Shown here: piece by piece, positions 1 to 45,361 of the stretch
How the letters are laid out: each line of letters begins with the position of its first letter
Position numbering within the stretch: the first letter of the stretch is position 1
Notes under the pieces: generated by a model
Seen by the model: the letters and a program-made list of their open reading frames with translations, nothing else
Databases searched by the model: none
Told to the model about the DNA's origin: nothing
Position numbers and translations under genes: made by a program
Assembly: GCA_037143175.1 (NCBI GenBank)
Contig: JBAWZF010000021.1
Span: forward strand, 1 to 45,361
Source: a bacterium
Lineage (GTDB): Bacteria > Verrucomicrobiota > Kiritimatiellia > CAIKKV01 > CAITUY01
Direction of reading: 5' to 3'
Length of the DNA stretch: 45,361 nt

Positions 1-269
1 AAAGATTGCTCGGAAATTCACGCCTTACAGTCTATTAACCTGTCACCTTGTTCTCCGTCACCTTGTTCTCCGGGCTCATGAGGTAACCGGGGGTGCCTCC
101 GGCGCCGGCGCAGACAACGTCCGGCACGCCGAAAGGATCTACCGGAAAAACAAATCGCCTACACGACGATTATGAACCCCTTTTGACTATGGCAGATGAA
201 ATGCCCCTGCGGTGGGTGGGAGACACGGTTTGACGGACTGCCGGTGAGCAGGTAGCATCCTTCACCATT
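1..269. other. Left-edge non-coding stretch with a 15-bp tandem repeat
   Basis: No convincing gene. Two adjacent copies of GTCACCTTGTTCTCC occupy 42-56 and 57-71, and a 10-bp palindrome CCGGCGCCGG sits at 99-108. On the minus strand a short open frame ends at about 38 and would read the repeat as ENKVTENKVTG, but it has no start or recognisable domain. The stretch holds the leader of the helicase gene that follows; I see no clear promoter. Confidence 0.5.
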
Positions 270-2477
270 GTGCAAGAGGAAATTGATTTTACACAAAATC
301 GCGCTTCGGCCGTTCCTGAGGACGGGGCTCTTGAAATCCTGAAGGGTGCCGTACGCCGTGTTGTGTACCGTTCCGAAGAAACCGGCTATTGTGTGTGCGG
401 GGTAATCCCTAGAGGGAAACTCGAGAAAAACGAGGTCATGATAGTTGGGAATGCGCCAACGGTCGTTGAGGGAGAGACGATTGAGGCTGAAGGCCGTTGG
501 ACGCATCATGCGAAACATGGCCGGCAGTTCCTGGCGACTCGTATAGAGTGTCATGCCCCGGTAACCACCGAGGGAATTAAGCGTTATCTTGCCAGTGGTA
601 TGATCAAGGGGATTCGGGCCGGATTGGCCGAACGTTTGGTAGCGGCGTTTGGGAGTCGTACCCTGGAGGTCATTGATAAGGAATCCGTGCGTTTGCAAGA
701 GGTGGAAGGCATTGGGGCAACGCGTCGTGAGATGATCAAGGAGTCCTGGCGGGAGCAGAAAGCCATCCGTGACATCATGGTATTTTTTCAATCTCATGAG
801 GTGGGGACCGCTTGTGCGATGCGGATTTATAAGCAATACGGGGAGCACGCCATCACCGTTGTGCGGGAAAATCCCTACCGGCTGTGTTACGAAGTTTGGG
901 GGATTGGATTTAAAACAGCCGATCGGGTTGCGTTGAGTTTAGGGGTGCCACCTCATTCCCAAAATCGCGCGCGGGCGGGAATCCTGTATATATTGCAGAC
1001 CATGTCGGAGGAAGGGCATTGCTTTTGCCCGCGTGAAGATCTCATTCCAGCGGCCGAGCAGATGCTGGAGATTCCCGGTGAAATTTTAAAAGAAGCCATT
1101 TTGCATGGCGTGGAGGACAGAACCCTTGTTGATGAGCGTGGTAATGTCTATTTGTCGCCACTTTATCAGGCCGAAACAGGTGTGGCGGAAACTCTGGAAA
1201 GGTTGGTAAAAACCAAGGTTTCCTATCCGCCCATTGATCTTGATAAGGCGATAACGTGGGCGGAGGGGCGGATGGGGTTCGGGTTTGCTGTCGCCCAGCG
1301 CAGTGCCTTGGAAATGGCTTTGTCTCAGAAAGTCTCAATCATTACTGGTGGACCCGGTGTAGGGAAAACCACCATTGTGCGTGCCTTGGTGGATATTTAT
1401 GATGCACGCAAGCTGGACATCTGCCTTGCCGCCCCAACGGGCCGTGCCTCCAAACGTATGGAAGAGTCGACCGGGTTGCCGGCAAAAACCCTGCATCGGC
1501 TCATGAAGTACACCCCCGGTACGAATCGCTTTGAGCATGGTCCGGGAAATCCAATCGAAGGGGAAGTATTCATTTTGGATGAAGTCTCGATGATTGATAT
1601 CCAATTGATGAATTCCTTTTTGGGAGCCTTGCCCCCCACCGCGACATTGGTGTTGGTGGGGGATGCGGATCAACTCCCAAGTGTTGGCCCGGGAAACGTT
1701 CTGCGGGATATGATTGATTCTGGAGTGATTCCCTTGACCATCCTGGAAACCATTTTCAGGCAGGAGGCGCAGAGTTGGATTGTACGGAACGCCCATCGGG
1801 TAAATAGCGGTTTGCCCTTTGAGTTCCCTGAAAACGGGGGGCAACCTGATTTCTTTTTCATCGAATCCGATACGCCGGAGGATGTGATCGCCAAGATGCT
1901 GGAACTCGTTTCCTCGCGGATTCCCAAAAAGTTCCATTTTGATCCGATGACAGAAGTTCAAGTGTTGACGCCTATGCGGCGGAATCAGTTGGGTAGCGAA
2001 AACCTTAATACGATTCTCCAGCAGACGTTAAATCCCGGTGGGATTGTGATCCGTCGATTCGGACGCGAGTACAGGGAAGGGGATCGTGTCCTGCAGATTC
2101 GCAACAATTATGACAAAGATGTCTATAATGGTGATATCGGACAGATCGATGTGGTAGATTTGGACGCTCAGGAAGTGGTCGTGAATTACGACGGTCGGCG
2201 GGTGGTTTATTCGGCAGAAGATTTGGATGAACTGGATCTCGCCTATGCCTGTTCGGTGCATAAATCGCAGGGAAGTGAATATCCGGCGGTGGTTTTGTTG
2301 ATGACGACCCAGCATTTCAAACTGTTGCAGCGTAATCTGTTATACACGGCCATGACCCGAGGTCGCAAACTGGTATGTCTGATTGGATCAAAAAAGGCGG
2401 TACACATGGCCATAAGCAACAACCATGTTTCGTTCCGGAGAACAGCTTTGAAAGATCGGCTGAAGGGTCGGATATAG
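270..2477 (+). CDS. recD2: RecD2-type ATP-dependent DNA helicase (SF1B)
   Basis: A 735-residue superfamily 1 helicase of the RecD2 type, the stand-alone RecD relative found in bacteria without RecBC, expected to unwind DNA 5'-3' in repair or recombination. Visible features: an N-terminal OB-like part, a helix-hairpin-helix region around residues 110-215, Walker A GGPGVGKTT at about 359-367, Walker B FILDEVSMID at about 434, the motif VGDADQLPSVGPG near 463, and the C-terminal UvrD-like motif VHKSQGSEYPAVV near 663. Length is typical for the family. The frame is closed by TGA at 231-233 and contains no other ATG/GTG/TTG before GTG 270, so GTG 270 is the likely start, although its ribosome site is weak. 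It ends at a bidirectional terminator and stands alone. Confidence 0.93.
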   Translation: MQEEIDFTQNRASAVPEDGALEILKGAVRRVVYRSEETGYCVCGVIPRGKLEKNEVMIVGNAPTVVEGETIEAEGRWTHHAKHGRQFLATRIECHAPVTTEGIKRYLASGMIKGIRAGLAERLVAAFGSRTLEVIDKESVRLQEVEGIGATRREMIKESWREQKAIRDIMVFFQSHEVGTACAMRIYKQYGEHAITVVRENPYRLCYEVWGIGFKTADRVALSLGVPPHSQNRARAGILYILQTMSEEGHCFCPREDLIPAAEQMLEIPGEILKEAILHGVEDRTLVDERGNVYLSPLYQAETGVAETLERLVKTKVSYPPIDLDKAITWAEGRMGFGFAVAQRSALEMALSQKVSIITGGPGVGKTTIVRALVDIYDARKLDICLAAPTGRASKRMEESTGLPAKTLHRLMKYTPGTNRFEHGPGNPIEGEVFILDEVSMIDIQLMNSFLGALPPTATLVLVGDADQLPSVGPGNVLRDMIDSGVIPLTILETIFRQEAQSWIVRNAHRVNSGLPFEFPENGGQPDFFFIESDTPEDVIAKMLELVSSRIPKKFHFDPMTEVQVLTPMRRNQLGSENLNTILQQTLNPGGIVIRRFGREYREGDRVLQIRNNYDKDVYNGDIGQIDVVDLDAQEVVVNYDGRRVVYSAEDLDELDLAYACSVHKSQGSEYPAVVLLMTTQHFKLLQRNLLYTAMTRGRKLVCLIGSKKAVHMAISNNHVSFRRTALKDRLKGRI

Positions 2478-2478
2478 G

Positions 2479-2528
2479 CAAAAAAAAGGCAGGTCAGATT
2501 CACTGAACCTGCCTGCCTCTTTTTTTTG
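2479..2528. terminator. Bidirectional intrinsic terminator between recD2 and the RRM gene
   Basis: A hairpin with left arm 2487-2497 (AGGCAGGTCAG) and right arm 2503-2514 (CTGAACCTGCCT, one bulged base) is preceded by eight A at 2480-2487 and followed by a T run at 2520-2527. It can therefore stop transcription from both converging genes. Confidence 0.9.
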
Positions 2529-2535
2529 CCTAGTC

Positions 2536-2958
2536 TTACCGGCGCGGGCCGCGGCGGCCACTGCTGCCACGTGAGCGAGCTTCGCTGACGACGATTTTAC
2601 GGCCGTCGATATCTTTGCCATTCATTCCATTCATGGCGGCTTGAGCTGCCTCGACACTGCCCATGGTGATAAAGGCGAAGGTCTTGGTTTCGCCATTACG
2701 GGGCGGCACCATACGTACTTCACGGACATCGCCGTATTTGCTGAACTGTTTTTGCAGTTCTTCACCAGAGATGTCCTCGATCAGATTCCCGATATACAGA
2801 TCGGGAGAGCGCACCGGGCGGTTGCTTCCGCCACTGGAACCACCACTACGGCGGTTATTCATCTTCATTCCGGCAAGTACACCCGCCAGAAAGATGGCCA
2901 GACCGACTGCGGACACGCTCATCCAGGACCACAAACTCATTGCACACATTTCATTCAT
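2536..2958 (-). CDS. RNA-binding protein (RRM) with N-terminal membrane anchor
   Basis: A 140-residue protein. Residues 54-59 (LYIGNL) match RNP2 and residues 92-99 (KTFAFITM) match RNP1 of an RNA recognition motif spanning about 52-128, followed by an Arg/Gly/Ser-rich tail typical of small bacterial RRM proteins. Unusually, residues about 12-31 form a hydrophobic segment (VSAVGLAIFLAGVLAG) followed by positive charges, which predicts a membrane anchor with the RRM on the cytoplasmic side. The start at 2958 has AGGGAA six bases upstream; in-frame ATGs at codons 4 and 7 are alternatives. The gene lies alone between the terminator and rpoD. The RNA target is unknown. Confidence 0.88.
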   Translation of the reverse strand: MNEMCAMSLWSWMSVSAVGLAIFLAGVLAGMKMNNRRSGGSSGGSNRPVRSPDLYIGNLIEDISGEELQKQFSKYGDVREVRMVPPRNGETKTFAFITMGSVEAAQAAMNGMNGKDIDGRKIVVSEARSRGSSGRRGPRR

Positions 2959-3021
2959 TCTTATTTCCCTGTTTCCTAAGTTCCGGGGGGTTACGTCGAG
3001 AGGTACGACGTCCTGGACCGG

Positions 3022-5001
3022 TTACTTCATCTCGATAAACCCTTCCAGTTTCCGTATGCGCGTTGGATGGCGCAATTTACGGAGAGCCTTTGCTTCAATC
3101 TGGCGGATTCGTTCACGAGTGACGTTGAACTGCTTACCTACCTCTTCGAGGGTGCGCGAATATCCATCCGCCAGGCCGAATCGCAGGTTCAGCACCTGCT
3201 GTTCACGCTCAGTCAGCGTGCCAAGGACGTCTTTCAGGCGATCCTTCAGCAAGCTATAAGCGGTCATTTCGGACGGATTTTCAGCGCCCTTGTCCTCGAT
3301 AAAATCACCAAAATGCGCGTCATCCCCATCGCCTACCGGGCTTTGGAGAGAAATCGGCTGTTGAGCCATTTTGTAAACGGCACGAACTCGATCCACGGGG
3401 AGGCTCATTTCCTCGGCCACTTCCTCCGGGGTGGGCTCGCGGCCCAGTTCCTGCACGAGTTTCTTCTGGACGCGCATCAACTTATTGATTGTTTCAATCA
3501 TGTGCACCGGTATCCGGATGGTTCTGGCCTGATCCGCGATGGCGCGGGTGGCAGCCTGACGAATCCACCAGGTAGCATAGGTGCTGAACTTGTAGCCGCG
3601 GCGATACTCGAACTTCTCGACAGCCTTCATCAGGCCGGTATTACCTTCCTGAATCAGATCAAGGAAGGAGAGTCCGCGGTTCATATATTTTTTAACGATG
3701 CTGATAACCAGTCGCAGATTGGCTTCCACCATTTCTGTACGGGCAATCATTCCCTTACGCATCGCATCCTTGAGCTGCTTGTATTTCGCCACAAATTCGG
3801 CGGAATCAAGGCCCATCGTGTCTTCGAGTTTGCGAAGTTTGCGTTGCTCGGTAGCCAAGGCCTCGGCCTGTTTGGGAGATTTCCTGGCTTTTGTCTGAAT
3901 ATCAATTTGAGACAGGCAAGCGAGGACTTCTTTGTATTCATCCTCCGCTTTGGCGGCGAGCGTCTCAATGATTTTCTGCTTAAAATAGAGACTTTCGAAA
4001 AGCTCGGAAAGCCGCTTGCGAATTTTATCCAAATCCTTTTTGGCCTCGGCCTTCTGGGCAACCGTAGATTTGCTCTTCCGGTAAATAGCAGAGGTTTCCA
4101 GAAGTTTGTCGCGGTTTTTCAGGATTTCCCGCTTCAGGCGGGGGAGAGCCTTGAGATAGGTGTCGCGACTATCGACAAATTTATCCTCAATCACGCGATC
4201 AAAACGATCACGACCGGTTTCAAGTCGTTCAGCGGTAGTCAGATACATGTCTGCCGCGATGCCGAGTTCATCAAAAAGCAATCGTACCGATACTTCAGAC
4301 GTTTCGATCCGTTTGCAGATTTCCACTTCCTGCTCACGGGTGAGAAGGGGAACCTGGCCCATCTGGTGCAAATACATGCGGATGGGATCATCAAAAATAT
4401 CTAATCGTTCGGCTCGAGCTACGGAAGTAGTCTGCTTGGCCGGTTCTTTACGGAATTTCTCGGCGTCAGAAGCTTCGATAATCTCAATATCCATGCTTCG
4501 CAGGAGTTCGAGATACCCTTCCAATTCCTCGGGGTTGATCACGGAGTTAGGGATCATCTCATTGACATCATCAAATGTCAGATATCCCTGTTCTTCGGCC
4601 AGTTTAACAAGATCCTTGATCCGCTGGCTGCGCTCTTCCCAGCTTAAACTCCCGGAAGGGGCCGCCCCCGCCTCATCATTATTGGCATCGGGATCCGCTT
4701 TTGTTTCGATCTCAGGCGAGTCTTCAAGAAGTGCCCCGCTTGGTGATCCCTCGGTAATTTTGGGAATGGAGATCGCCTTGAGTTTGTTTTTTTTGGCTGG
4801 CAGGGCAAGGGGAGTGGCCACATCCTTGGAAGCAGGCGCAACGATAGGTATCACTTCAGCTGGGGTTGCTTTTGTTTTCTTGGAATTGTTCTTTTTCACC
4901 TCGGCTTTCGCTGCGGCGTGTGAAACGTTTTTCTGGGGCTTTTTTGCCTTACTTACAACCTTTGCCACATTTTTAGATGCGGTTACTTTACTCTTCGCCA
5001 T
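3022..5001 (-). CDS. rpoD: RNA polymerase primary sigma factor RpoD (sigma-70)
   Basis: The 659-residue housekeeping sigma factor. Seen in order: a Lys/Ala/Pro-rich extension to about residue 120; a region 1.1-like segment ([16 protein letters not shown]) near 135-175; region 1.2 ([21 protein letters not shown]) from about 203; a long helical non-conserved region about 235-420; regions 2.1-2.4 about 425-500 with [19 protein letters not shown] and [12 protein letters not shown]; region 3; and region 4.2 at the C terminus with the helix-turn-helix [26 protein letters not shown] five bases upstream of ATG 5001 supports the start. The basic N-terminal extension is longer than in E. coli RpoD. A promoter is proposed at 5069-5097. 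Confidence 0.97.
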
Positions 5002-5068
5002 AGTTTTCCTCGATGACAGTCAAACTCAAAAATGCCAAAAAAAGGCAGAATACAACGTCGACTGGTCA

Positions 5069-5097
5069 AATATGTCACAAGTTATTGCGGATGACAA
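5069..5097 (-). promoter_or_regulatory. Putative sigma-70 promoter of rpoD
   Basis: Read on the minus strand, TTGTCA (5097-5092) and CATATT (5074-5069) are separated by 17 bases, giving five of six and four of six matches to the -35 and -10 consensus. Transcription would begin near 5062 and leave a leader of about 60 bases. The rest of the 5002-5284 gap shows no gene. Confidence 0.4.
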
Positions 5098-5284
5098 CAG
5101 AATACGGTGGAGAGCGTTATAAAACGAATCATTGGTGGCGGCTACTCTCAAATTGGATAGGGCATCCAAACGAAAAGTCAACGGGAGGTGGTGAGGATGA
5201 GCAACTAATAGCTGCTTACGCAATTGGTAAACCCTGATTCGGTTTTGTCATTGGTCGTTCCATAGAAGAGAGCAGGGGAGTTTG

Positions 5285-5641
5285 TCAGTTCTTGGAAAGT
5301 TGGTGGATGTTATCCCGGTGATGATTCGTTGTAAGGTTTGCAGGGTCTGAGTCTTTGAGTCCGGAGACATAGGCGTAGTCAGTCCATGAGTGTATGTTTG
5401 TGGATAAGAAGAATGTTAGGTTTGATGAAGCGTGGGAGGCTCGATTTGCTTGGCAAACGAACGTGATAAAATCACCGGACCTCACGTAATTGGTTCCCAC
5501 TAGATCATTCAGGGAGAGTGGATATTTATCATCATGTTCAACGGCATACATTTTGGTGAACAGGATGATTTGTTTAAGATTGTTCATGCAGACAGCTCGT
5601 TTGGCCTTTTCTCCATAATTATGGCCGCCGCAGGGTATCAT
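5285..5641 (-). CDS. Pseudopilin-like C-terminal domain fragment
   Basis: If the disrupted locus is still expressed in pieces, this 118-residue part would start at ATG 5641, whose ATGA overlaps the stop of the preceding frame. It carries KRAVCMNNLKQI, MYAVEHDDKYP and TDYAYVSGL, typical of the globular part of DUF1559/PulG-like pseudopilins in PVC bacteria. The frame stays open upstream to 5758 and encodes a membrane helix there (GSILLSFILGVVVFSIMI) that an intact pseudopilin-like protein would need, which is why I prefer a frameshifted longer gene. No prepilin peptidase site is visible. Confidence 0.4.
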   Translation of the reverse strand: MIPCGGHNYGEKAKRAVCMNNLKQIILFTKMYAVEHDDKYPLSLNDLVGTNYVRSGDFITFVCQANRASHASSNLTFFLSTNIHSWTDYAYVSGLKDSDPANLTTNHHRDNIHQLSKN

Positions 5642-5946
5642 GATGGAGAAAACCACAACCCCCAATATGAATGAAAGAAGGATTGAGCCAAGGCCCCGCC
5701 AGATTCTTTTGGTAATATTACCAATCCCACAATAACAGGCATACTGAGCAACAGCCATCCGCCAAATGCGACAAGGCAGCCTGGGGTTGTGCTGGTGATT
5801 TTTCCTCTTCCCATATTCCCTGTCAAGCTCCCCAATTCATCGCTGTACCAGATGCAGGCCATGGGGAGGGCCAGGAAGCCTATCATCTGCAATAGGCTCT
5901 TTCCCACTCCTGCAAAATAGGGAACAAGCAGGTAGGCAATTGCCAT
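5638..5946 (-). CDS. Small hydrophobic protein or middle fragment of the disrupted gene
   Basis: A 102-residue open frame with two strongly hydrophobic stretches (residues about 1-32 and 56-78) separated by a short Gly/Thr-rich turn. Its last 20 or so residues are not hydrophobic and look out of frame, whereas the overlapping frame encodes a good membrane helix over the same bases. No family recognised. It is probably the middle section of the gene described at 5285-6212. Confidence 0.3.
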   Translation of the reverse strand: MAIAYLLVPYFAGVGKSLLQMIGFLALPMACIWYSDELGSLTGNMGRGKITSTTPGCLVAFGGWLLLSMPVIVGLVILPKESGGALAQSFFHSYWGLWFSPS

Positions 5947-6211
5947 CCCGGTGTGTTATGCCAGTATCCGGCATCAATAGTGTTCGTCTCTTTGGGAATG
6001 AAGACTCTATTCACCTCAACCCCTTTGTGATTGGGCAACCATGGCTTTCCGTTGTTCCCACTACGTAGAATCGATAAAGCCAGACCGATTATTATCACCA
6101 GGGCAAGTATTCCAAGGCTGGTTAATCAGAGTCGGCGGCCATCTGATCGTTCAGCACTCTCAACAAGGGTAAGTACGGCATCAGTTCGTATTGTGAGGAA
6201 TACCCCGATCA

Positions 6212-6397
6212 TTACTTCACCTTCCTCACAGTGACCTCAATCTCCGTGGCATTGCCAGCAAACCATTTTTGGACATAGAGGGAACCAATAATCGGCGGCT
6301 GTCCCTGACGGGGAACTTCTTCATATCTGACCGTGTGCTTGGTTTCCTTTTCAATCACAAACTTCACAGTCTTCTCAATATTCTCGATTTTGTCCAT
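6212..6397 (-). CDS. Small conserved-looking hypothetical protein
   Basis: A 61-residue protein beginning MDKIENIEKTVKFVIEKETK and containing PPIIGSLYVQKWF, then a Val/Lys/Glu-rich strand. The alternating hydrophobic pattern suggests a small all-beta fold after an N-terminal helix. I know no function. It starts two bases after the stop of a lysine-rich open frame (6400-6402) and its stop overlaps the next ATG (TAATG), so translation through this cluster looks coupled. No signal peptide or membrane segment. Confidence 0.55.
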   Translation of the reverse strand: MDKIENIEKTVKFVIEKETKHTVRYEEVPRQGQPPIIGSLYVQKWFAGNATEIEVTVRKVK

Positions 6398-6399
6398 GA

Positions 6400-6561
6400 T
6401 CAGCCTGCCTTCTTTGGGTTGCCTTTAGGCTTCTTGATTTTGTTCGATTTCGGTTTGGGATTGGGAAGTTCCTTTGCGGTTATCCTGATTAAATCGCTGA
6501 TCCATTCCCGATCTTCAAATTTGTCCTCTATTAGGCACAGTCTCTCCTCATCGCTTGATCG
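6400..6561 (-). pseudogene. Lys-rich small frame lacking a start, likely frameshifted
   Basis: An open frame of about 53 codons reads LCLIEDKFEDREWISDLIR followed by a Lys/Pro/Asn-rich tail ending NPKKAG. It has no ATG, GTG or TTG. An ATG at 6551 that overlaps the eamA stop (ATGA) begins another frame that stops after six codons; one indel just after it would join the two into a protein of about 50 residues. Its stop is two bases from the next gene. I read this as a small coupled gene broken by an indel. Confidence 0.4.
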
Positions 6562-7003
6562 CTAGAATGATGACTCCACCAGCGACCATTGTAATGCCAG
6601 TCCATTCACGTAGTGTTGGTCTTTCCCCGAGAAATGCAAACGCGAAGATGGCAACGAGCACCAGACTCAGTTTGTCCACTGGTGCAACCTTAGATGCTTC
6701 GCCGAGTTGGAGTGCACGAAAGTAGCACACCCAGGAGACACCAGTAGCGAGACCAGATAGTCCAAGGAAGATCCAGGTCTTGGAGGGTAAGGCAAGGGGA
6801 TTGCTCCACTTTCCCGCATACCAGACGAAAGCCGAGAGGACGACCATGATGATTGCAGTTCGAACCAAAGTAGCCAAATCTGAATCGACACCTTTAATGC
6901 CAACCTTCGCGAATATTGCAGTAAGTGCTGCGAATATAGCAGACAGAATCGCCCAATGGAGCCAGCTGTTGGTCGTGATCATATCCGGAATTATTTCCTC
7001 CAA
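6548..7003 (-). CDS. EamA-family half-size transporter
   Basis: A 151-residue membrane protein with about five hydrophobic segments, corresponding to a single EamA (DMT superfamily) domain of the roughly 140-residue kind that works as a dimer. Family-like signatures are an N-terminal AILSAIFAALTAIFAKVGI, the middle SWVCYFRALQLGEASKVAPVDKLS and the C-terminal FLGERPTLREWTGITMVAGGV. The substrate cannot be inferred; relatives export metabolites or drugs. The start is TTG 7003, supported by GGAGGT five bases upstream; an in-frame ATG at 6982 is the alternative. It heads a run of small overlapping frames toward 5285. Confidence 0.85.
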   Translation of the reverse strand: MEEIIPDMITTNSWLHWAILSAIFAALTAIFAKVGIKGVDSDLATLVRTAIIMVVLSAFVWYAGKWSNPLALPSKTWIFLGLSGLATGVSWVCYFRALQLGEASKVAPVDKLSLVLVAIFAFAFLGERPTLREWTGITMVAGGVIILAIKR

Positions 7004-7041
7004 AGTCCACCTCCGTCCTGAAATACAGGGTCTCCGGTGGA

Positions 7042-7078
7042 CATCCTTCGCTCTACGCTGCGCTGCGAGCGAAGGATG
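7042..7078. repeat. 12-bp perfect palindrome abutting the tRNA-Ala 3' end
   Basis: CATCCTTCGCTC (7042-7053) and GAGCGAAGGATG (7067-7078) are exact inverse complements around a 13-base loop. The right arm runs into the encoded CCA of the tRNA (7077-7079). There is no T run on either side, so it is not a standard terminator; it could be a processing hairpin, a weak terminator or a dispersed REP-like palindrome. Confidence 0.75.
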
Positions 7079-7152
7079 GTGGAGCGAACGAGGCTCGAAC
7101 TCGTGACCCCCACGTTGCGAACGTGGTGCTCTACCAACTGAGCTACCGCCCC
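7077..7152 (-). tRNA. tRNA-Ala (anticodon CGC)
   Basis: Folded by eye on the minus strand: acceptor GGGGCGG/TCGCTCC including the G3-U70 pair that identifies alanine tRNA, D-arm GCTC/GAGC, anticodon stem CCACG/CGTGG with loop TTCGCAA (anticodon CGC, codon GCG), T-arm ACGAG/CTCGT with loop TTCGAGC, discriminator A, and an encoded CCA at 7079-7077. A promoter lies about 20 bases upstream. Confidence 0.96.
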
Positions 7153-7171
7153 TTTGTGAAAAGGAGGTATT

Positions 7172-7201
7172 CGTATACCTGATTCGCAGGGGAAATGTAA
7201 A
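7172..7201 (-). promoter_or_regulatory. Putative promoter of tRNA-Ala
   Basis: On the minus strand TTTACA (7201-7196) and TATACG (7177-7172) are separated by 18 bases, and the tRNA 5' end is at 7152. A small palindrome AGGTAT-TCGT-ATACCT (7165-7180) overlaps the -10 region. Confidence 0.45.
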
Positions 7202-7215
7202 GCACGGAATGGAAT

Positions 7216-7674
7216 TTAATTAAAGAGATAGGTCGTCAGCAGCCCGATGAGGATGCCAACCATCATGCCGGCAAAGACTTCAAGTCGGGTGTGACCAAGA
7301 ATATCGATAAGCTTTTGTGCGGAAAGATGGTGGTTTTGAAAAACCTCATCAACAATCTGATTCAGCAGTCGAGCCTGGAGCCCTGTGGCCCGTCGAACAG
7401 TCGAGGCATCAAACATGACAACAACGGCAAATGCAAATGAAAGGACGAAAGCGGTGGACTCAAATCCATCAGTTAGCCCAATCGATGTGGTGAGCCCGCA
7501 AACCATGGCCGAATGTGCGCTTGGCATTCCGCCCAATGTGGTGAGGTAGTGGAAGTCCACTTTGCCCGTGCGCTTCAGGTTGCCCAGCGACTTCAACAAT
7601 GAGGCCACAACGTAAGCGCTGAAGGCCGACCAGAAAACAGGCGATTTGAAAAATGCTCCAACATCGTAATGCAT
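7216..7674 (-). CDS. DUF212 (YuiD-like) divergent PAP2-family membrane protein
   Basis: A 152-residue protein of the DUF212 family (PF02681), related to acid phosphatase/vanadium haloperoxidase folds. Seen: GGMPSAHS at about 48-55, the central FDASTVRRATGLQARLLN, and the C-terminal GHTRLEVFAGMMVGILIG, with about four membrane segments. Length matches the family. Relatives are inner-membrane proteins of unproven activity, possibly lipid phosphate handling. The ribosome site before ATG 7674 is weak. It is divergent from hom, with a 168-base gap between them, and lies upstream of the tRNA on the same strand. Confidence 0.92.
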   Translation of the reverse strand: MHYDVGAFFKSPVFWSAFSAYVVASLLKSLGNLKRTGKVDFHYLTTLGGMPSAHSAMVCGLTTSIGLTDGFESTAFVLSFAFAVVVMFDASTVRRATGLQARLLNQIVDEVFQNHHLSAQKLIDILGHTRLEVFAGMMVGILIGLLTTYLFN

Positions 7675-7842
7675 AGGGCGGGGATCTTCTCTTTTTCACT
7701 CTTTTGGGTCAATGAGAAAGAGCGAACCATGGCTTTATACTTGTATCCAGCCAGTTTCCTTATAAAGTAATTGCCTTTTATGGTTTGCCCGACAGGGCTC
7801 CTATAGGGGCATGACCGGGTTCCGAAGAATTGGGGATGAAGT

Positions 7843-9153
7843 ATGAAAGAAATTGGCGTTGGTTTACTTGGATTTGGCACAGTGGGCGCCGGGGTGGTGG
7901 AAACCCTCCAGCGTAATGGCGATTTGCTGTCCAGTCGGACAGGAGTTAAATTGGTGGTGCGTCGTATTGCCGATGTCGATCTGGATCGGGATCGCGGGGT
8001 CAAGGTCGAGCGAGCCATTATGACCAAGGATGCCGCTGCGGTTATTGATGATCCTTCCGTCGATGTCGTTGTCGAGTTGATCGGGGGAACGACCATTGCC
8101 AAGGAGTTCATTCTGCGGGCACTGCGTCTTGGCAAGGCGGTTGTGACTGCCAATAAGGCTCTGCTTGCTGAGTATGGCCAGGAGATTTTCGCTCTGGCAG
8201 CCGAAAAGAATACGGGCGTCTGGTTCGAAGCCAGTGTGGCGGGTGGTGTGCCGATTATCCGGGCTCTCAAGGAAGGGCTTGTGGCGAATCGAATTGAGCG
8301 GATCTGCGGTATTCTGAACGGCACCTGTAATTATATCCTTACCCAAATGGAACGAGAGCAGATGACCTTTGATCACGCGTTGAAGGAAGCCCAGGCAGCG
8401 GGATTTGCCGAGGCGGATCCAGGTTTGGACATCGATGGATTTGATACGGCTCACAAGGCGGCCATTCTTGCCTTGTTGGCCTATGGCGTTCACGTCCCCA
8501 AAGAAAAGATTTTCGTGGATGGGATTCGCGGATTGAGCAAAACGGATATCGAAAACGCCAGTGAATTCGGATACCGCATTAAACAATTGGCGATTATTAA
8601 ATCGAATGGCAACGAGGTCGAGGTGCGCGTGCACCCGACGCTGATTCCGCACGAGCATATGCTCGCTTCGGTGATGGGGGTCTATAATGCCGTTGTGGTG
8701 GATGGCGATATTGTCGGCCAGACCGTGTATTACGGACGGGGTGCTGGCCGGTTACCTACGGCTAGCGCAGTGGTCAGCGATCTCGCCGATGTGGCTCGCA
8801 CGTTGATGGATGGCGGCAAAAAAACTCGCAACAGTTCGGTGACCTCTGCCTGCCCTGTCACCTTCCGTCCGATGGCGGAGGTGGAGAGCCGTTACTATCT
8901 GCGTCTTTCTCTGCTGGATAAACCCGGTGTTCTGGGTTTGGTGGCTTCCGTGTTGGGTCAACATGGGATTAGTTTGGCGTCTATTGTGCAGAAAGAACCC
9001 AATCGGTCGGGCCGGCATGTGTCAGTGGTATTGCTGACCCACAAGGCACTGGAGAAGAATGTAATGGAAGCGCTTCGTACTTTGGAGGAGCGGAATGCTC
9101 TGGGTTCGAAGCCGGTAAGTTTACGGATCGAAGACCCGGGAATAGAGAAATAA
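7843..9153 (+). CDS. hom: Homoserine dehydrogenase
   Basis: A 436-residue enzyme reducing aspartate semialdehyde to homoserine, the branch point to threonine and methionine. The Rossmann motif GLLGFGTVGAGVVE lies at residues 6-19, followed by TANKALLAEYG, the catalytic-domain segment GGVPIIRALKEGL, NGTCNYILTQM and EADPGLDIDGFDTAHKAAIL, and a C-terminal ACT domain from about 350 (YYLRLSLLDKPGVLG) that usually senses threonine. Length is that of the ACT-containing monofunctional type. It opens the hom-lysC-cimA-valS run, two bases before lysC. The 168-base leader shows no recognised riboswitch. Confidence 0.96.
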   Translation: MKEIGVGLLGFGTVGAGVVETLQRNGDLLSSRTGVKLVVRRIADVDLDRDRGVKVERAIMTKDAAAVIDDPSVDVVVELIGGTTIAKEFILRALRLGKAVVTANKALLAEYGQEIFALAAEKNTGVWFEASVAGGVPIIRALKEGLVANRIERICGILNGTCNYILTQMEREQMTFDHALKEAQAAGFAEADPGLDIDGFDTAHKAAILALLAYGVHVPKEKIFVDGIRGLSKTDIENASEFGYRIKQLAIIKSNGNEVEVRVHPTLIPHEHMLASVMGVYNAVVVDGDIVGQTVYYGRGAGRLPTASAVVSDLADVARTLMDGGKKTRNSSVTSACPVTFRPMAEVESRYYLRLSLLDKPGVLGLVASVLGQHGISLASIVQKEPNRSGRHVSVVLLTHKALEKNVMEALRTLEERNALGSKPVSLRIEDPGIEK

Positions 9154-9155
9154 TC

Positions 9156-10535
9156 ATGACAACGACAGTGGCAAGTGGTTTGAAAGTGGCGAAATTCGGT
9201 GGCTCGTCTGTGGCTGATGCAGCCCAGATTCTGAAAGTATGTTCCATTATTAAGATGGATGCGCAGCGCCGTATTGTGGTGGTCTCGGCTCCCGGCAAGC
9301 GTCGGGCCGATGATACCAAGGTGACCGATATGCTGATAGCCTGTGCCGAGGCTAAGCTGGCTGGCAAGACAGCCGAGGCAGAACTCAAGGCCATTGTTGA
9401 ACGGTATGCGGATATCCAGCGCGCAGCCGGGGTAGGTGGGGCGGTCATCCAGAAGATCGAAACGGATCTCCGTCAGCGTCTGGCGTCTGAGACCTCCCAT
9501 CGGGGTCGTTTCCTGGACCTGATGAAGGCGGCGGGTGAGGATAATAGCGCGAAACTGGTGGCTGAGATTTTTCGCCACAATGGGGTGGATGCCCATTACA
9601 TCAATCCCAAGGATGCGGGGATGTTTCTGAATGATGACTTCGGCAATGCGATGGTGTTGGAGGAGTCCTATGCGAAGTTGAGCGCGCTTAAGGAGGCTCC
9701 GGGTATCAGTATTTTTCCGGGCTTTTTTGGATATACGAAGTCCGGTGCGGTGGCGACTTTTTCGCGGGGTGGTTCTGATATCACCGGTGCCATTCTGGCG
9801 GCGGCGGTTAAAGCCGATGTGTATGAGAATTTCACGGATGTGGATTCGGTCTTCTCGGCCGACCCACGTATCGTTGCCAAAGCCGCAGCTATTGAATTAT
9901 TGACCTACCGCGAAATGCGCGAACTGGCCTATGCCGGGTTCGGGGTGTTTCATGATGAGGCGATTGTGCCAGCCGTCAAAGCAGGTATCCCGATTTGCAT
10001 CCGTAACACCAATCGGCCCGAAGCGCCGGGGACCCAAATTGTGCCGAAACGGGATTACATGAGTGGGGCGGTGGTTGGGGTTGCCAGTTCTGATGGGTTC
10101 TGCGCGCTCTATGTGGATAAATATCTAATGAACCGCGAAATTGGATTCGGGCGTCGCCTGCTTCAGATCATGGAGGAGGAAGGGTTGTCCTACGAGCATG
10201 CGCCCACGGGGATTGACAATGTCTCGGTTGTTTTCCGGGAAAAGGACTTTTCGAAAGAAAAGGAAGAGCGCGTACTTATGCGCATCAGAACAGAACTTGG
10301 GGCGGATAACATTGACGTGGATCGAGGATTGGCCCTGGTGATGATTGTCGGCGAGGGGATGCATTATTCCGTTGGTGTCGCGGCCCGCGCCACGACCGCC
10401 TTGGCGGCTGCCGGCGTGAATATCGAGATGCTCAATCAGGGCTCTTCTGAGATCAGTATGATGTTTGGTGTACAGGCTAGAGATCGCAAAAAAGCCGTGT
10501 TGGCCCTATATGAGGCTTTCTTTAAGGCGGGTTGA
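9156..10535 (+). CDS. lysC: Aspartate kinase (monofunctional, ACT-regulated)
   Basis: A 459-residue aspartokinase catalysing the first step of the aspartate pathway (aspartate to aspartyl-4-phosphate). Visible are the N-terminal KFGGSSVADA at about 13-22, SGAVATFSRGGSDITGA in the substrate region, YENFTDVDSVFSADPRIV in the nucleotide region, REMRELAYAGFGVFHDEAI, and C-terminal ACT sequence (AAAGVNIEMLNQGSSEISMM), the allosteric part that typically binds lysine and/or threonine. It follows hom with a two-base gap, so the two steps on either side of aspartate semialdehyde are co-expressed. asd, thrB and thrC are not in the window. Confidence 0.96.
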   Translation: MTTTVASGLKVAKFGGSSVADAAQILKVCSIIKMDAQRRIVVVSAPGKRRADDTKVTDMLIACAEAKLAGKTAEAELKAIVERYADIQRAAGVGGAVIQKIETDLRQRLASETSHRGRFLDLMKAAGEDNSAKLVAEIFRHNGVDAHYINPKDAGMFLNDDFGNAMVLEESYAKLSALKEAPGISIFPGFFGYTKSGAVATFSRGGSDITGAILAAAVKADVYENFTDVDSVFSADPRIVAKAAAIELLTYREMRELAYAGFGVFHDEAIVPAVKAGIPICIRNTNRPEAPGTQIVPKRDYMSGAVVGVASSDGFCALYVDKYLMNREIGFGRRLLQIMEEEGLSYEHAPTGIDNVSVVFREKDFSKEKEERVLMRIRTELGADNIDVDRGLALVMIVGEGMHYSVGVAARATTALAAAGVNIEMLNQGSSEISMMFGVQARDRKKAVLALYEAFFKAG

Positions 10536-10539
10536 TATC

Positions 10540-12123
10540 ATGCATCGAAGAAAAATATTTATCTATGATACGACCCTGCGGGATGGTTCGCAGGGGGAGG
10601 GGATTTCCTTCTCCGGTGGATCGAAAATCAAGTTGGCCCTCAAACTCGATGAATTCGGCGTGGATTACATTGAGGGAGGGTATGCCGGGTCTAATCCCAA
10701 GGACATGGAGTTTTTTCATGAGATCCAGAAGCATAAGCTGCACCATGCCAAAGTGGCGGCTTTTGGGAGCACCCGGCGGGCAGATGTGGCCGTGGGTGAG
10801 GATGCCAATGTGCTGCGCCTGATCGAGTCGGGGGCGCCCGTGGTGACCATTTTCGGGAAAACCTGGCAACTTCATGTTTCTGAGGTGCTGCGGACGTCCG
10901 TCGTCGAGAATCGCCTGATGATTTCCGAAACCGTTCAGTTTTTAAAAAAGCACGAAAAGGAAGTGATTTTCGATGCCGAACATTTCTTTGACGGCTATAA
11001 GGATAGTCCGACCTTTGCGATAGATATGCTGAAGGCGGCGGTCGAGGCAGGGGCACATACAATTGTGCTGTGCGATACCAATGGAGGGACGCTGCCCCAT
11101 GAGGTCCATGGGATCACCGCGGAAATTATCAAGGCCTTTCCGACCGTTCAGGTGGGGATTCACACGCATAACGATTCGGAATTGGCGGTGGCCAATAGTT
11201 TGGAAGCGGTTCGGGCTGGTGCGGTTCAGGTGCAGGGAACCATCAATGGGTATGGGGAACGTACCGGGAATGCGAACTTATGTTCCATCATCCCTACACT
11301 GGAGCTTAAGATGGGATGCCGGGCGGTGCCCGAAGGCGCTCTTCATCAGTTGCGTTCATTATCTGAATTTGTGGATGACCTGGTGAATGTTCGGCACAAT
11401 TCCAAATCGGCTTATGTCGGGATGAGTGCGTTTTCGCATAAGGCCGGCATGCATGTGAATGCGGTGCAGAAAATCCCCCGAAGTTTTGAGCATGTTCCTC
11501 CTGAGAGTGTGGGGAATGAGCGCCGGATTCTGATCTCCGAGGGCTCCGGATCGAGCAGTGTGCTCTTGAAGGCTATCGAGATGGGCGTTGATTTGAAGAA
11601 ATCTTCGCCGGAGGTGAAGGATATCCTTGAGGCGCTGAAGGCACTGGAGCAGCAAGGCTATACCTATGAGGCGGCAGACGCCTCTTTCCGGATGCTGGTA
11701 CAAAAGGTGCTGAAGAAGCATAAATCCTTTTTCGAGCTGGAGGGATTCCGAGTGATCATGGAAAAGGAGGGCGCGGACAAGCCCTGCGTTTCAGAAGCCA
11801 GTATCAAGGTGCGTGTCGGGGATGAGGTCGAACATGTTGTGGCTGAAGGCGATGGCCCCGTCAATGCCCTGGATCGCGCGTTACGCAAAGCGCTGGTTCG
11901 TTTCTATCCTGAAATTGAAAAGGTGTTTTTGACCGATTACAGTGTGCGTATTCTTGATCCTGAGGAGGCCACGGCGGCCAAGACTCGCGTGATCATTGAA
12001 TCAAGTGACGGGGAAAATCATTGGGGTACTGTGGGCGTCTCTGTCAATATTCTTGAGGCCTCCTGGGAAGCCCTGGTGGATAGCGTCGAGTATAAGCTCT
12101 TCTGTGAAGAAAAAAAGAAATGA
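10540..12123 (+). CDS. cimA: (R)-citramalate synthase
   Basis: A 527-residue member of the isopropylmalate/homocitrate synthase family, closest by eye to the citramalate synthases that condense pyruvate and acetyl-CoA, giving isoleucine without threonine deaminase. Seen: YDTTLRDGSQGEG at residues 9-21, HTHNDSELAVANS, QGTINGYGERTGNANL, SHKAGMHVNAVQK, then EQQGYTYEAADASFRML and a C-terminal LeuA-type regulatory domain. I chose ATG 10540 because AAGGCGG lies nine bases upstream and the protein then begins at the conserved KIFIYDTTLRD; the frame is open from 10465 inside lysC. A closely related synthase with another 2-oxo acid substrate is possible. Confidence 0.92.
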   Translation: MHRRKIFIYDTTLRDGSQGEGISFSGGSKIKLALKLDEFGVDYIEGGYAGSNPKDMEFFHEIQKHKLHHAKVAAFGSTRRADVAVGEDANVLRLIESGAPVVTIFGKTWQLHVSEVLRTSVVENRLMISETVQFLKKHEKEVIFDAEHFFDGYKDSPTFAIDMLKAAVEAGAHTIVLCDTNGGTLPHEVHGITAEIIKAFPTVQVGIHTHNDSELAVANSLEAVRAGAVQVQGTINGYGERTGNANLCSIIPTLELKMGCRAVPEGALHQLRSLSEFVDDLVNVRHNSKSAYVGMSAFSHKAGMHVNAVQKIPRSFEHVPPESVGNERRILISEGSGSSSVLLKAIEMGVDLKKSSPEVKDILEALKALEQQGYTYEAADASFRMLVQKVLKKHKSFFELEGFRVIMEKEGADKPCVSEASIKVRVGDEVEHVVAEGDGPVNALDRALRKALVRFYPEIEKVFLTDYSVRILDPEEATAAKTRVIIESSDGENHWGTVGVSVNILEASWEALVDSVEYKLFCEEKKK

Positions 12124-12133
12124 CGGATGACCT

Positions 12134-14812
12134 ATGAAAGAACTTGAGAAACAGTATGACCCCAAAATGGTTGAATCCCGTTGGTATGATACCTGGCAGG
12201 CGAAGGGTTACTTTCATGGGGATGCAGAGAAGGGTGGGGTTCCTTATTGTGTCGTTATTCCGCCGCCGAATGTTACTGGCATTCTCCATATCGGTCATGC
12301 CCTGAACAATACCATTCAGGATATTCTTGTGCGCTGGCAGCGCATGGAGGGCAAAAATACGGTTTGGCTGCCCGGGACGGATCATGCGGGCATCGCCACT
12401 CAGAATGTGGTGGAACGTGCTTTGCGCAAAGAGGGTAAAACGCGGCACGATCTTGGCCGTGAAGCCTTTGTCGGAAAGGTGTGGGAATGGAAAGAGGAAT
12501 ACGGTGGGACGATCATCCGGCAGTTGAAGCGGTTGGGTGCATCCTGTGACTGGGAGCGCGAACGCTTCACGATGGATGCGGGGCTTAGCGAAGCCGTGGA
12601 AGAAGTGTTCTGCCGTCTCTACGACAAGGGTTTGATCTATCGCGCCAACTACATTACGAACTGGTGTCCCCGTTGTCGTACGGCGTTGTCGGATGAAGAG
12701 AGCGAACATCAGGACACGGACGGAAAAATGTATTTCATCCGCTATCCGGTGAAGCGGGACGGTAAGCTTACGGCCAGCGAATTTGTGGTGGTGGCTACGA
12801 CCCGGCCTGAAACCCTCCTGGGTGACGTGGCGGTGGCCGTGAGCCCTAAAGATGAGCGTTACAAAGCCCTGATCGGCAAAACACTGAGTCTGCCGGTGCT
12901 GCATCGGGATTTACCGGTGATTACGGATGACTTTGTGGATGCGACCTTCGGGACGGGGGCAGTCAAAGTGACCCCCGCGCATGATCCCAACGATTTTGAG
13001 ATGGGGCAGCGCCATAAGTTGACTCCCATCAATGTCATGAATCCGGACGGCACGATGAACGAAGGGGCCGGGCCTTATGCCGGGCTGGATCGTTTTGAAT
13101 GTCGTAAGCGCATTGTCACCGATTTGACTGCCGCCGGATTGATTGAGAAAATTGACGTACATCAGCATGCCGTCGGGCATTGCTATCGCTGTGATACTGT
13201 GGTTGAACCCCGTTTGTCCCTTCAGTGGTTCGTTAAGATGAAGCCGCTGGCGGAGCCCGCGCTTCAGGCGGTTGTGGATGGGCGCGTCCGGTTTGTGCCG
13301 GAACGGTGGAATAAAGTATATGCCGAGTGGATGGGGAATATCCGTGATTGGTGCATCTCCCGTCAGATCTGGTGGGGACATCGCATCCCTGTGTTTTATT
13401 GTGATGCGTGTAATCATCAGTGGGCGGCCCGTGGAAAACCCGCCCAGTGTGCCCAGTGTGCCTCCACGGACATCCGGCAGGATGAGGATGTCCTGGATAC
13501 CTGGTTCTCCTCTTGGCTGTGGCCCTTCAGCACCTTTGGTTGGCCTCATCAAAATCCGGATCTCTCGCTCTATTATCCCGGCAATACCCTGGTGACGGCC
13601 TCGGAGATTATTTTCTTCTGGGTGGCCCGGATGGTCATGGCCGGCATTGAGTTTATGGGTGAGGTTCCCTTCCGTGAAGTTTATATTCACGGAACGGTGC
13701 GCGACGATAAAGGCCGGAAGATGAGCAAGAGTCTGGGGAACTCCATTGATCCCTTGACGATCATTGATGAATTCAGTGCCGACGCGCTTCGCTACAGCCT
13801 GATGATGATCACTGCGACGGGGCAGGACGTCTTCCTGTCAAACGACAAATTCGAGATTGGTCGCAATTTTGGCACCAAGATCTGGAATGCCGCCCGGTAT
13901 ATGCAGATGCAGGATCCCGCCGGGTATGTGCGTAGTGGGGCCACGATTGATGCGGCGTTACTGAGTGCGGATGACCGGCATATTTTGGCCAAACTGAGTC
14001 AGGCCATTGCCTCCTGTACGGAGAATCTGAAACGTTTCAGATTCAATGATGCGGCGCAGGATCTTTATGCCTTCATCTGGCATGAGTACTGTGACTGGTA
14101 TGTCGAGTATTCCAAGGAAGTTCTGTATGGGCAGGATGCCGCCCGGCGCGCTGAAGTGCTGAAGGTGATGCATTACTGCTTCTCAACAGCGCTGCGTCTG
14201 CTCCATCCTTTCATGCCGCACATCACTGAAGAGTTGTGGCACGGCATGGGCTACGGTACGGATGAGGAAACCATCATGTTGGCTCCCTGGCCGAAAGCGC
14301 TTACGGAAGAGCTCGCCCAATGGGGCGCCACCCCTGATGTGGTACAATACGTGGATGCCCGGCATGAATTGATCCGTATTGGCCGTATGTTGCGAGCCGA
14401 TTGCAGTATCGCACCCGGACAGAAGCTGGATTATATCATCAAGGCGAACACGCCTCACCTGGCGACTCAACTTAAGGCAGATGTGAGCTCGCTTACGGCG
14501 ATGCTCAAGGCCCGTGAAATCACGGTTGATCCTGCGTTTGTGCCTGCCACAGCCATGCCAAGTGCGTTGACCCCGATCGGAGCACTCTATATGCCCATTG
14601 AGGGGCTGGTAGATGCGAAGACTGAATCCGCCAAACTCGCGAAACAACTGGAAGAACTTGGCGGACATCTGGAACGGGCTAATCTTAAGCTCAACAATCC
14701 AAATTTCTTCAATAAGGCCAAGCCTGAGGTGGTAGCGCAGTTCGAAAAATCACGGCAGGAACTTCAGGAAAAGTATAACAAAGTGAAGCGCTTGCTTGAA
14801 ATGATGGGGTAA
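12134..14812 (+). CDS. valS: Valine--tRNA ligase
   Basis: An 892-residue class I synthetase charging tRNA-Val. The signature HIGH is at residues 52-55 in PPNVTGILHIGHALN, the editing domain lies around 180-370, and KMSKS is at about 530-534 (GRKMSKSLGNSIDP). A C-terminal coiled-coil arm, about 825-892 (LAKQLEELGGHLERANLKL), is the ValS hallmark that separates it from IleS and LeuS. NWCPRC near 170 resembles a zinc knuckle. It starts ten bases after cimA in the same direction, a branched-chain-linked grouping. No T-box or other leader is visible in the short gap. Confidence 0.97.
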   Translation: MKELEKQYDPKMVESRWYDTWQAKGYFHGDAEKGGVPYCVVIPPPNVTGILHIGHALNNTIQDILVRWQRMEGKNTVWLPGTDHAGIATQNVVERALRKEGKTRHDLGREAFVGKVWEWKEEYGGTIIRQLKRLGASCDWERERFTMDAGLSEAVEEVFCRLYDKGLIYRANYITNWCPRCRTALSDEESEHQDTDGKMYFIRYPVKRDGKLTASEFVVVATTRPETLLGDVAVAVSPKDERYKALIGKTLSLPVLHRDLPVITDDFVDATFGTGAVKVTPAHDPNDFEMGQRHKLTPINVMNPDGTMNEGAGPYAGLDRFECRKRIVTDLTAAGLIEKIDVHQHAVGHCYRCDTVVEPRLSLQWFVKMKPLAEPALQAVVDGRVRFVPERWNKVYAEWMGNIRDWCISRQIWWGHRIPVFYCDACNHQWAARGKPAQCAQCASTDIRQDEDVLDTWFSSWLWPFSTFGWPHQNPDLSLYYPGNTLVTASEIIFFWVARMVMAGIEFMGEVPFREVYIHGTVRDDKGRKMSKSLGNSIDPLTIIDEFSADALRYSLMMITATGQDVFLSNDKFEIGRNFGTKIWNAARYMQMQDPAGYVRSGATIDAALLSADDRHILAKLSQAIASCTENLKRFRFNDAAQDLYAFIWHEYCDWYVEYSKEVLYGQDAARRAEVLKVMHYCFSTALRLLHPFMPHITEELWHGMGYGTDEETIMLAPWPKALTEELAQWGATPDVVQYVDARHELIRIGRMLRADCSIAPGQKLDYIIKANTPHLATQLKADVSSLTAMLKAREITVDPAFVPATAMPSALTPIGALYMPIEGLVDAKTESAKLAKQLEELGGHLERANLKLNNPNFFNKAKPEVVAQFEKSRQELQEKYNKVKRLLEMMG

Positions 14813-14827
14813 TACGCAGGTTGAGTT

Positions 14828-15244
14828 ATGGCAGACGTTTTCATTACATCTGAAAAGAAGCAGGCACTTGAAGAGCGGATGATCCGATTAGGTATCCTCG
14901 AGAAGGATCTGATTGAGAAATTCGTTCTCGGAGCTGGCTCCGGTGGCCAGAAGCTCAACAAGACATCGTCCTGTGTATTCCTGCAGCACCTCAAATCCGG
15001 GCTTGAAATCAAGTGTCAGCGGGAGCGGTCGCGGGAACTGAACCGGTTTGTCGCCCGTCGTGAGTTGTGTGATCGTTTGGAGGAGCGCATACTCGGACAA
15101 CAAAGTGCCCGCCAGCAGGCCAATGAAAAAATTCGTCGTCAGAAACGCCGGCGTTCCCGGCGTCAGAAGGAACGGGTTCTGGACGACAAGAAAAAACATT
15201 CTGTAAAAAAACAATCCAGACGGAGTGGAAACTTTGAATCCTGA
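14828..15244 (+). CDS. RF-1 domain protein, release-factor-like (ribosome rescue candidate)
   Basis: A 138-residue protein consisting of the catalytic RF-1 domain only: GAGSGGQKLNKTSSCV at residues 35-50 contains the GGQ motif (39-41) that triggers peptidyl-tRNA hydrolysis. There is no codon-recognition domain, and the tail (about 100-138) is very rich in Arg and Lys, as in ArfB/YaeJ and mitochondrial C12orf65. Such proteins free stalled ribosomes, with the basic tail entering the mRNA channel. That role is inferred; it could also be an uncharacterised RF-like paralogue. It follows valS by 15 bases and its end overlaps the possible GTG start of the next gene. Confidence 0.88.
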   Translation: MADVFITSEKKQALEERMIRLGILEKDLIEKFVLGAGSGGQKLNKTSSCVFLQHLKSGLEIKCQRERSRELNRFVARRELCDRLEERILGQQSARQQANEKIRRQKRRRSRRQKERVLDDKKKHSVKKQSRRSGNFES

Positions 15245-15710
15245 ACCTTTTCAGACAGCCGGGCAAAAACTCAGGGAGTGGGTGATCCGATGGTTGTTGA
15301 TGGCCATAGCGGTGTGGATGTCGGATTTTCTGGTGTCAGGTGTCTATACGGACGATTGGCCCAGCTTATTGGCGGCCGCCCTGATTCTCGGGATATTGAA
15401 TGCCTTTGTGAAGCCCATACTGGTCATGGTGGCAATGCCTCTGGTCGTGTTGACGCTGGGGTTTATGCTCTTGTTCATCAATGCCTTTCTGTTGCTGCTA
15501 ACGGCCAAGTTGGTGCCCGGGTTCCATGTGTTGGGGTTCGGTTCCGCCATGTGGGCGTCGCTGGTCATCAGTATTGTCAGTATGATTTTGGGGAATAGCC
15601 GCAAGACTATTCAGCACCCCTCCCGTAAGCCCCCGACCGCCGAGGCTTATGCCGAACCGACCCCCATTAGAAAGCCGCCGCCCGGCAAAGGTCCGATTAT
15701 TGACGTGTAA
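15225..15710 (+). CDS. Phage holin family IV (PF04020/YvlD-like) membrane protein
   Basis: A 161-residue inner-membrane protein with about four hydrophobic segments (WLLMAIAVWMSDFLVSGVYT, the AALILGILNAFVKPILV stretch, VVLTLGFMLLFINAFLLLL and MWASLVISIVSMILG). The pattern NAFVKPIL followed by LGFMLLFINAFLL is that of PF04020, annotated as holin superfamily IV but usually a chromosomal housekeeping membrane protein rather than a lysis gene. The C-terminal 40 residues are Pro-rich and cytoplasmic. GTG 15225 overlaps the previous gene; TTG 15234, nine bases downstream, has GGAG at a better distance and may be the true start. Confidence 0.85.
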   Translation: METLNPEPFQTAGQKLREWVIRWLLMAIAVWMSDFLVSGVYTDDWPSLLAAALILGILNAFVKPILVMVAMPLVVLTLGFMLLFINAFLLLLTAKLVPGFHVLGFGSAMWASLVISIVSMILGNSRKTIQHPSRKPPTAEAYAEPTPIRKPPPGKGPIIDV

Positions 15711-15713
15711 CTT

Positions 15714-16013
15714 ATGAAAAATAACGAATCAGGTTTAAAGAGTTCTTTTGACCTCGCGATGGCGCGAATGGCAAAACGGGGTGAAAAAATCACCGCCTTG
15801 ACTGAAGAGCAGAAACAGGCGATGTCTGAGATTGCCACTCGGACCAAGGCCAAAATTGCCGAAGTTGAGATTCTTTATGGCAAAAAAGCGACTGAAGCCC
15901 GAGCGGCCGGGGATACCGGGAAGGCCGACAAAATCGAGGAAGAAAAGCGCTACGAAATCTCCCGGTTGCGTGAAAAAGAAGAATCTGAGCGTGGTCGCAT
16001 CCGTTCTAACTGA
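15714..16013 (+). CDS. Hypothetical coiled-coil protein
   Basis: A 99-residue highly charged protein, almost entirely helical, rich in Lys, Glu, Ala and Arg (ALTEEQKQAMSEIATRTKAK; REKEESERGRI). It has no signal peptide, membrane segment or known motif. It begins three bases after the holin-like gene, 20 bases before the heptosyltransferase gene, and belongs to the same transcription unit. The pattern would suit a small structural or scaffolding protein, but I assign no function. Confidence 0.7.
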   Translation: MKNNESGLKSSFDLAMARMAKRGEKITALTEEQKQAMSEIATRTKAKIAEVEILYGKKATEARAAGDTGKADKIEEEKRYEISRLREKEESERGRIRSN

Positions 16014-16033
16014 TTGGTGAAACCAGCTGGCCC

Positions 16034-17053
16034 ATGAAGTCTGAAAAAAAACGAATTCTGGTTATCAAGCTCAGTTCCTTGGGCGATATTTTCCATGCGC
16101 TGCCTACGGTGAATAACCTGCAGGTTGCCCTTGATGCGGAAGTGGATTGGGTGACCCAGCCGGAATACGTGGATCTGGTGAAATGTTTTCCGATGGTGTC
16201 GGACGTGGTTCCCTTTCCCCGGCGGCAGTTTTGGAGCCGTGCCGGGGCACTGGCTAAGGCTGTTCGGGCAAATCAATATGATTACGTGATCGACTTGCAA
16301 GGGCTGATCAAAAGCGCAATTGTGGCCCGAGTCGCCCGGGGAGGGAAAAGGATTGGTCCCTCTTTTCAGCGTGAAGGGGCCAGCCTTTTCTATGATGCGG
16401 TAGCGGGGCGGTGCAATAAGGATCGGCATGCCGTGGAGGAAAATTTGGATGTTGTGCGTTATTTGGGGTTACCTGTGCTTCCTGTGGCATTTCCCCTGCA
16501 CTTTCCGGCCCCGTCAGTGGCGCAGTCTACCCTGCGCGTTGCGCTGGTTCCGTGGTCGCGGAGGCTTAATAAGAATTGGCCAGCAGCCCATTTTGTTGAG
16601 GCGGCACGACAGATTCAGAAGGAATTTGGTGCTACGATTTATCTGTTCGGCAGTAATGCGGATCGAGCCGGATGTGAAGAAATGCGCGCAAAATTGGCGG
16701 CCACATCTGATGCGGTTGTGGTGATTAATCTTGCGGGACAGACTAGCTTGGTAGAGATGGGCGGGTGGTTTTCCCAGATGAATCTGGTGTTGGCCAACGA
16801 TTCCGGCCCTCTTCATATGGCTGTGGCAGTAGGTACTCCTGTGGTCACAATGTTCGGACCAACCGATCCAAAACGTACCGGACCCTATGGGGCTGGAGCG
16901 CATGTGCTTATATCTGGGATGGACTGTTGCCCCTGTTTCGGTAAGGATTGCCGATGGCCACAAGTTGAGTGCATGGAGCGTATCACTCCGGCGCAAGTAC
17001 TGGTGGCGGTTCGGGAAGTACTGAATAGGGCTGAAGTAAAGCATAAGTTATGA
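16034..17053 (+). CDS. Heptosyltransferase-like glycosyltransferase (GT9, WaaC/WaaF type)
   Basis: A 339-residue GT9 enzyme that would add heptose, or a similar sugar, to the inner core of lipopolysaccharide at the cytoplasmic membrane face. Seen: N-terminal RILVIKLSSLGDIFHALPTV (residues 7-26), DYVIDLQGLIKSAIVAR, and the donor-binding signature NDSGPLHMAVAVGTPVVTMF at about 255-274 followed by GPTDPKRTGPYG. It resembles heptosyltransferase I (WaaC) slightly more than II. Its TGA overlaps the ATG of the next gene. With lpxB and lpxI elsewhere in the window it supports an LPS-bearing organism. Confidence 0.92.
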   Translation: MKSEKKRILVIKLSSLGDIFHALPTVNNLQVALDAEVDWVTQPEYVDLVKCFPMVSDVVPFPRRQFWSRAGALAKAVRANQYDYVIDLQGLIKSAIVARVARGGKRIGPSFQREGASLFYDAVAGRCNKDRHAVEENLDVVRYLGLPVLPVAFPLHFPAPSVAQSTLRVALVPWSRRLNKNWPAAHFVEAARQIQKEFGATIYLFGSNADRAGCEEMRAKLAATSDAVVVINLAGQTSLVEMGGWFSQMNLVLANDSGPLHMAVAVGTPVVTMFGPTDPKRTGPYGAGAHVLISGMDCCPCFGKDCRWPQVECMERITPAQVLVAVREVLNRAEVKHKL

Positions 17054-17781
17054 TTTTTGAGAGATCCATATATAAACTCACAGTGCGAGTCCTTGTATCA
17101 GTCATATCTGTAGTGATTTTGATCGCCATGGAGGGCTGTGTTGAAAAGGTCGGGGTTACGGATGAGCTTGAACGGGAGCATCCTGAAATGATGAGGGCAC
17201 GTGAGATGGAAGAGGCCGGGGATGTGAGATCTGCCCGGAATCTGTATGAATCGATATTGGATCGTGATCCCACTGTAGCTCGGGCTCACTTCGCGCTGGC
17301 TTACCTTCTGGATAAATCCGGGGAGGATTATATCGGGGCCATTTATCATTACCGACGTTACCTTGTCTTGCGTCCCAATACGGAAAAACGCGCCATGATC
17401 GAGAGTCATATCCAGAGCGATATGCTCGCGTTGGTGGGGATCGTGCAAAGTGAGCACCAAACCCTGAAAATCAGGGCGGCCAATCTTCAATCCCAGACTG
17501 TTCAGTTACGTTCGGCATTGGCAGCTGTCAGGGCTAAATATGGGGTGCCGGAATCGCTCCTTTTGACCTCTGAACCCATTGATGCACCGGCGGTGACAAC
17601 TGGCACGAAATCACAAGCCAGAATGGTGAAAGTCGAAAAGGCGGATACCTTAAAGAAGATGGCCGCCAAGTATTATGGGGATCAGGGACTATGGCGCGAG
17701 ATTTACGAGGTTAATAAGAAAAAAATGAAATCCCCAGGCGATTTACGAGTCGGACAGATAATTCTTGTGCCCGAGTTGTGA
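17050..17781 (+). CDS. TPR and LysM domain envelope protein
   Basis: A 243-residue protein with an N-terminal hydrophobic signal (VRVLVSVISVVILIAMEGC). Cys25 follows a weak lipobox-like AMEG, so it may be a lipoprotein. Residues about 45-125 form TPR-like helices (MEEAGDVRSARNLYESIL; ARAHFALAYLLDKSGE), and residues about 191-243 form a LysM domain (KVEKADTLKKMAAKYYGDQG; LRVGQIILVPEL) expected to bind peptidoglycan. The start overlaps the heptosyltransferase stop in ATGA, so translation is coupled. It likely acts in the periplasm at the cell wall; its partner is unknown. Confidence 0.85.
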   Translation: MIFERSIYKLTVRVLVSVISVVILIAMEGCVEKVGVTDELEREHPEMMRAREMEEAGDVRSARNLYESILDRDPTVARAHFALAYLLDKSGEDYIGAIYHYRRYLVLRPNTEKRAMIESHIQSDMLALVGIVQSEHQTLKIRAANLQSQTVQLRSALAAVRAKYGVPESLLLTSEPIDAPAVTTGTKSQARMVKVEKADTLKKMAAKYYGDQGLWREIYEVNKKKMKSPGDLRVGQIILVPEL

Positions 17782-17873
17782 AGATGCACTTGAAACAGGT
17801 GCGGGTGATTGCTAGCATACCGATGTCAGCGTTCAAATTTGGCGCTGTAGTGAGCCAATAAGGAGAGAATGGT

Positions 17874-18599
17874 ATGGGAACGGACTTTTTTGATGAAGAT
17901 CTGGCACAGCGCCGCGGAGCAGTAAAATCCACCACATTGGGTTCAGGGCCGGATGGCATGATGAACTTGAAGTCTGATGACCCCTCAGGGCGGCCACTTT
18001 CCGATCTCAGCCTGACGCGGATGGCCCGCCATCGTGAAGAACTTAATACCCGGAAGGCTTCGGCGAAACTTCATGTCGAGCGGTTAAAACAAAAGCAGAG
18101 CGAGATGGAGCGCGAAGAGCAAATGATTTCAGACCTGCTTGAAAAGCAGGATCAGTACGAGCATGGGAAGCAGGAGATGCAGGATCGGCTTTCCGAGAGT
18201 CTGGTGGCGCTTCAGAAGATGGGGGACCATGCCGCCCGACAGGTTGAAGTCTATTTTACCACCCGTGACCGCTTGGCTGCTGATCTAGAAGAGCTCCACA
18301 AGATTAACGATACCGAATGGGCGGATGAGGTTCTTCGGGATGAGTTGAATAAAGCCGTGGTTCAGATTGATGCCATCCGAAGTGATTTCGTCAAGGCTCA
18401 AGCCACGATTGAGGCAGTAGGTGGGCCTGTGAAGCTTTTCGATGATCAAACCCGCAAGGTGAATGCGCTCGAGGATGATGAATTTTCCCCTTCAACAAAA
18501 GGATTTGGCCATTGGTTCAAAGTCGGGTTCGCGGTCAGTTTGCCCCTGATCCTGACGATTGTCGTGGCCGTGGTCATTTTGGTTGTAAAGGGGCGATAA
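17874..18599 (+). CDS. Hypothetical coiled-coil protein with C-terminal membrane anchor
   Basis: A 241-residue protein. The first 45 residues are polar and low in structure, residues about 50-190 are long helical coiled coil (VERLKQKQSEMEREEQM; EKQDQYEHGKQEMQDRL), and residues about 214-238 form one membrane helix (FAVSLPLILTIVVAVVILVV) ending in KGR. This predicts a tail-anchored cytoplasmic rod. AAGGAG eight bases upstream fixes ATG 17874; an out-of-frame ATG lies at 17869. It pairs with the next gene, of the same plan, six bases on. No family recognised. Confidence 0.75.
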   Translation: MGTDFFDEDLAQRRGAVKSTTLGSGPDGMMNLKSDDPSGRPLSDLSLTRMARHREELNTRKASAKLHVERLKQKQSEMEREEQMISDLLEKQDQYEHGKQEMQDRLSESLVALQKMGDHAARQVEVYFTTRDRLAADLEELHKINDTEWADEVLRDELNKAVVQIDAIRSDFVKAQATIEAVGGPVKLFDDQTRKVNALEDDEFSPSTKGFGHWFKVGFAVSLPLILTIVVAVVILVVKGR

Positions 18600-18605
18600 A
18601 GGCTT

Positions 18606-19049
18606 ATGCAACGCGTACGGCGTAAAAATCCACGATTGCAGGAGAAACTTGAGGCGCTCCAGCGGGAAATTGCCCGTGTGGAGCGTGACATCAAGGGGAT
18701 TTCTCATGCGATCGAAAGTCCTGATCCTGATCAGGCCATACGTCGACTTCGCAAGGTTGTAGGTGAACTTCCTCCGGTCGATGTTACACCCAGGCCGACT
18801 GTAGAAGCCCCCCCTCGGATGTCAGGCGGAGAAAAATCCATGATGGACACTTTTGCGCAAACGGGGGGCGGGGACATGGTGATACCCAAGCCTGTACCGG
18901 ATCAAAGGTTCCAGACCTATTTTGGGACTGGAAGTCTCCACTCGGTCCGTCCGCTGCGGCAGGAGCGACGGGTTCAACGGAATAAGGCCATCATCATGTT
19001 GATTCTGGCCGCAATGCTTCTCTATGGGGTTATCAACTTGATCTTTTGA
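18606..19049 (+). CDS. Hypothetical coiled-coil protein with C-terminal membrane anchor, partner of the preceding gene
   Basis: A 147-residue protein of the same plan as its upstream neighbour but shorter: basic N-terminus, coiled coil about 10-38 (LQEKLEALQREIARVERDI), a Pro-rich linker about 54-100, a strongly basic stretch RPLRQERRVQRNK, and a final membrane helix (AIIMLILAAMLLYGVINLIF) at the very C terminus. AAGG lies four bases before the ATG. It ends four bases from the stop of the convergent lipoprotein gene with no hairpin terminator visible. Function unknown; a two-subunit membrane complex with the preceding protein is an inference from layout only. Confidence 0.72.
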   Translation: MQRVRRKNPRLQEKLEALQREIARVERDIKGISHAIESPDPDQAIRRLRKVVGELPPVDVTPRPTVEAPPRMSGGEKSMMDTFAQTGGGDMVIPKPVPDQRFQTYFGTGSLHSVRPLRQERRVQRNKAIIMLILAAMLLYGVINLIF

Positions 19050-19053
19050 TCCC

Positions 19054-20181
19054 TCATGGGTTATCGCGGCAGAGGGCGACAAAGATACGGTCTTTTTTGT
19101 GCAGAGGGGCTGTTACGGTGATTCGTCTTGTCATCTGTCCTGCGTAACCCCTGAACTCTACTTCGAATTGTTTGAGATCAGGTGGGCAGGGGACGCGGAC
19201 AACTGCGAGTTTTGCGGGCAAGGTCTCCCAGCGTCTCAGATCATCATCTTCCAGCGCCAGCAGCAAAAAACCGGTTAGGATTCCAAGGTTTTCATCGCGT
19301 GACCAGGCCGCAAGTGCAAGCGCCCCTTTAACGGCAAAACGTGTCAGGGATTTGGCTGCCTTACGAGTCGCCATGCGTTCACTGCTGGCAGATTGTAATT
19401 GATAGATACTGGTGAGGGTGCGACTGGTCCCCTGGAGTTGCCCGTTAGCATAAATGGCGGCCGAGTAAGGGATCATGCCGGAGTATCCGTCAAAATCCAG
19501 AAAACAGACCAATTCTGATATGTTTGCGGCAAGGCGAACAGGTTGGTTGGTCGGTTGGGTAGGGGTGCGGAACCGTCCGGTCGTTTCGTCGATTCCGCTT
19601 TCTGGAACCAATTTTGCCACCTGCCTGTATTGCATGGCGGCGTTACTGTCATCCCCGCATAGCTCCAGGCAAAAGCCAGCCAGATAATGGCTGAAGGCAT
19701 CATCCGGGAAGCCGTCCAGTTTTCCCATCTGAAGCGCAATTGCACGGGCTTCAACTCCGGCATCACCCCACAGTCCCATGGCTAAATAATTTTTTGCGAG
19801 ATAGACATGCAGGTAGGTGCGTTCATAGGGGTAACCGCGGAAGGCGAGGGTTGAGTCATTGACCACCAGGCTGGTGCCTGCCTTTGTGATACTGTTGACT
19901 TCCAGTTCGTTTTCAATGCGGACGGCGTTGAGCCAGTCGGAGGTGCTATTGGTGTAATCGTGACGGGCATGACGGATCATGCCCCGCTCCATAAGGCCCA
20001 GCACCTTGTTTTGATCGTCGGGGAGGGTGGCCAACGTTTTGTCGGCCTCTTCAAGCTGTCCATTGCTGAAGTTACGGCGCGCTGTATTGAGCGGCACTGT
20101 TGTGGCGCAGCCGACTGTCAAGAGCAGGGCCATGAGGAGCAGACCGCATGCCCTGATATGCGCCATCTCCAGGATTTTCAT
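19054..20181 (-). CDS. COG3014-like TPR lipoprotein, partner of LpoB
   Basis: A 375-residue exported protein with a signal peptide ending at a lipobox-like LLTVGC (Cys25), then TPR-like helices (FSNGQLEEADKTLATLP; TLAFRGYPYERTYLHVYLAKNYL; FSHYLAGFCLELCGDDSNAA) and a beta-rich C-terminal half. This matches the uncharacterised COG3014 lipoproteins that are commonly encoded beside LpoB. GAGGAG just upstream supports ATG 20181. It lies 49 bases after lpoB on the same strand and shares its promoter. Its role may concern peptidoglycan synthesis at the outer membrane, but that is inferred from the neighbour. Confidence 0.8.
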   Translation of the reverse strand: MKILEMAHIRACGLLLMALLLTVGCATTVPLNTARRNFSNGQLEEADKTLATLPDDQNKVLGLMERGMIRHARHDYTNSTSDWLNAVRIENELEVNSITKAGTSLVVNDSTLAFRGYPYERTYLHVYLAKNYLAMGLWGDAGVEARAIALQMGKLDGFPDDAFSHYLAGFCLELCGDDSNAAMQYRQVAKLVPESGIDETTGRFRTPTQPTNQPVRLAANISELVCFLDFDGYSGMIPYSAAIYANGQLQGTSRTLTSIYQLQSASSERMATRKAAKSLTRFAVKGALALAAWSRDENLGILTGFLLLALEDDDLRRWETLPAKLAVVRVPCPPDLKQFEVEFRGYAGQMTRRITVTAPLHKKDRIFVALCRDNP

Positions 20182-20230
20182 CCGCTCCTCTTGCTTTGGT
20201 CATTTTGACCGAATGGTGATTCGTGAGTGA

Positions 20231-20851
20231 TTACCACCCTAAAATCGGTTTGCTTGCGCCGCGGACACGTTCCTTCTGGGTGGTCCAGGCGATCAGGCCG
20301 GTTTGCAGGTCAGTGACTTCAACAGTGAGCTGGAGGTAGACCTGTTCTTTCTTTGATAAGCTCAGCTGTTTAGGTGTATCTTTTTTGATTTTGACGAGGG
20401 ATCCGGTGAGCATATAGCGGGCCCCGAGCTGTTTCCCGATGAGGGTCTGCGTCTCAGGTGTGCAATTGACCAGTTGATACCCTTGTTCTTTCATGAGGGC
20501 GTCACGACGGCTTTCATTGATAAAACTGGCTTTCCCGTCATTAATCAGCTTGGTGCGGATCGTATCGGTGATGGCTTTTGTATCAACATGTTCATCCGTC
20601 CTGTTTTCGATGCCCATTACGACGAGAATAGGCTTCTTGTCGAGAACGGCGGAAGACATAAGCTCGACATTGACGGCTTCTGCAAGGTTACGAAGATCGG
20701 CAAAATCATAACCGGTATCCAACGGTTTCGCAGCTGCCGTATTTACATTTTCGTTTTGTACGGAAGCGCGAAAGACACTACAGCCACTTCCAATCGTGAT
20801 GGCCGACAACATAACTAAAGACAACTTCACCGTGGTTGATGTTTGAGACAT
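20231..20851 (-). CDS. lpoB: Penicillin-binding protein activator LpoB-like lipoprotein
   Basis: A 206-residue lipoprotein (signal peptide, then Cys24 in TIGSGCS). The LpoB domain follows: FADLRNLAEAVNVELMSS, KPILVVMGIENRTDEHVDTK, RDALMKEQGYQLVN, ARYMLTGSLVKIKKDT and a final LQTGLIAWTTQKERVRG. In enterobacteria LpoB spans from the outer membrane to activate the bifunctional peptidoglycan synthase PBP1b; a related role is likely here. AAGGAG seven bases before ATG 20851 is a strong ribosome site, and a near-consensus promoter lies just upstream. Confidence 0.92.
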   Translation of the reverse strand: MSQTSTTVKLSLVMLSAITIGSGCSVFRASVQNENVNTAAAKPLDTGYDFADLRNLAEAVNVELMSSAVLDKKPILVVMGIENRTDEHVDTKAITDTIRTKLINDGKASFINESRRDALMKEQGYQLVNCTPETQTLIGKQLGARYMLTGSLVKIKKDTPKQLSLSKKEQVYLQLTVEVTDLQTGLIAWTTQKERVRGASKPILGW

Positions 20852-20880
20852 GAGTTTTCTCCTTCTTTGAAATTTCCCGT

Positions 20881-20910
20881 ATAATACTGCCAGAGCCGCT
20901 CAGGTGTCGA
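20881..20910 (-). promoter_or_regulatory. Promoter of the lpoB unit
   Basis: On the minus strand TCGACA (20910-20905) and TATTAT (20886-20881) are separated by 18 bases, five of six matches each to the -35 and -10 consensus. It sits in the 67-base gap after the upstream kup gene, so lpoB can be transcribed independently. Confidence 0.6.
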
Positions 20911-20918
20911 GATGCAAA

Positions 20919-22898
20919 CTACAGTTCAACCTGAATCCCAACCTCAATCACCCGGTTAGGGGGGATGCGGAAAAACTTGGAGGCATCCCAAGCATTACGG
21001 GATAGGTAAGAGAATATAACTTTTCGCCAGGGATGCATATTCTTGTTATTAACCAGGATAAGGGTCTCACGTCCGAGGAAGAAGGTGACGCTCATGGGGT
21101 CCAAGTTAAGGCCCTCGATTTTGAGGCCTTTCAAAAGGGTTGATAGATCGGGATCCTCGCTAAAACCATACCGGATCAGTAGCTGATAGAATCCTTCTGG
21201 CAACACTTTTACCTGAGTTCTTTCATTGTCTGGAACATGGGGAATATCTTCTGTCTGGATGGTAATGAATACAATTTGGTTATGCAGGATTTTATTATGT
21301 TTATAATTATGTAACAGCGTGCGGGGGATTCCGTTTGGATTCCCGGTCAGGAATACCGCTACCCCGGGAACCCGATGAGGTTTTGACATGGCTACATCAT
21401 TGATGAAAAGATCGATCGAGATGGCGGCTTCGGCCATTTGGCGTCCCAAAATTCCGCGTCCGCGATAATAGGTCGTCATCATGATGATAAAGGCAGCTGA
21501 AATGGCCAGAGGGACCCAGCCCCCGTCCCCGATCTTCAGGATATTCGAGCCGAAAAAGGTGAGATCCAAAGCCAGAAATGGCACGGCGATGAGGGCGACC
21601 ACCATCCGTGGCCACAGCCAGAGGCGCCGCATCACTGCAAGCATAAACAGTGTGGTAATCAGCATGGTGAGTGAGACCGCCACTCCGTAGGCACCAGCCA
21701 GGCTGTCGGAGTTTTTGAAGCCCAGTACCAGCAGTACGGTGCCCACTAACATCAGCCCGTTTACCAGGGGGAGATAGACCTGTCCGATCTGCCTTTTCGA
21801 AGTGTGGATGATGGCCAGCCGTGGGCAGTAACCGAGCTGAATGGCCTGCCGGGTCATTGAGAAGGCGCCAGAAATAATGGCCTGTGAGGCAATAATCGTG
21901 GCTGCCGTAGCGAGTGCAACCATAGGGTAGATGGCCCAATGGGGGACATTCCGATAGAAGAGATTCGCAATCAGGTTCTGATTCAGGGTGATTTGGCCAT
22001 TGATCAGGGTGACGCTCTGAGAATCTGACAATTGATGGAGCATCCAAGCTCCTTGTCCGCAATAGTTCAACACCAATGCCGGCATAACCAGGGTGAACCA
22101 TCCGAGTCGGATGGGGCCGATGCCGAAATGGCCCATATCGGCATAGAGGGCTTCCCCCCCTGTTACAGCAAGAAAGACGGCGCCCATGGTCACAAAGGCC
22201 TGCCACTGGTTATTGATGAAGAATTTGACGGCATGAAATGGGTTCAAGGCGAATAAAATTTCTGGAGCTTTGAAAACGGAAATAATCCCGAGGATCGCAA
22301 TCGTTGAAAACCAGAACAACATGATCGGGCCGAAAATGGTGCCCACGGACTGGGTGCCGCGCCGTTGCATCCAGAACAACGCGACAAGCATGAGCAGCGA
22401 GAGGAAGATGATTGTGTGGTTTGAAAATGCGATGGAGCCCATATTCAGGCCCTCAATGGCGCTTAACACTGAAATGGCCGGAGTAATGAGCCCGTCACCA
22501 TAAAGCAGTGAGGCTCCGAAGAGTCCAAGTAATACAAATAACAGTGTTTTTTTGCCGGCTTTTCGCTCGCGATTCACTAGCGCCATCAGTGCCAGGATTC
22601 CGCCTTCACCCCGGTTGTCGGCCCGCAGAACCAATGCCAGGTATTTAACGGCAATGAGGGAAATCAATGACCACAGGATCAGGGAGATGATGCCGAGGAT
22701 ATTGGCCTCCGTGGGGGGAACCCCGCAACCTGGGGTAAAGCTGACACGTGTGGAGTAAAGAGGGCTTGTGCCGATATCGCCATAGACAACGCCGAGGGCA
22801 GCAATCGTTAATCCCAGAAATGCGCGTTTGGCATGGGGCGTGCCACTGGGGCCTGAATGGCCATGTTCCTCAGCAGGGGTACTTTCGGCAGGATTCAT
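20919..22898 (-). CDS. kup: KUP-family potassium transporter (second tandem copy)
   Basis: A 659-residue K+ uptake permease (KUP/HAK/KT), predicted to have about 12 membrane helices and a cytoplasmic C-terminal domain; members usually import K+ with H+. Signatures: GVVYGDIGTSPLYSTRVSF near 35-54, LRADNRGEGGILALMALVNR, LLYGDGLITPAISVLSAIEG, GGEALYADMGHFG, and the C-terminal PPNRVIEVGIQVEL. ATG 22898 overlaps the upstream kup stop in ATGA. The N-terminal 25 residues (Pro/Glu/His-rich) are unlike the neighbour's. The two proteins are close paralogues, so the pair is a tandem duplication. Confidence 0.96.
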   Translation of the reverse strand: MNPAESTPAEEHGHSGPSGTPHAKRAFLGLTIAALGVVYGDIGTSPLYSTRVSFTPGCGVPPTEANILGIISLILWSLISLIAVKYLALVLRADNRGEGGILALMALVNRERKAGKKTLLFVLLGLFGASLLYGDGLITPAISVLSAIEGLNMGSIAFSNHTIIFLSLLMLVALFWMQRRGTQSVGTIFGPIMLFWFSTIAILGIISVFKAPEILFALNPFHAVKFFINNQWQAFVTMGAVFLAVTGGEALYADMGHFGIGPIRLGWFTLVMPALVLNYCGQGAWMLHQLSDSQSVTLINGQITLNQNLIANLFYRNVPHWAIYPMVALATAATIIASQAIISGAFSMTRQAIQLGYCPRLAIIHTSKRQIGQVYLPLVNGLMLVGTVLLVLGFKNSDSLAGAYGVAVSLTMLITTLFMLAVMRRLWLWPRMVVALIAVPFLALDLTFFGSNILKIGDGGWVPLAISAAFIIMMTTYYRGRGILGRQMAEAAISIDLFINDVAMSKPHRVPGVAVFLTGNPNGIPRTLLHNYKHNKILHNQIVFITIQTEDIPHVPDNERTQVKVLPEGFYQLLIRYGFSEDPDLSTLLKGLKIEGLNLDPMSVTFFLGRETLILVNNKNMHPWRKVIFSYLSRNAWDASKFFRIPPNRVIEVGIQVEL

Positions 22899-24793
22899 AG
22901 TTCAACCTGAATCCCGATCTCGATGACGCGGTTGGGCGGAATATTGAAATACCGGGAAGCGTCACGAGCATTTTTGGATAGAAATGCAAAAAGAATCTTC
23001 CGCCAAAAAAACATATTCTTTTGATGGATGAGGATAATGGTTTCACGCCCCAGAAAGAAGGTTACCCGGGCTGGATTCAAGTCAAGGCCATCAATTTTAA
23101 GCGATGATAACAGCAAGGATAAGTCTGGGGTTTCCATGAATCCATACTGGGCTGAAATTCGTGTGAAACCCGCTTCCAGTTTTTCAACGGATACTCGCTC
23201 GCTGTCCGGGATACGAGGGAGATCCTGATTCACGATGGTGAGCAGGATAATGTTCTGATGCAAGACCCGGTTATGCTTGAAGTTGTGCAGCAGGGTCCGG
23301 GGGGCAATATTCATACTTCCCGTGAGGAAGGCGGCTGTACCCGGGACGCGTAACGGCTTGGATTGAATGACATCTGCAATAAAAAGAGGAAGGGGAAGGC
23401 TGTCTTCGCTCAGCTTCTTACCCATAATGGTGCGGCCCCGATTCCATGTAATCATGATGATGAACATCACGGTGGCAACACTCAATCCCACCCAGCCGCC
23501 GGCCTTTAACTTCAGGATGTTGGACGTGAAGAAGGTGGCATCAAACAAAAAGATGGGAATCATGACGGCGGTGACGAGTAGCGGATTCCATCGCCATTTG
23601 CGCAGAATGAAAATAGTCATCATGACCGAAGTCAGCAGCATGGTCATCGAGACGGCGAGACCGTAGGCGCCTGCGAGCGCATCAGAATTTCTAAAGCCCA
23701 GCACGAGCGAAACGGTGCCCACCAGAAGCATGCCGGTGACCGCCGGAAGATAGACCTGGCCGATCGTGTTTTCAGAAGTATGGATGATTGTCATGCGGGG
23801 ACAGTAGCCAAGTTGAATGGCTTGTCGCGTGAGTGAGTAGGCGCCGGAGATGACGGCTTGAGAGGCAATGATGGTGGCGACTGTGGCCAGGCATACCAGA
23901 GGATAGAGTGCCCAGTTCGGGGCCAGATGATAGAGCAGGTTGGAGGTGTCGGTTTGTCCTGCCCCCTGATGCAGAAGATAGGCGCCTTGTCCGAAATAGT
24001 TCATCAGCAGGCAGGGTAAGACAAGGGTGAACCAGCCCACACGCATGGGGAGCCGTCCAAAATGCCCCATGTCCAGATAGAGATCCTCACCGCCGGTAAG
24101 ACAAAGGAAAACAGTGCCCATGGTTACAAACGCATGAAAACGATGATCAATGAAAAATTGGACGGCATAGGCCGGGTTAATGGCCGTCAGTACTTTCGGG
24201 GTCCCGAGAATATGCGGCAAACCCAGGATGGCGAGCGTAAGGAACCATAACACCATGATGGGGCCGAAGATGGATCCCACCTTTTGGGTGCCATGTTTCT
24301 GGACCCAGAAAAGACCGACCAGAATGACGAGGGCAATGGGGACGACATAAGGCGCGAGGTGAGGTGAGGCCACCTTAAGCCCTTCTACGGCACTTAATAC
24401 TGAAATCGCCGGGGTGATCAATCCATCCCCGTATAACAGTGCCGCGCCGAACAGGCCAAGGGCAACAATCACGGTGCTTCGCCGGGATACGGTTCCTCTG
24501 GCAGGGGCGTCTGCTGTTCCCCCGCGAACAAGTGCCATCAAGGCGAGAATACCGCCTTCCCCGCGGTTGTCGGCGCGGAGAACAAGGGAAAGGTATTTAA
24601 TCGAGATCAGTCCGGCCAGGGACCAGAAAATCAGGGAGAGTACGCCGAGAATGGCCGCCTCGGTGGGGGGCGTTTCGTTATTGAAGCAAAGCCGAAAGGC
24701 GTAGAGGGGACTGGTGCCGATGTCTCCATACACAACGCCCAATGCAGCCAACGCCAGCGGGAACAGTGGGTTTTTACTGCTCATTTTAGCCAT
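22895..24793 (-). CDS. kup: KUP-family potassium transporter (first tandem copy)
   Basis: A 632-residue paralogue of the following kup gene: GVVYGDIGTSPLYAFRLCF near the start, LRADNRGEGGILALMALVRG, LLYGDGLITPAISVLSAVEG, GGEDLYLDMGHFG, and the same C-terminal PPNRVIEIGIQVEL. ATG 24793 gives the family's usual N terminus and overlaps the end of the upstream exported-protein gene; ATG 24784 is an alternative, and upstream in-frame ATGs lie inside that other gene. Substrate-pathway signatures are intact in both copies, so neither looks dead. Differential affinity or regulation of the two copies cannot be judged from sequence. Confidence 0.95.
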   Translation of the reverse strand: MAKMSSKNPLFPLALAALGVVYGDIGTSPLYAFRLCFNNETPPTEAAILGVLSLIFWSLAGLISIKYLSLVLRADNRGEGGILALMALVRGGTADAPARGTVSRRSTVIVALGLFGAALLYGDGLITPAISVLSAVEGLKVASPHLAPYVVPIALVILVGLFWVQKHGTQKVGSIFGPIMVLWFLTLAILGLPHILGTPKVLTAINPAYAVQFFIDHRFHAFVTMGTVFLCLTGGEDLYLDMGHFGRLPMRVGWFTLVLPCLLMNYFGQGAYLLHQGAGQTDTSNLLYHLAPNWALYPLVCLATVATIIASQAVISGAYSLTRQAIQLGYCPRMTIIHTSENTIGQVYLPAVTGMLLVGTVSLVLGFRNSDALAGAYGLAVSMTMLLTSVMMTIFILRKWRWNPLLVTAVMIPIFLFDATFFTSNILKLKAGGWVGLSVATVMFIIMITWNRGRTIMGKKLSEDSLPLPLFIADVIQSKPLRVPGTAAFLTGSMNIAPRTLLHNFKHNRVLHQNIILLTIVNQDLPRIPDSERVSVEKLEAGFTRISAQYGFMETPDLSLLLSSLKIDGLDLNPARVTFFLGRETIILIHQKNMFFWRKILFAFLSKNARDASRYFNIPPNRVIEIGIQVEL

Positions 24794-25178
24794 CTCTGCG
24801 TTTTCGGTGAGGTGCGGGGGTGAGGGGCGGGGATTTCGGATCTTTGACAATGGCATCGCTATGGCGAGGATATTTGAAGAAGGGCTTGAAGCCGGCCGTT
24901 GCCAGACGTTGGGTGAGATCCTTGATGATCTCCATGGAGGTGTTGGCCGGGAGTTCAATGACTAGCGGATAATCGGGTGAGATTTTGTTTTTTTTCAAGG
25001 CTTTGATCAGATCCGCAGAGGCGACCTCGCGGTCATTAACCATGAATGTGGCGGGCGATTTCATGGTGATCGTCGATGAGTTGGAAACCTCTGGTCCAGC
25101 CAGAAGGGTGGTGGTTAACCCGCAAAAGGCCAGCCACAAAACAAGTGAGGTATAACTGAGCAATCGCATGTTTCTCAT
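24786..25178 (-). CDS. Exported small protein with ExbD/TolR-like periplasmic domain
   Basis: About 130 residues from ATG 25178 (ATG 25169 and an upstream ATG at 25211 are alternatives). A signal peptide (LVLWLAFCGLTTTLLAG) precedes a domain whose pattern (FMVNDREVASADLIKALKK; YPLVIELPANTSMEIIKDL; LATAGFKPFF) resembles the periplasmic part of ExbD/TolR, but without their membrane helix and its Asp. The tail is Pro/Lys/Arg-rich. It overlaps the start of the kup pair and would be co-transcribed with it. The likeness to ExbD is by eye and moderate; a function in K+ uptake is not shown. Confidence 0.65.
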   Translation of the reverse strand: MRNMRLLSYTSLVLWLAFCGLTTTLLAGPEVSNSSTITMKSPATFMVNDREVASADLIKALKKNKISPDYPLVIELPANTSMEIIKDLTQRLATAGFKPFFKYPRHSDAIVKDPKSPPLTPAPHRKRRDG

Positions 25179-25345
25179 AAATAAGCATCCAACATAAGGG
25201 AATATTCGCAAAAAATCCAGTCCTAACCCTGAAGTTTATGCCGGAATAAAATTCTTCATAAAATTAATAGTGAGTGATGAATCTAACTTGACCTCGTAAC
25301 AACAGTGTGCTGGTTGGCGAAAAAATATAAGTCCAAGGAGGTCGT

Positions 25346-25441
25346 ATGTTTGAAAGGAAGGCGAGAAGGACGTCAAAGGCAAGTGAAAAAGCTTGCGCCG
25401 GACGGTGTGGCGTTTATGATTCGGCCTATGAAAACACTTAA
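25346..25441 (+). CDS. Possible 31-codon leader ORF overlapping the outer-membrane gene start
   Basis: A strong ribosome site AAGGAGG is four bases before ATG 25346. The frame encodes 31 mostly basic residues starting MFERKARRTSK and stops at TAA 25439-25441, overlapping the ATG at 25428 of the next gene by 14 bases. It could be a leader peptide coupling translation, or the ribosome site could instead serve a TTG start at 25350 in the main frame. Confidence 0.35.
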   Translation: MFERKARRTSKASEKACAGRCGVYDSAYENT

Positions 25442-25949
25442 AGTTGCATTAATTGGCGGTCTGTTGATGGGGGCTCTTACCGGGGTGGCGATGGCGGCTA
25501 CCGCGCAGGTGGTGGATCTTGGTGCCCGTTATCATCAGAAACACTCGGAATTCATCAGTCTACCTTATACCGATGGGGATTGGACTTATGTCCCGGCGTA
25601 TGAAATCCATGAGGAAAATGCCCTGCTGCAACTGGCCTGCGGTTTTACCCCGGAGTTCGCCGATCATAAAGACATCGACTACGGAATTACGCCTGAAGCC
25701 AACCTTTTGCTGAAGGATGGAATGCTTCAGGGCGGACTTGGTGTGCTCTCAACCTATACCCGTGATGGCGAGGGCAATGGCGATTGGATGGATATGTATT
25801 GGCAATGGGTGTTGGGTGTGAACGTCCCCCTGGGAAAGAGTTTCAGCATCCAGGCTAACGCTTATTATGTCTTTGAAGACTGGGGTTCACTGGGTAAATT
25901 TGATTTCGGCGATATTGAGTTCGGTGGTTACCTGGGCTATAAGTTCTAG
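25428..25949 (+). CDS. Outer-membrane beta-barrel-like protein of unknown function
   Basis: A 173-residue exported protein from ATG 25428 (MKTLKVALIGGLLMGALTGVAMA signal, cleavage probably after AMA). The mature part has alternating aromatic/polar strands (WMDMYWQWVLGVNVPLG; FSIQANAYYVFEDWG; IEFGGYLGYKF) and ends in Phe, as outer-membrane barrels do. Upstream in-frame starts ATG 25416 and TTG 25350 are possible; the TTG would use a strong AAGGAGG site but gives an oddly long basic N terminus. No specific family recognised. trpR follows after 38 bases on the same strand. Confidence 0.72.
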   Translation: MKTLKVALIGGLLMGALTGVAMAATAQVVDLGARYHQKHSEFISLPYTDGDWTYVPAYEIHEENALLQLACGFTPEFADHKDIDYGITPEANLLLKDGMLQGGLGVLSTYTRDGEGNGDWMDMYWQWVLGVNVPLGKSFSIQANAYYVFEDWGSLGKFDFGDIEFGGYLGYKF

Positions 25950-25987
25950 GTCGTTCCGAGTTCATCAATCCCGTTCCATCCAGCCCT

Positions 25988-26290
25988 ATGGCTAAATCCA
26001 ATTATCAACCGGATCTTGTACTCCGGGAACTGGCCACGGTTCTTTCCCGGTTGGATGCGGCTGAGGTGTATGATGTGTTTCAGGCTATATTGACCTCCAG
26101 GGAACGGGAAAAAATTGCTTTGCGATGGAAGTTGGTTTGCCTGCTGGAGAAGGGCATCACGCAACGGGAAATAGCCGCCCGTTTGGGAATCAGCCTCTGC
26201 AAGATTACGCGGGGCTCACATGAATTGAAATTTGGCCCGGCCGCTTTCCGTAAGGCGGTCCGGCATGCCGTGGAGAAGAAAGAGAAGTAA
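25988..26290 (+). CDS. trpR: Trp repressor family transcriptional regulator
   Basis: A 100-residue TrpR-family repressor (PF01371). The helix-turn-helix GITQREIAARLGISLCKITRGSHELK at about 56-81 aligns with E. coli TrpR, and positions that bind tryptophan there appear kept: Thr36 in LTSRERE, Arg46 in ALRWK, and Arg75-Gly76 in ITRGS. So it may bind tryptophan, unlike the YerC branch; this is an alignment by eye. It is not beside trp genes: ileS starts one base after its stop. No operator could be identified by eye in the window. Confidence 0.88.
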   Translation: MAKSNYQPDLVLRELATVLSRLDAAEVYDVFQAILTSREREKIALRWKLVCLLEKGITQREIAARLGISLCKITRGSHELKFGPAAFRKAVRHAVEKKEK

Positions 26291-26291
26291 T

Positions 26292-29200
26292 ATGTTCAAG
26301 CAGGTTTCGCGAAAAGTGGATTTTCCAGGGCAGGAAGTTGAGGTTCTGGAGTTTTGGGATCGTCAGCACATTTTTGAGAAATCTCTTGAGCAACGCCAAG
26401 ATGCTCCTGAATACGTTTTTTACGATGGCCCCCCCTTCGCCACCGGCTTACCGCATTTTGGGCATCTTTTGGCCGGAACCATTAAGGATATTGTGCCCCG
26501 ATACCAGACCATGCGTGGCCACTTGGTGAATCGGCGGTTCGGTTGGGATTGCCATGGCCTACCCGTTGAGTACGAAGTCGAACAGGATCTTAAGCTTAGC
26601 GGAAAGCGTGATATCGAAACCATGGGGGTGGATGTATTCAACGAGCGCTGCCGCAGCATTGTCCTACGCTACACCCGCGAATGGCGTCAAGTCGTGACCC
26701 GTATGGGGCGGTGGGTCGATTTCGATCACGATTACAAGACCATGGATCCTGCCTATATGGAATCCATCTGGTGGGTGTTCAAGACGCTTTGGGAAAAAGA
26801 GCTGGTGTATGAAGGTCATCGTATTGTGCCTTATTGCCCGCGCTGTACCACGCCGCTGTCCAATTTCGAGACGAATCAGGGCTATGCCGATGTTCAGGAT
26901 CCCGCCGTGACGATCCGGTTTAAGGTCGAGGGCGCGGAGTCCCTCTACGTGCTGGCCTGGACGACCACGCCCTGGACCTTGCCTTCCAATATGGCCCTGG
27001 CTGTGGGCAAGGATATCCCTTACGTTAAGATCAAGGATGGGGACGTTTTCTACTATCTGGCCAAAGACCGGCTTTCCGCCTATTACAAAAAGGGCGCGGT
27101 CTACGAAGTCGTCGAAGAAACCTCAGGGACGGCATTGGTCGGCCTGCGTTATGAACCGCTGTTTCCTTACTTTTCGGACTATAAGGCCAAGGGGGCGTTC
27201 CGGGTTATTGCGGGTGATTTCGTGTCGACCGAGGATGGGACCGGGGTGGTTCATATCGCGCCCGGGTTTGGTGAGGAAGACAGTCGTGTTGGAAAAATTG
27301 AGAAACTCCCCGCGCCCTGCCCCGTGGATGCCGAGGGCCGATTTACCGAAGAGATTTCGGATTATATTGGACGTGCCGTCAAGGAGGCTGATCATGACAT
27401 TATCAAGCGGCTTAAGCTTGAGGGGAAACTGATTCATCATGCCGTGATCAATCATAGCTATCCGCACTGCTGGCGTTGTGACACGCCGTTGATCTACCGT
27501 GCGATATCAGCGTGGTATGTTCGGGTTGAACAGATGCGGGACCGGATTCTCAAGGCCAATAGTCAGACCCGCTGGGTGCCTGAACATTTACGGGATGGTC
27601 GCTTTGGCAAGTGGTTGGAACAAGCGCGGGATTGGAATATCTCGCGTAACCGCTATTGGGGGACCCCGCTCCCTGTCTGGCGTAGCGATGATGGCAAGGA
27701 AGTGATTTGTGTTGGGTCTGCCGCAGAACTCGAGGCGCTCTCCGGTCAAAAGGTGACTGACCTCCATAAGCATTTCATGGATAAGATCGAGATCCCCTCC
27801 CGTGAAGGGCGGGGCATGCTCAAACGGATTCCGGAGGTGCTGGATTGCTGGTTTGAAAGCGGGGCCATGCCGTATGCGCAGGCGCATTATCCGTTTGAAA
27901 ATCGCGAACAGTTTGAGAGCCATTTTCCTGCCGATTTTATCGCGGAGGGCCTGGATCAAACCCGTGGCTGGTTCTATACGCTGATGGTGCTCGCTACAGC
28001 CCTTTTTGATAAGCCGGCATTCCGGAACGTCATTGTGAACGGTTTGGTGCTGGCCGAGGATGGGCGTAAAATGAGCAAACGCCTCAAAAATTATCCTGAT
28101 CCGAGCCACATCGTCAACACCTACGGGGCGGATGCGTTAAGGCTCTATTTGATCAATTCACCTGTTGTCCGGGCTGAAGATCTTCGCTTTTCCGAGGACG
28201 GCGTGCAGGATTTGATGCGGAATCTGCTGATCCCGTTGTGGAATGCCTATGGGTTCTTTGTGACCTATGCCAATGTGGACGGGTGGGGGCCGGAAGGCAG
28301 AGGGCAGAAGACAGAAGGCAGTAATCTGGAGGAGAATTTGCTGGATCGCTGGATCCGCAGCTCACTGGAATCCCTGTCGGCGAATGTCACCAAAGCCATG
28401 GATGGGTACGACCTTCAGGGTGCGGTGCGGCCGTTTGTGCGCTTCATCGAAGATCTGACCAACTGGTATATCCGCCGCAGTCGCCGCCGGTTCTGGAAGT
28501 CACAGGATGATGTCGATAAGGCGCAGGCCTATGAGACACTTTATTACGTGCTCCTGAATACGTCCAAGATTGCAGCCCCCTTCATTCCGTTTATCAGTGA
28601 AGCCATTTATGGCAATTTGCGGACGGCGGATATGCCTGAATCCGTTCATCTCTGTGATTTCCCGGTCGGGGATGCGACCCGCCGTGACCCGGCGTTGGAA
28701 CGGCAGATGGCTGCGGTGATGACCGTGGTGGCGTTGGGCCGTACCTTGCGGTCTGCGCATGATTTGAAGGTGCGGCAGCCCTTGAAGAAATTACATGTCG
28801 CCTGCCGGAATGCCGAATTGCTCAAGTGCATGAGTGATTTGAAGGACATTATTCTGGAAGAGTTGAATGTCAAAGAGGCGGAATTCCGATTGAGCGAATC
28901 TGATTTTGCGACCGTAAAGGCCAAGGCTAACTTCGCACGGCTTGGACCGAAATTGGGGCCCTTGATGAGGAAGGCGGCTGGACTTGTGGCTGGCCTCAAG
29001 AGCGAACAGATTGAAGTCCTGGCCCGGGGTGAGCCCCTGGCGATCATTCTGGATGGGCAGACAGTTGAGTTGACGCTGGATGACGTGATCATTGAGCATC
29101 TTCCGCGTGCGGGAAGCGTGGTTGCGGCCGAAGGCGGCATCGTGGTGGCCTTGGATACCGCCCTGACGCCGGAACTGGTGGCGGAGGGTATGGCCCGTGA

Positions 29201-29447
29201 GTTTGTCAGCAAGCTCCAAAATATGCGCAAAACGGCTGACTTGGAAGTGACGCAGCGTATACGCGTTCAATTTACCGGTCCGGAGGAAGTTAAGAAAGCG
29301 GTAGGGGCCCATCTTGACTATATTACAACCGAGACCCTGAGCCTTTCTTGTGAGGCTGTTGAGGTGATCCCTGAGGGCGCTACCGAGTGGGATCTGAATG
29401 GCCATCCCTGCGCGATCAAGTTTGAAGCCGCAGTCCAGCAGCAGTAG
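26292..29447 (+). CDS. ileS: Isoleucine--tRNA ligase, IleS2-like
   Basis: A 1051-residue class I synthetase for isoleucine. The HIGH-equivalent segment is PPFATGLPHFGHLLAG (about residues 47-62) and KMSKR is at about 593-597 (GRKMSKRLKNYPDP). Length, the GLPHFGHLLAG form and the long C-terminal part point to the eukaryote-like IleS2 type, whose members are often less sensitive to mupirocin. The start ATG 26292 follows the trpR stop by one base; the frame is open from 26232. An Arg/Gly/Lys-rich insert GPEGRGQKTEGSN at about 663-675 is encoded by a purine-rich repeat-like stretch (28285-28325). Confidence 0.96.
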   Translation: MFKQVSRKVDFPGQEVEVLEFWDRQHIFEKSLEQRQDAPEYVFYDGPPFATGLPHFGHLLAGTIKDIVPRYQTMRGHLVNRRFGWDCHGLPVEYEVEQDLKLSGKRDIETMGVDVFNERCRSIVLRYTREWRQVVTRMGRWVDFDHDYKTMDPAYMESIWWVFKTLWEKELVYEGHRIVPYCPRCTTPLSNFETNQGYADVQDPAVTIRFKVEGAESLYVLAWTTTPWTLPSNMALAVGKDIPYVKIKDGDVFYYLAKDRLSAYYKKGAVYEVVEETSGTALVGLRYEPLFPYFSDYKAKGAFRVIAGDFVSTEDGTGVVHIAPGFGEEDSRVGKIEKLPAPCPVDAEGRFTEEISDYIGRAVKEADHDIIKRLKLEGKLIHHAVINHSYPHCWRCDTPLIYRAISAWYVRVEQMRDRILKANSQTRWVPEHLRDGRFGKWLEQARDWNISRNRYWGTPLPVWRSDDGKEVICVGSAAELEALSGQKVTDLHKHFMDKIEIPSREGRGMLKRIPEVLDCWFESGAMPYAQAHYPFENREQFESHFPADFIAEGLDQTRGWFYTLMVLATALFDKPAFRNVIVNGLVLAEDGRKMSKRLKNYPDPSHIVNTYGADALRLYLINSPVVRAEDLRFSEDGVQDLMRNLLIPLWNAYGFFVTYANVDGWGPEGRGQKTEGSNLEENLLDRWIRSSLESLSANVTKAMDGYDLQGAVRPFVRFIEDLTNWYIRRSRRRFWKSQDDVDKAQAYETLYYVLLNTSKIAAPFIPFISEAIYGNLRTADMPESVHLCDFPVGDATRRDPALERQMAAVMTVVALGRTLRSAHDLKVRQPLKKLHVACRNAELLKCMSDLKDIILEELNVKEAEFRLSESDFATVKAKANFARLGPKLGPLMRKAAGLVAGLKSEQIEVLARGEPLAIILDGQTVELTLDDVIIEHLPRAGSVVAAEGGIVVALDTALTPELVAEGMAREFVSKLQNMRKTADLEVTQRIRVQFTGPEEVKKAVGAHLDYITTETLSLSCEAVEVIPEGATEWDLNGHPCAIKFEAAVQQQ
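28285..28325 (+). repeat. Purine-rich repeat-like insert within ileS
   Basis: The stretch is built of near-repeats of GGCAGA / GCAGAAGACAGAAGGCAG and keeps the ileS frame open. It codes for residues EGRGQKTEG between the catalytic domain and the anticodon-binding domain, where other IleS proteins have only a short linker. I know of similar G/A-rich minisatellite-like pieces in PVC genomes, but could not compare. Confidence 0.5.
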
Positions 29448-29457
29448 GGAGTCCTGA

Positions 29458-30762
29458 ATGTCGGCGTTGGGCTTCACATTACTCTCATTCGGGATCATTT
29501 TAGTTCTTGTTCGTCTCAAGGTGCCGCTGTGGCTGGCAATTTTGACTGGGGCGATTTCACTGGGCCTTTTTTTTGGTGAGGATGTCAAGGGGCTCACGCG
29601 TGCTGCCGTGAAGGGGGTGACGCAGTCAACGTCGATTGGATTGCTTTTGGCGGTGGCTCTGCTTCTGATGCTGTCGGAGGCGATGCGACAGACCGGGCGC
29701 ATGGAGCGTATGGTCGCTTTGATCCAGTCTTTTGCGCGTCGTCCGGTCATCACCCTGGCGGCACTGCCCGCTCTTATAGGACTGTTACCCATGCCGGGTG
29801 GGGCGATATTCTCCGCACCTATGGTGCGCCAGGCGGCGCAGGGAAGTGAACTCGGCGGCAATATGCTTTCGTCGATCAACTACTGGTGGCGTCATATCTG
29901 GGAGCACTGGTGGCCGCTGTATCCCGGTGTGATCCTGGCCATGAGCCTGACCAATAGTGATCTGCTGACGTTCGCTTTTTTTCAGATTCCCCTGGGCCTC
30001 TTTATGTTCGCAGGCGGAGTGCTGCTGTTTCGCTCCGCGCCATCCTCGCTTTTTTTAAAAGGCCCGCCTCCACCTCCTGACATCAAGCGTAAGATTTTGC
30101 TGTCGGTGACGCCCATCGGGTTGGTTCTGATCGTGTGGTGCCTTGGAGGGCTTGTGGTAAAATTGATATGGGGGGCTCCTGAGAGTGGAAGAACCGCACT
30201 GGGATGGCTCTCTTTCATGCAGAAATTCGCGCCGCTCATCTTCGGACTGGTGGTGAGTCTGGTGTACACATTATGGGCAAGACCTTTCCCGTTCAAGCAG
30301 TTGGGACGACGGGTCTGGAATAAGGAAATGGTCCCGCTTCTGGGCCTGGTCTTGAGCGTCATGGTCTATCAAAGCGTGTTGAAGGATGTGAATGCGGCCA
30401 CTGCCATCGGCCGTGAGTTGGAGTTGTTGCATGTGCCTGTGACGTTGGTGGTGATCCTTTTGCCCTTTATTGCCGGTTTGTTGACCGGGGTGGCGTTCGG
30501 GTTTGTCGGGGTTAGTTTCCCGCTGGTGTTGAGTTTGGTGGAGTCCATGCCGGATCATCCCTCCATGCGTCCCTACGTGGTGTTGGCTTATGCCTGCGGG
30601 CATCTGGGGATGATGATCAGTCCCATTCATCTCTGTTATGTGGTCAGTAACCGCTATTTTGCTGCCACCTTCGGGGCCACGCTCCGTTTATTGGCCTGGC
30701 CATTCGTGGTGATGACCGTTTCTGCTGCTGCCTATTTTCTGCTGTTGAAATGGGCGCTATAG
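29458..30762 (+). CDS. DUF401 family membrane transporter
   Basis: A 434-residue integral membrane protein with about ten to twelve helices, of the DUF401 (PF04165) family in the ion/organic anion transporter superfamily. The signature GLLPMPGGAIFSAPMVRQAA lies at about 102-121, and a second re-entrant-type stretch is the LLTGVAFGFVGVSFPLVLSL region; GHLGMMISPIHLCYVVSNRYF occurs near the end. GGGAG six bases upstream marks the start ten bases after ileS. The substrate is unknown; lactate, citrate or other anion transporters have a similar layout. Confidence 0.87.
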   Translation: MSALGFTLLSFGIILVLVRLKVPLWLAILTGAISLGLFFGEDVKGLTRAAVKGVTQSTSIGLLLAVALLLMLSEAMRQTGRMERMVALIQSFARRPVITLAALPALIGLLPMPGGAIFSAPMVRQAAQGSELGGNMLSSINYWWRHIWEHWWPLYPGVILAMSLTNSDLLTFAFFQIPLGLFMFAGGVLLFRSAPSSLFLKGPPPPPDIKRKILLSVTPIGLVLIVWCLGGLVVKLIWGAPESGRTALGWLSFMQKFAPLIFGLVVSLVYTLWARPFPFKQLGRRVWNKEMVPLLGLVLSVMVYQSVLKDVNAATAIGRELELLHVPVTLVVILLPFIAGLLTGVAFGFVGVSFPLVLSLVESMPDHPSMRPYVVLAYACGHLGMMISPIHLCYVVSNRYFAATFGATLRLLAWPFVVMTVSAAAYFLLLKWAL

Positions 30763-30818
30763 TATATAAAAGGGGATTATTCGGGTTTTTTAGACTGTTT
30801 GGAAAGGGTTAGGTAGAT

Positions 30819-31637
30819 ATGTTGACGTTACTTTTGTCGTTGGTGAGCATGGTCGGTATTTGGGTTGGACTCCACTATGGGCTGCGTTGGGGCAATTGGA
30901 GCATTGTGCTGGCTGTGCTTTTCGGGCTGGGAATTCAGATCGGTGCGACGCTATGGATTCGCCGCCGGATTACGGCCCTGATGACTGCGATTCAGGCCCG
31001 TATAACCGAGCGGACCAATATGTTGCGGCGAAAATATGAGCAGATGGCAAGTCGCGGCGGCAATATCCGTTTTCTTATGGATCAGGCGCGCAAGGATCAG
31101 GATGTCATGCTGGTGGAAGCCCTCGAATCCAGCAAAAAGATGGATCCCTACAGTAAGTGGAGCATTCTGTTGGATCGTCAGATCAATGCCATTCGTCTGC
31201 AGTTTTTGTTTCAATTAAAAAGATTCGAAGAGGTGGATCGGCTTCTCCCCAAAACCCTGCTGGGCGACCCGGTGTTGTGCTGCATGAAAATGTGCCGCGA
31301 GTATCAGCGGGGGGAGCTTGAAGCGCTCGATAAAACCTATAACAAGTATCGCAAAAAATTCAAACGTGACGGCGTTCTGATTTACGCCACGTATTCCTGG
31401 ATGCTGCTTCGCAAAAAACAAACGGACAAAGCCCTTCAAGTTCTTGTGGATGGGAAAACCGCGACCGAGGATGAGATTCTGGAAAAGAATTGGGAAGCTG
31501 TCGCCAATGGTAAGGCCGGTCAATTCTCCAATGCTGATTTAGGTGAGACCTGGTATGCCTTGTTGCTGGAGGAGCCCAAGCAGCAGAAGCAGCCCGGCCC
31601 CCGCCAGATGCGCCCCGGTGCCAAATGGCGGAGATGA
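30819..31637 (+). CDS. Membrane-anchored TPR-like hypothetical protein
   Basis: A 272-residue protein with two N-terminal membrane helices (about 1-20 and 27-47), a short coiled coil about 55-75 with many Arg residues, then a helical TPR-like domain about 95-235 (LQFLFQLKRFEEVDRLLP; MKMCREYQRGELEALDKTYNKY; ATYSWMLLRKKQTDKALQVL). The tail is Pro/Gln/Arg-rich. It would be inserted in the inner membrane with the helical domain cytoplasmic. It starts 56 bases after the DUF401 gene; the gap contains TATATAAAAGGGG, possibly a weak promoter element. No named family recognised. Confidence 0.72.
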   Translation: MLTLLLSLVSMVGIWVGLHYGLRWGNWSIVLAVLFGLGIQIGATLWIRRRITALMTAIQARITERTNMLRRKYEQMASRGGNIRFLMDQARKDQDVMLVEALESSKKMDPYSKWSILLDRQINAIRLQFLFQLKRFEEVDRLLPKTLLGDPVLCCMKMCREYQRGELEALDKTYNKYRKKFKRDGVLIYATYSWMLLRKKQTDKALQVLVDGKTATEDEILEKNWEAVANGKAGQFSNADLGETWYALLLEEPKQQKQPGPRQMRPGAKWRR

Positions 31638-31893
31638 TGAGGGGGAACGTCAGTTCGGGATGTAACAACTGGGAGGAGTTTCCTGAAAGCGCTTATACAA
31701 ATTAGGTGATTCGTGGGCGTCCAATAGAAAACCCGTAATTGACAATTTTCTCTTTATGGGTAGTGGAGTGGAAATCCCCGTTGAGCTTGGATTGAGTGTG
31801 CCTGCTGTGATGCTGAAGGTGAGGGGTGTCGCGAAGGTCGTGTCGGTACTGATATGATTTGACTCACATCGCAATTTCCAAGTAATATTAGTT
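31638..31893. other. Intergenic stretch at the left border of the accessory island
   Basis: 256 bases without a supportable gene. Short open frames on both strands (a 33-codon one from ATG 31756) lack ribosome sites and recognisable motifs. No att-like repeat, tRNA or hairpin terminator seen. Base composition becomes visibly richer in A/T from here to about 39.7 kb. Confidence 0.4.
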
Positions 31894-32358
31894 GTGGATT
31901 TTAAAACGATTCAGAATCAACGCCAATGGGCGCAATACGATGGGCAATCTATTGCCAACGTTACTTATGTTTATGTGTTGAATCGGCAAGTGTCCCGATT
32001 GTTTGGGAGCAGTGACATTCTCTATATTGGTAAGACGCTGCAAACCATGAGTCGACGGTTTAGGCAAGAAACGACTGTCAACAATACGCTCGGCAACACG
32101 CAACATACAAATATTCGTCTGACCCATCTTTTCGGCCATCTAAATTTGGCCAATGTAATCTGCTACTTTACGGCTCAGACAGACTGTCCGTTCCAGAATG
32201 CCGACCCTATTCTCCAGCATTTGCAGGTCTGGGACAAGCGATGCTACCGCCGCTGCGTTACCTCGGGTAATCCCGTAGTTATTTCGCTGGAAAAGCGGCT
32301 TCTCGTCACCTATGCAGTTGATCATGGCGAGGTGCCCCCGCTTAACAACAGAATGTGA
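31894..32358 (+). CDS. GIY-YIG-like nuclease domain protein
   Basis: A 154-residue protein starting at GTG 31894. Its order of motifs is that of a compact GIY-YIG nuclease: TYVYVLN at residues 24-30, YIGKT at 44-48, Arg54/Arg55 in SRRFRQE, and Glu133 in the helix SLEKRLLVTY, followed by HGEVPPLN (144-151) with its Asn. The usual GIY is replaced by YVY. Such proteins act in mobile elements, repair or defence; which applies is unknown. The following gene starts 13 bases downstream. No other domain is fused. Confidence 0.65.
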   Translation: MDFKTIQNQRQWAQYDGQSIANVTYVYVLNRQVSRLFGSSDILYIGKTLQTMSRRFRQETTVNNTLGNTQHTNIRLTHLFGHLNLANVICYFTAQTDCPFQNADPILQHLQVWDKRCYRRCVTSGNPVVISLEKRLLVTYAVDHGEVPPLNNRM

Positions 32359-32371
32359 GTAATTTCAACAA

Positions 32372-32797
32372 ATGTCAGGCAAATTGCACTCAATGAAAAC
32401 TCGAATGAAAAAACACTCATCATATGGTGAAGTTGCGCTTATTGCAGTCTCGAAGTCACGCGATGTTGATCCTGTAAAAGCTTGGACGGCTGCATCGAAG
32501 GCGTTCTTTTTAGGGAGGGCGGATGCAAGTCGGGACAAATGCTGTCCTCGGTGTGTGTTTTTCGGTTTGATCGACGCAAATATGATCACGGGGATTCCGC
32601 CAGGAAATCATACGAAATCCAAGATCAACAAGCATTACGCCGTAGAAGCCGTAAAACTGCTGAAGAAAGATTCATCTTTTCAGGATAGACCGATGGATTT
32701 GTGGCGAAAAGTCACTTCTTGTGAAAAAAAACATCATAACGGACAAATGCACGTAGTTTGCGCTTTATGGAAGATCGGGCGCATTTCGCACCGTTAA
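32372..32797 (+). CDS. DUF6979-like small protein
   Basis: A 141-residue protein. The sequence SYGEVALIAVSKSRDVDPVKAW, then CCPRCVFFGLIDANMITGIPPG and the INKHYAVEAVKLLKKDSSF helix follow the order I associate with the DUF6979 family, whose function is unknown; the assignment is from memory. Paired cysteines (CCPRC; later CEKKHH) could bind a metal. Starts ATG 32393 and 32405 are alternatives, and none has a good ribosome site. Its end extends over the ribosome-site region upstream of the next gene. With the preceding nuclease-like gene it may form a two-gene cassette. Confidence 0.55.
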   Translation: MSGKLHSMKTRMKKHSSYGEVALIAVSKSRDVDPVKAWTAASKAFFLGRADASRDKCCPRCVFFGLIDANMITGIPPGNHTKSKINKHYAVEAVKLLKKDSSFQDRPMDLWRKVTSCEKKHHNGQMHVVCALWKIGRISHR

Positions 32798-32838
32798 TAT
32801 TTATCCTAATTTGTCCTTGGGATGTGAATGGAGCTCTT

Positions 32839-33600
32839 ATGAAAAAGTGCATGCTCGTGGGCGTCTTGGCTGGGATTGCTTTGCTTTGGTTGGCGGGAGA
32901 TGTGTGGGCACAAGTTGTGGTCACCAACTTTGTGGTAGCTCAACGAACGGGAACAAAACTGGTAGATATCTCGTACGATGTTAGCAGTTCTGCCACAAAT
33001 TTGGTTTATATAGTTGTGACAGTCAGCACTGCTGGCGTGCCAGTGAACGTGTCCAGTCTCTCGGGCGATATAGGTTTTGTTGCTACTGGGAATGCAAAAT
33101 CCATTATCTGGAATATGGGAGCGGATTGGAACGGGAATCTGGCAATGGTGTCGTTTTCACTTACCGCGCATGACAATATGCCTATTGGTGGTGACCCTAG
33201 GGCAATTGCTTGGGATGTCGTTGATGCGCGATGGGTGAAGAATATTTATTCGAATGGCGCAGTGACCATGAATGACCGCAATTCTGGTTTGATGTGGGTC
33301 TATGACGCCAGCACTAACGGCATAGGAACCTGGACTCAAGCAAATAACCTTTGCAATGCCTTAGTGTATGCGGGATACGACAACTGGTTTCTGCCCGACA
33401 AATACCAATTAGGCAATATGTATTTGCAGAATGCGTTTTTTGTTGGTGTGCAGTTGGGGTATTATTGGTCTTCTTCCCCAGGTTACACCAGCGGCTATAA
33501 GGTCTTAGTAAATATGGCCAATGGTGGCGAAGCCCAAAGTGTACCGGATGGTAATCCTGTATATAATAGTTATCCGATCTGGCCATGTCGTGGACAGTAA
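32839..33600 (+). CDS. Secreted protein with GTKLVDI module and DUF1566 domain
   Basis: A 253-residue secreted protein. Signal peptide to about residue 24 (LAGIALLWLAGDVWAQ). Residues about 27-112 form a beta module (VVAQRTGTKLVDISYDVSS; SGDIG; IIWNMGADWNGN) that also occurs three times in the giant protein downstream. Residues about 140-252 form a DUF1566 (Lcl C-terminal-like, C-type-lectin-like) domain: MNDRNSGLMWVYDAS, WTQANNLCNALVYAGYDNWF, LPDKYQLGNMY, YYWSSSPG. GGAG six bases before ATG 32839 fixes the start; the frame is open from 32758. It probably acts at the cell surface. Confidence 0.82.
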   Translation: MKKCMLVGVLAGIALLWLAGDVWAQVVVTNFVVAQRTGTKLVDISYDVSSSATNLVYIVVTVSTAGVPVNVSSLSGDIGFVATGNAKSIIWNMGADWNGNLAMVSFSLTAHDNMPIGGDPRAIAWDVVDARWVKNIYSNGAVTMNDRNSGLMWVYDASTNGIGTWTQANNLCNALVYAGYDNWFLPDKYQLGNMYLQNAFFVGVQLGYYWSSSPGYTSGYKVLVNMANGGEAQSVPDGNPVYNSYPIWPCRGQ

Positions 33601-33647
33601 GTAACGGCGGCGCTTTCATCTAAAGCCAATCTGTTAACAAAAAAATT

Positions 33648-36600
33648 ATGAATATTCAATTATGCGCCTGGTTGGTCTGGGTTTTATGTTGTTTGATGCC
33701 GATATTTTCATTGGCTTCTTCGCAAACAGTGACGGTTGCCGTTTTGATGGACTCTCGGAATTATACGCTTGCTGTATCATCAGTTCGCGGGTCGCCAGTT
33801 CCTTCGGCAGGGACGAATCTCTATGCTTGGCGTTCAGCGGTGACCTGCTCGGTTTCCTCCGTTGTCGTGTCTGGCATAAACTGGCGTTCAACAGGCTGGT
33901 CTGGAACAGGCTCGATTCCCTTATCAGGCACTACGAACACAACGGGTTTGGTTGTTCTATCCAATCTAGTGTCTTCGATTACTTGGAATTGGGCGAATTT
34001 GTTCGTGATTACGAATGTTTCTGCAGCCCAGCGTCAGGGCACAAAATTAGTGGATATTACCTACGATTTGATCAGTGATGCCTCCAATGCGGCACCAATC
34101 TCGCTAGTCGTGGCGAACAATGGAACCAACATATCGGCCATCACTTTTTCCGGGGCTATTGGTGCGGATGTTTTACCAGGAACCGGAAACGTGATCGTTT
34201 GGAATGCAGGGACTGATTGGAATGGTAGTATTGCAGAACTAAATTTTGCCGTGAGGCATACGTCCGTGACGCAATTGGTTTCGGCTGGTAGTGCTCTTGT
34301 TGACTCTCGGAATTATACGCTTGCTGTATCATCAGTTCGCGGGTCGCCAGTTCCTTCGGCAGGGACGAATCTCTATGCTTGGCGTTCAGCGGTGACCTGC
34401 TCGGTTTCCTCCGTTGTCGTGTCTGGCATAAACTGGCGTTCAACAGGCTGGTCTGGAACAGGCTCGATTCCCTTATCAGGCACTACGAACACAACGGGTT
34501 TGGTTGTTCTATCCAATCTAGTGTCTTCGATTACTTGGAATTGGGCGAATTTGTTCGTGATTACGAATGTTTCTGCAGCCCAGCGTCAGGGCACAAAATT
34601 AGTGGATATTACCTACGATTTGATCAGTGATGCCTCCAATGCGGCACCAATCTCGCTAGTCGTGGCGAACAATGGAACCAACATATCGGCCATCACTTTT
34701 TCCGGGGCTATTGGTGCGGATGTTTTACCAGGAACCGGAAACGTGATCGTTTGGAATGCAGGGACTGATTGGAATGGCAGTATTGCAGAACTAAATTTTG
34801 CCGTGAGGCATGCGTCCGTGACGCAATTGGTTTCCGTTTGTAAAACCTGGATAAATACATATGGATCGATAACGAACCTTGCGGCCGTTCAGCGACCTGG
34901 AACAAAGCTGGTGGACATTGTTTACGACATAATCAGTGCTGTTTCCAATGGTGCTCCAATTTCTCTTGTGGTGACATCTAATGGCGTCGCACTTCCAATC
35001 AACGTTGTTTCTGGGGCTATCGGCACGAATGTTACGCCCGGGATAGGCAAGTCACTCGTTTGGAATGCGGGAACCAACTGGAATGGGAATGCCGGGCAAT
35101 TGGGATTCATGGTGTATTATACAACAGCTCCACAATTCACATCTTCCAGCAGTTGTGGTGTAGATTCCCGGAATTATATCTTCTCGGTGAGTTCGATGCG
35201 AGGGTCACCTATACCTGCCGTCAATACATACTCAAACTTCAATTGGAAATCTACCGTTACGGCATCAGTTTCGTCCGTTGCTGGATACACTCCTATCGGT
35301 TGGTTAGGAACGGGATCGGTGCCGGCCACTGGATCAACCAACAATACTGGAATCATTGTTCTAACAAATCTTCTATCATCAATAAATTGGAACTGGATAA
35401 CCAACACATATGGGGTGACCTTCAATCCTCAGGGTGGTACCACGCCCGCGCCAACCTCAAAACTTGTGATCTACAACGAGCCCTACGGAAGTCTGCCAAG
35501 CATAACGCGTGAGTGGTACAATTTCGATGGTTGGTGGACCGCTCCATCAGCTGGCACCCTGGTGACCGCAGGAACAGTGGTTAGCGCTCCGATATTGTAT
35601 GGCTATAGTTATAGTGTTAACCCATCGGCGCTTTATCCGGACAGCTCCGGAAACAAGCTGACTGATGGCATGGCACTCGTTCCGGTTTGGGGGGGCTCGA
35701 TTGCTGCCGATGGGAATTCAACAGTAGGTTGGCAGAATGTTAATCCAAGCATCTCATTTGTTTTTACGGGAGCGGTAAATGTCTCAGAGATCAAGATTTG
35801 GGCGGCAGACAGCGACAATGCCTCAGGTGTTGGGCTGCCAACACAAATTACTGTTTCGACCCCTGTAGGTTACAGTAGAACCTTCTCTGTGACTAATCCG
35901 GCGGGAAGTGGTAGCACAGTTGAGCTTGCGTTGGGTGGCATTAATACGGTCAGTGACAGATTTAATATTTCGGCGACACGAGGTTCTGAATGGACAATGT
36001 TTTCGGAGATTGAACTACGAGGAACTCCCGAGTCGCAGTTTGAAGCTCATGAAGCATCCCTCTATGCTCACTGGACACTTGTCACACAGATGATCACTGG
36101 CGTCGTTGCTGGCGGCATAGAAAAGCCGGGGAAAATTCGGGTTGTGGCGATGCTTACCTCAACGGACTCTGATATGAAGTCCACCAACAATATGCAGTAC
36201 AGCACTATAGTGACGGGAGGTTGGTTTTCGATTCAAGGAGTTCCGGTCCTCTCGGACTACTGGGTGAGAGCTTTCATTGATTCAAACGATGACGGTGTCT
36301 GGAGCCCCACTGAGCCAATTGGATCCTATGCAGGCAATCCCATTCATCTAACCAATAATGTTGCTGGTGCTAATATCACAATGGGTTACGGGGACTGGGA
36401 TGGAGATGGAATACCTGATGATGAGGAAGCCTTTGTTCTGATGACAGATCCTAAAAATTCATCAAGCCCAATTCAGGTTGATGATGATGGGCCTAACGAC
36501 CCCGTTCCTGGAGATCCCGAAACAAGTGCCCCTTATGAAAATGGAACTCAATACCATCCCTATGATTCGATCCAGAAGGCAATCAATGTGGCGCCAAGTG

Positions 36601-39521
36601 GTTCCGTCATTGTGGTAATGGATGGGTCATATTCCGGGGTTGGCAATCAGGATATCACCACGAAGGGGAAACCCATAACCGTTCGTTCGAGGCATGGCTA
36701 TAACTCGGCAGTGATTGACGCGGCAAGCGTCAACAGTGGGTTTATCTGTGCCAGCAATGAGACCGCCCTGACGGTCATCAAAGGGTTTACCATTCACACA
36801 TGGGCATCATTCTTTGGGCAACCAGGCGTTCTGTGTAGAAAGGCAAGTCCGTCAATCGAGGATTGCAGGATATGGGATTGCGGGGTAGCTGGGATCTATT
36901 GCACCAACCAGGCGAACCCCATCATCCGTCGGACGATTATCGAGGCAAATGCAGGGGGCGTTGTCTGTTATGGCAGTTCGCCGACCTTGGACAGCTGTCT
37001 TATTCAGTCAAATTTCTCGGGCCGCGGAGCCGGAGTGTATATGGAAAACAATTCGAACCCGTATCTCGTGAATTCGCTTATCGTGAGAAACCGTAGCACC
37101 AACGATGGTGGCGGCCTCTACGTGGGCACGGGATGCAGTCCAACCGGTATTAATTGTACGGTGGCGTATAATGTTGCCACGAATCGTGGCAGTGCTCTGT
37201 CGACAGTAGGGGCTCCCTTGTTCAAGAATTTCATTGTTTGGGGTAATTCCGATGCTGCGTCCGATCCAATTGACCTTCAGGCGGCGGCAACGTTTACTTA
37301 CAGTTGCGTTCAGGAGTTTCACCCCGGAACCGGCAACATGACGACCGACCCCATGTTTGTAAGTGGTGTCGGTTATCAATTGCAGGCAAATTCACCCTGT
37401 ATCGACGCCGGAACCTCTGTCGGTGCTCCGGCTCTCGATTACGCGGGTCAAATAAGGCCTTTGGATGGAGATGGTAATGGGAATGCCGTTGTAGACATTG
37501 GCGCTTACGAACAGGCTGAGTACATATATGTCTGCACGAATGCGATGACTCACTATGTTTCGGCCAGTTCAATTTCGCCGCAAATTCCTTATACGAATTG
37601 GGCAACGGCCGCACAACGCATACAGAGTGCCGTTGATGTGGCGTACCCTGGCTCACTGATTATGGTCAGCAACGGCGTCTATGTATCAGGTGGGCGAGTG
37701 GCGCGTGGTTCTCTGACAAACCGCGTGGCTATCACCAAGACCATCACGGTACAAAGTGTTAGCGGCCCTGGAGCAACGATCATTCAGGGTTTAGGTCCGC
37801 ATGGTGATGCGGCAATACGCTGTGTGTATTTGGGGACCAACGCGGTCTTGTCTGGATTTACCCTCACGAACGGGGCAACCCGGGGATATAGTGGAGATCA
37901 TGCTTTGGAGCAGGCTGGTGGTGGGGCATGGTTGGAGCCGTCGGGTGTATTGACTAACTGCGTTATCATTGGGAATTCGGCAAATGATGATGGTGGCGGT
38001 GTGTCTGGAGGCACGCTTAATAATTGCGCGTTGATCGGCAATTCTGCCGGTTACAACTACAGTTCAGGAGGCGGCGCAATAAATTCCACAATGAACAATT
38101 GCACGCTGACAAGAAACTCGGCTTTTTCTGGTGGTGGCGCGGCGGGAAGTATTCTCAATAAATGCATATTGTCCAGCAATTCAGTTGAGCATCCGACAGG
38201 TCCTGGAGGCGGAGATTCATGGGGTGGTGGTGTTAAAGACTGCACGTTGTATAGCTGTCTGTTGACCGGCAATTCCTCAGGATATGCCGGTGGTGGTTCC
38301 GTGGGTGGTTCTCTGACCAACTGCACATTGATCGGGAACTCAGCAGGTGTTGGTGGAGGTGCATACGGAAGCACTCTGAACAACAGTATTGTCTATTTCA
38401 ATGTAGCACCATCCGCGCCGAACTATTCTGGCACCAGTCTTGACTATAGCTGCACTACTCCATTGCCAGCGGGGGCTGGGAATATTGCTGACGAACCTCT
38501 GTTTGTAAATCCGGGTTCTGGGAACTACAGGCTGCAAACGGGATCCTTCTGTATCAATGCTGGATCAAATCAGTCCTGGATGACTAGCTCAAAAGATTTG
38601 GGTGGCAATCCGCGTGTTTCCGTTGATGGCATTGTGGACATGGGGAGTTATGAGTATGTACCCGGGCTGCAGTACTCATTGACCATCTCAATGCCCCCCT
38701 ATGCTGGTGGTTTTCCGCAAGCCGGAACGCGACTTTTTGATGTTGGTGCTTCTGTAAATGTAGTTATTACCAATTCACCTGTCATTTTAGGCGGAACCAC
38801 CCAATTTGCCTGTAAGGGGTGGACAGGGACCGGTAGCGTTTCAGCAAGTGGAGCTACAACAAACGTCGGTACTATAACGATAACCAATCACACAACAGTG
38901 ACGTGGCTTTGGAGCACAAATTACTGGCTGCAAACGAGCGCGACAGGTAATGGGGCAGTTAACACCAATAACTCATGGCTCGCATCAGGTGCGAATATTG
39001 AATTGACCGCAACTCCTGAGAGTTACTTCACTTTCTGGACTTGGCAGGGCCAGACGAACGGCTGCACAATCGAGAGCAACAGGATAACAGTAATTATGAA
39101 CGCTTCCCGTGCGATTACGGCGGTTTTCAATGTGCAGCTAGTGACCAACAATGTCCCTAAGTGGTGGCTTGCTCAGTCTGGCCTCACGAACTTCAATGTG
39201 GACGCCATGCGGGATGTTGATAATGACGGAATGCTGACTTGGCAAGAATGGGTTGCGGGAAGTGATCCCACGAACATCAACTCCGTATTCCACTTCACAA
39301 GCGCTAATGGCACGTTTGGCCAAGGCATGATTGTCCGCTGGCCGAGCATCTCGAATCGGTTCTACAACCTCAGTCGGTCGACAAACCTGATGGTGGGCAC
39401 AAACGCATTCACTATTCTTCCCGGTGCCAGTAATATGCCAACTACGCCATCGCAGAACATATACACTGACGTGGTGCAGGGAGTCGGGCCGTATTTTTAC
39501 AGGATTGACGTTCGGGAATAA
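33648..39521 (+). CDS. Giant secreted beta-helix adhesin-like protein, 1957 residues
   Basis: Signal peptide (to about residue 24), then modules. Two nearly identical 184-residue units at 35-218 and 219-402, each an InlB-divergent-like part plus a GTKLVDI part. A third GTKLVDI part about 405-500 and a third InlB-like part about 505-585. A Listeria/Bacteroides-type repeat from 587 (FNPQGGTTPAPTSK, REWYNFDGWWTAPSAG) interrupted by a discoidin-like segment about 664-790 and resuming at SLYAHW near 801. A calcium-type DWDGDGIPDDEE near 916. Two right-handed beta-helix regions about 964-1287 and 1317-1670. InlB-like repeats 1674-1827. A C-terminal VPKWWLAQSG module with EF-hand-like DVDNDGMLTWQEW. 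No enzyme motif and no ribosome site before ATG. Confidence 0.88.
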   Translation: MNIQLCAWLVWVLCCLMPIFSLASSQTVTVAVLMDSRNYTLAVSSVRGSPVPSAGTNLYAWRSAVTCSVSSVVVSGINWRSTGWSGTGSIPLSGTTNTTGLVVLSNLVSSITWNWANLFVITNVSAAQRQGTKLVDITYDLISDASNAAPISLVVANNGTNISAITFSGAIGADVLPGTGNVIVWNAGTDWNGSIAELNFAVRHTSVTQLVSAGSALVDSRNYTLAVSSVRGSPVPSAGTNLYAWRSAVTCSVSSVVVSGINWRSTGWSGTGSIPLSGTTNTTGLVVLSNLVSSITWNWANLFVITNVSAAQRQGTKLVDITYDLISDASNAAPISLVVANNGTNISAITFSGAIGADVLPGTGNVIVWNAGTDWNGSIAELNFAVRHASVTQLVSVCKTWINTYGSITNLAAVQRPGTKLVDIVYDIISAVSNGAPISLVVTSNGVALPINVVSGAIGTNVTPGIGKSLVWNAGTNWNGNAGQLGFMVYYTTAPQFTSSSSCGVDSRNYIFSVSSMRGSPIPAVNTYSNFNWKSTVTASVSSVAGYTPIGWLGTGSVPATGSTNNTGIIVLTNLLSSINWNWITNTYGVTFNPQGGTTPAPTSKLVIYNEPYGSLPSITREWYNFDGWWTAPSAGTLVTAGTVVSAPILYGYSYSVNPSALYPDSSGNKLTDGMALVPVWGGSIAADGNSTVGWQNVNPSISFVFTGAVNVSEIKIWAADSDNASGVGLPTQITVSTPVGYSRTFSVTNPAGSGSTVELALGGINTVSDRFNISATRGSEWTMFSEIELRGTPESQFEAHEASLYAHWTLVTQMITGVVAGGIEKPGKIRVVAMLTSTDSDMKSTNNMQYSTIVTGGWFSIQGVPVLSDYWVRAFIDSNDDGVWSPTEPIGSYAGNPIHLTNNVAGANITMGYGDWDGDGIPDDEEAFVLMTDPKNSSSPIQVDDDGPNDPVPGDPETSAPYENGTQYHPYDSIQKAINVAPSGSVIVVMDGSYSGVGNQDITTKGKPITVRSRHGYNSAVIDAASVNSGFICASNETALTVIKGFTIHTWASFFGQPGVLCRKASPSIEDCRIWDCGVAGIYCTNQANPIIRRTIIEANAGGVVCYGSSPTLDSCLIQSNFSGRGAGVYMENNSNPYLVNSLIVRNRSTNDGGGLYVGTGCSPTGINCTVAYNVATNRGSALSTVGAPLFKNFIVWGNSDAASDPIDLQAAATFTYSCVQEFHPGTGNMTTDPMFVSGVGYQLQANSPCIDAGTSVGAPALDYAGQIRPLDGDGNGNAVVDIGAYEQAEYIYVCTNAMTHYVSASSISPQIPYTNWATAAQRIQSAVDVAYPGSLIMVSNGVYVSGGRVARGSLTNRVAITKTITVQSVSGPGATIIQGLGPHGDAAIRCVYLGTNAVLSGFTLTNGATRGYSGDHALEQAGGGAWLEPSGVLTNCVIIGNSANDDGGGVSGGTLNNCALIGNSAGYNYSSGGGAINSTMNNCTLTRNSAFSGGGAAGSILNKCILSSNSVEHPTGPGGGDSWGGGVKDCTLYSCLLTGNSSGYAGGGSVGGSLTNCTLIGNSAGVGGGAYGSTLNNSIVYFNVAPSAPNYSGTSLDYSCTTPLPAGAGNIADEPLFVNPGSGNYRLQTGSFCINAGSNQSWMTSSKDLGGNPRVSVDGIVDMGSYEYVPGLQYSLTISMPPYAGGFPQAGTRLFDVGASVNVVITNSPVILGGTTQFACKGWTGTGSVSASGATTNVGTITITNHTTVTWLWSTNYWLQTSATGNGAVNTNNSWLASGANIELTATPESYFTFWTWQGQTNGCTIESNRITVIMNASRAITAVFNVQLVTNNVPKWWLAQSGLTNFNVDAMRDVDNDGMLTWQEWVAGSDPTNINSVFHFTSANGTFGQGMIVRWPSISNRFYNLSRSTNLMVGTNAFTILPGASNMPTTPSQNIYTDVVQGVGPYFYRIDVRE
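33750..34853 (+). repeat. Near-perfect 552-bp tandem duplication
   Basis: Unit one begins at 33750 and unit two at 34302. By eye the first 533 bases of each differ at only two positions (GGTAGTATT/GGCAGTATT and CATACGTCC/CATGCGTCC); they diverge over the last 19 or so. The period of 184 codons keeps the frame, so the duplication is recent and in use. Confidence 0.93.
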
Positions 39522-39740
39522 ATCTTTTGTGTACTGCCTTCATTTTGCCTCATGGTATCGTCTATCGACGACATATATTGTTTCAAGCCTGTATTTCGCG
39601 CCCAGTTTTCTTTGACCCGCTGCGTCACTTTACCGCTTTGGACCGATCTGGACACCTGAAAATGGGCAGATATTGCATGGCGGTTTGGTAGTCACTGCTT
39701 TTTTCGTGACTTCGGTGAGTTGGGGGGATAATTTATCGAA
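39522..39740. other. Intergenic stretch between the giant gene and the MNT/HEPN pair
   Basis: 219 bases without a gene, clear promoter or hairpin terminator. A G-run (GGGGGG at about 39721-39727) lies upstream of the nucleotidyltransferase start and may act as its ribosome site at a long distance. Confidence 0.35.
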
Positions 39741-40061
39741 ATGGTTCAGATGAGACAAATTCGTGATTGGAGCCGGTGTTTGGCGAAACAATTCAAGCCG
39801 GAACGTATTATATTGTTTGGTTCATACGCCTACGGAAAGCCGCGCGAGGATTCCGATGTGGATCTACTGGTGGTGCTCCGTCACGAATCCGTCGCCGCAA
39901 AAGCGGCATCCGATATCCGGATGGCGCTTCCGCATGATGTTTCTATCGATGTCATTGTTCGATCTCCTGAGAAATTCCGCGAGCGGTTGAAAATGAAAGA
40001 CTTTTTCATGCGGGATATTGCGGAGAAAGGGCTTGTGCTGTATGAAGCGCGAAGTCATTGA
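39741..40061 (+). CDS. MNT-domain nucleotidyltransferase (putative antitoxin)
   Basis: A 106-residue minimal nucleotidyltransferase. The hallmark GS-X10-DxD is complete: Gly27-Ser28 in LFGSYAYGK and Asp39-Val-Asp41 in DSDVDLLVVL, with a later Asp in SIDVIVRSPEKF as the third carboxylate. In MntA/HepT systems such proteins neutralise the HEPN partner by adding AMP. The next gene encodes a HEPN protein and overlaps this one by 20 bases, so the pair is a typical module. ATG 39750 is an alternative start. Confidence 0.9.
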   Translation: MVQMRQIRDWSRCLAKQFKPERIILFGSYAYGKPREDSDVDLLVVLRHESVAAKAASDIRMALPHDVSIDVIVRSPEKFRERLKMKDFFMRDIAEKGLVLYEARSH

Positions 40062-40428
40062 ATGGGTCGATAAAGCTGAGGGCGATTTCATAAGCGCCAA
40101 GCGGGAGTGCCGGGCACGCAAAATGCCGAATTTTGATGCCGCGTGTTTTCACGCTCAGCAATCTGCCGAGAAATATCTCAAAGCATATTTGCAGGAATTG
40201 AATATCCCCATACCGAAGACTCACGATCTCGTGCGCCTGCTCAGCGAAATCCCCCCAACTCCTGCGCTGGATGTCCTGCGCTCGGGAATGGCCACACTGA
40301 CCGCTTATGCCGTCGAATTTCGTTATCCAGGCGAATGTGCGTCTCAGGAAGTCGCGAAGGAAGCGATTACGTTGAGTGGCGCTGTTCGGGATGAACTTCG
40401 ACATTTGCTTTCCTTGTCTGTACGTTAA
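40042..40428 (+). CDS. HEPN-domain protein (COG2250-like), partner of the MNT protein
   Basis: A 128-residue all-helical HEPN protein from ATG 40042 (the frame is open from 40018). The core motif ACFHAQQSAEKYLKAYLQEL at about 35-54 is typical of COG2250, followed by KTHDLVRLLSEIP. I find no Arg-X4-6-His motif, the RNase signature of toxic HEPN proteins such as HepT, so ribonuclease activity is not supported by sequence; binding or regulatory roles remain possible. It overlaps the MNT gene by 20 bases, implying coupled translation. Its stop overlaps that of a truncated AraC gene on the other strand. Confidence 0.85.
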   Translation: MKREVIEWVDKAEGDFISAKRECRARKMPNFDAACFHAQQSAEKYLKAYLQELNIPIPKTHDLVRLLSEIPPTPALDVLRSGMATLTAYAVEFRYPGECASQEVAKEAITLSGAVRDELRHLLSLSVR

Positions 40429-40571
40429 GGTGGGATGAAACAACGGGGAGTCTTTTCCCAAAAGCGCTTAAAAGTTTTGGAGAAATGGAAGGCGTCGTAA
40501 TATCCCAGCCGATCCGCGTATTGAATCATGCGAATTCCCGTTGTGCGTGGTATGTAATAATATGTGCAGGA
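40425..40571 (-). pseudogene. C-terminal fragment of an AraC-family regulator
   Basis: A 48-codon open frame on the minus strand between TAA 40574-40572 and TAA 40427-40425 reads RTTGIRMIQYADRLGYYDAF followed by HFSKTFKRFWEKTPRCF. This is the second helix-turn-helix and closing signature of AraC/XylS regulators. The N-terminal part and first helix-turn-helix are missing, and the sugar-isomerase gene begins 85 bases beyond. So this is a remnant, possibly of a regulator that once controlled that gene. Confidence 0.8.
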
Positions 40572-40655
40572 TTATACATTAAATAGTTTTCTTGTCCATT
40601 CCGCGACGGGCGGCTTTATGGCAGACTGAATGCATAACCCAAAGGACATACTGTA

Positions 40656-42062
40656 ATGAAAAATAAACCGGTGACTTTTGCTCTCTATTTTGGCAATCGT
40701 GGCTTTTTTCCTGAAAAATTGATCTCGGGAGCCCGGACAGAACTGACTACGGTTCTGAAAAAGCTCGGATACGGAAGCTTGGTGATGGATGAATCGATCA
40801 CCAAGTTCGGTGCCGTGGAGGGAACCGGGGAAGGTCTAAAATACGCGCAATTTCTTGAAGAGAACCGCGGTAAATATGATGGTGTAATTCTCTGTCTGCC
40901 GAATTTTGGCGATGAAACCGGTGCCATTGCCGCACTTCAGGACTGCGGGGTGCCGATCTTGATTCAGGCCTATCCCGACGAGTTGGGGAAAATGGGTTTT
41001 GCCGACCGGCGTGATGCGTTTTGCGGGAAGTTTTCCGTGATGGACGTGTTCTGTCAGTACGGACTGCCATTCACCACGTTCCAGCCCCATACCGTGGCCC
41101 CGACAAGTAAGACGTTTGAAATCCATATTCATCAGTTCGCCGCCGTTTGCCGTGTGACCAACCAGATGAAACGCATGACGGTTGGTGCCATCGGTGCGCG
41201 TACGACTGCCTTTAAAACGGTGCGTTTTGATGAGCTGACACTGCAGCGCCTCGGCATCACGACAGAGGCGCTTGACCTCTCGGAAGTGTTCATGCGGATT
41301 CGGGATGTCAAGACGGGCAGCGATCAGTTTATTGCAAAGGCCGAACGGCTGAAAAACTACACCAACTGGACGAAGATCCCGAAAGAAAAGTTTGAGACCC
41401 TCAGTAAACTCGGTGTTGTTCTAGATGATATCATGAATGATTACCACATGGACTGTATGGCCTTGCGCTGCTGGATTGAGCTCGAAAAAGAGCTCGGCGT
41501 GGCCCCTTGTGTGATTATCAGTGAGATGAATGATCGCGGCATCGTTTCCGCCTGCGAACTTGATGTTTGTAATGCGGTACCGATGTATGCGTTATCGCTG
41601 GCATCCCAACGCCCCGCAACCTGCCTTGATTGGAACAATAATTATGGGGATGATCCTGACAAGTGTGTGCTTTTCCATTGCGGCCCGGTTCCCCAGAGCC
41701 TGATGACGGGAAAAGGCCAGGTGGTTGACCATCCGATGTTTGCCAAGGCCTTGGGGGCCGGGTGTGGATGGGGGTGCAATGTGGGTCGCATCGCACCATC
41801 ACCAATGACGTTTGCCAGCGCCAAAACGGCGGAGGGAAAACTCTGGTGTTATCTTGGCCAGGGTGAGTTTACAACCGACAAATTGGCGGATGATTATTTC
41901 GGGTGTGCCGGCGTGGTCCGGATTGAAAACCTGCAAAACGCACTGGAGTACATCGGGCACGAAGGGTATCGCCATCATGTAGGGGTTACCCCAGGGCATG
42001 TGGCGGCGGCTGTTCACGAAGCCTTCACCAAGTATCTGCGTTTCGAATTGAAAGCCCTATGA
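40656..42062 (+). CDS. L-fucose/L-arabinose isomerase family protein
   Basis: A 468-residue protein with the fold order of the FucI/AraA sugar isomerases: an N-terminal Rossmann-like part (VTFALYFGNRGFFPEKLIS; YDGVILCLPNFGDETGAIAAL), a middle part (IGARTTAFKTVRFDEL), and a C-terminal part with LDWNNNYGDDPDKCVLFHCGPVPQ and a late HHVGVTPGHVA, which would carry metal and substrate ligands. Assignment to a particular sugar is not possible. AAAGGA lies nine bases upstream of ATG. No kinase, aldolase or transporter for the product is adjacent, and the neighbouring AraC gene is only a fragment. Its last six bases overlap the lpxB stop tail to tail. Confidence 0.82.
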   Translation: MKNKPVTFALYFGNRGFFPEKLISGARTELTTVLKKLGYGSLVMDESITKFGAVEGTGEGLKYAQFLEENRGKYDGVILCLPNFGDETGAIAALQDCGVPILIQAYPDELGKMGFADRRDAFCGKFSVMDVFCQYGLPFTTFQPHTVAPTSKTFEIHIHQFAAVCRVTNQMKRMTVGAIGARTTAFKTVRFDELTLQRLGITTEALDLSEVFMRIRDVKTGSDQFIAKAERLKNYTNWTKIPKEKFETLSKLGVVLDDIMNDYHMDCMALRCWIELEKELGVAPCVIISEMNDRGIVSACELDVCNAVPMYALSLASQRPATCLDWNNNYGDDPDKCVLFHCGPVPQSLMTGKGQVVDHPMFAKALGAGCGWGCNVGRIAPSPMTFASAKTAEGKLWCYLGQGEFTTDKLADDYFGCAGVVRIENLQNALEYIGHEGYRHHVGVTPGHVAAAVHEAFTKYLRFELKAL

Positions 42063-43229
42063 CCGACTGACTGCGGTCTTCGGCTTTTCCAGTTCATCCA
42101 TCACCACTTGAGCGGCGCGCTGGGCGGCTCCTCCGTCACCCAGGAGTGCCCGGATTTCGGCGTAGCCATTCAGCATGGTCTGCCGCGCAGGAGAGTCTGT
42201 TAGCAGTGGGATCAGTTCACGGGCGAGCGCTTCCGGGGTAATGTCGAATTGAATCACCTCGGGGCAGATGTAGCGATTGGCAATAATGTTTGCAATGCCA
42301 GCGAACTTGACCTTGACCTTAATAATTCTAATGGCGATCCAATAGGTCAGGGGAGCTACAGCATAGGTGATGACGGCAGGACATCCCACGAGGGCCGCCT
42401 CCATCGTCGCGGTACCTGATTTGACCAAGGCGGCCCGGCTTTGACGGAAGACCTGTCTGGCTTCACCCCGTATGATTTGAAGTCGGCTGGGGCCATTGGG
42501 GAAGCGTGCTATGACACGGCGGACATGTTCAGATATTTCATCCGAGGGGGTAGGGATGACAAACGAGGCTGTTGGAAATTGTTGTTCAATCAGACGCGCG
42601 GCCCCAAGCATGGGTGGGAGAAGCCGGTCGATCTCGTTATGGCGACTCCCGGGGAGCATACCAATCTGCGGTTCTCCGTCCCAGGGGAGTGGTGCCATGG
42701 GGGTGTGCATTGCCTCGCGAATTTCATCGATTAGGGGATGGCCGACAAAGTCCACTTTCAGGCTTGTTCCCTCAAATACTTTCGGTTCAAAGGGGAAAAT
42801 CGCCATCAACCGATCGAGGACGGCAACCATGGTCGGGATCCGTCCTTGTTTCCATGCCCAGACTTGGGGGCAGATATAGTAAATGGTTTTCAACCCCATG
42901 GCATGGGCACTGGATGCAAATCTCAGATTGAAGCCGGGGTAGTCGACCAGAATAACGGCATCTGGCCGTTTTTCGCATGCCTCCCGCTCCATATGGCGGA
43001 ATACCTTGCGGAAAAAGACAATGCGTTTTAGCACTTCGACGATTCCCATGACCGCCAGGTCTTTGACATCGTAATACGTTTCGACGCCAGCCTCCCTCAT
43101 CAAGGGGCCGCCGATACCGAAAAAGGTGAGGGAGGGATCGGCTTGGCGAAGCGCACGGACCAAACCGGCAGCATGCATGTCTCCAGAAATCTCGCCGGCA
43201 AGGATCATGATGGAACGGGGTTTCGTCAT
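42057..43229 (-). CDS. lpxB: Lipid-A-disaccharide synthase
   Basis: A 390-residue GT19 enzyme that joins UDP-2,3-diacylglucosamine and lipid X to make the lipid A disaccharide at the inner membrane. Seen: AGEISGDMHAAGLVRALR at about 11-28, GIGGPLMREAGVETYYDVKDLAVMG, DYPGFNLRFA, YYICPQVWAWKQGR, and FVGHPLID. Near the C terminus are LVKSGTATMEAALVGCPAVITY and the IANIIANRYICPEVIQ segment. AAGG before ATG 43229, which overlaps the lpxI stop in ATGA, marks translational coupling. Full length and all expected motifs are present. Confidence 0.97.
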   Translation of the reverse strand: MTKPRSIMILAGEISGDMHAAGLVRALRQADPSLTFFGIGGPLMREAGVETYYDVKDLAVMGIVEVLKRIVFFRKVFRHMEREACEKRPDAVILVDYPGFNLRFASSAHAMGLKTIYYICPQVWAWKQGRIPTMVAVLDRLMAIFPFEPKVFEGTSLKVDFVGHPLIDEIREAMHTPMAPLPWDGEPQIGMLPGSRHNEIDRLLPPMLGAARLIEQQFPTASFVIPTPSDEISEHVRRVIARFPNGPSRLQIIRGEARQVFRQSRAALVKSGTATMEAALVGCPAVITYAVAPLTYWIAIRIIKVKVKFAGIANIIANRYICPEVIQFDITPEALARELIPLLTDSPARQTMLNGYAEIRALLGDGGAAQRAAQVVMDELEKPKTAVSRS

Positions 43230-44104
43230 GAGCGGCCTTGAAGCGAGTCCTCGGTGTTCATGGCGATAAAGCAGATTCCCAGCCGGTTGGCCTCTTTGAT
43301 CAATTTCTCCCGTTCAAGGAGGATGGTGCGTTTGGCTTCAACGGCAAGCACTTGGGTTTTACTTTTTTTGATAATTTTCATGGTGCGCATGCCGACCACG
43401 GGAATATCAAAACGCATATCGTGGCCTTTCTTCGCCACCTTAACCACAACGGCGCCGCCCTTGCCCACGCGGCCGGCGCGCAGGATGGTCTCATCCGTGC
43501 CTTCATAAGCCTCAACGGCAAGGATGGTACCTTCTTTGACCGCCACGGTCTGCCCGATTTCAATACTGCTGGTGATTTTAGCCACATTCAGGCCGAACAG
43601 GATGTCCATCATTTCCGCGTCGGTCGGTGCCCGCCCGCCGATCAGGCCGGCCTCCGGCATGGCGGCTTCCATAAACAGGTGGGCCGGAACCAGGGTGACG
43701 CCGTGTTGAGTCAATGCATCACAGGCCGCCCCGTAGATGGTGTGGGCGTTGCGCTGTTTGAGGTTTTTTAAGAGGTCAAATGTCATGCGGTCGAATCGCA
43801 GGCTGAACAAGTGGGTGGGTGTGATTTGGCCCACCATGACGGCATGCTTGATACCCCAGCTGTCCAAGGCGCCCAGGACGGCGCCGAACTGGCCCAGATA
43901 GATCCACTTTACATCATCGACATAACGGGTAATGGCCCGATCCGTTTCATGGCGGAAAGCGATGGCCGTGATGCGGCGAACGCCCTGGGCGCGTGCCGAT
44001 TGGGCCAATAACAGCGGGTAATCGCCTTTGCCGGCCAACAATACGATTTCGGTGATTCCTTTGGGAATCCCGAAGGCTCCTTCATGTGGTGAGGTGTCGT
44101 TCAT
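43226..44104 (-). CDS. lpxI: UDP-2,3-diacylglucosamine pyrophosphatase LpxI
   Basis: A 292-residue LpxI (DUF1009) protein, the alternative to LpxH that releases lipid X from UDP-2,3-diacylglucosamine, the step just before LpxB. Seen: N-terminal IVLLAGKGDYPLLLAQSARA, a Gly-rich turn KHAVMVGQITPTHLFSLRFD, and C-terminal SIEIGQTVAVKEGTILAVEAYEGTDETILRAG then FDIPVVGMRTM. Length fits the family. It starts two bases after the pilT stop and its own stop overlaps lpxB, so the three form a unit. No ribosome site is obvious, suggesting coupling to pilT. Confidence 0.95.
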   Translation of the reverse strand: MNDTSPHEGAFGIPKGITEIVLLAGKGDYPLLLAQSARAQGVRRITAIAFRHETDRAITRYVDDVKWIYLGQFGAVLGALDSWGIKHAVMVGQITPTHLFSLRFDRMTFDLLKNLKQRNAHTIYGAACDALTQHGVTLVPAHLFMEAAMPEAGLIGGRAPTDAEMMDILFGLNVAKITSSIEIGQTVAVKEGTILAVEAYEGTDETILRAGRVGKGGAVVVKVAKKGHDMRFDIPVVGMRTMKIIKKSKTQVLAVEAKRTILLEREKLIKEANRLGICFIAMNTEDSLQGRS

Positions 44105-44106
44105 GA

Positions 44107-45201
44107 TTAAATCGTTGAAAGAATACGGCGGCCCTCATCCAGGAAAATCCCCTGCAGATTCATGCGCAAGGCCTGGGGATTGGTGGCATACATCATGCCT
44201 TCCTCCTGGGTGATCATGCCGTTCTTGATGAGGTTATAGATGGATTGGTTGAAGGTCTGCATGCCGTCATCTGCCCCGGTTTCGATGGCTGCGGGCAGGA
44301 CGTCCAGTTTGTTCTTTTCCAGAAGTTTCCGCACGGTGGGTGTGTTGATCAGGATTTCCACTGCGGGGATGACGCCTCCCTGGGCGCCTTTAAGCAGCCG
44401 CTGACAGATAACCGCCTGAAGGTTGCTGGCAAGATTCAGACGGATTTGATCCCACTCATTCGCAGGAAAAAATTCAAGCAGCCGTTGAACCGCAATAGAG
44501 GCGTTTCCCGAGTGAAGCGTCGTTAACACCAGATGTCCGGTCTCTGCGGCAGAAAGAGCGGTACGGAAGGTGGTCTGGTCGCGCATTTCTCCGATGATAA
44601 TCACATCCGGATCCTGTCGCAGAATGTGTTTGAGGGCGGCCTCGAAACTTAATGTATCCAGTCCTACTTCGCGTTGAGAAATGACGCATTTCTTGTCTTC
44701 AAACAGATATTCAATAGGATCCTCAATGGTGATGATCCGGAGATTTTCCGTTTCATTCATGTGATTCAACATGCTGGCCAGTGTCGTGGATTTTCCGCTG
44801 CCGGTGGCCCCGCTGACGATGATAATCCCGCGTTGCGAGGCGGAAATTTGCTTGATGGATTGCGGAAGATTGAGGTCATCCACGGTGGGAACTTTGGTTT
44901 TGACGTGGCGGAAAGCGAGCGCGGGCTGGCCTTGACTCATAAACGCATTGACGCGAAAACGTCCGGCCCCTTCAACAAAATAGGAAAAATCAGCCTCATG
45001 CTGTTCTGAAAAATCGGTCACGAGATGGGCAGGCAAAATATGCTGGATGGTTTTATGAAGATGATCGGGGGTCAGGGCAGGAAGGTCTGCGGGCGTAAGT
45101 TCGCTATGAAGTCGGATGAAAGGGGATTGTCCGACTTTCAAATGAATGTCAGATGCATGCATTTCTACAGCAAGTCTCAGGAAATCATCAATTTTGAACA
45201 T
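44107..45201 (-). CDS. pilT: PilT/PilU-type twitching motility ATPase
   Basis: A 364-residue type IV pilus retraction ATPase. Walker A GATGSGKSTT is at residues 131-140, an Asp-box-like ITIEDPIEYLF follows, Walker B is in RQDPDVIIIGEMRDQTTF, and a His-box-like ETGHLVLTTLHSGNA follows. The N-terminal ASDIHLKVGQSPFIRLHSEL is the PilT PAS-like part. It may be PilT or PilU; the retractor AIRNLIRE-like motif is not evident and EGMMYATNPQALRMNLQG ends it, which leans to PilU. AGGAG seven bases before ATG 45201 fixes the start. No other pilus gene is in the window. Confidence 0.93.
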   Translation of the reverse strand: MFKIDDFLRLAVEMHASDIHLKVGQSPFIRLHSELTPADLPALTPDHLHKTIQHILPAHLVTDFSEQHEADFSYFVEGAGRFRVNAFMSQGQPALAFRHVKTKVPTVDDLNLPQSIKQISASQRGIIIVSGATGSGKSTTLASMLNHMNETENLRIITIEDPIEYLFEDKKCVISQREVGLDTLSFEAALKHILRQDPDVIIIGEMRDQTTFRTALSAAETGHLVLTTLHSGNASIAVQRLLEFFPANEWDQIRLNLASNLQAVICQRLLKGAQGGVIPAVEILINTPTVRKLLEKNKLDVLPAAIETGADDGMQTFNQSIYNLIKNGMITQEEGMMYATNPQALRMNLQGIFLDEGRRILSTI

Positions 45202-45309
45202 CCGGTCACTCCTATCTTGGAATTACGTAGATCAAAGCAAAAGCACCGCGCGAGGGCAAGGATGCAGAAACCGGGGGAGTTGTTTTGCTGGAACAGGTCT
45301 CAACAAAAC

Positions 45310-45361
45310 TGGCGGGGACGACGGGGCTCGAACCCGCGACCTCTGCCGTGACAGGGCAGCG
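45310..45361 (-). tRNA. tRNA-Asp (anticodon GTC), 5' part cut by the window edge
   Basis: On the minus strand: anticodon stem CTGCC/GGCAG with loop CTGTCAC (anticodon GTC), T-arm GCGGG/CCCGT-type with TTCGAGC, acceptor end CGTCCCC, discriminator G and encoded CCA (45312-45310). The D-arm and 5' acceptor lie beyond 45361. Confidence 0.93.

Follow-up and report, generated by a model that had tools for sequence, protein, structure and literature searches.

A module of about 90 amino acids that carries the motif GTKLVDI is, in the reading we favor as fairly probable, an Ig-like spacer of exported recognition proteins centered on the PVC bacteria, with the adjacent genes P1 and P2 forming a leader and stalk pair of such proteins in the window (the whole stretch of 45,361 nucleotides that was analyzed, from a Kiritimatiellota-type bacterium). 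The module family has no name in Pfam or NCBIfam, while the kind of system to which it belongs is already known. What the sequence-only reading of this DNA had missed is that the usual partner of the module is a C-type-lectin fold of the FGE type, which in some relatives is the target of a diversity-generating retroelement (DGR).

Two neighboring genes and their shared module

P1 and P2 are consecutive on the + strand, with the start of P2 47 nt past the end of P1. Their predicted export and domain order, as read from the sequence, are as follows.

32839..33600, +, P1 gene, 253 aa, ATG at 32839 (open reading frame; signal peptide and module, followed by Lcl_C, the last by Pfam)
32839..32910, +, P1 putative signal peptide MKKCMLVGVLAGIALLWLAGDVWA (read by eye from the sequence)
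32914..33174, +, P1 GTKLVDI module, leader subtype (profile match; tree)
33265..33534, +, P1 Lcl_C (PF07603) head (above cut-off; model matches 8q4e, Z 13.3)
33648..39521, +, P2 gene, 1957 aa, array and beta-helix protein (open reading frame; Pfam, NCBIfam)
33750..34225, +, first copy of a 476-nt identical stretch in P2 (repeat comparison)
33756..33995, +, InlB-like unit 1 of P2 (local profile; model)
34002..34271, +, P2 module copy 1, array subtype (profile, model, tree)
34302..34777, +, second copy of the 476-nt identical stretch (repeat comparison)
34308..34547, +, InlB-like unit 2 of P2 (local profile)
34554..34823, +, P2 module copy 2 (profile, tree)
34866..35132, +, P2 module copy 3 (profile, tree)
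35169..35396, +, InlB-like unit 3 of P2 (local profile)
35409..35582, +, P2 Flg_new / List_Bact repeat (Pfam, E 2.1e-8)
36744..37175, +, P2 right-handed beta-helix region (Pfam Beta_helix, E 2.7e-12)
37377..37514, +, P2 choice-of-anchor Q, the best of two stretches (NCBIfam, E 1.8e-19)
38673..38912, +, InlB-like unit 4 of P2 (local profile)
38925..39131, +, P2 Flg_new_2, a divergent InlB B-repeat (Pfam, E 3.7e-9)
39144..39518, +, P2 C-terminal domain that recurs in the genome (genome comparison)

Upstream of P1, at 32372-32797, lies a gene for a DUF6979 protein (E 2e-33), and downstream of P2, at 39741-40428, are overlapping nucleotidyltransferase and HEPN genes, likely an MNT-HEPN toxin-antitoxin pair.

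When the whole 3.3-Mb genome was searched with a profile, exactly four copies of the module turned up, one in P1 and three in P2, just as had been counted from the sequence alone; the E-values of 8e-41 to 1e-48 are inflated, since the search profile was built from those same four copies. The P2 modules are 41-42% identical to that of P1 over about 90 aa. All three P2 copies are present, but they are not three independent ones, as copies 1 and 2 sit in a tandem repeat with a period of 552 nt, of which 476 nt are identical, and so count as one event. This duplication is probably recent, although it may be an artefact of assembly. Among relatives the number of array units varies from 1 to 6. The rest of P2 has wider connections: it resembles the choice-of-anchor Q proteins (NF041518) in matching their domain in two stretches and differs from them in its N-terminal array of InlB-like units and modules, and a second choice-of-anchor Q protein bearing the module was found at L018. 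The genome has 12 further places where the C-terminal 125 aa of P2 recur, at identities of up to 61%, and this shared domain may serve in sorting or anchoring.

The earlier suspicion that the module belongs to no named family was borne out when 66 module sequences were compared with the family collections. There was no match in NCBIfam at E 0.01, and in Pfam only Cbm74 (best E 0.0012) and CBM13-like (0.0031) appeared, both below the cut-off wherever a cut-off was shown; a carbohydrate-binding identity along these lines was dropped, the similarity being weak. A sequence search of solved structures gave a best E of 0.0045, to a cellulase, which is not convincing, a literature search on the motif strings found no match, and Foldseek with the model of the module had no match under E 0.001.

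The fold was modeled with AlphaFold2 for one InlB-like unit plus a module, where the best model has a mean pLDDT of 87.6 and shows the module (residues 84-169, about 90 aa) as a seven-strand sandwich. The structure that matches it best is a Vpr peptidase domain (8jmw_A, 703-799; Z 8.6, 2.4 A over 88 residues), and many Ig constant domains come next with Z about 7. The module is thus like the Ig-like / E-set domains in its predicted sandwich and unlike them in that none of the Pfam Ig, Fn3, Big and PKD families exceeds its cut-off on it. With this modest match an Ig-like beta-sandwich is likely but not final, because three of the five models stay near 65 (the two good ones reach 87.6 and 85.4) and a Z under 8 is common.

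Carriers, subtypes and leader-array pairs

Within the phylum the module is present in 42 of 289 genomes. A species-wide scan, which relied on a GTKLVD-like pattern and is therefore biased to close forms, found 78 module loci, mostly in Verrucomicrobiota, Kiritimatiellota and Lentisphaerota, with single loci labeled Cloacimonetes, Poribacteria, Eisenbacteria and Bacillota. Among the carriers is L075, from the named type strain Pontiella sulfatireligans F21(T). Five genomes of the same genus as the window's lack the module, which is therefore dispensable. Eleven IMG/VR contigs (L171-L181) also encode the module with FGE-like domains; no template and variable repeats (TR/VR) were seen on them, and they are possibly host DNA in viral bins.

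That the module is joined to different partners held true well beyond the two genes from which it had been proposed. A profile and a tabulation of partners, the check put forward at the time, were carried out; of 108 carriers scanned, FGE-sulfatase was present in 89 and Lcl_C in 3, and local profiles supplied the architectures. The usual order is a signal peptide, the module and a C-terminal domain of C-type-lectin fold; some carriers have no lectin-fold partner, and part of these sequences are incomplete. FGE-sulfatase and Lcl_C heads are both C-type-lectin folds, and P1 is therefore the Lcl_C edition of the usual plan of module plus lectin-fold head.

P2 represents a second module subtype, which alternates with the InlB-like repeat. 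On the tree a supported clade (95/87) groups all P2 modules with the array modules of Pontiellaceae (L015, L016 and L017) and with L014, and it holds 11 of the 15 modules that are preceded by an InlB-like unit, plus two others. By path length the P1 module is closest to modules of leaders, namely the first module of L014 and, after it, those of L017, L081 and L015, in a placement that is not starred. A short leader followed by a long array gene is found again in L015 and L017 of Pontiellaceae and in L074, while in L014 both module types are fused in one protein of 2772 aa, and L083 combines the module, Lcl_C and InlB-like units in a single protein.

Carrier genes also tend to be neighbors. They lie within 5 kb of each other in 6 of the 14 genomes that have at least two of them, the window's genome included, when random placement predicts 0.17 genomes and reached at most 4 in 20,000 draws. 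Part of this clustering is tandem duplication of like genes, as at G205:C15, where five module-bearing genes of the same type are found within about 14 kb, and for this reason the evidence from the subtypes matters. The foremost alternative, to which we give a lesser though real chance, takes the clustering further and holds that domain shuffling and tandem gene duplication account for everything, with the module as exported Ig-like filler, one copy having seeded the other, and no joint function. The 552-nt duplication inside P2 shows that the locus does duplicate, paralogues of the same type cluster elsewhere (G205:C15, and the modules of L055 and L057, which form a tight clade on the tree; the two cases may overlap), and the module is missing from sister genomes, all of which speak for such an origin. 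The P1 and P2 modules are, however, of different subtypes, and these subtypes also pair in Pontiellaceae and co-occur in the L014 protein, so the pair is older than local copying.

The suggestion of a surface assembly or mix-and-match system stands in part: the carriers are linked by clustering, by the recurring leader and array pair and by the fusion protein, and the surface location is presumed. The same holds for the prospect, raised in the sequence-only reading, that the module would turn out to be a known fibronectin- or Ig-like domain in unlinked carriers, as the fold is predicted to be Ig-like but belongs to no described family, and its carriers are linked. A more elaborate version of the pair, which we consider unlikely, is a two-gene display in which InlB-like/Ig-like array proteins dock short leaders of Ig-like and lectin domains through contacts between modules, and DGRs diversify the leaders. 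If this docking were true, a cell could swap and hypermutate binding heads on a fixed stalk.

Lectin-fold heads and diversity-generating retroelements

The head of P1 belongs to Pfam Lcl_C/DUF1566 (PF07603), with 44.9-46.8 bits against a cut-off of 34.9 (E 1.7e-11). Its model (pLDDT 90) has as its best structural match the C-terminal domain of Legionella Lcl (8q4e; Z 13.3, 2.7 A over 114 residues), to which a profile comparison also links it (E 2.7e-8); a Bdellovibrio C-terminal domain, C-type lectins (Z 8-9.5) and InvE/invasin come next. A C-type-lectin-like fold is accordingly what the model predicts for this head, and the Lcl C-terminal domain has that fold (PMC11162425). In placing a C-type-lectin fold behind an Ig-like domain, P1 also bears a works-like resemblance to intimin and invasin. 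It is not a member of that group, as it has no N-terminal outer-membrane beta-barrel, for which the 253 aa, filled by the signal peptide, module and Lcl_C, leave no room.

The kinship with Lcl raises the alternative that P1 acts as Lcl does, forming an adhesin trimer in which a basic face of the Lcl_C head attaches to sulphated glycans and the module replaces the collagen stalk. Family and fold are indeed shared, and sulphated glycosaminoglycans and fucoidan are ligands of Lcl (PMC11162425). In P1, however, the profile alignment puts non-basic residues at the positions of Lcl Lys380, Lys385 and Lys391, the head is acidic (pI 4.9), and an Ig-like module stands in front of it with no collagen repeat. 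As the basic lysines that hold glycosaminoglycans are not conserved, the ligand of Lcl cannot be transferred to P1, and we regard this alternative as improbable.

The lectin-fold heads of other carriers lead to the DGRs. A scan for near-repeats whose mismatches sit at A of one copy found five loci beside a gene for module plus FGE domain, with mismatches at template A of 24/28 in L022, 18/18 in L058, 17/17 in L064, 20/20 in L081 and 19/19 in L090. In all five the variable region is the 3' end of the module and FGE gene, and an RVT_1 reverse transcriptase lies just 3' of the target. These are textbook DGRs. Instead of occupying a separate spacer, their templates overlap the reverse transcriptase frame in its 3' part. 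Among the roughly 50 carriers whose downstream sequence was long enough, only 5 had such an element in cis. The L081 DGR also has a remote target, in trans, in the leader of the L074 pair: this gene lies in the same genome and matches the L081 template with 16/16 mismatches at A. For the leader and long gene of L017 no template copies were found.

The window's own genome is different in this respect. The 3' end of P1 has no second or template copy in the window or the genome, and no DGR reverse transcriptase was found in this genome, which is about 95% complete; its sole RVT_1 match, an open frame of 573 aa at G000:C72 (L122:387-2105), is of UG19 (DRT) type and a candidate defense reverse transcriptase. 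The missing template copy and the UG19 type of the enzyme speak against a DGR in the window's own genome, so that P1 can be called a relative of DGR targets but no more.

Mtd and TvpA are familiar DGR variable proteins with a C-type-lectin fold. The carriers share with proteins of this kind an N-terminal part for export or display and a C-terminal lectin-fold domain, and some have the reverse transcriptase, the template repeat and the A-specific variable repeat. They differ in that the P1 and P2 pair has none of these three, and in an Ig-like N-terminal module without a family name. FGE-sulfatase and DUF1566 are the commonest annotated target domains of DGRs in human microbiomes (PMC4159848), and DGR targets that end in a lectin fold behind N-terminal parts of various kinds have been described (PMC8144416).

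In the one relative tested, L081, the FGE residue Cys336 aligns to a Ser within the stretch varied by the DGR, with Cys341 retained, and in a PDB comparison Treponema TvpA is about as close to the head as SUMF1, so that binding fits better than catalysis. The idea that exported sulphatases are the substrates of the carriers, which would be formylglycine-generating or related enzymes with the module as a docking domain for these sulphatases, draws on FGE-sulfatase as the dominant partner and on SUMF1 as a close PDB relative, but is very improbable in view of the Ser in L081, the similar score of TvpA and the lack of an FGE domain in P1 and P2.

Probable exported binders on a shared spacer

The Ig-like spacer reading would have the module, placed right after the signal peptide, hold out a C-terminal lectin-fold head, usually FGE-like and in P1 Lcl_C. 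The second subtype, by alternating with the InlB-like repeat, would build stalk arrays of variable length, and in P2 the array stands ahead of the beta-helices and of the C-terminal domain that is found in a dozen places across the genome. P1 and P2 are probably co-transcribed and probably work at the same surface, and in some relatives hypermutation by a DGR would rewrite the head; that it is a DGR target there points to the binding of changing ligands and not to formylglycine chemistry. We infer the surface location, the shared operon, the role as a stalk, the binding of ligands and any contact between P1 and P2.

A widespread unnamed domain of the PVC bacteria hereby gains a predicted fold and a context. 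An Ig-like spacer shared among carriers and tied to lectin heads that are rewritten by DGRs predicts adaptive binders among the exported proteins of Kiritimatiellota and Verrucomicrobiota. The recurring pair of leader and array lends itself to tests of how diversified heads may be mounted, and the carrier in Pontiella sulfatireligans F21(T) makes the module system itself open to testing.
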